Below, piece by piece: positions 1 through 38,053 of a DNA stretch of 38,053 nucleotides. The translations under genes were made by a program, and so were the position numbers. The DNA is from Methanosaeta sp. PtaB.Bin018 (GTDB taxonomy: Archaea; Halobacteriota; Methanosarcinia; Methanotrichales; Methanotrichaceae): assembly GCA_002067755.1 (NCBI GenBank), contig MVQH01000063.1:1-38053 (forward strand), in the 5' to 3' direction. Below the pieces are notes generated by a model that searched no databases, was not told the origin of the DNA, and saw only the letters and a list, made by a program, of their open reading frames with translations. The stretch's first letter is position 1. Each line of letters starts with the position of its first letter.

Positions 1-74
1 ATCGCCTCCTGTGTCAGCATGCCAGGGCCAGCACCTACTCCTACAATTATCATACCAACTCCTACAATTATCAT
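1..74 (-). CDS. cbiE: Cobalt-precorrin-7 C5-methyltransferase, N-terminus only
   Basis: Only the first 24 or so codons are inside the window; the gene runs off the left edge. The visible protein has the glycine-rich GVGAGPGMLT start of the SAM-dependent tetrapyrrole methylase family. Position after cbiD in a cobamide operon points to CbiE, which methylates C5 of the corrin ring. The start is ambiguous because the first seven codons are present twice in tandem (MIIVGVG, then MIIVGVG again). Starting at 53 gives the canonical family N-terminus, while starting at 74 adds a seven-residue duplicate. Upstream of 74 lie copies of the cbiD tail and no clear ribosome binding site. Assignment rests on the motif plus context, since other tetrapyrrole methylases begin similarly. 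Confidence 0.75.
   Translation of the reverse strand, partial: MIIVGVGMIIVGVGAGPGMLTQEA
33..74. repeat. 21-bp in-frame tandem duplication at the cbiE start codon
   Basis: Two adjacent 21-bp copies (33-53 and 54-74) differ at one base (t36 versus a57). Each carries an ATG on the minus strand and encodes MIIVGVG. The copy number is a multiple of three, so both ATGs are in frame. Confidence 0.95.
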
Positions 75-132
75 AGATCTCTTAGGGCACTTATCGTAGA
101 TCTCTTAGGGTACTTATCGTAGATCTCTTAGG
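75..132. repeat. 23-bp tandem repeat, 2.5 copies, at the cbiD end
   Basis: Copies lie at 75-97 and 98-120 with one mismatch (c versus t at the fourteenth base), and the first 12 bases recur at 121-132. On the minus strand each unit carries the last codons of cbiD (LRDLR then stop), so the spacer between cbiD and cbiE is made of duplicated gene tail. Confidence 0.95.
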
Positions 133-1127
133 ATGCTTCCATCTTTGTGCAACAGTACTATGCGTGTGTGAGGGAGTCTCTTTTTGACGATCTCCAAAGC
201 CATGGCAATATTTTTGTGATCTGGGTCCTTCTCTACCATCTCGGCCACGGTTTCGTAACCTGTGCCCTCAAGAACCTTGGGCCAGGCCCACTTGAGTATC
301 AGGGCAGGCAGGCCGCAAAGGATGCTTTCCTGGTCATCATTGAATGCCAGTCGATCGAGTTGGCTGCCCACGAGTATTGCTTTGTGATCAGGAAATAAGA
401 CGCGGCTGAACTTGAGGCCGGTTCTTCCCGTCGTGACAACCACCTTCGTTGCGCCTTGCAGCTCCTCTACACGGTCCTCGATGAGGTGATCATTCCAGGG
501 CTCCACGAAGCCGGTCGAGCCCAAAATGGAGATGCCCCCCACGATGCCCAATTTGGGATTGAGAGTCTTTTTGGCCAGCTCCTCGCCCAGTGGAACGCTC
601 AGCTCAACCTCGGCCCCAGCGAGGCCCGCCTCCTTCAGACCTTCTTCGATTGATAGCATTATTTGCCTTCTTGCACAGCGACTTATCGCCGGCTTCCCAA
701 TCTCTGCGCAGAGCCCATCTGCCATGATCCTTCCCACGCCCTTGCCAGGCAGGAGGCCTGTCTTCTCTGAGTGCCGCGCACGCGCCACTATCTCCAGGCC
801 TTTTGTGACATCGAACTGATGGTCGCCTCCATTCTTTTTCGCAACGCACAGGCCCCCGTTTGCGGCGACCGGCAGTGATACCTCCAGGCCTGCGGGAGTG
901 TTTACAGTCACTTCATCAACGGATTTTTTCAGCGACAAGACGGCTCCCTTGCATGCTGCAGCTGCTGTGGTGCCGGTCGTCAGGCCACGCCTCAGCAGTT
1001 CGCCGTTGGACAGAAGGACCCACCGCCCGCTACAAATTTTCTGCAGAACGTCGGGATCTCGACTGAGCCTGATCCATGAGGATGGCACAAGAAAGCCCGT
1101 GACGGGGTCAGCGATTGGCTCTGGCAT
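114..1127 (-). CDS. cbiD: Cobalt-precorrin-5B C1-methyltransferase
   Basis: CbiD methylates C1 of the corrin ring after CbiG has opened the lactone, using S-adenosylmethionine, in the anaerobic cobamide pathway in the cytoplasm. The family signature GLTTGTTAAAACKGA is seen near residues 48-62, followed by the conserved KKNGGDHQFDVTKG and GVGRIMADGL stretches and GGISILGSTGFVEP in the centre. At 337 residues it is near the usual CbiD length. The first 45 residues ahead of the signature are a little long, but the only in-frame ATG is at 1127 and this overlaps the end of cbiC by 20 bp, as elsewhere in the operon. The stop codon sits inside the 23-bp repeat. Function is secure from motif and neighbours. 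Confidence 0.95.
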   Translation of the reverse strand: MPEPIADPVTGFLVPSSWIRLSRDPDVLQKICSGRWVLLSNGELLRRGLTTGTTAAAACKGAVLSLKKSVDEVTVNTPAGLEVSLPVAANGGLCVAKKNGGDHQFDVTKGLEIVARARHSEKTGLLPGKGVGRIMADGLCAEIGKPAISRCARRQIMLSIEEGLKEAGLAGAEVELSVPLGEELAKKTLNPKLGIVGGISILGSTGFVEPWNDHLIEDRVEELQGATKVVVTTGRTGLKFSRVLFPDHKAILVGSQLDRLAFNDDQESILCGLPALILKWAWPKVLEGTGYETVAEMVEKDPDHKNIAMALEIVKKRLPHTRIVLLHKDGSILRDLR

Positions 1128-1740
1128 AGGTATTTATGATCTCGTTTAAGGCTGCGACTGCGATTGGCGTTCCGCCGCGCGTGCCCACTGTGGAAATGGA
1201 CGGCACATCGATCTTTCTAAGTCTTTCCTTGCTCTCAGCAGCGTTCACAAAACCCACTGGCACTCCTATGACCAGCTCAGGTGAAACATCATCTGATTCC
1301 ATCAGGTCGCACAGGGCGAGCAGGGCAGAAGGCGCATTTCCAATGGCGATTATTGAGCCGGACAGCCTCTCCTTCAGGGCCAAGATACCGGCAGAGGTGC
1401 GAGTGATTCCATGGGCAACTGCGAGATCATCGCCATTGCCGATGATGGTCTCTATTCTGCTTTTGTGGCCCATCTTCACAACTCCTGCTTCTACCATTTT
1501 GATGTCAACGAAGATTGGCGCTTTTTTATTCAGGGCTCGCAGGCCTGCTTGGACAGGCTGATGCAGAAATCTCAGGATCTCGGCCACACTTGTATCGCCT
1601 GTGGCAATGACACACCTTTGAGCTATCCTGTCCTCCAGGGTATCGTCCCCGATTAGGTCTGAGATCATCTTGCGGCTTTTTCTGCTGATCTGCATGGCTT
1701 CCAGAGTGGTAGCCCCAATATCAGTGTATTCTTCCATCAT
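1108..1740 (-). CDS. cbiC: Cobalt-precorrin-8 methylmutase
   Basis: CbiC moves the C11 methyl group to C12, giving cobyrinate. The 210-residue protein has the family motifs IAIGNAPSALLAL, GVPVGFVNAAESKE and GTRGGTPIAVAALN. The bacterial enzymes have a catalytic histidine directly before an ATxD-like segment, in an RVIHAT context. Here the matching stretch reads RCVIATGD, so isoleucine stands where histidine is expected if the alignment by eye is right. This may be normal in methanogen homologues and should not be read as loss of function. The start at 1740 begins MMEEY; the second Met is equally possible. It is separated from cbiH by 11 bp and overlaps cbiD by 20 bp. Confidence 0.93.
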   Translation of the reverse strand: MMEEYTDIGATTLEAMQISRKSRKMISDLIGDDTLEDRIAQRCVIATGDTSVAEILRFLHQPVQAGLRALNKKAPIFVDIKMVEAGVVKMGHKSRIETIIGNGDDLAVAHGITRTSAGILALKERLSGSIIAIGNAPSALLALCDLMESDDVSPELVIGVPVGFVNAAESKERLRKIDVPSISTVGTRGGTPIAVAALNEIINTYARANR

Positions 1741-1751
1741 GAAAATCAGCT

Positions 1752-3152
1752 CTAGTAGCTGTATTTAGTCTCATATCCTCTTTTGGCTATTATCCTCCCA
1801 TCTTTTATGTAGGAGTTTGCAGAAGCGATGAGAAGGGTGAACCGAAAGCCGCTGGGTCGTGCAGCCATCAGATCTTCTGCGGTCAATGTCATCATAATTT
1901 CGCCATCACGCATCACATCCCTGGCCAGGACGCAAGGCCTGTCAGGATCGATCTCTTGCAGCAGAGGGGCGACTTCGTGCCCTAAAACGTTGTAGGCGAC
2001 GACTCCAAATCCAGAGCCTGCGAGGATGGAGACTGCCGTTGGGTCTCCAGGCTCGGAGAGCAGGGCAAAGTCGTTGACCAGTGGGGCACCTGCTCTTGCG
2101 GCGACTGAGGAGAAGGCGCTGACTCCTGCTGAGACGTGCACAGGCACAAATCCTCTTGCCTGATCCATGATCCTCCATCCAGAGCTGAAGATGCTAGGAT
2201 CGCCACCTGTCAGGATGGCTGTCTTCTGGCCTGCCCTTGCGGCTGCCAAAGCCTCGCAAAAGCGAGCTGTCATCTTCTTGGCACAGGGCCCAGAATGGGC
2301 GACCTTCTCGCCCACAGAAAGGTCGCCTATCAGATCGAGGTACCTTTCCGCGCCGAATATCTTCGTCGAGCTTTTCAGGATGCCCTCTGCCTCAAGCGTC
2401 AGTTGCGTTCGCTCTCCTGGGCCGCTGCCCACCACATTCACCTCGGCCGCAGGGCAGGCCTCGCCCTTGAATGTGCCTTTGCCTGTGATGATGACCAGGG
2501 TGGTCATGTCAATTCTCTCTCGCAGGGATTCGTCTTCGATCAGTTTCTGGGTTGTAGTCCAGAAGATCTCCTGATTCTCACGCCCAACGTTCTTGGCCAC
2601 CAGTGCATCTCTCATGCCGCTGATGTCCAGGGCGCGAATGAGCTGCCAGTCGCGCCTTTTGCTGCGAGGATTGTAAAGGGCGACTGGCATTTGCAGCTCT
2701 GCTGCGATCCTCAGGCGGCTCTCGATCTCTCGCCAGGGTGTCAGGAGATCGCTGAGGCTGATCACTGCCACGCATTGGCGGAATGCTAGGCCGGAGCGGC
2801 AGGCGGCAGCCGAAAACGATGTCACTCCCGGCACGATCTCCACCTCTGCAGGGTTTGGTGCCAGCTCAAGTCCGAGGCCTGCCATGCCGTAGACATTGGG
2901 GTCTCCGCTGCTCACCAATGCTGTTGATCCCTCTTCGAGAAGGCCGACAGCAGCTCTGACCCTGTCTACCTCCTTGCCCATACCGCTTGCCACCACATTC
3001 TTGCCATCCAGAAGGTCGCAAATCATGCTGAGGTAAGGCCTGTAGCCGACAACGAAGTCCGCGTCTTGGATGGCCTGCTCTGCAGCGATGGTCCGCAGGC
3101 CCCTCTCCCCTGGGCCTATGCCGACTATCTTGAATTTATGCTCCGATGGCAA
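1752..3152 (-). CDS. cbiH: Two-domain CbiH: precorrin-3B C17-methyltransferase fused to a second methylase-like domain
   Basis: CbiH methylates C17 and contracts the corrin ring. Normal CbiH is about 240-280 residues; this protein has 466. Residues 1 to about 237 form one tetrapyrrole methylase domain (GIGPGERGLRT, VSSGDPNVYGMAG, PGVTSFSAAA, VISLSDLLTPW, ALYNPRSKRR, LVIITGKGTF). Residues 238 to 466 form another (GSGPGERTQLTLEAE, ILTGGDPSIFSSG, SAGVSAFSSVAARAGAPLVNDFALLSE, GVVAYNVLGH). The CbiH hallmark SLSDLLTPW is only in the first half, while the GAPLxxDFA stretch that normally precedes it is well kept only in the second and reads SGLAFRQCVAV in the first. No frameshift is needed, so this is one continuous gene. 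It overlaps cbiG by 17 bp. Whether the second domain is catalytic or structural cannot be told here. Confidence 0.88.
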   Translation of the reverse strand: MPSEHKFKIVGIGPGERGLRTIAAEQAIQDADFVVGYRPYLSMICDLLDGKNVVASGMGKEVDRVRAAVGLLEEGSTALVSSGDPNVYGMAGLGLELAPNPAEVEIVPGVTSFSAAACRSGLAFRQCVAVISLSDLLTPWREIESRLRIAAELQMPVALYNPRSKRRDWQLIRALDISGMRDALVAKNVGRENQEIFWTTTQKLIEDESLRERIDMTTLVIITGKGTFKGEACPAAEVNVVGSGPGERTQLTLEAEGILKSSTKIFGAERYLDLIGDLSVGEKVAHSGPCAKKMTARFCEALAAARAGQKTAILTGGDPSIFSSGWRIMDQARGFVPVHVSAGVSAFSSVAARAGAPLVNDFALLSEPGDPTAVSILAGSGFGVVAYNVLGHEVAPLLQEIDPDRPCVLARDVMRDGEIMMTLTAEDLMAARPSGFRFTLLIASANSYIKDGRIIAKRGYETKYSY

Positions 3153-4032
3153 CAGTCACCCTCCCGTAGGCCTTCTTAGGCAAGATCAGCTTCGTGGCCA
3201 GCGCCAAAACTGCGGGCTCTGCCACTCCTGCAAGTCCAATGTCCGCCGCACGAGATGGCGTGGTTGGGACTTGGGCGTTTAGAGCCTCCTCTGAGAGGTA
3301 AAGCATCTCTTTTCCCAGGCACCTGGCAGCCTCCGTCATGCCGATCTCGTCCCTCTTGAGCCAAGCAGTGGCGAGGATCCCGATATCTTCCCTCCTCCTG
3401 CCAGCTTCGGCCAAGGCAGCGTCGATTGCCTCAAGCACTTCAACGTATGACACTCCCCTTCTCGCTCCCAAACCCACTACCAGGCCTTTTATTTTCAGGA
3501 CTGCCACATCATCATCGACCACCACGATCTTCGGGCCCTTCAGTCTCATGACAGGCACATCCTCTCTGAGGAAGGCAATGTTTACGGCTTTTGAGGAATC
3601 CTTGTCAACGATCTCGGCTCCAAGCTTTGCAGCCACGCCCTCCAGGCAGGGGCGGCCTGAAGCATCCGTGGCAGTTGTGATGGCAGGAAAGAGGCCCAGG
3701 GCATCGCCCAGGCAAAGGGCCAGATCGTTGGCGCCATGGTGGCCCCCAACAACTGGAACGGCGCATTTCAGAGATGAGTCGACGGCCACAACAGGTGTGT
3801 CAGTCCACTTGTCCTTGAGGTGGCCGCAAAGGAATCTCACAACTATTCCCACGGCCATGACAGCAACCAGCAGATCGAATTTTGACAGAACCATCTCGAG
3901 CCTCTCCTCCTCCCAAAAAATCAGAGATGGCCGGTAGTTCTCGGCCAGAGACTGCACTATCCTCTCGCCCTTCTCCCTGTCCCTGGGAAAGACCAGGACT
4001 CCAACTGCTCTTTGCGCTACCTTTCCGGACAT
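3136..4032 (-). CDS. cbiG: Cobalt-precorrin-5A hydrolase
   Basis: CbiG opens the delta-lactone of cobalt-precorrin-5A and releases the C20 carbon as acetaldehyde. The 298-residue protein shows the expected order: an N-terminal domain with [15 protein letters not shown], a central [18 protein letters not shown] stretch and TATDASG, then the compact C-terminal domain beginning near [12 protein letters not shown] and ending with the [21 protein letters not shown] pattern. Length fits stand-alone archaeal CbiG. It overlaps cbiF by 16 bp upstream and cbiH by 17 bp downstream, suggesting translational coupling. Confidence 0.95.
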
Positions 4033-4742
4033 TGTCGATCCCGGTATAGGTGAGACCTCCTAAAACCCTTTCTTGTTACCACGCCGCCAACGATGATGAG
4101 GGCACTGCGGTGAATTCTCGCTGCCTCCACCTTCTCTGCGATGTTTCCAAGCGTTCCGAGAAGGATCTTCTGGTCAGGCCAGGAGGCATGGTACACTACG
4201 GCTACGGGCGTGTCTGCGGGCCGGTCCAAGGAGTCGACTATCTCTCTTATCCTGTCTATGCCCAAGAAAATTGCGAGAGTTGTGCCGTGCCTGCTCAGCG
4301 CCCTCAGCTCGTCCCTTTCCAGTGTTGTGCCTGCAGGCCTTGTGACGATCAGCGACTCAGATACGCCCTTCAGTGTGAGCTGGATCTTGAGGGCTGCGGA
4401 GGCTGCAAATAGGGATGAGACTCCTGGAACCACCTCCACATCCACCCCCGCCTCCTCCAGGGGCTTCATCTGCTCGATTATTGCACCGTAAAGCGAGGGA
4501 TCTCCGCTGTGCAAGCGCACAACCCTTCTTCCGGACCGCAAAGCTTCAATGATCTTGGATGTAGTGGCCTCCAGCGAAAGGCCGTTGCTGTCCAACAGTT
4601 CTGCATTGAGGTCCTTCAGGAGTTCTGGGTTCACCAGAGAGCCGGCATAGACTACAAGGTCTGCCTCCTCGAGCAGCCTCTTTCCTTTCACTGTGATCAG
4701 GTCGATGTCTCCTGGACCCGCACCGACGAAGTGGACCTTCAT
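4017..4742 (-). CDS. cbiF: Cobalt-precorrin-4 C11-methyltransferase
   Basis: CbiF transfers a methyl group from S-adenosylmethionine to C11. Visible signatures are [16 protein letters not shown] at the N-terminus, [26 protein letters not shown] and [15 protein letters not shown], and the late [17 protein letters not shown] stretch that is characteristic of CbiF/CobM rather than CbiE or CbiL. At 241 residues it is of normal length. The start codon overlaps the stop of cbiL as ATGA, and its own end overlaps cbiG. The last 15 residues are basic and poorly conserved. Confidence 0.95.
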
Positions 4743-5347
4743 CTTCGCCTCCTGGCCAGGAGAACGCTGAAATAGTCGCTCGTCTTGGGCATCTCTCCAC
4801 GTATGATCTTCTGCTGGGGCGTGCAGAGCCGAGTCCCAAGAACGAAATCCTCAAAGCCCCTCTGGTGCAGCTCCTCTGCCAGCCTCCTCGGCCTCGTTGC
4901 CTTTATCCTTATGACCGAATCTACTGGAGAGCCGTCTGAGACCTCAAAGGAGCTCTCCAGGGCTGCATCGAAGCTCGCAGCCATGGCAGGGACAACGCCT
5001 ACCCCTGGAATGGTCTGGATCTCAATCTCAGGGTGGCTCTGTCTGATCACACGCCTGAGGTGGCTGAAGGTCGAGAAGGTGTTGACATCTCCAATGCAAG
5101 CGAAGCCTGCATCGCCCGCAAGCGCGAATCTGGCAACTGTATCTGCGTTGTTGCGCCAGATCTTCTCGAGCTCGACTTTGTTCTCGATCATGGGAAACTC
5201 CATGATCTCGGGAACGCAATAGGGCTGTGCCAGTTCTGCAGCCATCTCTCCTGGCACGAAGACTATTGTGCACTTCCTTAGGGCTGCTGCTGCCTTGAAG
5301 GTCATGAGCTCCGGGTCGCCGGGGCCGAGACTGATGCCGATCAACAT
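4739..5347 (-). CDS. cbiL: Cobalt-precorrin-2 C20-methyltransferase
   Basis: CbiL adds the C20 methyl group early in the pathway. The protein begins [20 protein letters not shown], has [14 protein letters not shown] and [13 protein letters not shown], all typical for CbiL. I place the start at 5347. The same frame is open for a further 81 codons upstream, but that stretch lies inside cbiT, is low-complexity and basic, and has no family match, whereas 5347 gives the canonical N-terminus and a 7-bp overlap with the cbiT stop. The resulting 202 residues are slightly shorter than many bacterial CbiL proteins. Confidence 0.93.
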
Positions 5348-5853
5348 TTGCCTATCACCATGAAGATGGGGTTGACGGGCTTTAGGGCTATGTCCCCAGC
5401 CAGTTCGTACCCCCTTGAAATATGTATCTGAATTAGCTCCTGAAAGATGCCTTCCTCCTTCATCATGGCAGCCACGCGCGCGGCAATTCCAATCCTTGCC
5501 AGGTCTGCCACGATGATGCATCCAGGAGATGCCTTTTTCACGAGCACGGGCAAGAACCGTTCGATCCCGCGCGTGCCTCCGATGAAGCACCTATCGATTT
5601 CGGGAAGCTGGGGCATGATCTCTGAGGCATCGCCAAGAAAAAATCTGCCGCCTTGAACCCTCGTCCTTGAGATCTCAACTGCCTCTTTGCGCAGGTCGAT
5701 GCCATAGATTCTGTCTGTGAAACGGGATGCCGCCAGGGAGACGGCTCCTGAGCCGCAGCCTATATCCAGAAAGGTGCTGCCCGGCCGAATATCCAGCTTT
5801 CCCATGGCGATGTAAATGTTCTCCTCTTGGGTCGCCGTGCCCGGAAGCTTCAT
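5341..5853 (-). CDS. cbiT: Cobalt-precorrin-6B C15-methyltransferase (decarboxylating)
   Basis: CbiT methylates C15 and decarboxylates the C12 acetate side chain. It is a Rossmann-fold methyltransferase, unlike the other ring methylases here. The 170 residues begin MKLPGTATQEENIYIAMGKL and show motif I, FLDIGCGSGAVSLAAS, at about residues 28-43, then IYGIDLRKEAVEI and CFIGGTRGIERFL, close to the CbiT pattern. It is the first gene of the cobamide operon; the next gene upstream is 77 bp away and promoter-like sequence precedes it. Confidence 0.94.
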   Translation of the reverse strand: MKLPGTATQEENIYIAMGKLDIRPGSTFLDIGCGSGAVSLAASRFTDRIYGIDLRKEAVEISRTRVQGGRFFLGDASEIMPQLPEIDRCFIGGTRGIERFLPVLVKKASPGCIIVADLARIGIAARVAAMMKEEGIFQELIQIHISRGYELAGDIALKPVNPIFMVIGKC

Positions 5854-5877
5854 GTCATTCTGAAATGCTGGGCTGAA

Positions 5878-5930
5878 ATAAAAGGTTAATCCAAGTTAAC
5901 TTGTTTGAAGTTAAATTTAGTAATTCTCGT
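5878..5930 (-). promoter_or_regulatory. Putative cobamide operon promoter with a 12-bp palindrome
   Basis: The 77-bp gap ahead of cbiT is AT-rich. On the minus strand a TATA-like ACTAAATTTAAC lies at about 5909-5919, and CTTTTATTT lies near the start codon. A perfect palindrome, CAAGTTAACTTG, occupies 5892-5903, with a half-site (GAAGTTAA) at 5907-5914. It is a candidate operator for a cobamide- or growth-responsive regulator. No riboswitch-like fold is apparent in so short a leader. Confidence 0.5.
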
Positions 5931-6470
5931 TCAGCCATCTGCTGGTGGATCTGCCTCAAGGGTGTCTTGATTCGTGGCAATATCGTAATATCCTGATATT
6001 CTCACTATGTCGAGCCTTGATATCTCGTAAGCTCCTCTTATCCTTTGCAGGGGCGGATTGGCCTCTATCTCCTGCAAGGTTATGCCCCTCTTTCCATCAT
6101 CATAGCTCTGAGCTGCCATTCCCCAGGGCAGCAGATGCGCAGACCTGGGCAGGCCTGGCCCCCAGCGCAGCTCAACTGCCAAGATGCCCTGCCTTCCAGA
6201 GCGAGCGATGAAATCCGTCTCTCGTGACATCTGGTGCTCACCGGCAGCTGTGCTGAAGTGCTGCTTGAAGTAGAGTGACTTTGTCTTGCGTGCATCCACG
6301 CTCTTGCACTCGATGGCCAGGTAGTACTCGGGAATTCGTGAGTCCACAAGTATGTCAGCCAACTGAGCTGAAAAACGCGACTGCTTGAGGCGATAGGCTA
6401 TTGCAGCAATATTTTCTCTCTGGAAGAATGAGTTAAAGGCGCCCACCAGCGCCCACTCGAAGTCGCTCAT
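5931..6470 (-). CDS. PD-(D/E)XK-nuclease-like protein of unknown role
   Basis: Not securely recognised. The 179-residue protein has ADILVDS followed about nine residues later by YYLAIECKS (residues about 38-58), a good match to the D-(x)n-(D/E)xK core of restriction-endonuclease-fold nucleases such as archaeal Holliday junction resolvases. The N-terminal helix ahead of the core (WALVGAFNSFFQRENIAAIAYRLKQSR) fits this fold. After the core it is not obviously Hjc-like. It stands alone between the cobamide operon and the ACT-domain gene with its own TATA-like element. Role in recombination or restriction is inference only. No methylase or specificity gene is nearby. Confidence 0.55.
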   Translation of the reverse strand: MSDFEWALVGAFNSFFQRENIAAIAYRLKQSRFSAQLADILVDSRIPEYYLAIECKSVDARKTKSLYFKQHFSTAAGEHQMSRETDFIARSGRQGILAVELRWGPGLPRSAHLLPWGMAAQSYDDGKRGITLQEIEANPPLQRIRGAYEISRLDIVRISGYYDIATNQDTLEADPPADG

Positions 6471-6484
6471 CCCGCATCACTTTA

Positions 6485-6508
6485 TAGCGTTTTTAAATAT
6501 TTTTTTCG
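6485..6508 (-). promoter_or_regulatory. Putative TATA box for the gene starting at 6470
   Basis: On the minus strand AAATATTTAAAAACGCTATAAAG lies just upstream of the start codon. The ATATTTAAAA core at about 6493-6502 is 23-32 nt before the ATG, normal spacing for a leaderless or short-leader archaeal transcript. Confidence 0.55.
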
Positions 6509-6567
6509 TCCGCGTGGGTGACATTGGGTCATGGGGATCCCTCCCTCAATCGTTTCAAGCCTTGAAG

Positions 6568-7233
6568 CTAAAATTCTCTGCCCTTTACCCGGATGATATC
6601 GAATACTGCCGTGCTGGCCACATGCATCACCGCGAAGGTTCCTGCCTGGATGGGGTCGGTCACAACCAGGTCTGCTTGATCTGGAACCGATCCGGCCATC
6701 TTTAAGGCTATGACCGGTATGCCCTCCGCCTGAAGCTTCTTCACCTCCTCTGTGATGCGCCCGCCCATCAGCGCGCCGGCAAGCACCAGGATCGAGGCAC
6801 GTGGCAGACGACTGACGGCGCTAACGGCATCGGCGATGGCATCTTCGCCCACCAGCGGGATGGTGTCCACGCTAATGCGCTCGCCCCGCAGGTTATGCCG
6901 GTCGGCTTCATTTACGGCTCCGACGGCCACCTGTGCCACTTGGGCTCCGCCTCCGATTATTATCACCCTTGAGCCATAGATCTTCTCGAAGGACTTGTGA
7001 ATTGAGACCTCGGTGATGGAATCAAGCGCCTCAAGGTCTTCTACCATTCCCTTGGCCTCCTTTTCAGGCCCATCGATCTCCATGTAGACCGATGCCTTGC
7101 CCTTATTCACCCCCCGCTCCAACACGAACTGCTGGGTGTAGACTATATTGCCGCCTCTCATCGCCACCACGCCAGCGATGTCGCGCAGCATCCCAGGGCG
7201 ATCCAGGCAGATCACATTTATGGCAGTGCTCAT
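6568..7233 (-). CDS. ACT-domain protein, methanogen conserved family
   Basis: The first 80 residues form an ACT domain (INVICLDRPGMLRDIAGVVAMRGGNIVYTQQFV), a small-molecule sensing fold used in amino-acid metabolism enzymes and regulators. The remaining 140 residues (from VIIIGGGAQVAQVAVGAVNEADRHNLRGERISVDT through GALMGGRITEEV) look like a Rossmann-type domain found with ACT in methanogens (DUF5612-like, from memory). No catalytic residues can be named. A role in sensing an amino acid or related ligand is an inference. The gene is transcribed away from TFS and shares a 60-bp divergent promoter region with it. Confidence 0.7.
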   Translation of the reverse strand: MSTAINVICLDRPGMLRDIAGVVAMRGGNIVYTQQFVLERGVNKGKASVYMEIDGPEKEAKGMVEDLEALDSITEVSIHKSFEKIYGSRVIIIGGGAQVAQVAVGAVNEADRHNLRGERISVDTIPLVGEDAIADAVSAVSRLPRASILVLAGALMGGRITEEVKKLQAEGIPVIALKMAGSVPDQADLVVTDPIQAGTFAVMHVASTAVFDIIRVKGREF

Positions 7234-7293
7234 ATATCCCTGGATTGTAGCACTGGTAAACTTTAATATGGCGAGTGAATACCTTAGACTGCA
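7234..7293. promoter_or_regulatory. Divergent promoter between the ACT-domain gene and tfs
   Basis: A single AT-rich core (AAACTTTAATATGG, about 7258-7271) lies about 25-37 bp from both start codons (7233 minus, 7294 plus). It reads as TATA-like on either strand, so the two genes may share or compete for it. Confidence 0.5.
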
Positions 7294-7614
7294 ATGGCGT
7301 TTAATCCCGAATACTGCCCAAAATGCGGCAAGGTCCTGGTGCCCAAAAAAGGAGTGTTGTTCTGCAAGAGATGCAATTATGAGAAGCCAAAGACTGCCAA
7401 CGCCTCGTTCATAAGCAAAACAGAGCAGAAAAAGAGCGAAATGCCTATTTTGGAGGGAAATATCCAGCTTCTGCCCACGACCAACGCCAAATGTCCAGAG
7501 TGCGGCAATAACGTCGCTTACTGGGAGATGAAACAGACCAGAGCCGCCGATGAAAGCCCGACGCGCTTTCTAACTTGCACAAAATGTGGGTTTAGGTGGA
7601 GAAGATACGAATAA
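7294..7614 (+). CDS. tfs: Transcription elongation factor TFS
   Basis: TFS is the archaeal TFIIS-like factor that stimulates RNA cleavage by backtracked RNA polymerase. The 106 residues carry an N-terminal zinc ribbon (Cys8, 11, 24, 27) and a C-terminal ribbon (CPECGN...CTKCGFRW). The essential acidic pair is present in TRAADESPTRF, between the cysteine pairs of the second ribbon. Length and both ribbons match the family exactly. It is followed within 52 bp by the PCNA gene on the same strand. Confidence 0.96.
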   Translation: MAFNPEYCPKCGKVLVPKKGVLFCKRCNYEKPKTANASFISKTEQKKSEMPILEGNIQLLPTTNAKCPECGNNVAYWEMKQTRAADESPTRFLTCTKCGFRWRRYE

Positions 7615-7615
7615 A

Positions 7616-7657
7616 AGAGTTTAAGTTAAATAAGTAGGATGCATCTTCACTGAGGTG
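7616..7657 (+). promoter_or_regulatory. PCNA promoter-like sequence and ribosome binding site
   Basis: AT-rich GTTTAAGTTAAATAAG at about 7619-7634 is 33-48 bp before the chosen PCNA start. A Shine-Dalgarno match GAGGTG at 7652-7657 ends 9 nt before ATG 7667. The alternative GTG at 7655 lies inside this ribosome binding site, which is why 7667 is preferred. Confidence 0.6.
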
Positions 7658-7666
7658 GCTCAAGGA

Positions 7667-8401
7667 ATGTTCAAGGCATCAATCAACGCGGAAAACCTGC
7701 GCGATGCGATCGAATCGGTATCGTCTTTAGTGGACGAAGTGAAGTTCTCGATTTCGGAAAAGGGCTTGGAGCTGAAGGCGGTCGATCCTGCGAACGTTGC
7801 CATGGTATCGCTCAGGGTCCGCGCGGAAGCATTCGATTTTTTTAAGGCCGATCAGGGCGAGATAGGCGTTGACTTGGTGCGCTTGAGCGATGTCCTGAGC
7901 ATGGCAGATAAGGGCGAGAATGTTCAGCTGGAGCTGGACGAAGAGAGCCATAAGCTGAAGATCGGCGTGGGATCTCTGTCCTATACCTTAAGCCTGATAG
8001 ATCCAACTGCAATCCGAAAAGAGCCGCGCATTCCAGAGCTGGACCTGCCTGCGCACGTCACTCTGCCCGGTGCTGAGCTACGCAGGGCTGTGAAGGCAGC
8101 AGAGAAGGTCAGCGATCACGTTGTGCTGGGCGTCTCAGATGAGGGATTTTACATGGAGGCTAAAGGAGACATCGACTCCCTCAAGCTCAAGATCCCCAGC
8201 ACTGAGCTCCTGGGCATGAAGCCGGGAGAGGCCAGATCTCTCTTCTCGCTGGACTATCTTGAGGACATGAGCAAGTCCATCAGCAAGGCTCCCGAGGTAA
8301 CTCTCGAGATGGGCATAGACTATCCCCTTCGGGTGAACTTCAAACTCGGCCAGTTCGTGGAGATCAGCTACCTCCTAGCTCCGCGCATTGAGCAGGAATG
8401 A
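7667..8401 (+). CDS. pcn: DNA polymerase sliding clamp (PCNA)
   Basis: PCNA forms a trimeric ring that tethers the replicative polymerase and other factors to DNA. From ATG 7667 the protein is 244 residues, the normal PCNA length, and begins MFKASINAENLRDAIESVSSLVDE. Other family stretches are AVDPANVAMVSLRV, the interdomain region near YTLSLIDPTAIRKEPRIPEL, and the C-terminal LRVNFKLGQFVEISYLLAPRIEQE. A GTG four codons earlier (7655) would add MAQG but overlaps the Shine-Dalgarno site. The stop codon overlaps the priL start as ATGA, so clamp and primase large subunit are probably translated from one mRNA. Confidence 0.97.
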   Translation: MFKASINAENLRDAIESVSSLVDEVKFSISEKGLELKAVDPANVAMVSLRVRAEAFDFFKADQGEIGVDLVRLSDVLSMADKGENVQLELDEESHKLKIGVGSLSYTLSLIDPTAIRKEPRIPELDLPAHVTLPGAELRRAVKAAEKVSDHVVLGVSDEGFYMEAKGDIDSLKLKIPSTELLGMKPGEARSLFSLDYLEDMSKSISKAPEVTLEMGIDYPLRVNFKLGQFVEISYLLAPRIEQE

Positions 8402-9405
8402 GGACATCTGATTTTCCTTTTACTCAAGAAGCGGCTGACGAGGTTCGCAGTCTAGGTTACTCGCTGGATGACCTGATCGGCAAAGCCTCTTTTAAGTCCG
8501 TGCGCAGCAGAGCCGCAGAGAGAGCTGGTGGAGCGATATCCGGCTCCATTCCCGAAAGAAGGGCGAGCTCAGATGCAGGGCATCTGACGGAGCTGCTCTC
8601 CTATCCTCTGGCCAGGGTTATGGTCTCCTGTCTGCAAGACCCATTCCTCCTGCGCCGCTACGCTCTCGCAGAGGCAAAGCTGGCCTTCAAAAGGATGCAT
8701 GAGGCCGACTTAAATCTCTTATTGCTAGCAGGCGACCTTGGCCTTCATCCCCAGGGGCTAGGGCCATGGAAGCTCTACTTCGCAGAGTACATACGTGCGG
8801 CGCACAGGATGCACAGCCCAAATTGGAAGCTGACCAATCGCGACCTGAAAGGCGGCTATCTCACTGTCACAGAAGAAGAGTTGAAGCGGCTCTTGGAGGA
8901 GCAGGTCAGGGAGAGGGTATTGAGGGGGCTTCCTTTGTCTGTTGACGAGCGTGCCTGCGAGCGGCTTGCTGAGTACCTGAATCCATTGCGTGCGGATCTT
9001 GAGGCCTTGAAAGCCCGCAAGAGGGTGGATTTGGGCAAGATAGAGCAGGGGGCCTTTCCACCCTGCATCAAAAAGATGCTGTCCGATGCGGCAAAGGGCA
9101 TAAACTTGGCTCATACAGCGCGCTTCGCCCTGGTAAGCTTTCTGTTGCAGATCAATATGACTGCCGAGGAGGTCGTTGCCCTCTTCAACACCAGCCCGGA
9201 TTTCGATGAGGAGAAGACCCGCTACCAGGTGGAGCATATCGCAGGCGCCTCAGGAACCAAATACAGGCCGCCTGCGTGCGCCACCATGGCCACCTATGGC
9301 AATTGCCCAGGCGAAGACGATCTGTGCCGTAAGATCCGGCACCCTCTCAGCTACTACGAGAGGCGGATGAGGTCTTTGAAACAAAGTTCTGAAGTTCGCA
9401 AATGA
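8398..9405 (+). CDS. priL: DNA primase large subunit PriL
   Basis: PriL is the iron-sulfur subunit of the archaeal/eukaryotic-type primase, partnering PriS to make RNA primers. The 335 residues include the C-terminal Fe-S domain with four cysteines at 223 (FPPCIKKM), 294 (PACATMATYG), 303 (GNCPGE) and 310 (DLCRKIRHPLSYYERR). The N-terminal helical region has YPLARVMVSCLQDPFLLRRYALAEAK, typical of the family. It overlaps PCNA by 4 bp at its start. At its end, 59 bp overlap the end of moeA on the opposite strand. The partner subunit is at 18050-19276. Confidence 0.96.
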   Translation: MRTSDFPFTQEAADEVRSLGYSLDDLIGKASFKSVRSRAAERAGGAISGSIPERRASSDAGHLTELLSYPLARVMVSCLQDPFLLRRYALAEAKLAFKRMHEADLNLLLLAGDLGLHPQGLGPWKLYFAEYIRAAHRMHSPNWKLTNRDLKGGYLTVTEEELKRLLEEQVRERVLRGLPLSVDERACERLAEYLNPLRADLEALKARKRVDLGKIEQGAFPPCIKKMLSDAAKGINLAHTARFALVSFLLQINMTAEEVVALFNTSPDFDEEKTRYQVEHIAGASGTKYRPPACATMATYGNCPGEDDLCRKIRHPLSYYERRMRSLKQSSEVRK

Positions 9406-11137
9406 AGGCTCTTGCAGCAGAGCCCTCCAGCACTTCTGGCTTTGCCAGGAACCAAACCTCATCATCTAAAATGGCTTTGAAGCCCAAGCCTGCCTGCTCT
9501 GCTGCAGCCTGCTCGCAAAAACCCACATCTGCCAGGCCAAAAGATATGGCCGCAGCAACGGCTGAATGCGTTCTGGCGACTCGCACGTACTTGGGATTGG
9601 AGATGCCCAGATCCAACATAACCCGCTCAAATGCGAGCTTCATCGTCGAATCCCTATGCCAGCCCACCACTCTCTGGCAACTCATGTCCAGCAGGGACTT
9701 TTCATCTCTGAAGATCAGTCCCAGCTCTCTCTTGTATCCTTTTATTGCTGCCAGAGCGGCAGGAGGATCTTGCAAGCCGGATACGCAAACAAGGTCTGCG
9801 ATACCGTCATCCTGGTACATCCTCCCCCGCATAGATCCTGTGTTCATGAGCTTGATCTGCATGGGCAGCGTCTCTGCCAGCTCCTCCAGAAGTATGGTGT
9901 TCTCCCCGGCAATTACGAGATCTGGTGCTTCGAGCTCAGAGAACAGGTCCAGTTCGAATTCCGTCCCCTTCTCCAGGTACTCTACGCCCGCGGGAATCTC
10001 CATGATCCCGTCGGCTCCTGCCAAGGTGGTGATGGATCCGCTGCCCTTGTCCACAGGATAGATCAGGTCGCGCGAGATGCCCACGGCCAGCATCTGCTGG
10101 CGCCCTTCTGTCCGAATAGGCCCTGCCAGCCTGCCTTTCGTTCTGTGTCCGTGCACTCTCACGCCCAGGGATTTGCGAATGAGAGGCGCTGCAAGCTTTG
10201 CAAAGACAGTAAGGGCGCTCGTGGGGTAGCCGGGCAGGCCGATGCATGGCTTGCCTTCGATTTGCCCAAATACTGTGGGCTTGCCAGGCTTCAGGTTTAT
10301 GCCGTGAAAGACAGTCTCGCCCACGGCATCCATGGCCTGATATATCACGTCGCCTGTGCCCGCTGAAGTGCTGCCGCTCACCAGGATGAGATCGCACTCT
10401 TTGGCCATCTTCTGCAACGTCTTCACCATCCTCCTCAACTCATCAGGAAGTATGCCATACCTTATGGCTGCAGCTCCACACTCCTCAACGGCCATAGCAA
10501 TTGTTTGGGAGTTGATGTCGTAGATCTGGCCTATGCCCAGAGTCCCTCCAGGCTGCACCAGCTCGTTGCCAGTGGATGCCACGCCTACTTTCAGCTGCCT
10601 GACAGGGACTTCTTCCAATCCCAATGCAGCCAGAACGCCTATCTCTCGCGTGGCCAGCTTTGTGCCGGGAAAGAGCACTGCCTCTCCAAGAGCAATGTCG
10701 CTGCCAGCTGTCTGCACATTCTCCCCGCTGAAGGCTGGTCTATGCACAAGTACATGACCATCCTCCTCATGAGCATATTCGACCATGACAACTGCGTCAG
10801 CGTCCTGCGGCATCATGGAGCCTGTGGAGACCTCTGCGACCTCGCCCCTTCCCACGTGAACCTCGGGCCTGGCGCCCATGGGAACGCTGCCCACCAGCTT
10901 GAGGGAGACGGGCCTGTCCTCTCTGGCTTTTAAAGTATCTTCAGCCAGGGCTGCATAGCCGTCCATCGAAGCTCGATTGAATCCTGGGACATCCATGCAA
11001 GAGACGATCTTTTCTGCCAGAACTGCGCCCCTGGCCTGTTGTATTGGAACAACCTTCACACCAGGCTTGGGGGCATGGCTGAGAACTATTGATACTGCTT
11101 CTTCCAAGGCTATGAGGCTGCGAAACTCCTTATGCAT
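9347..11137 (-). CDS. moeA: MoeA molybdopterin molybdenumtransferase with C-terminal periplasmic-binding-like domain
   Basis: MoeA inserts molybdate (or, in methanogens, probably tungstate too) into adenylylated molybdopterin. Residues 1 to about 400 are MoeA: PGFNRASMDGYA near residue 55, STGSMMPQDADAVVMVE near 105, the cofactor-binding domain with GVASTGNEL, SGSTSAGTGDVIYQ near residue 254, and GLPGYPTSAL. The remaining 190 residues (from ELEAPDLVIAGENTILLEELAETLP) look like a solute-binding-protein-like domain (PBP-like) seen fused to archaeal MoeA and thought to sense molybdate. 596 residues fit this fused form. The last 59 bp overlap priL antisense. A TATA-like CTTTTATAG lies about 25 bp upstream on the minus strand. 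Confidence 0.94.
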   Translation of the reverse strand: MHKEFRSLIALEEAVSIVLSHAPKPGVKVVPIQQARGAVLAEKIVSCMDVPGFNRASMDGYAALAEDTLKAREDRPVSLKLVGSVPMGARPEVHVGRGEVAEVSTGSMMPQDADAVVMVEYAHEEDGHVLVHRPAFSGENVQTAGSDIALGEAVLFPGTKLATREIGVLAALGLEEVPVRQLKVGVASTGNELVQPGGTLGIGQIYDINSQTIAMAVEECGAAAIRYGILPDELRRMVKTLQKMAKECDLILVSGSTSAGTGDVIYQAMDAVGETVFHGINLKPGKPTVFGQIEGKPCIGLPGYPTSALTVFAKLAAPLIRKSLGVRVHGHRTKGRLAGPIRTEGRQQMLAVGISRDLIYPVDKGSGSITTLAGADGIMEIPAGVEYLEKGTEFELDLFSELEAPDLVIAGENTILLEELAETLPMQIKLMNTGSMRGRMYQDDGIADLVCVSGLQDPPAALAAIKGYKRELGLIFRDEKSLLDMSCQRVVGWHRDSTMKLAFERVMLDLGISNPKYVRVARTHSAVAAAISFGLADVGFCEQAAAEQAGLGFKAILDDEVWFLAKPEVLEGSAARAFICELQNFVSKTSSASRSS

Positions 11138-11256
11138 ATTATGCCATCATGTGAGCATCTATAAAAGCTCAGGGAATGGATTTTGGTGTTATTTTTAGAT
11201 AACTTAATGTTAGATATAAAAAACATTTAAATACTTAGAAGTTAGAATTACATAAC
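11138..11256. promoter_or_regulatory. Divergent promoter region between moeA and the membrane protein/Xre pair
   Basis: For moeA (minus), CTTTTATAG lies at about 11159-11167. For the plus-strand pair, AAACATTTAAATACTTAG at about 11221-11238 is about 20-35 bp before the ATG. Between them are TAAC-N5-GTTA (in TAACTTAATGTTA, about 11200-11212) and a second GTTA/TAAC pair near 11241-11256, which could be operator half-sites for the Xre-type regulator encoded just downstream. Confidence 0.45.
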
Positions 11257-11281
11257 ATGAAGATGAATAACATGAAGATGA
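11252..11281. repeat. 15-bp perfect tandem duplication over a start codon
   Basis: ATAACATGAAGATGA occurs twice without a gap (11252-11266, 11267-11281). Each copy contains an in-frame ATG, so translation of the membrane protein could begin at 11257 or 11272. Confidence 0.95.
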
Positions 11282-11655
11282 GCAGATTTTTGGCAGGCAT
11301 GCTTCTCGGGGCGGCACTGATTGCGGCAGGACTGCTTCTCTCTCTCCTGGGCTACGATGCACTCTTCATTGCAGCAGGAGGTGTGGCAGCCCTCATCGTG
11401 GCAATTGTCAGATTCTGGCAGAGGGGAGATCAGCCTGAGAAGGATGAGCGAACAGACAAGATCAGAGCCTTCAGCCTGGCTTACTCATGGTTCGCGAGCA
11501 TAATCCTCTCGCTGGTCATATTTTGCGCAGTCTTTATGGGCATCATCGACCCAAGCGCGTCGACAGCTCTGTCGGCTGTCATCTACATTATGACCGGCAG
11601 CGCTATACTCTTTATCATCGTCCTTAATCGTCGGGGCGATGTGGGGCGGTCATGA
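11257..11655 (+). CDS. Four-helix membrane protein paired with an Xre regulator
   Basis: The 132-residue protein has four hydrophobic segments (about residues 10-30, 33-52, 73-97, 104-123) separated by a charged loop, [20 protein letters not shown]. It resembles small archaeal/Firmicutes membrane proteins (DUF2178-like, from memory) that are regularly encoded next to a short Xre-type regulator, as here. No enzyme motif is visible; its function is unknown. The first ten codons are duplicated, so the natural start may be MKMSRF at 11272. It overlaps the regulator by 4 bp. No convincing Shine-Dalgarno site precedes either ATG, which suggests leaderless initiation. Confidence 0.75.
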
Positions 11656-11864
11656 AGACGCGCATCAAAGAGCTCAGGGCGAGGCATGACCTCACCCAGG
11701 AGGACTTGGCTCGCATGGTCGGGGTGCGGCGGGAGACCATCCTTTTCCTGGAAAAGGGGAAGTACAATCCCTCGCTCAAGCTGGCCTACAAGATCTCAAG
11801 GGCATTGCAGGCCAGCATCGAAGAGATCTTCCTCTTCGGCGAAGAGGACCTGAAGAGCTCATGA
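11652..11864 (+). CDS. Xre-family HTH transcriptional regulator
   Basis: This 70-residue protein is almost all helix-turn-helix: [49 protein letters not shown]. The [17 protein letters not shown] helices and the EKGKYNPS turn are hallmarks of the short YozG/Xre type. It overlaps the preceding membrane-protein gene by 4 bp (ATGA), so the two are co-translated. The likely target is its own promoter at 11138-11256, by analogy with similar pairs; this is inference. It ends with an acidic tail. Confidence 0.88.
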
Positions 11865-11879
11865 CTGAGCCTGATGCTA

Positions 11880-11893
11880 CATTGTTTTTTTTA
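11880..11893 (+). terminator. T-rich transcription terminator
   Basis: A run of T (in ATTGTTTTTTTTAG) follows the regulator stop by about 20 bp in the 36-bp gap between convergent genes. T-rich stretches alone can terminate archaeal RNA polymerase. Confidence 0.5.
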
Positions 11894-11900
11894 GTAAGTC

Positions 11901-12998
11901 TCACCTGGCCTCAACGCGTGCAGCCTTGTTTCTCAGGAGATGATCGGCCAGCACAAGGGCCACCATGGCCTCCGCTACTGGCACAATTCTGGGAGGGATC
12001 GAGGGATCATGTCTTCCTTGAATCTCGATCTCGGACTGGTCGCCCGATAAAAGGTCGACGGTGCGCTGCCGCTTTGCGATGGAGGGCGTCGGCTTCACTG
12101 CAATCCTGCAGACGATGGGAGCGCCAGTGGAGATGCCCCCCAGAATGCCGCCTGCGTTATTGCTCTCAAACTCGATCTTGCCCTCGCGGAGGATTATGGG
12201 GTCGTTCATCTCGCTTCCGCGCAGTCTTGCGCTCTCAAGGCCCGCGCCGATCTCCACAGCCTTCACAGCGCCGATGCTCATCAACGCCTTGGCCAAATCT
12301 GCGTCCAGCTTGTCGAAGACAGGCTCGCCAAGGCCCGGAGGAACGCCCTTGGCCACAATCTCCACCATCCCGCCCAGGCTGTCGCCCTCAGCTCGAACTT
12401 GATCCAAGAGCAGGAGCATCTTTTGGGCAGCGACAATGTCAGGACAGCGAACGGGATTGGACTTGGCAGTGGCTCTCATCTCATCCCAATCAGATGAAAC
12501 GATCTTTGCCTCTATCCCGCCAAGCTCTGTCACATAGCCTACGACCACGATCCCCTCCCGGAAGAGGAGCTTCTTGGCAACTGCGCCTGCTGCCACGCGA
12601 CCGACGGTCTCGCGCGCTGAGGCGCGTCCTCCGCCTCGATGGTCTCTCAGGCCAAATTTCATCTGGTAGGTATAGTCTGCATGTCCAGGCCGGGGCTTGC
12701 TTCGCAGGGCATCGTAGGCGCTGGAATTTGCATCCTTGTTCCAGACGACCATGGAGATGGGCGTTCCTGTGGTCTGCCCCTCGAAGATTCCTGATAAAAC
12801 CTCCACGCGGTCCTCCTCCATGCGTTGAGTAGATGCTCTGCTCTGGCCAGGCCGTCTCCTATCAAGCTCCCTCTGGATGTCCTCTGCCACCAGGTCGAGG
12901 CCAGCTGGGCAGCCATCCACGACGACCCCAACGGCGCGTCCGTGAGACTCTCCCCATGTGGTAATGCGAAATATTGTGCCAAATGTGTTGCCGGACAT
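11901..12998 (-). CDS. aroC: Chorismate synthase
   Basis: AroC converts 5-enolpyruvylshikimate-3-phosphate to chorismate with reduced FMN, last step of the shikimate pathway. The 365 residues show [18 protein letters not shown] at the start, the [24 protein letters not shown] stretch, [29 protein letters not shown], and the late [15 protein letters not shown] and [18 protein letters not shown]. All FMN- and substrate-binding motifs look intact. It lies downstream of PRPP synthase with a 96-bp gap. Another aromatic-pathway gene, ADH synthase, lies at 25069. Confidence 0.97.
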
Positions 12999-13094
12999 GG
13001 AATACGCCTGAAATGGATATATCGACCCTTTTGTGGCAGCTCATAAATAAGCTCTGCCTTGCAAGGGATCTTTCTTTGGGAAATAATGCCTCGT
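12999..13094 (-). promoter_or_regulatory. Gap between PRPP synthase and aroC with TATA-like elements
   Basis: On the minus strand CTTATTTATGAG (about 13042-13053) and GATATATCC (13014-13022) are the AT-rich candidates for an aroC promoter. A 10-bp palindrome CCTTGCAAGG lies at 13057-13066. An independent promoter is possible, though the two genes may also be read through. Confidence 0.35.
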
Positions 13095-13946
13095 TTAAGC
13101 CTTCAGCGCCTCAGCGATCAGTGGAGCAACTGAGACTGTGCTCACGCCCCTGTCAAGAGTGTCCGTAGCCAGCACCGCCTTGACGCCAGATCGGTAGAGC
13201 TTTAGCACTGCCGATCCAGTCAATACTGGATGGACTGCTGCCAGGTAAACTGATCTTGCCCCCTGCTGGCGCAGCAGCGAGATGGCCATGGCCATTGTCC
13301 CGCCGGTTGCGATCATGTCGTCGAAGATGACCACGTCCCTGCCCACAACCTCCAGCTCCACTGGCGCCATTGAGACCTCTGTGCCTGAGAGCCTTGTCTT
13401 TTGCAGGTAATCGCATTTTACCCCCAGGCGCGAGGCTGCAGCCTTGGCCATGGCCACTGCACCTTTGTCTGGAGATATGACCACTGCATCCTTCAGGCCC
13501 ATCGAGCTGATCCCGTCTGCCAGGAGTGGTGTGGCGTCCAAATTCTGGGCCTGGCACCGGAAATGCGAGATGATGGACGTGGCATGGATATTCACCAGAT
13601 AGACCCGTCCATTCTCGAGGAAGGGATTGAGTGCAGTGGCCACCGCCCTGGCAGTCATGGGCTCGCCGGGCTTGAAGATCTTGTCCTGGCGAGCATAGCC
13701 GAAGTATGGTATGACAAGTGAGATCTCCTTTCCCTGACATACATCCAGGAGCTGCAGCAGAAAAACGAGGTCTTGATCTGTGGGCGTGGATTGGATTATC
13801 GCTACCTCGTCGTCCAGCGGCGTTACAACCTGTGTGTAGGATTCTCCATCAGGAAATGTCTTGTAATCGCAAAGAGCCAGCTCTTGTCCTAAAATGGCCG
13901 CAACCCTTCCAGCTAAAAGCTGGGAGGCAGGCCCTCCGATGATCAT
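13095..13946 (-). CDS. prs: Ribose-phosphate pyrophosphokinase (PRPP synthase), archaeal type
   Basis: The enzyme makes phosphoribosyl pyrophosphate from ribose-5-phosphate and ATP for nucleotide, His and Trp synthesis. The 283 residues show KTFPDGESYTQV, the catalytic VIPYFGYARQDKIFKPGEPMTARAVA loop, HATSIISHF, and the PRPP-binding loop VVIFDDMIATGGTMA. Length matches the shorter archaeal class. A Shine-Dalgarno GGAGGT lies a few bases before the ATG. It follows the PmbA-like gene by 9 bp. Confidence 0.96.
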   Translation of the reverse strand: MIIGGPASQLLAGRVAAILGQELALCDYKTFPDGESYTQVVTPLDDEVAIIQSTPTDQDLVFLLQLLDVCQGKEISLVIPYFGYARQDKIFKPGEPMTARAVATALNPFLENGRVYLVNIHATSIISHFRCQAQNLDATPLLADGISSMGLKDAVVISPDKGAVAMAKAAASRLGVKCDYLQKTRLSGTEVSMAPVELEVVGRDVVIFDDMIATGGTMAMAISLLRQQGARSVYLAAVHPVLTGSAVLKLYRSGVKAVLATDTLDRGVSTVSVAPLIAEALKA

Positions 13947-13955
13947 GAAACCTCC

Positions 13956-15290
13956 TCAGCTGCCTATAACATTCATCCTGACCTTTGCAGTCGGCGTGAC
14001 TATGCCTCCCACAGAACGCACATCAGTGCCAAGCTCCATCTCCAACAGAGTCTCGAAGATATTTCCAGCAAGCATCAAGGACCGTATGGGCTTTGGATCC
14101 TCGCCAGGCGCTATGTAAAAGACGTTTCTCGCTTCGACAGAGAAGTCGCCAGATATTGGATTAGCGGTATGAGCGCCGATGAGGCCATTTACCAGATATC
14201 CTTCTGCCTCAGCGAAAAGGTCATGGGCAGCAGGAGAGCTCATGATAAAATTCCGTATGCCCACGCGCGGAACATCAGAGTATCCGGAGCGCACAGCGTT
14301 GCCTGTGGACTTGACGCCATCTTTTCCAGCGGTGTAGCTGTCGTATAGGAAGCCCAGCAAAATGCCATCTTCGACCAGGACGTTCCTCTGAGAAGGCACG
14401 CCTTCGCCATCAAAAGATGAGGAATCAAGCCCTCCCGAGAGCAAGCCATCGTCTGTTATCTGAAGGCTCTCAGAGGCGATCTTTTCGCCCACGCGCCCTC
14501 TCAGGGATGATCTGCCTTTCTGCACACTATCCGCGTATATTGCAGGCAGCAGTGTGGCCTCCAATAGCTCCGCGACGGCTATGGGCTTCAAAAGCACATC
14601 GAAATTTCCGCTCTCGCCCTTCGTCCCGCCTAAAGAGGCCTTGGCCATCTCGGCAGCTGCCCTGCCTACATCTTCCAAAGATGGCTGAAGCATCCTGGAG
14701 TTTTGAAACTCACTGCCTGTCGCCACGCCCCCCGCTCTGGCAATGGTCTCCATGGATGCGTGCATCATCGTCGAGGTCTCTTGGAGCTCAATTCCAAGAG
14801 AGTTAACCACATAGTCCTTTCCAAAAACGCAGCCTACGCTGCCTGACACGGGTTCAGCTCCTTTGATCTCCGCACAGCCTCGCTGAAGGCTCATAGCCAG
14901 GTCGAGGCACTCTTCAGGCCCAATCCGCTCCAATTGAGCATCATAAATGCCAGTCGGATGCACGATCTTCTCAGGATGGGGCAGAGAGCGCCATGCATCA
15001 TCGGATCCCCGCGCACGTGCTGACTTGACTGCACTTCTGGCCACCAATTCTAAAAGCCCCATATTGCTGGTACTGGAGAAGCCCACAGATCCCAACACGA
15101 CAGCTCGCAGGCCAAGGCCACAGTGAAAGCTCTCGCTGGCTAGCTCCACAGCATTCTTTCGCAGGTCTACGTCCACAGAATGTCCCTGGATGCCAAAGAC
15201 CTCAGCCTCTTGTGCGCCCTCTCGTTCAGCCAAGTCGAGGAGACGATATGCATAGTCCAGGAGACTATCCGATGTACCTGAGGTCCTCAT
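13956..15290 (-). CDS. pmbA: PmbA/TldE-like metalloprotease-related protein
   Basis: TldD and PmbA (TldE) form a complex that trims peptides; TldD carries HExxH and PmbA is the non-catalytic partner. This protein lacks HExxH and has the PmbA/TldE pattern: an N-terminal helix with EVFGIQGHSVDVDLRKNAVE, GLGLRAVV, and the C-terminal DVLLKPIAVAELLEAT...GLDSSSFDGEGVPSQRNVLVEDGILLGFLYDSYTA and EARNVFYIAPGE. I start at 15290 (MRTSGTS, 444 residues). The frame stays open 38 codons further but that part is Arg/Trp-rich shadow of the PAC2 gene. MRLEEM at 15305 is a possible alternative. It overlaps PAC2 by 26 bp. No TldD partner is in the window. Confidence 0.88.
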   Translation of the reverse strand: MRTSGTSDSLLDYAYRLLDLAEREGAQEAEVFGIQGHSVDVDLRKNAVELASESFHCGLGLRAVVLGSVGFSSTSNMGLLELVARSAVKSARARGSDDAWRSLPHPEKIVHPTGIYDAQLERIGPEECLDLAMSLQRGCAEIKGAEPVSGSVGCVFGKDYVVNSLGIELQETSTMMHASMETIARAGGVATGSEFQNSRMLQPSLEDVGRAAAEMAKASLGGTKGESGNFDVLLKPIAVAELLEATLLPAIYADSVQKGRSSLRGRVGEKIASESLQITDDGLLSGGLDSSSFDGEGVPSQRNVLVEDGILLGFLYDSYTAGKDGVKSTGNAVRSGYSDVPRVGIRNFIMSSPAAHDLFAEAEGYLVNGLIGAHTANPISGDFSVEARNVFYIAPGEDPKPIRSLMLAGNIFETLLEMELGTDVRSVGGIVTPTAKVRMNVIGS

Positions 15291-16035
15291 CTCCTCCAGC
15301 CTCATAGGGCGCCTGGGCCCTCTCCATCTCCTGAAGCTTGCCGATGATCTTCTCCATCTCCTTTGCGCGCTCCTCCAGGGCATGCATGCTAACCTCAATC
15401 CCAAGGATATGTGAGAGGATCCTCAGAACCTCCTGGGCAGCCTTGGGATCCACGAGATAGCCGCTGGTCACGCCCATCAGGCAGACTGCATCTATGCCCC
15501 GCAAGGCTCCAAGCCCCAGCAGGAGGCCAGAGACTCCGATGATGCCACCGCCAGGTTCGTTCTCGTGGAAGATCACCTCATGCTGCTTCATCTCTTCGAC
15601 CAGCTCGATCCTCGTGGCAGCTCCCATGACAGCGGGCTTGTCGACGAATTGTCCAGTGCCATAGCCGCCCAAAGCATAGATGCGCGATACATTGAAGCTC
15701 TGGGCGATATCCAGGAAGATGCCTGTGAGCTCGTAGTGCCCCTCATTGGTGGCGCTCTGGTAGTCCCCGATCAGGATTAGAAGATCCGACTCATTCCCCT
15801 TTCCCTGATATGCATAGATCTCGTTCCTGACCTGCTTGATGGTGCCGTCTTCCCTAACCATGACCTGGGGCGGAAAGTGAGGCGAGTAGATCTCTATGAT
15901 CTTCTCAGCCCTCAGCTCTTCTACCATGTGATCGGCCACCAGTTTCCCAACATGGCCAACGCCCGGCAGCCCTTCCACGAGGACTGGGTCCTTTAGCGTC
16001 ACATCTTTTATGCGGCGAACAAGGGTCTCCTTCAT
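15265..16035 (-). CDS. PAC2-family proteasome assembly chaperone-like protein
   Basis: The 256-residue protein matches the archaeal PAC2 (COG2047) pattern: DPVLVEGLPGVGHVGKLVADHMVEEL near the start, the IYSPHFPPQVMVREDGT stretch, LLILIGDYQSATNEGHYEL and YALGGYGTGQFVDKPAVMGAAT, then GVTSGYLVDPKAAQEVL. Eukaryotic PAC2 helps assemble the 20S proteasome; the archaeal role is less established. The C-terminus is a charged helix that may form a coiled coil. Its ATG overlaps the nop10 stop as ATGA and its end overlaps the PmbA-like gene, so all three are probably co-translated. Confidence 0.88.
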   Translation of the reverse strand: MKETLVRRIKDVTLKDPVLVEGLPGVGHVGKLVADHMVEELRAEKIIEIYSPHFPPQVMVREDGTIKQVRNEIYAYQGKGNESDLLILIGDYQSATNEGHYELTGIFLDIAQSFNVSRIYALGGYGTGQFVDKPAVMGAATRIELVEEMKQHEVIFHENEPGGGIIGVSGLLLGLGALRGIDAVCLMGVTSGYLVDPKAAQEVLRILSHILGIEVSMHALEERAKEMEKIIGKLQEMERAQAPYEAGGDEDLRYIG

Positions 16036-16193
16036 TTAACCTCCTTGGCCAATGCTCTCCTGTATCTCCCATATGGGTCGTCCGGAGAGAACTTGGCTGG
16101 CTTTGTTGGAATGGTAGAAGCGCCACAGACAGGGCAGGCATCCTTCAGGGTATAGCGGTAGCAGGCCGTACACCTCATGATCTTGGATCTCAT
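16032..16193 (-). CDS. nop10: Ribosome biogenesis protein Nop10
   Basis: Nop10 is a small subunit of the H/ACA RNP that guides pseudouridylation of rRNA. Translated directly from the minus strand, this 53-residue ORF begins MRSKIMRCTACYRYTLKDACPVCGAS, with the four-cysteine zinc knuckle, then PAKFSPDDPYGRYRRAL, the family core. Start at 16193 overlaps the aIF2-alpha stop (ATGA), and the TGA overlaps the PAC2 start (ATGA). The order aIF2-alpha, Nop10, PAC2 is a conserved archaeal arrangement. Confidence 0.95.
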   Translation of the reverse strand: MRSKIMRCTACYRYTLKDACPVCGASTIPTKPAKFSPDDPYGRYRRALAKEVK

Positions 16194-16963
16194 GCCTCTC
16201 TAAGGAAGGTGCCTTCTCCGCCGTGCTGCTCGATGTACTTAACTACACTCTGAGCGGACTTCTTGAGAACAGACTCAGCGTGCTTGTAATCAGGTGCAGT
16301 AACGTGAATGCGATAACGTGGCGCGCCAATGTAGGTGATGGTGATCGTCGCATCCTTGTCCTTCGAGCGCTTGGCTTGCTTGAGGGCCTTGCGGATGACC
16401 TCAACGCCGTCAGGAGCCGGGGATGTGATATCCACATAGCCGCTGATCTCAACGGAGGGTATTTTGACGTTATCTCTTGAGAGGCTTTCCAGGATCTTTA
16501 AGTCTTCCTCGGACAGGCCTGCGTCCTTAAGGGCGTCGACACCACTCAAGGCCGTCTCTTCCATGGCTAAATAGAGGCTGTCGTAAGCCGCCACCAGGGC
16601 ATCGGCCACGCGCTTAACATCATCGGGCCGGTCTTTATAGGCCATCTCAAGCCATTTCCATGCCTTCTGGTCGGCCTTCCACTCCTGGATCTTCTCTCTG
16701 CGCTGATGCTCATTCACATCTTTAAGAGAAAGATCTATGTGGTGGCGAGACGTATCGACATTCAGGACTTTGCAGACTATCTTTTGTCCCTCTCTTACGT
16801 GGTCGCGAATGTATTTGATCCATCCGCTAGCCACCTCAGAGATGTGGATCAAGCCCTGCTTGCCTGAATACTCGTCCAGAGAGACGAAGGCGCCGAAGTC
16901 CACAACCTGAGTTACTGTGCAGACCACCAGGGATCCGGGCTCTGGCCAGCCCTCACGCTGCAT
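16190..16963 (-). CDS. Translation initiation factor aIF2 subunit alpha
   Basis: aIF2 brings initiator tRNA to the small ribosomal subunit; the alpha subunit binds RNA. The 257 residues contain an N-terminal S1 domain (GSLVVCTVTQVVDFGAFVSLDEYSGKQGLIHISEVASGWIKYIRDHVREGQ), a helical middle domain (KADQKAWKWLEMAYKDRPDD), and a C-terminal alpha-beta domain with VDITSPAPDGVEVIRKAL and GAPRYRIHVTAPDYK. Length matches archaeal aIF2-alpha. It is 6 bp downstream of S27e and overlaps nop10 by 4 bp. Confidence 0.97.
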   Translation of the reverse strand: MQREGWPEPGSLVVCTVTQVVDFGAFVSLDEYSGKQGLIHISEVASGWIKYIRDHVREGQKIVCKVLNVDTSRHHIDLSLKDVNEHQRREKIQEWKADQKAWKWLEMAYKDRPDDVKRVADALVAAYDSLYLAMEETALSGVDALKDAGLSEEDLKILESLSRDNVKIPSVEISGYVDITSPAPDGVEVIRKALKQAKRSKDKDATITITYIGAPRYRIHVTAPDYKHAESVLKKSAQSVVKYIEQHGGEGTFLREA

Positions 16964-16969
16964 CGATGA

Positions 16970-17143
16970 TCACTCTAACACTTCTACTACCTGGGTCTTT
17001 ATCTCAGCCTTGCCGCCCGTGGGCTCTGCAAGCGTTCGCCCGCAGACCAGGCATTTTACGACAGTAGATGCATGGGCAAAGATCACCTGCTCGTTCTCGC
17101 AATCGTTGCACTTCACCTTGACGAACTTGGATGGCAGACTTAT
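16970..17143 (-). CDS. rps27e: Ribosomal protein S27e, with non-standard start codon
   Basis: S27e is a zinc-ribbon protein of the small subunit. The core [38 protein letters not shown] has all four cysteines. Archaeal S27e is usually 55-65 residues and starts just before this core, but no ATG, GTG or TTG lies there. ATA at 17141-17143 sits where ATG is expected: it overlaps the L44e stop as ATAA instead of the usual ATGA, and a GGTGGAGGG ribosome binding site lies directly upstream. CTG at 17135-17137 is the other candidate. The only standard start in frame is ATG at 17203, adding 20 residues that lie inside L44e and resemble no S27e. I mark the ATA position; 17203 is what a gene caller would choose. 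Confidence 0.85.
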
Positions 17144-17424
17144 CCCTCCACCAGATCGAACTTGCCTGCTCTGAAGCCCGGACGGTTGTGGGCCTTCTTG
17201 CATACTGCGCAGCGGTACCTGAGGTTCAATCTCTTGGTGGGCTTATCGCCGCCTGGAACCTTGGAAAATTTGCCTTGATTTCCAATTCCATTGGCCCGGA
17301 GGTATCTCTGCCTTCTAATATGGGTCAGGGACGATTCTCGGCCTTTTCTCACCCGCTCAACCGTTTGAGCGGTATGCTTTTTGCAAAACGGGCAGTAAGC
17401 ATTAAGTTTTTTTGGCATCTTCAC
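17140..17424 (-). CDS. rpl44e: Ribosomal protein L44e
   Basis: L44e is a zinc-binding protein of the large subunit near the E site. The 94 residues show [75 protein letters not shown], with the two CxxC pairs. The first codon at 17424 is GTG and the third is ATG (17418). Homologues usually begin MK(I/M)PK, so I keep the GTG. It is 6 bp after the GINS gene and its stop overlaps S27e. Confidence 0.96.
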
Positions 17425-17430
17425 TTCTTA

Positions 17431-17997
17431 TCATCTCTCTTGTCTCACTTCAGACGCTAAATTCTTGTTGCGCAGATTTCTGGCGTGAACTGCCGGGAGA
17501 ACGGCTACGTCATCCTTGGAGAGGATATAGTTCCTCCCATCTACTCCCACAAACATTGGAACACTATCCAGCAACCTAACAACCTCGTAGTCCCACGATA
17601 TATCTTTCTTGCCCGTTAAAGGCCTTTCGGTGTGAGCCACATGAGCAAGGATGGCCTCCCGACCTCGGGCTAACGCAGACAACACCTGATGGTAGATCTC
17701 CTCCTCTTCCCGGGTCATATCTGCAATGGCGTCTTCCTTGGATGCTGAGCGAGCATTTCGAAGCGCTCTGCGAACTATCTTCTTCACCCTCTGGTCGATG
17801 AGCTTGTTCAGGCTGCTCTTCTCGCTCTTGAGGGCATCTTGCAAAATCTGGGCCTCTACGCTGAAGGGGTCGTCTAAGCGCGAGAGCTCCTGCTCTAGGC
17901 CTGCGAGATAATTCCCAACCTGCTGGTAAAAGTCCTTATCCAGGTGCAAGAGCTCTGCAGTCTTCCGCTCCTCTCGAAGCGTATTGGCCAGATCCAT
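17431..17997 (-). CDS. GINS complex protein (Gins51-like)
   Basis: GINS activates the MCM helicase at replication forks. The 188-residue protein has the Sld5/Psf1-like order of Gins51: an N-terminal helical A domain (FYQQVGNYLAGLEQELSRLDDPF, then a long basic helix around RVKKIVRRALRNARSA) and a short C-terminal B domain (VRLLDSVPMFVGVDGRNYILSKDDVAVLPAVHARNLRNKNLA), which is very typical. A partner Gins23 is not seen. It lies between priS and L44e, a recurrent archaeal neighbourhood linking replication and translation genes. Confidence 0.9.
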   Translation of the reverse strand: MDLANTLREERKTAELLHLDKDFYQQVGNYLAGLEQELSRLDDPFSVEAQILQDALKSEKSSLNKLIDQRVKKIVRRALRNARSASKEDAIADMTREEEEIYHQVLSALARGREAILAHVAHTERPLTGKKDISWDYEVVRLLDSVPMFVGVDGRNYILSKDDVAVLPAVHARNLRNKNLASEVRQER

Positions 17998-18011
17998 CTT
18001 TACAACCTGCT

Positions 18012-18060
18012 GCAGCTAGTTTAAGCGAACTCGTTATCTGAGATCCAGACTATATAGCTT
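18012..18060 (-). promoter_or_regulatory. Candidate internal promoter ahead of the GINS gene
   Basis: The 52-bp gap after priS is the longest in this array. On the minus strand CGCTTAAACTAG (about 18016-18028) is 20-30 bp before the GINS ATG, and GCTATATAGTC (about 18049-18060) overlaps the priS stop. Either could be a TATA box for the GINS-L44e-S27e-aIF2-alpha group. Confidence 0.4.
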
Positions 18061-19276
18061 TGTCACTGCTCAAAAACTTTGCCCGAGCTTCGGCCACGCC
18101 CCTTGCCATGAGGAAGACTGCTACGTGCATTGGCACCTCCACCCGGCCCTCAGCCAGATGGTAGCTCTCGCCACGCATCTGGGTGCTGAAGGGCTTGAGC
18201 ATCTCAAGAGGAACGGGATCATCTCCAAAGACCACGGCGTCTTCCAGTGGGTCGAAGTCTTCCAAGTCTGAAAGGGTCAAGGGCGTCACTCGAAGGCCAG
18301 TGCCACCGTGCAGACTGCCGGGGCATCGAATAAGCCTGCGCACATCAGCTGTGACGGGCTCATCCGTCTCACCGCGCTCTTCTTCTATGCTTATGACTGC
18401 GTTGACTTTCTCCCGCTCTAGGTATTCGCCAAGGAGGCTTCCCCACACTGCTGAGCTGTACTTGAGGAAATCCAAGTTTCCCTTTTGTATCTCTTCAATG
18501 GCCCGATCATCAAGAAGGCTTTGGTAAAAATCCGATGCCTTCTTTGGGCCAAGTCCCTTGGTTTGAGAGAGGAGCTCCAATGCATCATCCTCATCCATGC
18601 CTCTTATCTTAGCAACGAATGATGATACAGAACGGTTAATCCTGTTGCCCCAGCCAGAGGATCCCTCTTTGGGAAAAGTCATCTTGGTGGCACTCTTAAC
18701 GCCATAATCACCGCCAACTCTTACCTCGTAGATGAATCGATCTATGCTCAGTCCGCGGCCAGTCAGATAATCCACGATCTCCCGCCGCTCATCGCTGCCA
18801 AGCGCGAGAATCCGCTGGTCGCGGACATGGATGTGGTAGCCTCGCCCCCCAGAGAACACAGTGGTGATTTTGCTATCTGAGAATCCGAAGTCAGACAGAA
18901 GAAACTCTAGGAGCTTTTGGGCCTCCCTCTTTACCCGAGAAAGCATCTCGCCGTATGAGCTTGGGGCCTTGCGCAGATGATCAGCATCCAGATCAAAGAT
19001 GAGATCTGCGCCCTGCCAGAGCTTCTCTTTCATGGTCGGTGCGCCTGGCCTCTGGTAGTAGGCAGCAGAATGATAGATGTGTCGCGGCACCATGCTGCGC
19101 ACGTAGTCTGCTAATTCGCCCCTGGAAAGGTAGGATTTGTGGCGGCGCATGCCCGTGTCATCGAAGAACAGGAACCCCCATTCCCGGGACTCAAAGTCAG
19201 GCGGGACATCCAATGATGATTCGATGTAGTGCTCTCTGAACTTCGAGATCAGAAAATTTCGGGTCAAGGCGTTCAT
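18050..19276 (-). CDS. priS: DNA primase small (catalytic) subunit PriS
   Basis: PriS makes the RNA primer. The 408 residues show the AEP catalytic motifs: GADLIFDLDADHL with metal-binding Asp95 and Asp97, and TTVFSGGRGYHIHVRDQR near residue 140-154. The third acidic site lies in the DLEDFDPLEDAVVF region. RLIRCPGSLHGGTGLRVTPL is another hallmark. The preceding AYYQRPGAPTMKEKLWQGADL is typical of archaeal PriS. It lies 9 bp after the nitrilase-family gene. The large subunit is in another cluster at 8398-9405. Confidence 0.96.
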   Translation of the reverse strand: MNALTRNFLISKFREHYIESSLDVPPDFESREWGFLFFDDTGMRRHKSYLSRGELADYVRSMVPRHIYHSAAYYQRPGAPTMKEKLWQGADLIFDLDADHLRKAPSSYGEMLSRVKREAQKLLEFLLSDFGFSDSKITTVFSGGRGYHIHVRDQRILALGSDERREIVDYLTGRGLSIDRFIYEVRVGGDYGVKSATKMTFPKEGSSGWGNRINRSVSSFVAKIRGMDEDDALELLSQTKGLGPKKASDFYQSLLDDRAIEEIQKGNLDFLKYSSAVWGSLLGEYLEREKVNAVISIEEERGETDEPVTADVRRLIRCPGSLHGGTGLRVTPLTLSDLEDFDPLEDAVVFGDDPVPLEMLKPFSTQMRGESYHLAEGRVEVPMHVAVFLMARGVAEARAKFLSSDKAI

Positions 19277-19285
19277 ACAATCGCC

Positions 19286-20020
19286 TCAGTAAATCTCCGG
19301 TCGCCGGTCGAAAAAGCACGGAATCTCGTGGCGAGCATGATCTCTCTGCGCTAAATTTACCTCTCCATATATCAAAGCCTCGCCTGATCCTGCTTCTGCC
19401 TGCACTTCGCCCATGGCATTGATGATCAAAGAGCTACCACCTTGGGCCCAGTTGCAGGCTAGGTGTGACATCTGATTCTCTATTGCTCGCGCAAGGCAGA
19501 GTGCGCGCCACTGATGGCAGCGTTGCGCTGGAAACTGGGCTGTGGTGACCAGAAAATCCGCACCTTGCAGCGCGAGAGAGCGCGCGACCTCGGGAAAGCG
19601 AAGATCGTAGCAGATCTGCAGGCCTACCATGCCCCACTTTGTAGACATAGGCGAGATGAAATTGCCACCCTCGAAGTGCTCCTTTTCTGGGCCGAAGATG
19701 TGGATCTTAGGGCGCAGCTCCAGCCCCTCGGAATCCAGGCAAAATCCCAGATTCTGGCTTTCGCTCCTCAGGGAACCGATGATCAGGCACTCGTGCTCCT
19801 GCGCCAGGGCCCGGAAGGGATCAAGAGTCGGGTAAGGCGGAAGATCATTGGCGATTGCCTGCAAGGAAGGCTCGTAGCAAAAACCCGTCAGGAAGAGCTC
19901 AGGAAACACCAGGATCTTTGCGCCTTCGGCCAGGGCCATGCTGGCCATCTCAAGCGCTCGCGCAAGGTTGTGCCCAAGACGACATGGCTCGACACGTAGC
20001 TGGATGCAGGCTGCACGCAT
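19286..20020 (-). CDS. Carbon-nitrogen hydrolase (nitrilase superfamily)
   Basis: The enzyme hydrolyses an amide or nitrile-type C-N bond; its substrate is unknown. The catalytic triad is visible: Glu41 in LVFPELFLTGF, Lys105 in LRPKIHIFGPE, Cys137 in GLQICYDLRFPEVAR. The 244-residue length and KIHIFGPEKEHFEGGN stretch resemble the omega-amidase/NIT2-like branch, which repairs deaminated metabolites, but this is not certain. It is the first gene of the array that continues into priS. A TATA-like ATTAATATAG lies 22-30 bp upstream on the minus strand, directly against the 21-bp repeats. Confidence 0.9.
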   Translation of the reverse strand: MRAACIQLRVEPCRLGHNLARALEMASMALAEGAKILVFPELFLTGFCYEPSLQAIANDLPPYPTLDPFRALAQEHECLIIGSLRSESQNLGFCLDSEGLELRPKIHIFGPEKEHFEGGNFISPMSTKWGMVGLQICYDLRFPEVARSLALQGADFLVTTAQFPAQRCHQWRALCLARAIENQMSHLACNWAQGGSSLIINAMGEVQAEAGSGEALIYGEVNLAQRDHARHEIPCFFDRRPEIY

Positions 20021-20040
20021 AACAAATTAAGGCAGGTCCA

Positions 20041-20050
20041 TCTATATTAA
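20041..20050 (-). promoter_or_regulatory. TATA-like box of the nitrilase-family gene
   Basis: On the minus strand TTAATATAGA lies 21-30 nt before the ATG at 20020. Its upstream side abuts the first 21-bp repeat, so the BRE position falls within the repeat array. Confidence 0.55.
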
Positions 20051-20176
20051 TGTGACAATGAGATTGAACAGTGTGACAATGAGATTGAACAGTGTGACAG
20101 TGGGATTGGACAGTGTGACAGTGGGATTGGACAGTGTGACAGTGGGATTGGACAATGTGACAGTGAAGTTGGCCTA
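20051..20176. repeat. Six tandem 21-bp repeats between divergent promoters
   Basis: Units start at 20051, 20072, 20093, 20114, 20135 and 20156. Units 1 and 2 are identical (TGTGACAATGAGATTGAACAG). Units 3 and 4 are identical to each other and unit 5 differs from them at its last base. Unit 6 is diverged in its second half. Open frames through the array are by-products of the 21-bp periodicity. It lies upstream of both TATA boxes. Confidence 0.96.
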
Positions 20177-20195
20177 TGATTTTGGAAGAAGAATG

Positions 20196-20205
20196 CTTTA
20201 TATCC
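20196..20205 (+). promoter_or_regulatory. TATA box deciding the K+ channel start
   Basis: CTTTATATCC lies 28-37 nt before ATG 20233. The earlier in-frame ATG at 20176 lies upstream of this box and would not be in the transcript. Confidence 0.65.
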
Positions 20206-20232
20206 AAAAAACGCAATCATAAGCCCTCAGAT

Positions 20233-21093
20233 ATGAATCGAGACCTTAAGGCCCGCATCTATGGCATCCTTGAGCCAGGAGACGAGGACAGCAGGTACTT
20301 TGACCCATTCATTATGGGCCTGATAGTATTGAATGTCATAGCAGTGGTTCTGGAAACAGTTGATTGGTTATACGCTCGTTACTCACTGTTATTTTACGCC
20401 TTCGAACTCTTTTCGGTGTCGGTTTTCACTGTTGAATATATCTTGCGTGTCTGGAGCTGCACTGCAAATCCGAGCTTCAAAGATCCCATCTTTGGCAGGC
20501 TGCGTTTCATGGCAACGCCCCTGTCAATCGTCGACCTCCTGGCGGTGCTTCCATTTTATCTGCCAGTCTTCATCACTGATTTGAGATTTCTGCGATCTCT
20601 GAGGCTCTTCAGGCTCTTTCGAGTGCTGAAGCTGGCACGCTACTCTGAGTCCCTACAGACCTTCGTGGACGTGATCAGGCTCAAGAAGGAAGAGCTGATG
20701 CTGATGTTCTTTGCCATCATGATATTGCTCGTGATCTCCTCCAGCCTGATGTACAATGCAGAGCACGAGGCACAGCCCGAGGCCTTCTCCAGCATTCCTG
20801 CTGCAATGTGGTGGGGCATAGTGACGCTGGCCACAGTGGGCTATGGAGATGTCTATCCCATAACGCCCTGGGGAAAGTTCATAGGCTCGATAGTAGTGAT
20901 ATTGGGAATCGGCCTCTTTGCTCTGCCCACAGGCGTTCTGGCATCCGGCTTTTCAGAGGTGCTGGCCCAAAAAAAGCGCGAGCCTAAAGATCATTTTGTC
21001 TGCCCGCACTGCGGCCGGCACATCGAATGTGACCTGGCCTCGGCAGCAGAACCAGCATCCCACGATGGGCCAGTGAACAAAATGGAACGGTGA
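20233..21093 (+). CDS. Voltage-gated-type potassium channel
   Basis: A six-helix K+ channel subunit of the KvAP type. From ATG 20233 it is 286 residues. S1-S3 lie in residues 25-110. The S4 voltage sensor has regularly spaced arginines at 118, 121, 124, 127 and 130 (LRFLRSLRLFRLFRVLK). The pore helix and selectivity filter WWGIVTLATVGYGDVYP place TVGYGD at residues 201-206. S6 (IGSIVVILGIGLFALPTGVLASGF) follows. The cytoplasmic tail carries a short zinc-knuckle-like CPHCGRHIEC, an unusual addition. The frame is open to 20176, but the TATA box sits between the two starts. It converges with the gene ending at 21097. Confidence 0.94.
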   Translation: MNRDLKARIYGILEPGDEDSRYFDPFIMGLIVLNVIAVVLETVDWLYARYSLLFYAFELFSVSVFTVEYILRVWSCTANPSFKDPIFGRLRFMATPLSIVDLLAVLPFYLPVFITDLRFLRSLRLFRLFRVLKLARYSESLQTFVDVIRLKKEELMLMFFAIMILLVISSSLMYNAEHEAQPEAFSSIPAAMWWGIVTLATVGYGDVYPITPWGKFIGSIVVILGIGLFALPTGVLASGFSEVLAQKKREPKDHFVCPHCGRHIECDLASAAEPASHDGPVNKMER

Positions 21094-21096
21094 TCT

Positions 21097-21672
21097 TCAG
21101 CATGATGCAGCCGGATAAAAATCATGACCAATATCGACCTTAACGCTCATGGCCTCATGTATCTTCCTGGCATCCTTCGCGCTCAGGGCCTCCTTTGCGC
21201 TGACAGCTCTGCCTGTGGCAATGTATATCTTGATACAATCCCAAATTATTGTGATGTCTCGCGGCAGTTTAATGCAACGGGGCAGATGATGCTCATTCAT
21301 GTTCCTGGCGATCCTGCATCCTCCACCCGTTTCGTCTCTATTGGTGCATCTCAAATTGCAGAAGGCCACTGTTTTGAGAAGCACCACTCCGACGTCGATT
21401 TCATAAGGAGGGTCGGATATGCTCCGCGAATACACCGCCGCGGCCATGGCAAATGAGGATAGGTTCTCTATTGTTCCCTTTGACCATCTGCTCTTCAAGT
21501 AATTCATGATTCGCGGAGAAATTTCCTTCTCTGCCTGCTCCACAAGGGCACGATAACCTTTTGCCGTGGGCATCAACAGGATTTGGTCAAATTCAAACTC
21601 CTTGCCGGTCACCTGGCTGTCTATCAGCTTCGCAATATTCTCTCCATATCTATCTGATTGATCTCCCATCAT
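21097..21672 (-). CDS. Uncharacterised 191-residue protein
   Basis: Not recognised. The protein is soluble, without signal peptide or membrane segment. It starts MMGDQSDRYGENIAKLIDSQVTGKEFEFDQILLMPTAKGY and contains several cysteines and histidines spaced as CNLRC, GGGC, HHLPRC, WDC, and a C-terminal C, which might bind a metal or iron-sulfur cluster. Codon character is like its neighbours, and it is followed by only 3 bp before the convergent K+ channel gene, both favouring a real gene. It begins with ATGATG, so the second Met may be used. Confidence 0.65.
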   Translation of the reverse strand: MMGDQSDRYGENIAKLIDSQVTGKEFEFDQILLMPTAKGYRALVEQAEKEISPRIMNYLKSRWSKGTIENLSSFAMAAAVYSRSISDPPYEIDVGVVLLKTVAFCNLRCTNRDETGGGCRIARNMNEHHLPRCIKLPRDITIIWDCIKIYIATGRAVSAKEALSAKDARKIHEAMSVKVDIGHDFYPAASC

Positions 21673-21707
21673 GCCCCACTGAAAATTGGAATTCTACGCA
21701 ACTCATT

Positions 21708-22418
21708 TCATCTTTGCATCGCTCTCTTTCTCATCTCCGGCGGCATCTTCTCAAGTGCGTAGCGCAGCGCAGTCCTGGGCATCTTCTCCTTTCTATTCAT
21801 TATGTACTCGAAGATCTCTTGCTGGTGTTTCTTGCTCGCCTCTTTAAGCATCCAGCCGTAGCCTTTCTGCACAAGGTCATCCCTGTCCTGTAGCAGGATC
21901 TCTGAGATCTCCAGTACCTCATTCAGGAACGACCCTTTTCTGGCAGGAAGTATCAAACTCACTGCCGCAGCCCGCCGCATCCAGCGGTTCTCAGAGCGCG
22001 CCCAATCTTTTAGATTATTTAAGAACTCCGGATACATCTCAAGGAAGCTTCCGATGGTGTGGTTGCAGAGCGTGTCGCATTTCGCCCAGTTGTCGACGTA
22101 CTCTAAGATCCATCTCTCAAAGACATAAAAGTCGGATGGTTCGTACCTCTTTTGCATCAAGTATGACCATTCAAAGGCTATGAAAGCCTCTTCATTGTAA
22201 TTTGTATCCAGAAGTTTTTCGCACAATGAGAATATTTCCTCTTTATCCTTCCCGTCTATCCGCCGAAAGTATTTAGCCGCGATCTTCTTGACCAGTGCAG
22301 CCTTCACCCCATGAAATTTGACGTCCTCCTTGAAGAAGCGTTGGGCACCATCTCTGGTCTTCTCATCTATGTTTTGCACTAGCTCCTGTCTTACTGCCTC
22401 CAAAACATCCTGCTGCAT
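21708..22418 (-). CDS. AlkD-like DNA alkylation repair protein (HEAT-repeat)
   Basis: The 236-residue protein has the COG4912 pattern: FKEDVKFHGVKAALVKKIAAKYFRRI, WSYLMQKRYEPSDFYVFERWILEYVDNWAKCDTLCNHTIGSFL, and WARSENRWMRRAAAVSLILPARKGSF, then YGWMLKEASKKHQQEIFEYIM. AlkD-type enzymes are HEAT-like superhelical DNA glycosylases for bulky or alkylated bases. The conserved VDNWAKCD and RWMRRAA stretches contain the expected tryptophan and aspartate for DNA binding. Substrate in this organism is unknown. It is transcribed divergently from the gene at 22531. Confidence 0.88.
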   Translation of the reverse strand: MQQDVLEAVRQELVQNIDEKTRDGAQRFFKEDVKFHGVKAALVKKIAAKYFRRIDGKDKEEIFSLCEKLLDTNYNEEAFIAFEWSYLMQKRYEPSDFYVFERWILEYVDNWAKCDTLCNHTIGSFLEMYPEFLNNLKDWARSENRWMRRAAAVSLILPARKGSFLNEVLEISEILLQDRDDLVQKGYGWMLKEASKKHQQEIFEYIMNRKEKMPRTALRYALEKMPPEMRKRAMQR

Positions 22419-22475
22419 CTTGATTTTCCCTCTCCGATCATCTTTTTTGCCATTGATTCCATCCTTTGGCCTTAT

Positions 22476-22522
22476 CGTGATTCGAGCGAAAAGATCTTTT
22501 CCATTCGATTGAACGAATCACG
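22476..22522. promoter_or_regulatory. Nested palindromes between divergent genes
   Basis: A 9-bp perfect inverted repeat (CGTGATTCG at 22476-22484, CGAATCACG at 22514-22522) encloses a perfect 12-bp palindrome, AAAAGATCTTTT, at 22489-22500. It lies between the AlkD-like gene (minus) and the gene starting at 22531 (plus). It could be an operator or a leader hairpin. Confidence 0.6.
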
Positions 22523-22530
22523 GGATTTTA

Positions 22531-23298
22531 ATGAGATTGTACCTCTTGACGCCTGCTGCGGGAAAGCGCCTCATAGGGCGGGCGCTGGCCGCTCATCCAG
22601 CCATCCGATCGGCTCTATCATCTGGAACTGTCGCAATCATCGCAGGGACGACTTGCGGCTACGTGGCCGAGGAGATATTGAAGAGCATCGGTCAAGCAGA
22701 GGGCTTCTCGCGCAAGAGCTTCTTTCGCGGCATCGTTTTGCCGCCCTGGCGAGAGACTACTGCAGATGGGAGGCTGCCGGATGAGAGCGGCTTTTCCGGG
22801 GATGTGATAGTCGTTCGTGGAGTCTGGGAGCGGGGCAGAACCATCTTCGACGCGATCGATGATCTGGCAGAGGGAGATGTCATCTTAAAAGGGGCCAATG
22901 CCCTGGACATGGAGCGACGAGCGGCTGCGGTGCTTGTAGGCCATCCCAGGGGCGGAACAATTCTTGCAGCAATGCAGGGTGTGCTGGGACGACGTGTGCG
23001 CCTGGTCTTGCCAGTAGGCCTGGAGAAGCGCGTCTACGGCGATCTGATGGAGCTGGCAGGGCGGCTGAACGCTCCAGGGAACTCTGGCCCCCGAATCTTT
23101 CCGGTGCCAGGGGAGGTCTTCACAGAGATCGAAGCAATCTCGATCCTGACTGGTGCAAAGGCCAACCTGATGGCAGCGGGCGGCGTTTGCGGGGCAGAGG
23201 GATCTGTATGGCTGGCCATCGATGGCAGCGAGCGGCAAATAGACGCGGCTGAAAGGCTCTTGAAGGAAGCCTCCATGGAGCCTGGATTTGAGCTGTGA
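22531..23298 (+). CDS. Conserved-looking hypothetical protein, 255 residues
   Basis: Not recognised with confidence. The protein begins [25 protein letters not shown] and has glycine-rich stretches ([85 protein letters not shown]) suggesting an alpha/beta nucleotide- or cofactor-binding fold. There is no Walker A motif. It has no signal peptide. The compact gene with archaeal-like codon character is surely real. It stands alone, with palindromic sequence just upstream of its start. Confidence 0.75.
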
Positions 23299-23318
23299 CA
23301 GCCCCTCTTTTGTCTTCT

Positions 23319-24035
23319 TCAGGTTACAATCTCATATGTAACAATCACGTAGGATGTCACGTCCACCATGCCTGTCTGGCCTGAGCTGTAGGAACCTGCC
23401 ATGTTTATATCGGGCAATCCATATGCAGAGATCTCCAGCACCTTCCCCAAGCGCACTCCCGCTGCGGATGCCATTTGTTGGGCGTTCTCTTTAGCATTCG
23501 CCACAGCCTTCTGGCGGGCATCTGCTACTGCTTTGCTGGCATCGCCGAGGCCGTATCCTGCCAGGTATGCCTTGGCCCCTGCAGACTTTGCTGCTTCTAC
23601 CACCTCGTTTATCCTGGACTGATCGACGGTCCTGAGCCGGACGACGGCGGATCTCTCAAGCGATGATGCCTCAAAGGTGCTGTTCTCACATACTGTAGTA
23701 TTGTTCACCACCTTGCATACCTTGCTTGTGGACTGGTAACTCGTAACTCCTGTTGACTGACCCGACATTATCTCATCATCTTTCACGCCAATGGCTTTCA
23801 GAGCATCGATTACGTTGCTCATCTTCCTGGATGCCTCGGCCTGGGCAGTCGTCATATTATCATTGCTGCTCGTCACTGAGATGGAGATGCTTGCAGTATC
23901 CGCAGGCACAGTCACAGTCCCAATGCCTTCGACGGTCAAGCTTGGACTCTCAGCCGCCGCCTCTGCACAGAGAACAACAATAAATATGATGCCAAATAGT
24001 ACAACGATGCTCAATAGCGCATCCGACCACTTCAT
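23319..24035 (-). CDS. Exported SIMPL-domain (DUF541) protein
   Basis: The 238-residue protein begins MKWSDALLSIVVLFGIIFIVVLCAEAAA, a signal peptide or anchor, then a SIMPL domain (LTVEGIGTVTVPADTASISISVTSSNDNMTTAQAEASRKMSNVIDALKAIGVKDDEI...GYGLGDASKAVADARQKAVANAKENAQQMASAAGVRLGKVLEIS). The family is envelope-associated and of unclear function. A CxxxxxxTTVC pair may form a disulfide. I start at ATG 24035. A 17-bp tandem duplication puts a second ATG at 24052, in another frame, which reads only six codons (MKWWII) before a stop. GTG 24047 is possible but lies inside the duplicate. Confidence 0.88.
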   Translation of the reverse strand: MKWSDALLSIVVLFGIIFIVVLCAEAAAESPSLTVEGIGTVTVPADTASISISVTSSNDNMTTAQAEASRKMSNVIDALKAIGVKDDEIMSGQSTGVTSYQSTSKVCKVVNNTTVCENSTFEASSLERSAVVRLRTVDQSRINEVVEAAKSAGAKAYLAGYGLGDASKAVADARQKAVANAKENAQQMASAAGVRLGKVLEISAYGLPDINMAGSYSSGQTGMVDVTSYVIVTYEIVT

Positions 24036-24059
24036 ATTATCCACCACTTCATATTATCC
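24026..24059. repeat. 17-bp perfect tandem duplication over the SIMPL start codon
   Basis: ACCACTTCATATTATCC occurs twice in tandem (24026-24042, 24043-24059). Each copy has the minus-strand ATG, but 17 is not a multiple of three, so the distal copy creates an out-of-frame six-codon ORF ahead of the gene. Confidence 0.95.
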
Positions 24060-24173
24060 CCTAGATTGCATAGCGGTTAAATGTATTAAATCAGACGGTC
24101 GAATGCGATGCCTCAAGAGGCATATCACATGTCGTCTCCGACCTGACTTACCAAAATTTGATATAGATTCCGA

Positions 24174-24217
24174 GTAGAGCATAAGCGAAAAAGTTCAGAT
24201 GAGGGGCGCTGCTCTAC
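24174..24217 (+). promoter_or_regulatory. Possible leader hairpin directly before the start codon at 24219
   Basis: GTAGAGCA (24174-24181) pairs perfectly with TGCTCTAC (24210-24217), leaving a 28-nt loop that contains the purine-rich GAGGGG (24201-24206), the only ribosome-binding-site-like sequence. The AT-rich ATTTGATATAG just upstream (about 24155-24167) is the likely TATA region. Confidence 0.4.
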
Positions 24218-24218
24218 A

Positions 24219-24989
24219 ATGGACACTGACTCAAATCCCCCCGGCGCTGGGGTCTCGGGGCTTGCCAAAGAGGGCGAGCAGTTCGGCAGGGCGATCAGAA
24301 GATCTCTGGGCGACATATTCTCCGAAGCCTTTGAGATCTACAGGAAGAATCCGGCAATGATCATTCCGTCATTGCTGCCCATCGCAGCGCTGATACTTGG
24401 CATTGGATTCTTCGCCAGTTTCCTGGGGCTGGCTGTGGTTATTGGCGACTGGGGTAAAATCATGGCATTCTCAGCAGTGGGCGGGCTCTTGTTGCTTATA
24501 GTACTATTAATAATATCATTCTTCGTCGCAGAAGGATTGACTATAGAGATGATCAAAGAGGCATCCTCGGGCAGAAAAGTGGACTTGAATTACGCCTGGC
24601 AGACCTCAAAGGGCAGGATGGAGCCACTCATTCTATCGTCCATTCTGGCCGGAATAATCACAGCCATAGGATACCTGCTGCTTGTCATCCCAGGCATAAT
24701 ATTGAGCTTTGCATTGTACTTCGTGGCCCAGGCCGTGATGATTGACGGGAGGTCCGGCGTTGATGCCATCAAGACGAGCTGGGGATTCGTCAAGAGCAAC
24801 CTCTCCGACTCGATCGTGATCATCCTCGCATCCATGCTCATTTGCATTGTGCTCCAGGCAATTCCAGGCATAGGGCCTCTTTTATGCTTGCTCTCGCTGC
24901 CATACATCTATGCTCTGGCCACGCTGCTCTATTTGGACCAAAAGAAGATGCCGCCAGTAAGACAGGAAACATCAGTGAGTATATCCTGA
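24219..24989 (+). CDS. Multi-pass membrane protein of unknown function
   Basis: The 256-residue protein has a hydrophilic N-terminus (about 45 residues, including IRRSLGDIFSEAFEIYRKNPAMIIPSLLP) followed by six or seven hydrophobic segments. The SLGDIFSEAFEIYRKNPAMI entry and repeated Pro-Gly helix breaks (LLVIPGIILSFALYFVAQAVMIDGRSGVDAIKTSWGFVKSNL) resemble archaeal membrane proteins with an internal repeat related to the YciC/GDPD-anchor type. No catalytic domain is attached. It precedes ADH synthase by 79 bp on the same strand, but that gene seems to have its own promoter. Confidence 0.8.
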   Translation: MDTDSNPPGAGVSGLAKEGEQFGRAIRRSLGDIFSEAFEIYRKNPAMIIPSLLPIAALILGIGFFASFLGLAVVIGDWGKIMAFSAVGGLLLLIVLLIISFFVAEGLTIEMIKEASSGRKVDLNYAWQTSKGRMEPLILSSILAGIITAIGYLLLVIPGIILSFALYFVAQAVMIDGRSGVDAIKTSWGFVKSNLSDSIVIILASMLICIVLQAIPGIGPLLCLLSLPYIYALATLLYLDQKKMPPVRQETSVSIS

Positions 24990-25035
24990 ATAATCTCACT
25001 TTCTTCTCCAAGATAGCTACATGAGCCGACCATCA

Positions 25036-25045
25036 TCTTTAATTT
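25036..25045 (+). promoter_or_regulatory. TATA-like box of the ADH synthase gene
   Basis: CATCTTTAATTTC contains a TATA-like core at 25036-25045, 24-33 nt before ATG 25069. The frame is open from ATG 25021, but that start would put the box inside the coding region. Confidence 0.5.
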
Positions 25046-25068
25046 CAGTCGTTACATGCTTTCTGCCC

Positions 25069-25866
25069 ATGAGCACGATCGGAAAAGCGATCAGACTGGA
25101 ACGCATTCTGGATCGCAAAACTCGCAGAACTGTTATAGTGCCGATGGATCACGGAATATCCGTCGGCCCAATATCTGGGTTGATCGATATGCCTGCCACA
25201 GTGGACATGGTGGCCGAGGGCGGCGCGAATGCTGTGCTGGGACACATGGGCCTGCCACTGCACGGCCACCGGGGCTATGGAAGAGATATAGGCCTGATCG
25301 TTCACCTATCAGCGTCCAGCTCCCTGGGTCCCGATCCCAACCACAAGGTCCTCGTGACGACCGTCGAGGATGCCATCAGAATCGGTGCGGATGCTGTGAG
25401 CATCCACGTCAATGTTGGGGCTGAAGATGAAGCTGAGATGCTGCATGACCTGGGACGGACTGCTCGCACATGCGACCTGTGGGGCATGCCGCTCATCGCC
25501 ATGATGTATCCCCGCGGACCAAAGGTCAGGTCGGAGCACGGAGTAGAATATGTAAAGCTTGCGGCACGCATTGGATCAGAGCTTGGTGCTGATATCGTCA
25601 AGACAAACTATACGGGCTCTCCAGATACCTTCCGAGAGGTTGTGAAGGGCTGCAATGTGCCAGTTGTGATCGCAGGTGGCCCCAAGATGGACACAGAAAG
25701 GGAGCTGCTGCAGATGGTCTATGACTCCATCCAGGTTGGCGGCGCAGGTGTGGCCTTCGGGCGCAATGTCTTCCAGGCAGAGAACCCTACGCTCTTGGTC
25801 AGAAAGCTCTGCTCAATCGTTCACAAGGGATACACTCCCAAAGAGGCTGATGAGTTAGCACTTTAG
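25069..25866 (+). CDS. 2-amino-3,7-dideoxy-D-threo-hept-6-ulosonate synthase (ADH synthase)
   Basis: ADH synthase is a class I aldolase that opens the archaeal variant of the shikimate pathway. The 265-residue protein begins [41 protein letters not shown], the typical N-terminus of this family as distinct from glycolytic archaeal aldolase. The Schiff-base lysine is in [19 protein letters not shown], and [13 protein letters not shown] and VVIAGGPK are also family stretches. The start at 25069 gives the family N-terminus; 16 further codons upstream are open. Chorismate synthase at 11901 is in the same pathway. Glycolytic aldolase is the main alternative and is less likely. Confidence 0.9.
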
Positions 25867-25933
25867 GACGAAATTGGGGCAGATCATCGCCAATTCACCC
25901 GTCACAGAGTGCAACATCAATTGAACACAGAGG

Positions 25934-26027
25934 CAAAAAAAAAGCGATCAAGGGCGAAGGACAAGTGCGAAGGACAAATCACACGTCCCTACCCAGTGCT
26001 GTGGGACTTGCGGCCCTGTCCTTCGCC
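25934..26027 (-). terminator. Inverted repeat with T-tract between convergent genes
   Basis: GGCGAAGGACA (25953-25963) and TGTCCTTCGCC (26017-26027) form an 11-bp perfect inverted repeat. Inside is a smaller GTCCC/GGGAC pair. On the minus strand the structure is followed by nine T (a-run at 25935-25943), as in an intrinsic terminator for the gene ending at 26037. One arm is duplicated in tandem (GCGAAGGACAAGT at 25954-25966 and a 12/13 copy at 25967-25979). Confidence 0.6.
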
Positions 26028-26036
26028 AAACAACCT

Positions 26037-27005
26037 CTATCGCCACTTTGCGATCATAGACAGCGTAGCGCTCTCATAAGTCTTTATATTTGCAGGCTGT
26101 AAACTTGGCTTTGGCACTGCTATGAACGACATGAATGAGTAGTCCACCGGAACAGTTCTAACCTCAAAAATATTGTTATTTGTATTTGTGTAATATGGGG
26201 TGAAGCTCATCCCAGCTATGATCGTCCCGGCTGACAAACCAACCATTGGCAATAATTCACACTTGTCATTTGATAGAATGCTCAAAGACCCTACCATACT
26301 GCTGCCATCCGAATCCGCTCTTATACCGTCGTACCAGTTGTTGTCTGCGCCCTCTGTTTCAGAGTCGTCTTCGTCTACTAATGATTCTATCTTTACCGTC
26401 TTCCCCAAGTTTTGAATTTCTATACTGGAATAAAATCCATTTCCAGTCTCACCCACGGACGATCCAAATCCCTCAGACGTTATAGAATCGGGTGTAACTT
26501 GCGATTTGTCCTCGTAATCCGCATTCTTCGTTGACACACGTTTTTGTTCTGCGGAATTGGTGTTGGAATACGATGCGTCGATGGTTCCACTTGATATCTG
26601 TGAGGTCGCACCAATTCCCATGGACACATCATTGGATGCGTCTAGCGTCTTGGACCATTTAAACAATCCTGATTGGGTCTCAACTGATACATCCACGTTC
26701 TTTGTGTCGCCTTTTGACTTGGTTGCAACTACAGAATGGGAGAACTTGCCGCCAGAGCTGGTTGAACTGCCAGCGCCATCGGAGTGAATGCCATATGGAA
26801 ACTCGGCAAACCCCGTATACGGTAGCAGCACTGCAGAAGATTCATATTTGGCATTATCAACGCCGATACTCTCGTGGGCGGTTGTCTCCGAATTGAATAG
26901 TGTAATGCTAACGCTGACTGTAGCATCGGCTGTGAATGCCAAGATTGAGATGAGAATTACGCAAATCGCTGTAATCCTCCTCAACGATCTCTTGTTTGGT
27001 CTCAT
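26037..27005 (-). CDS. Secreted protein of unknown function, 322 residues
   Basis: Not recognised. A clear signal peptide (MRPNKRSLRRITAICVILISILAFTADA) precedes a Ser/Thr/Asp-rich, mostly beta-strand-like protein with many N-glycosylation sequons and almost no cysteine. It contains stretches such as FSHSVVATKSKGDTKNVDVSVETQSGLFKWSKTLDASNDVSMGIGATSQISSGTIDASYSN. This composition is typical of methanogen cell-surface proteins. It follows the 27045 gene by 39 bp on the same strand with a GGGGAGG ribosome binding site, and the two probably form a unit. Codon use and AT content differ from the information-processing genes. Confidence 0.7.
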   Translation of the reverse strand: MRPNKRSLRRITAICVILISILAFTADATVSVSITLFNSETTAHESIGVDNAKYESSAVLLPYTGFAEFPYGIHSDGAGSSTSSGGKFSHSVVATKSKGDTKNVDVSVETQSGLFKWSKTLDASNDVSMGIGATSQISSGTIDASYSNTNSAEQKRVSTKNADYEDKSQVTPDSITSEGFGSSVGETGNGFYSSIEIQNLGKTVKIESLVDEDDSETEGADNNWYDGIRADSDGSSMVGSLSILSNDKCELLPMVGLSAGTIIAGMSFTPYYTNTNNNIFEVRTVPVDYSFMSFIAVPKPSLQPANIKTYESATLSMIAKWR

Positions 27006-27044
27006 TGCTACCCAACCTCCCCTATTTAAATTCGCAAATATTTT

Positions 27045-27710
27045 TTAACCTACTAACAGAATTGAATTGGTGCTGAGGGCGCCTGTATATTCCAAACCGC
27101 ATTCGTTGATCGAGTCTATGTAATCGAATCCGTTCTCCCATCCAAAGCCCGAAATATCTGAGATGGATGGATCATAAACGATATCCGAGAGCGTGCTCCC
27201 AGTTAGCGTACTTGCAGCTCCAAAATCATATTCATTTTCGCCAATTTTAACTGTGTTCATGTTGTAGCCGCCGGCGCTGTTGCTAGACAGTTCGCCACCG
27301 AATAGCTGTTGAATTGCAAATAAGTATGGTGTGAATGTGCTGGAATGAGTTCTGAACTGAGAAATTCTATACCCATTCGTGGTTGGGATGGTTTGAGTCA
27401 ATGCTGCGACCATGCCAAACGATTTGGCTCCAGAAGCGGAGGTCAATACACCTGTATTTATTGAAACAGACCGGCCATCGACAAAATTGAAGTTCGCTTC
27501 AGTTTTAAAATCAAGAACGGTCTCATCATCGCCCGACGCGCTGGTGGAAACTGTGTATCCTCCACCAACATCTTTATTCAACTCAGGAGATTTAAAATAC
27601 ACATTGGTGTAGGTGAAGGTGCCCACATTTGTTTTGGTGTCTCCAGCGCTAGCTACTGCAACACTTCCCAATAGCAGCGTGACCAACAAGGCGGCCAATA
27701 TCTTCGTCAT
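27045..27710 (-). CDS. Secreted protein of unknown function, 221 residues
   Basis: Not recognised. It has a signal peptide (MTKILAALLVTLLLGSVAVASAG) and a Ser/Thr/Asn/Gly-rich body with alternating hydrophobic residues, suggesting a beta-rich extracellular protein (YTNVYFKSPELNKDVGGGYTVSTSASGDDETVLDFKTEANFNF). There is one cysteine near the C-terminus (INECGLEYTG). It is first of a two-gene unit with the 26037 gene. The 15 bases before its start codon are shared with those before the 27995 gene. Confidence 0.7.
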   Translation of the reverse strand: MTKILAALLVTLLLGSVAVASAGDTKTNVGTFTYTNVYFKSPELNKDVGGGYTVSTSASGDDETVLDFKTEANFNFVDGRSVSINTGVLTSASGAKSFGMVAALTQTIPTTNGYRISQFRTHSSTFTPYLFAIQQLFGGELSSNSAGGYNMNTVKIGENEYDFGAASTLTGSTLSDIVYDPSISDISGFGWENGFDYIDSINECGLEYTGALSTNSILLVG

Positions 27711-27994
27711 CTATTCTTTCCCCCATGTTCTATCATCTTTGAGGCGAGACCCATCTACGTCCGCTAAATTTTCCATCAAAGATGGTGTATCTTTTCAACT
27801 CCAATTTTATAAACGTGCAAGAATACTAAATTAGAAGAGATGAAACTAATATCAGGTAACTATCCTACTATATTACTTTTCATCCTTATCCATCGTCATT
27901 ACTTCTCGTCCTTTATCTTGGGGACTAAATTGGCAAAGCATTAACAGTTGATCTGTTTCGGGTAAAATGAAAAATAAATTTACCAGTATATCGA
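27711..27994. other. 284-bp noncoding stretch with secreted-gene leader
   Basis: The left end holds the GGGGGAAAGAATAG leader of the 27045 gene. AT-rich blocks near 27763-27790 and 27800-27835 could hold its promoter. The rest shows no ORF or strong repeat and trails the end of the 27995 gene. Confidence 0.4.
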
Positions 27995-28402
27995 TTAATT
28001 TGCATAACCCTCTGCATGGGATTCAGCAGTTGCATATGCACTGGTATCGGTGACTGCTGCATGATCGGTTGTGTATGTGTTGGTCACAGCAAGGTTAGGT
28101 CCTTGAGCATAAGCGAATGCATTGGAGTATGCATCGGCCAAAGCAAAACTGTCTATTAGTGCGAATGCCTGTCCAGTTGAAGCTGAGATGGAAACGGGAT
28201 CTATCTTTGCGTCTTCCCATGTCCAAGTCGAAGTCCAAGCTACAGAGAAGGGGTCATAGTTTTTCATGCTCATTGCGCTTGCACTTGCGAATGCATCAGC
28301 GCTCCCCTTTGCTGCAGGTCTATTATTATGATTAAGAGCTACAGATGCTGAGCAAATCAATCCTAATACTAGGATCGATACGATCAATCTCAATTTTCTC
28401 AT
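27995..28402 (-). CDS. Small secreted Ala/Ser-rich protein
   Basis: Not recognised. A signal peptide (MRKLRLIVSILVLGLICSASVAL) is followed by about 110 residues with high Ala, Ser and Thr content and repeated aromatic-free patterns such as GSADAFASASAMSMKN, GQAFALIDSFALADAYSNAFAYAQG and TSAYATAESHAEGYAN. The periodic A-F-A / A-Y-A spacing suggests beta strands or a low-complexity surface protein. It shares a 15-bp leader with the 27045 gene, so the two may be related in regulation. Confidence 0.65.
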   Translation of the reverse strand: MRKLRLIVSILVLGLICSASVALNHNNRPAAKGSADAFASASAMSMKNYDPFSVAWTSTWTWEDAKIDPVSISASTGQAFALIDSFALADAYSNAFAYAQGPNLAVTNTYTTDHAAVTDTSAYATAESHAEGYAN

Positions 28403-28613
28403 GTCTATTCTTTCCCCCGATCTTCATAATATTATCCCTAGAATTACATCGAAATTACTCGCCGAATTCTGAGGTAACATTTGACCCAATTATCTACTTA
28501 TCTCTAATTAAAACTTAGGAAATTTAATTAAGAAGCGGTAATGCGTAATTCAATGCCTTAACTTAAAGACGGATGCTCGACGCTCTAATTTGGCGCTCTG
28601 ATATTTGGCACTC
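28403..28613. promoter_or_regulatory. Leader and promoter region of the 27995 gene
   Basis: The leader GGGGGAAAGAATAGA (28404-28418 on the minus strand) precedes the ATG. AT-rich AATTAAATTTCCTAAG near 28505-28530 may hold the promoter. At the right end near 28577-28618 three imperfect copies of a CGCTCTAATTTGG-like unit lie next to the caspase stop codon. Confidence 0.4.
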
Positions 28614-30332
28614 TTAATAGTTCAGATAATATCTCTTATTTGGGGTCATATCATTGAGAATGGGGGTTTGGCTCTGCAAGTGGCCGTTGGACCATTGGAT
28701 CGTGCTCTTATACGCCTCATAAAAGCAGTTTTGAAGGATTATTTTGCTCCCCTTCTTAGCTTCTTTATTTATAGCGTTACACAAATTTTGGGTAAATACA
28801 CTAAGAGAGCCCAGCCACTCTTCGTTGCTCGGCTCGTTCATCTTGGATGAAGCCAGCAGCAATTGACCTTCTGCGGTGACATCTAATAGCGCGCCACTAT
28901 TGCATGCATCTATTATTATAGCTAAATTCTTGATATCTTTAATATATTGATTCAATTCTTCTTCGCTGATGTATGATGATGTTGCACCATTTGCATCTTT
29001 AGGAATTAGGTAATAGTTTCCGTCACGATCCAAGTATCCATGCCCGGAAAAATAGATCAAGGCGTTTCCCACTTCATCCCGCTTTTGCTTCATCTCTGCC
29101 AATGCTACTTTCAAGATGTTCTCCTTTGTTGGCGGGCAGGGGGTCTCGTCTGTCAAGACCTTGACTTCGTACCCGTGCGACCTCAACAAATCCGCCATGG
29201 TGTTGGCGTCATTCACACTGGTGCGCAGGGGCCTCCTGTCTTTATACTCATCAATCCCAATTACGATGGCGAAGTTCTTCTTTTCGTCTCCTTTTTTGCT
29301 GCTTTTTGGTAGTGTCTCCAAATCAACGTAATTGATCTCTTGCATTTGTTTTTTAGATTTCTCCTTTAATAGAATGTTTATGTTCCTGAGCGTGTTGCTC
29401 TCACGTCCAAGTTCGCTTTGCACTCCATCTGGATAGGCTATTTCAGTTTTTTGAAGGTTTTTGTTTAGGTAGTTTATGTTAGAGTCAATGCTATGTGATA
29501 GATCGATGGCATCGGCCCAATTGGCATCCTGTTTGTAGTTGTAATCATCATGCTCGTGCATTTCATGCGTTCTCACGTCAATGACGGAAGATACATTAGA
29601 GCTAGCGATCAGATCGGATCTTATGATATATGTCTCATCGCTCTTGTACACATAGTTCTCTTTCGAGTTGGTGATTGTAATAACATTCGGGCTTATAATC
29701 CCTAGACTATGATCAAATGCATCCTTATTCTCATAAATATAATTCTTTTTTGAATCTTTATTGGAGACCATCCCAGATCCGTCTATTCGGGTTGTCTTTG
29801 AGTTATCTGGTTCTCTGGCATTATTTTCTCTAGCATTATATTCTCTGGCATTATATTTGAAAAGGCTGCCAAGATTTGAATCGATATCATGATAATCGTG
29901 AGAGTCTGCATGAAAATTTATGTCAGTCTTATTTAGCAGTTCTATTTTTTGGCCTATAGCAGATGCGTAATCATCTCCGTCTCTAATACTCTGTTTAAGC
30001 TTTTCTACGGGATCTTCCTTGTCATATCTATTATTTATATAATATTCCAAATTTTTATCAATATTGTGCATCGTATTACTGTGCGAAAAACCACCTTGCT
30101 CTTCGGCCTTAGAATCGGCTATTTTGGTGTCATATGGGTCTATTAACTGGCTCTCCTCATTTAAGGCACCATCTTTCTTGGTAAGAATATCTATACAAAT
30201 CTCAGTGCACTGCGTGATATTTGCCTGCTCTCTGGCTGCATCTACCTGGGGTGCAATCATCATAATCATGAGGGCCAATATAACGCACGCTCTCAATTGC
30301 GCCGCCTCTGTAGTATATTTTGGTTTGATCAT
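28614..30332 (-). CDS. Secreted caspase-family (orthocaspase-like) protein
   Basis: The C-terminal third is a caspase-fold peptidase domain: KNFAIVIGIDEYKDRRPLRTSVNDANTMADLLRSHGYEV, ALIYFSGHGYLDRDGNYYLIPKDA with catalytic His (about 431), and LAIIIDACNSGALLD with catalytic Cys (about 477). The long N-terminal part (about 330 residues) is Asn/Asp/Lys-rich and unrecognised, with a NARE repeat. I start at 30332 (MIKPKYTTEAAQLRACVILALMIMMIAPQVDAA), which yields a signal peptide. The frame is open 45 codons more, but TATA-like sequence lies in that part. A cell-surface or extracellular location is inferred. Orthocaspases usually cut after Arg or Lys; the specificity here is unknown. Confidence 0.85.
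   Translation of the reverse strand: MIKPKYTTEAAQLRACVILALMIMMIAPQVDAAREQANITQCTEICIDILTKKDGALNEESQLIDPYDTKIADSKAEEQGGFSHSNTMHNIDKNLEYYINNRYDKEDPVEKLKQSIRDGDDYASAIGQKIELLNKTDINFHADSHDYHDIDSNLGSLFKYNAREYNARENNAREPDNSKTTRIDGSGMVSNKDSKKNYIYENKDAFDHSLGIISPNVITITNSKENYVYKSDETYIIRSDLIASSNVSSVIDVRTHEMHEHDDYNYKQDANWADAIDLSHSIDSNINYLNKNLQKTEIAYPDGVQSELGRESNTLRNINILLKEKSKKQMQEINYVDLETLPKSSKKGDEKKNFAIVIGIDEYKDRRPLRTSVNDANTMADLLRSHGYEVKVLTDETPCPPTKENILKVALAEMKQKRDEVGNALIYFSGHGYLDRDGNYYLIPKDANGATSSYISEEELNQYIKDIKNLAIIIDACNSGALLDVTAEGQLLLASSKMNEPSNEEWLGSLSVFTQNLCNAINKEAKKGSKIILQNCFYEAYKSTIQWSNGHLQSQTPILNDMTPNKRYYLNY
29811..29855. repeat. Three 15-bp tandem repeats within the caspase gene
   Basis: Units at 29811-29825, 29826-29840 and 29841-29855 differ at one or two bases and encode YNARE, YNARE, NNARE on the minus strand. 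They lie in the low-complexity region ahead of the peptidase domain. Confidence 0.92.
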
Positions 30333-30543
30333 TTGGAACAGACAAATGCTTCCAAGAGATCTCTTTAGTGCCCATAATAGGTTTTTAAGTGATATATATG
30401 TTTTGCAGTCGTGATGCTGTGTTGAATAACTCCTCAAACCCGTGCAAGTGATCGTCTCAGTCCACACCTCTCTTTCGTTTTAATGCACAATTTTTAATGC
30501 ACAATTATATTATAAAAAATAAATTTTAAAACGACCTCTTGAA
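30333..30543 (-). promoter_or_regulatory. Caspase upstream region with tandem duplication
   Basis: On the minus strand ACATATATATCAC (about 30387-30399) and CTTAAAAACC (about 30376-30385) are TATA-like. Further up, TTTTAATGCACAAT is perfectly duplicated (30478-30491, 30492-30505). Just beyond, TCTTGAATCAT is duplicated at 30537-30547 and 30548-30558, overlapping the end of the transposase remnant. Confidence 0.5.
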
Positions 30544-31190
30544 TCATTCTTGAATCATATTCCCCATATTGTTCGCTGCTACATGCTCTAATGATATTCT
30601 TTTCACCTCTGAGAAGACAGTTTTTAGCCGCCCATCACCTCCCATAGTCATACTCCTCCTTCCAGCGCTGAATAGCCCCAATGCTCTCATCTCTTTGACT
30701 GCTTTTGCTCTCGTGGGAGAGCCTCTGGCTTTCATGTTAGCGTTCGATCGAGTCATTATGACCGGATGAATCTGCTTTTCCTGGAGGTTATCGCTGACTA
30801 GAGTCGGCGAGAGTCTCGACTTCGTCGAAACAGATCGAAGATCTCTCGCCTATCAAAAATCTCTCACCTATCAAAAGCTCCATCGCCCAACGCCATCTCG
30901 ACCCTGCGGCCTGAAAGGTTCTCCTCTGCCTGGTCGAGGAGCGAGTTGAATCTGCTGTCCTCCGAAACCCGCTCGTCTGTGACTTCGATCGCAACTATCT
31001 CTTTGGTCCTCAAGTCAACTGCCAGATGGAACTTTATCCAGCCCCGATGGGCCTTCCATTTCTATCGCATCCATTCACCACGATTGATCTCCACTAGATC
31101 CCTCTCCCAGCTCTCAAGAAAGTCGAAGGTCAGGTACATCTCGCCGCGCTTGACGAGAGCGGCCTGAAGGGCGTCCTCATGGCCGCTCGC
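30544..31190 (-). pseudogene. Decayed IS5-type transposase
   Basis: Read on the minus strand in shifting frames, pieces of a DDE transposase appear in order. First an N-terminal piece (ALVKRGEMYLTFDFLESWERDLVEINRG, about 31155-31085). Then, after loss of the middle part, KAHRGWIKFHLAVDLRTKEIVAIEVTDERVSEDSRFNSLLDQAEENLSGRRVEMALGDGAFDR. Finally, after further frame changes, PVIMTRSNANMKARGSPTRAKAVKEMRALGLFSAGRRSMTMGGDGRLKTVFSEVKR. Several stops interrupt it, one caused by an 18-bp duplication at 30841-30876. Terminal inverted repeats were not identified. It abuts the polymerase remnant. Confidence 0.75.
30841..30876. repeat. 18-bp tandem duplication inside the transposase remnant
   Basis: ATCTCTCGCCTATCAAAA (30841-30858) is followed by a copy with one mismatch (30859-30876). 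On the minus strand the altered copy places TGA after GAFDR and so closes the frame. Confidence 0.9.
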
Positions 31191-32057
31191 CTATCCGGCC
31201 TCTCTCCATCTTACCTCCCGCTTCGCTCCTGGAACGCTCATCTCCAGCTACGAGATCTTCGAGGCTCTGCGCCGGGGCGTGGCTGTGCCCTTCAGGAAGA
31301 GGGAAGCAGAAGGCAGGAAGAACATATCCGAGCTGAGGGCCTGCGACAAGGGAGGCATGATCTTCCAGCCTTTGCCCGGAGTGTACGAACGGGTCCACCA
31401 GATCGACTTCGCATCTCTTCATCCATCGTCAAGTTACAACCTCTCGCCCGAAACAATTGAGCATCCTGGGCAAAATGGCTTCTTAAGCACCGTCCTCTCC
31501 GGGCAGCTGAACCTGCGCATCGAGACCAAGCGTCTGAAGAAGACCGACCAGGATCATGCCGGCATAGAATCAGTTCTGAAGTGGATGCTCATCACATGTT
31601 TTGGCTACACGGGCTACCGGAATGCTGAGTTTGGCCGGATACAGGTCCACGAGAGGATCACGGAGATCTCCATGGAGCTGCTGGTGCAGATCAAGGAGCT
31701 GGCCGAGGATACGGGCTTCCGGGTGCTGCACGGCATTGTGGACTGCCTTTGGGTTATCGGCGAGCTCATTGCAGACTTCAAGGAGGCTGTGGAGAGGGAG
31801 TGGATGTTAGGGCGCTGGCCATCCACCGCAGGGTGGGCAGGATGAACTATTCGCGAAGGTGTGCTGAGGCCTCGGCTGTGCAGGCTCATCTGAGGCAGGG
31901 AATCAGGCTGGCGCCAGGCATGGAGATAGGCTACGTGGTTAAGGATGCCAAAAGGTGGGTTGTCGAGCCGCAGAGGACGGCTGCAAATTTAGATGCCGTG
32001 TATCACAGGAAGCTGCTGGAGAAGGCATGGGAGGATGTGGAGTTTGCTTTTAAGTAG
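31191..32057 (+). pseudogene. Decayed family-B DNA polymerase
   Basis: A reading frame from about 31200 to 31800 carries polymerase B signatures: GTLISSYEIFEALRRGVAVPFRKREAEGRKNISELR, VHQIDFASLHPS (motif A, normally DFxSLYPS), SVLKWMLITCFGYTGYRNAEFGRI (motif B) and VLHGIVDCLWV (motif C position). It ends after VEREWM. A second frame (from about 31800 to 32057) resumes with IHRRVGRMNYSRRCAEASAVQAHLRQGIRLAPGMEIGYVVKDAKRWVVEP, the C-terminal thumb. Residues that should lie between VEREW and IHRR are missing, so there is both a deletion and a frameshift. The N-terminal exonuclease half is also absent. This is a dead gene fragment. Confidence 0.8.
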
Positions 32058-32167
32058 AAGGCTGAACTCTGCGAGCCATTTTTTGCAGGCTGTCCGCACT
32101 CTGTGGAGGGAGATGATACAGAGTTGGCAGGAGAATATAAGTTGGCATTTGGATATGAGGCCTGAGA

Positions 32168-32197
32168 GATGCTGGCCATTGACATTGTGCCAGCATC
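32168..32197. terminator. 9-bp stem hairpin after the winged-helix gene
   Basis: GATGCTGGC (32168-32176) and GCCAGCATC (32189-32197) are perfect complements with a 12-nt loop. It lies beyond the stop of the minus-strand gene ending at 32221, without a clear T-tract. The 32058-32220 stretch otherwise holds no gene. Confidence 0.4.
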
Positions 32198-32220
32198 CTT
32201 GCTCTATAGGGCTTTAGGGT

Positions 32221-32493
32221 TCATGCATATCCATAAAGCTTATCTATCTCGCTTTGAAACATCTCGAATCGCTCTATCAGAGCCAACCCCTTTGGCGTAG
32301 TCTTGTAAACAACTCTGGAACCCTCAATGACTGCTTCGATGCATCCGTTTTTTATTAAAGTATCCAAATATGGCTTTACAGTCTTGAAGTTCATGTTGGC
32401 TTGATAGACAACCCTTGTTTTGCTCGCACCATGCCTGCAAATTTTCAAAATTTGCGACGCAATCAAGTCATTAGTCCTTCTTTTTGATCTCAT
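32221..32493 (-). CDS. Winged-helix DNA-binding protein (HTH_45-like)
   Basis: The 90-residue protein has the order RTNDLIASQILKICRHGASKTRVVYQANMNFKTVKPYLDTLIKNGCIEAVIEGSRVVYKTTPKGLALIERF, the pattern of archaeal single-domain winged-helix regulators of the HTH_45 type. The recognition helix is around NFKTVKPYLDTLIKNG and the wing around GSRVVYKTTPKG. No ligand domain is attached, so it is probably a DNA-binding regulator acting as a dimer. It is 24 bp downstream of the small secreted protein gene on the same strand and may control it. Such genes are common in mobile or accessory regions of methanogens. Confidence 0.82.
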   Translation of the reverse strand: MRSKRRTNDLIASQILKICRHGASKTRVVYQANMNFKTVKPYLDTLIKNGCIEAVIEGSRVVYKTTPKGLALIERFEMFQSEIDKLYGYA

Positions 32494-32517
32494 TATACAC
32501 CTCTCCCTGTAACAAGT

Positions 32518-32802
32518 TCAATATTTTATGTCGCATAATCCCGGTCTTTCGCCGTTGGGGATGAGCTTGTAGATTTTGCCGTCCAGGTCGACATTGACAT
32601 AGCTATCCTTCGGCACAGCGTTATAGTTATGAGTGGCAAGGAAGAAGGCCAGATCATGGGGATTCATGCGCTTATCTTCATTGCCTGAGACAAGTTTCTT
32701 CAAACCTGAGATATCATCATTCATGGCCAAGGCCGTGTTCAAGAAGGCCATCAGGGTGCAGGTGGCCACGATTGCAAGCAGATATTTCGTAACCCATCTC
32801 AT
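32518..32802 (-). CDS. Small secreted protein of unknown function
   Basis: Not recognised. The 94 residues start with a signal peptide (MRWVTKYLLAIVATCTLMAFLNTALA) and continue with a compact 68-residue domain: MNDDISGLKKLVSGNEDKRMNPHDLAFFLATHNYNAVPKDSYVNVDLDGKIYKLIPNGERPGLCDIKY. The single cysteine near the end cannot form an internal disulfide in the mature protein. It has a palindromic TATA-like promoter just upstream and precedes the winged-helix gene. Confidence 0.65.
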   Translation of the reverse strand: MRWVTKYLLAIVATCTLMAFLNTALAMNDDISGLKKLVSGNEDKRMNPHDLAFFLATHNYNAVPKDSYVNVDLDGKIYKLIPNGERPGLCDIKY

Positions 32803-33396
32803 AGATCATCTTACATTCTTTTAAGAATGATATAGACGATTACGTATAGATCTGACCCAAATAATGGACGGATTCTGCCGAAACTATTTTGCTCAATAAT
32901 GATCAGTACTTTTCATACGGCTAGAAGATCCGCGCTTCAGCATCCCATTGAACCCCGCCCTCTCATATGCTCGCCGCCTGTGGTTTGGCCTGGCCTGCAG
33001 ATATGGCCTAAAAAGTGATGTGGAAGCCTGCCCAAAGAGTGCAAGACCACTAGCTGCAGAAAATGAGCTATGCGGGGGACAGGACTTCCGCACGAGTTTA
33101 CGAGTAAATTAACGAATAGATACTTGTGTTCACAGAGATATGCCTTAGCATTTCTCCGACTATAGTCTAAGCATCGCGTCGTTTTCCTCGTTAGAAAGCG
33201 GAACCTGCAAAGATGAGCCAATTCCTCTTTCCACTCGGAGCTTTGCCATTATTATCAGTCCATGCATTTCATGCGAGATCAACCTTTTATCCCAGAACAT
33301 CCCTCTGTTCTCAAGACTAGGGATAGGTGCTCAAGTACACGTCAGGCGACACTTATTCCGCCATTAATGGAGGGATAACCGATATCATACAGGCCG
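32803..33396. other. 594-bp stretch without a supported gene
   Basis: Short open frames exist on both strands, but none has a recognisable motif, a plausible start context or continuity. Composition is mixed. The right part holds a perfect 10-bp palindrome CCATTAATGG (33361-33370) followed by AGGGATAACC, in the region where the promoter of the CRISPR-Cas operon should lie. No CRISPR-like repeats were found in it. Confidence 0.5.
32814..32829 (-). promoter_or_regulatory. Palindromic TATA-like element
   Basis: CATTCTTTTAAGAATG is a 7-2-7 inverted repeat whose centre (CTTAAAAG on the minus strand) is 16-23 nt before the ATG at 32802. It could be a TATA box overlapped by an operator for the neighbouring winged-helix regulator. 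Confidence 0.45.
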
Positions 33397-33807
33397 GTGG
33401 CAGAGCGTAGCTTAGATAAGTTCTTGGAGGAGGCTACAGATGCTTCTCCATCATATTCTTTTCAAGAAAGGCTCGCAGTGCCTGCTTCGAGGGCAACTTG
33501 TGCCGTTTGCCATGATACCACTCCTGTGGCCCGCTATTCCCTGAGCAGCCTGGCTCCGAGGCTCACAAATGCCATCCTGCTGGCGGAGAGATTTCATCTG
33601 GCCTTGGGGAAGTTTCCTGATGGGTCAAGCGTCTTCACTAGCTGCGATGAGTCTGGAAAACTGCTGAAAGGCCATGCGCACCATAATCAGCGAGTCCAAC
33701 TGAGCATTGGGCAGGGGCCGGTGGCGGTAGGGTCTGCGACGCATTTTGGGATGGGGGATTTGTGGATGAAGACCGATTATAGGATAGGACCGGATCATGG
33801 AAGTTAG
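33397..33807 (+). CDS. Shortened Cas6/Csb2-like CRISPR protein
   Basis: The 136-residue ORF begins with GTG. Its middle, VARYSLSSLAPRLTNAILLAERFHLALGKFPDGSSVFTSCDESGKLLKGHAHHNQ, matches the pattern I recall from Csb2/Cas6-type proteins (ARFAL...P.lT.al..AER.R.AL...FSGkdadG.pL.GH.HA). It then jumps to SIGQGPVAVGSATHFGMGDLW, which resembles the glycine-rich C-terminal end of the same family. The usual proteins are two to three times longer, so the central part and N-terminus seem lost. Cysteines CAVC near residue 36 could bind zinc. It overlaps cmr1 by 11 bp and is first in the operon. It may be a degraded crRNA-processing protein or a new small subunit; the match is from memory. Confidence 0.6.
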   Translation: MAERSLDKFLEEATDASPSYSFQERLAVPASRATCAVCHDTTPVARYSLSSLAPRLTNAILLAERFHLALGKFPDGSSVFTSCDESGKLLKGHAHHNQRVQLSIGQGPVAVGSATHFGMGDLWMKTDYRIGPDHGS

Positions 33808-34879
33808 AATTCAGACTCTGACGCCCTTGTGGACTGGTGGCGTGCAAGCGGGCAAGGTGGATCGCATCCATGAAACAGGCATACTCGGAAGCATGCGCTG
33901 GTGGTACGAGGCCATAGTGCGTGGCTTGGGCGGAGAGTGCTGTGACCCTAGTCACACTGAGTGTGCCTTTACCGAAGAGAAATACCTAAAATCCCAGGCT
34001 GTCGATAAGCGTCAAAAGCTGCACGACGCTGGCCTATGCGACGTGTGTCAGGTCTTGGGAGCCACGGGCTGGAAGCGGAGGCTTAGGCTTGCTATTCAAG
34101 ATAGCACCAGGCATGATCCATCGATAGAAGATCGGCTGCAAGCCAATCGCTCATATGTTGGTGCCAATGGAAGGAGTCGCACACCCATCTGGTATTTTCC
34201 CAAAGAACTAAATTACAAGCCATGCTCTGGTGAGCTTAGCATTGGGGTCCAGAGCCTGTCTAATGATTTTGATCCTAAAGTCATCGCTGGCCTCGTCCAG
34301 TTTATCGCTGATTGGGCTGGAATGGGTGCGCGGGCGCAAATGGGCTTTGGTGTCGTTCAACTTGCAAACGGTAGGGTTGATACCAGACCACTTTACAATT
34401 ATATGCAATCAGTGGCAGGCAGCCACCCATATTTTAAATTACCCACCCTGCAAAACATTTTTCTGGCGCGCATCTTGCCAAAGGATGAGAGGCAGTTTGA
34501 CGAAAAGGAAACATTCAACCTGAAATACGACCTACGGCGCTTGTTTGCGCTGTCTGTAGACGACACGGAATTGCGCCACTTCGTGATGGGCACAACCAGG
34601 GGCACGCGGATAGCAGCGAAGGTCAAAATGTCGCGTCCATACAACGGTGGTAAGGAGATGCGCGTTTGGGGCTGGATACCTAAAGAACTGCCAAATGCCA
34701 AGAATTTTAAAAACAGGAATGATGTCGTGCAGGCTATCCACCAGCATTTGACCAATAACTACACAGTGCAGGTCTGGCGCGAGATGGATTCGGCGAGGGA
34801 TACCGTCGTCCCCAACAACAACGACGTTATGACGTTTTTGCGAACTCTGTTGAAGTTGGAGGAAGATCGTCATGCTTGA
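33797..34879 (+). CDS. cmr1: Type III-B CRISPR RAMP protein Cmr1
   Basis: Cmr1 is a subunit of the Cmr effector complex that contacts the 3' end of the crRNA-target duplex. The 360-residue protein starts MEVRIQTLTPLWTGG, has HETGILGSMRWWYEAIVRGLGGECCDP near residues 25-50, then LCDVCQVLGATGWKRRLRL, all close to the Cmr1 pattern (TPLxTGG, GxLRWWFRAL, CxxCxLFG). A glycine-rich loop lies at WAGMGARAQMGFGVVQL. The start ATG overlaps the preceding ORF, and the end overlaps the next RAMP gene by 8 bp, showing an operon. Base and codon use look different from the left part of the window. Confidence 0.9.
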   Translation: MEVRIQTLTPLWTGGVQAGKVDRIHETGILGSMRWWYEAIVRGLGGECCDPSHTECAFTEEKYLKSQAVDKRQKLHDAGLCDVCQVLGATGWKRRLRLAIQDSTRHDPSIEDRLQANRSYVGANGRSRTPIWYFPKELNYKPCSGELSIGVQSLSNDFDPKVIAGLVQFIADWAGMGARAQMGFGVVQLANGRVDTRPLYNYMQSVAGSHPYFKLPTLQNIFLARILPKDERQFDEKETFNLKYDLRRLFALSVDDTELRHFVMGTTRGTRIAAKVKMSRPYNGGKEMRVWGWIPKELPNAKNFKNRNDVVQAIHQHLTNNYTVQVWREMDSARDTVVPNNNDVMTFLRTLLKLEEDRHA

Positions 34880-35963
34880 CTACTATGGCTTCCAGCGAAT
34901 GCAATTGAACAGTAGCCTGAGCGAGCTTGAGCAGGCGAATGAGCAATTACGGCAGGCGAAAAAAATCCGGGAGAAACAGAAACGCAAAGAAGCTGTCAAT
35001 AAGGCAGAGAGAGAAATGAAACAGGCTGCCGAAAAAGCCGTGACGATTGAGCCTCATTTGGCCTATCTATGGTTCGAAGCCCTCAAGTCCGAACTTAAGA
35101 GCGATATCCGTGGTGCCTGGCAGAAAATATTGACCACCAGCCCTATTCCATCGGAGTTTCACTTTCTCCCCGACATATCGGCTGTCTCTTACACGCCGCC
35201 CTTGAGCTTCATGCTACGCATTCCCTTCTGCCTGCAAAAATCCTACATCAGCAAGGATGAGCGTGACTTTCACCTTCTCGACAATCCGCTGCGCAGAGAG
35301 AAGGTCTTTCAAACGCCGATGGTTGCCGCGACAAGCTGGAAGGGCGCCTTGCGCGCAGCTCTGTGGCAGCTGGGACACAAGCAAGATGATCCGGTCACCG
35401 TTCGCCTGCTTGGCAATAAGCGTGGGAGCGAGGAACAGCAGGCTGGCCGCCTGTATTTCTTCCCCACATTCTTCGACAAAATTGCTCTCGAAGTTATCAA
35501 CCCTCACGACCGCCAAACCGGCATCGACGCACGTGGGCCGATCTTGATGGAGTGCGTGCAACAAGAGGCGAGAGGCGATCTTATTTTACTTTACGTGCCC
35601 TTCGGCCCAATAGGGCAAACAGAGGAGGCCCTACGCACTGAAGTAGCCGAGGATTTGCAAGTGCTGGCCGAGGGCATTCGGGCGATGCTCACTATCTATG
35701 GCTTCGGCGCCAAGACCAGCAGCGGTTTCGGGATGACGGAGGATCGATTGGCAGGAGAGGGCAAACTGGCCTTCAGGGCGAAATTGGATGGCAGGACTGC
35801 ACCTACAATCACGCCTAAAGCAGCACAATCCCAACTGACATTGCCATCCGCTGAACCTTCGCTGACATCCGAGTACGTGTTTTCCAGTCTGACCGAACTT
35901 TACAGCCTATCGCAGTGTGTGACAGAGCAATTGAAATCAAGCGAAGGAGGCGCTGAGGTATGA
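34872..35963 (+). CDS. RAMP-superfamily CRISPR protein with N-terminal coiled coil
   Basis: The 363-residue protein begins with about 60 residues of charged helix (LSELEQANEQLRQAKKIREKQKRKEAVNKAEREMKQAAEKAV), probably a coiled coil. A RAMP domain follows: PPLSFMLRIPFCLQKSYISKDERDFHLLDNPLRREKVFQTPMVAATSWKGALRAALW, with the P..(S/T)WKG.LR signature near residues 147-160, GRLYFFPTFF, and a glycine-rich loop YGFGAKTSSGFGM near residue 280. It is most like Cmr6/Cmr4-type proteins or the RAMP usually next to Csx11, and I cannot separate these. Its TGA overlaps the next ATG. Confidence 0.78.
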   Translation: MLDYYGFQRMQLNSSLSELEQANEQLRQAKKIREKQKRKEAVNKAEREMKQAAEKAVTIEPHLAYLWFEALKSELKSDIRGAWQKILTTSPIPSEFHFLPDISAVSYTPPLSFMLRIPFCLQKSYISKDERDFHLLDNPLRREKVFQTPMVAATSWKGALRAALWQLGHKQDDPVTVRLLGNKRGSEEQQAGRLYFFPTFFDKIALEVINPHDRQTGIDARGPILMECVQQEARGDLILLYVPFGPIGQTEEALRTEVAEDLQVLAEGIRAMLTIYGFGAKTSSGFGMTEDRLAGEGKLAFRAKLDGRTAPTITPKAAQSQLTLPSAEPSLTSEYVFSSLTELYSLSQCVTEQLKSSEGGAEV

Positions 35964-38053
35964 CCCAGCTTGATGATTTGGCAACGCACCGCAATGCCCT
36001 CCTGCTTGCAGAAGCCGTCGGGTGGTTGCACGATTATCGAAAATGTTCAGATGGAAATATAAACGGCGGAGGCTTGCTGCCTCGTGCGGAATTAAAGGGA
36101 AGGTTTACCTCTCTGAGTCTACTTGATCTCGCCCTGCTCTCGCAAACTGAGTCGATCAATAAATTGCTCAATAACTGGGAGAATAAAGCCAAGGATCTCA
36201 CTGTTTCAAAGCTGTTAAGCTATCTATCTCGTTGCCATAACACTGCTCATTTTGATAAACAAAACCCAGTTGAAGAGACGCGAAACTACTCTCATATCCG
36301 AATAAGCACTCCCTTTGGCTTTGAAAGGAGGATTCCAGCTGGTCTCACAAGGTCACTTTGGGGCTTGCCTTGGAATAAGCTAACGAGCTATTCCACATCT
36401 GAGCGACAAGATCTGCGACAAACCGTAAGCGAACTGTTCTCTAAAACCATCGCAGACACTCGACGTCCCATCAATGAAGTGGACCTGTGGAGCTGGGGGT
36501 TGTTAGTAGGTGCGTTGTATAAGTCGGCGCTAGCCGGATCGCTGTTGACGGGTAGCACGCTGGCAGCATCCGACCTTCGCTGGCGGCTGTTAGGCATACG
36601 TGTGAATGGACTTGATTATCTCATCAACGTAGCACGCATCCCAGACCTGTTAGCAAGAAAGGATTTGCTCTCTGATGGACTGAATAAAGTGCGCGATCTC
36701 ATCGAGGTTACCTATCCTCTTGGGAGCGAAGTGTATCGAGATGAAAATGGCAGTGTCTATGTCGTACCTGATGTTGCAGATTTGCTGCAAAAATCCAACG
36801 GTTCAGGAATAAACCTGAGCACACTTATACTGAAAGCCTTTGAACAAGGGACATTGAGAAGTAACCCACAGCTCCAGCTCTGCGGGGAAATGGTGCCGCA
36901 TGTCGAACTCGAACCAACCTCCTGGTGGGGGCAGGACCCCAATTGGTCGAAAACATCTACAACATCTAACGACAAATTGCCAGACATCAGTAGCTTCGTC
37001 TCTCCTAAGGTGAGTTCACCAGCCAATGCCGCTAACATCGACCGGTTCTGGAGGAACCGCGAGCCAACGGACATCTGCACAGTATGTGGGCTTCGTCCAC
37101 AGGGCCCAACCGATAAGGCCGCCGAGCGTAACGTGTGCGACATTTGTGAGCAACGTCGTGACGATCGCTCACAGAAATGGGCAATCACAGAACCTAATAA
37201 AACGATTTGGACCGATGAAGTCGCAGACACGAATGGACGCCTGGCATTGCTGGTGGGGCGTTTTGAGCTGACCCATTGGCTGGATGGCAGTATGCTGAAT
37301 TCGTTGTTGCTAATTGCCCCTAATGATCCCCAGAATACTACGGGCAAACCTGTCACCAGCAAAACGTCCTCATTCAGCCGACTTCGGCGGATTTGGGAGA
37401 GCACGCGCTTATTTTGGCAGGAGACCCAAGAAGAAATTTTACGCCAGCTGACCGACGAACGCCACCGCATCAAAATTACTCTTAGCTCCATTCCCAATTT
37501 AGGACCTTATCATGTTTACGACCTCGATTTGGGTGCAACAAACCTTAGCGTGGTCTGGGTTCCGCCCCAGAATAACAATAATGGCTACTTGATCGCTGCT
37601 GACAATTTCGGCTATACTGCGCGCCAATTGGGTGCTGGGGCTGTCATATACACCAGCCCGAAAGCAGCAGCCGACTTTGTTAGAGGTCACTTATGCGCAC
37701 AATTCATGGAAAACAATCGCCATCCTGTCTTGCGTAATCTGGAAACATTGAAAGGCCAGCGCGGCCTCAATTTGCTGGCAGGTAGTCGTATTATGGATGT
37801 GGACTGCCAGCAAAGCCCGTATGCTGCGACCATCCCAATTCTTGCCGAGCCGCGCACATTTATGATGATTGTCCCGGCTGATAAAGCGCTTAAGATGGCC
37901 CAAACTATCAAGACAAAATACGAAACCGAAATGGGCAAAGTGCGCGATCGCTTGCCTTTGCACTTAGGATTAGTCTTCGCTCCGCGCCGCACGCCGATCC
38001 GTGCTGTGCTCGATGCTGGCCGGGCGATGCTCAATATGGCCGGTTCGTTCGAC
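35960..38053 (+). CDS. csx11: Csx11-like type III CRISPR large subunit, partial
   Basis: Starts at ATG 35960 (ATGA overlap) and stays open for 698 codons to the window edge. The N-terminus has LLLAEAVGWLHDYRK with a His-Asp pair at 24-25. A four-cysteine zinc finger (Cys373, 376, 393, 396; CTVCG...CDICEQRR) lies mid-protein. It is followed by GRLALLVGRFELTHWLDGSMLNSLL, reminiscent of the Cas10 palm entry. Near the visible end are MIVPADKALKMAQTIKTKYETEMGKVRDRLPLHLGLVFAPRRTPIRAVLDAGRAML, which fits Csx11, a divergent Cas10-type subunit. No GGDD motif is seen in the visible part. It would be the Cmr2/Cas10 equivalent of this complex; more genes likely follow outside the window. Confidence 0.85.
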   Translation, partial: MTQLDDLATHRNALLLAEAVGWLHDYRKCSDGNINGGGLLPRAELKGRFTSLSLLDLALLSQTESINKLLNNWENKAKDLTVSKLLSYLSRCHNTAHFDKQNPVEETRNYSHIRISTPFGFERRIPAGLTRSLWGLPWNKLTSYSTSERQDLRQTVSELFSKTIADTRRPINEVDLWSWGLLVGALYKSALAGSLLTGSTLAASDLRWRLLGIRVNGLDYLINVARIPDLLARKDLLSDGLNKVRDLIEVTYPLGSEVYRDENGSVYVVPDVADLLQKSNGSGINLSTLILKAFEQGTLRSNPQLQLCGEMVPHVELEPTSWWGQDPNWSKTSTTSNDKLPDISSFVSPKVSSPANAANIDRFWRNREPTDICTVCGLRPQGPTDKAAERNVCDICEQRRDDRSQKWAITEPNKTIWTDEVADTNGRLALLVGRFELTHWLDGSMLNSLLLIAPNDPQNTTGKPVTSKTSSFSRLRRIWESTRLFWQETQEEILRQLTDERHRIKITLSSIPNLGPYHVYDLDLGATNLSVVWVPPQNNNNGYLIAADNFGYTARQLGAGAVIYTSPKAAADFVRGHLCAQFMENNRHPVLRNLETLKGQRGLNLLAGSRIMDVDCQQSPYAATIPILAEPRTFMMIVPADKALKMAQTIKTKYETEMGKVRDRLPLHLGLVFAPRRTPIRAVLDAGRAMLNMAGSFD

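Follow-up and report, generated by a model that had tools for sequence, protein, structure and literature searches.

An exported metacaspase-type protease at a candidate cell-surface locus of Methanotrichaceae

What might a methanogenic archaeon do with a caspase-like protease that carries an export signal? Methanothrix species, a major source of methane, are methanogens housed in protein tubes. To our knowledge, little has been established about what prokaryotic caspase homologues do in nature, and they are usually framed in terms of cell death. The gene considered here lies in Methanosaeta sp. PtaB.Bin018 (genome G000; 2.2 Mb, 96% complete), and the window, meaning the whole stretch of DNA that was analyzed, is its entire 38-kb contig C63 (38,053 nucleotides). 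Relatives used for comparison were Methanothrix and Methanotrichaceae MAGs, including bin.308 (G021), LacPavin (G028), fen_7 (G001), MAG 280 (G014), SKW87 (G042), and Ch14 (G003). The clade emerges as a case in which genome context points a prokaryotic caspase homologue to the cell surface, and we see about an even chance that this exported metacaspase-type protease is dedicated to a Methanotrichaceae surface locus whose products it processes. Features of the window are listed in Table 1.

Table 1. Protease, its parts, and the secreted neighbors within the window
Feature	Position	Strand	Basis
Secreted C14 caspase-like (metacaspase/orthocaspase-type) protease, 572 aa	28614..30332	-	Pfam Peptidase_C14, AlphaFold, Foldseek, nine-member family
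Signal peptide, residues 1-32, hydrophobic core, V-D-A|A site	30237..30332	-	Sequence
Disordered prodomain, residues 33-349, rich in S/T/N/Q/Y and D/E, degenerate motifs	29286..30236	-	pLDDT, motif counts
Catalytic domain, residues 350-572: His431, Cys477, S1-pocket Asp375 and Asp475	28617..29285	-	Pfam, AlphaFold, alignment
Secreted Ala/Ser-rich 135-aa protein, candidate operon subunit	27995..28402	-	Homologues in same position
Secreted 221-aa protein X	27045..27710	-	X in G000, G021, G033
Secreted 322-aa protein Y	26037..27005	-	Profile match

By every sequence feature tested, the protein is a member of C14B, a group whose enzymes cleave after Arg or Lys and usually depend on Ca2+. With the metacaspases and orthocaspases (MEROPS C14B; Yca1, TbMCA2, AtMCA4) it shares the fold, the His-Cys dyad, the p20-then-p10 order, acidic S1 residues, and an N-terminal prodomain, but its clade is exported, restricted to Methanotrichaceae, and placed beside a wHTH regulator and membrane-protein pair and often a secreted operon. 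Pfam Peptidase_C14 matched residues 353 to 528 (E = 9.7e-22; 78 bits versus a cutoff of 21), and AlphaFold modeled residues 350 to 570 at a pLDDT of about 90 as a caspase-type fold that includes the p10 part, for which the best PDB matches in Foldseek were the yeast-type metacaspases C. glabrata MCA and Yca1 (E = 8e-11, probability 1.00). The catalytic His lies in SGHG and the Cys in DACNSG, and in an alignment of nine family members both are invariant, as are the two Asp residues. Asp375 and Asp475 align with the S1 residues of metacaspase-4, and the S1 acidic residues of TbMCA2, Asp95 and Asp211 (PMC4357240), were placed on the same columns by motif position, not by structural superposition. 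From these metacaspase S1 positions we infer a specificity for Arg or Lys at P1.

The open reading frame is intact from an ATG at 30332 to its stop codon and encodes, in order, a signal peptide, a disordered stretch of about 310 residues, and the C14 domain at the C terminus. Judged by eye and by hydrophobicity, the signal peptide consists of the hydrophobic stretch CVILALMIMMIAPQV followed by the V-D-A site. Translation may begin at TTG 30296 instead of the ATG, since comparison with G021 shows conservation around the TTG but not of the ATG; a signal peptide is retained under either start and, if the TTG is used, comprises residues 13 to 32 in the present numbering. By the same criteria all nine family members have a signal-like N terminus, and two claims of an initial sequence-only reading, that the enzyme is secreted by way of a signal peptide and that it has both catalytic residues, are supported.

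Beyond the signal peptide, the N-terminal region can barely be aligned across the nine members. Between 247 and 428 residues precede the enzyme domain in the family, and in the window protein, where disorder was modeled, pLDDT is below 50 for residues 34 to 348. Two degenerate motifs, I-x-S-N-L-x-Y-L and IASSD, occur 14 and 8 times in the nine prodomains versus 0.8 and 0.3 times in shuffled sequences, for patterns that were picked after inspection. A query with the G001 prodomain found no relatives elsewhere in 50 genomes, and the idea that the prodomain is a shared substrate or anchor motif was rejected. The end of the prodomain is basic: among its last 16 residues, six members have 4 to 7 Lys or Arg, one has 3, and two have 2. 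This stretch is a lead as a candidate cleavage site.

Members of the clade were found in 9 of 50 Methanotrichaceae genomes at E < 1e-97, with the next archaeal match at about 3e-21; a class-wide scan of 238 genomes likewise gave nine members below 1e-97 and a next match at 2.6e-21. This gap indicates a discrete clade restricted to Methanotrichaceae. A scan of named genomes with the full-length protein gave no matches, while a domain alignment used as the query did. The next-nearest named relatives so obtained are nearly all bacterial and only about 26 to 42% identical, and 25 of the 49 open reading frames among them that could be scored by crude hydrophobicity, with examples from Spirochaetes, Desulfobulbaceae, Campylobacteraceae, and Bacteroidota, pair a signal- or lipoprotein-like N terminus with C14. 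For many caspase homologues, a 2012 survey likewise records N-terminal helices or an extracellular annotation (PMC3501461). The contrast first drawn between this enzyme and most orthocaspases, described as intracellular, was therefore overstated: on such N-terminal features, export is not rare across the caspase superfamily, and secreted homologues are common in bacteria. The minority of class mates outside the clade that could be read begin at or near the domain and have no leader. Exported-looking C14 proteins also occur in a Hadesarchaea MAG and a Nanoarchaeota MAG (L094, L103).

Genes around the caspase recur across the family. In seven of the nine genomes, the 3' end of the caspase gene borders a closely spaced pair of genes for a winged-helix (wHTH) regulator and a two-helix membrane protein, present as a pair in G021, G028, G044, G042, G045, and G003 and as a frame-broken membrane-protein remnant at a contig terminus in G001. 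The pair is convergent with the caspase except in G044, where it is codirectional, and the adjacency is found in two orientations and at least four chromosomal contexts: a MoaC/NAD(P)HX-epimerase locus, the fpo operon, and two more, with flank functions named by eye. On the other side, an operon of secreted proteins that includes the helical family S186 diverges from the caspase in five of the nine (G021, G001, G042, G044, G045). Over the 50 genomes, co-occurrence with the caspase is 8/9 for the membrane protein and 7/9 for S186 (hypergeometric P = 4e-5 for each) and 5/9 for Y (P = 0.03), values that ignore shared ancestry and include some incomplete genomes; the repeated adjacency across several contexts carries more weight. 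Lack of conserved neighbors had been named as grounds for abandoning a surface role, and instead colocalization is kept in relatives across several genera and chromosomal contexts.

The linkage is not absolute. G014 carries the caspase alone, operons lacking an adjacent caspase were found in G000 (contig C90) and G003 (C3 and C28), and the pair or its wHTH gene can also stand with no caspase close by, as it does near the MoaC/epimerase flank of G016, G024, and G047 and in G039, G023, and G037. The region by the NAD(P)HX epimerase and MoaC is a variable hotspot that holds the wHTH pair, the caspase, and/or the secreted operon in differing combinations (L026, L028, L040, L042, L044, L162). At the usual place of the caspase in G037, a CHAT-NTPase-TPR protein is convergent to the pair (L039:940-4062).

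Within the window, the three genes downstream on the caspase strand have signal-like N termini, and no member of this secreted set gave a credible match above the curated thresholds of Pfam or NCBIfam, in which the 135-aa protein found no family. Homologues of all three are present in G021. Those of the 135-aa protein hold the same position in G021 (L026:7513-7929, about 70% identity) and G033 (L157:5609-6025), where the order is subunit-X-Y-Z; the window has subunit-X-Y and lacks Z at that place, and the G033 contig stops short of where a caspase could be seen. X is confined to these three genomes among the 50, and no homology was detected between it and proteins in the equivalent position of other operons. 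A conserved Lys of the 135-aa protein (AKG[ST]ADAF) was considered as a cleavage site and kept as a lead only, as few sequences are available and further conserved Lys residues are present. Z-type secreted proteins, which have a conserved Cys-Cys C-terminal region, were found in all 50 genomes, mostly in multiple copies (e.g., L036:2445-3359), so their presence or absence is uninformative, and they were rejected as a specific caspase partner. Disulfides are important for archaeal sheaths (PMC11576556).

Y, present in 12 of the 50 genomes, connects the secreted set of the window with operons that encode curlin-like repeats. Its profile matched the Y component of those operons (probability 97.1%, E = 7e-11), while the remaining 27 profile pairs each scored below 1%. 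Curlin-like repeat proteins together with a Y homologue are encoded on contig C90 of G000 and in G044, with weaker repeats in G003. A tandem [VILM]G-x2-N-x3-Q-x-[NS] pattern, enriched in four proteins, is shared with the curli (csg) system, but the Pfam curlin repeat matched none of six repeat proteins and the window's own set has no such repeats, and the neighboring operon type is curlin-like by pattern only. The second operon of G000 (L036:1186-8514) encodes 311- and 797-aa proteins rich in VGxxNxxxQxN repeats, which on this pattern are possibly an archaeal functional amyloid. Archaeal sheath SH proteins and MspA of M. thermoacetophila come from the same group of organisms and are secreted envelope proteins of amyloid type (PMC11576556, PMC6242892), but no SH protein was identified at the caspase locus, and the predicted model of Y (pLDDT 32.5) is too low in confidence for comparison with the SH core fold of two six-stranded beta sheets.

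We therefore favor surface processing, the role first suggested for this protein, which is the best reading of its conserved colocalization with secreted proteins in relatives; no link was found in the analyzed genomes to self/non-self recognition, which had been proposed alongside it. The exported caspase would work outside the membrane and shed its prodomain, probably by cutting the basic stretch before the enzyme domain. The mature enzyme would then cleave surface proteins encoded at the locus after Lys or Arg, with maturation, trimming, or remodeling of envelope fibers or sheath-associated material as the outcome. A role for metacaspases in removing insoluble aggregates has been noted (PMC4357240), an in-family precedent for work on aggregates. 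This proposal takes the export signal, active site, disordered leader, and conserved linkage from sequence and extends them to location, activity, specificity, substrates, and signaling. Against it stand the operons without an adjacent caspase, a putative cut site kept without a close caspase, and the solitary caspase of G014. Sheath proteins are present throughout Methanotrichales (PMC11576556), and a caspase found in 9 of 50 genomes is thus not needed for the sheath. The factors that assemble sheaths and plugs in Methanothrix are unknown, and the context of SH genes is uninformative (PMC11576556); the locus offers concrete candidates, among them a protease whose sites can be tested, the pair with the regulator, and secreted operons of curlin-like type.

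The caspase may also cut the membrane protein at a conserved Lys of its outer loop and thereby convey the state of the surface to the wHTH regulator, which in turn would tune the divergent operon. Eight caspase-bearing genomes have the membrane-protein gene or a remnant of it, and in each of them the loop reads [HN][QS]KG. The loop is placed outside only by the positive-inside rule, and its Lys-Gly is a lead as a candidate cut site. A signaling relay could in fact be the whole function, with a site-1-protease-like caspase cutting the loop to set wHTH activity and the operon as output rather than substrate, a prospect that we rate as unlikely though credible. The pair is a tighter partner (adjacent in seven of nine, present in eight) than any secreted protein, the presumed outer-loop Lys is conserved in every copy read, and two copies with no close caspase, G024 (HQKS) and the truncated G016 (HQKR), have lost Lys-Gly. 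However, several genomes with no caspase close by still have the pair or part of it, and three of them (G023, G037, G039) retain Lys-Gly; the topology is only predicted, and the Lys could be structural.

Joining relay and processing in one checkpoint of surface biogenesis, with the secreted metacaspase both acting on amyloid-like envelope proteins, to mature or remodel them, and reporting the surface state through the Lys-Gly cut, is a distinctly unlikely combination. If true, it would make the caspase a site-1-type signaling protease outside the cell. A role for metacaspases in removing insoluble aggregates has been noted (PMC4357240), an in-family precedent for work on aggregates.

Processing by the window's own copy must also be weighed against signs of rearrangement. 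The interval that separates the caspase from the next intact gene holds a broken DDE transposase (DDE_Tnp_1) and fragments of PolB, a family-B DNA polymerase (30640 to 32057), the wHTH-membrane pair of G000 is on contig C50 beside transposase-like open reading frames, and its closest S186 genes (C21 and C90) and Z-type genes (C74 and C90) are on other contigs. With partners scattered and transposase debris at hand, the same-strand arrangement is probably a secondary local rearrangement. The three secreted neighbors noted at the outset are present on the caspase strand, but the arrangement is probably not ancestral, the operon being divergent in five relatives. It seems improbable that the caspase and the three genes are a relic of transposon-driven breakup with no present function, as all four open reading frames are intact, catalytic and S1 residues are conserved, and the missing parts are still present elsewhere in the genome.

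Quite improbable as well is a generic secreted protease serving nutrition, competition, or self-lysis (programmed death or killing of neighbors), with incidental neighbors. Caspase homologues are traditionally tied to cell death, and secreted ones are common in bacteria, but the same genes are linked repeatedly in several contexts, and no recurring immunity, toxin, or lysis gene adjoins the caspase. On this genomic context, its role is probably surface processing or monitoring instead of triggering cell death.

Type III CRISPR genes encoding Cmr1, Cmr6, and Csx11 (TIGR02682, E = 9e-112) occupy 33797 to 38053 on the plus strand, Csx11 running off the contig end. That the caspase, some 3.5 kb away, is a craspase-like effector of this system is extremely improbable, given its signal peptide, the absence of a TPR-CHAT architecture, the opposite strand, the intervening transposase debris, and the lack of recognized CRISPR-like genes near the caspase in eight relatives. 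Caspase-linked defense proteins (craspase TPR-CHAT, NCBIfam caspase_w_EACC1, PADLOC caspase) have a clan CD domain in common with the window protein, which the PADLOC caspase model matches at E = 1.8e-16, but the window protein is exported and has no defense partner. Two specific assignments were rejected: the EACC1-associated caspase of NCBIfam, at 67.1 bits against a curated cutoff of 140, and the type III-E craspase (TPR-CHAT plus gRAMP), as the domain is C14 rather than CHAT. A text search of the open-access literature, which leaves subscription papers outside its scope, found no paper that treats Methanothrix and metacaspases together.

At 32221 to 32802 on the minus strand, an Sso10a-family winged-helix gene lies beside a gene for a small secreted protein. 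Similar wHTH genes occur near the wHTH-membrane pair in G000 (C50), G024, and G001 (C99) and near the secreted operon in G003 (C28).
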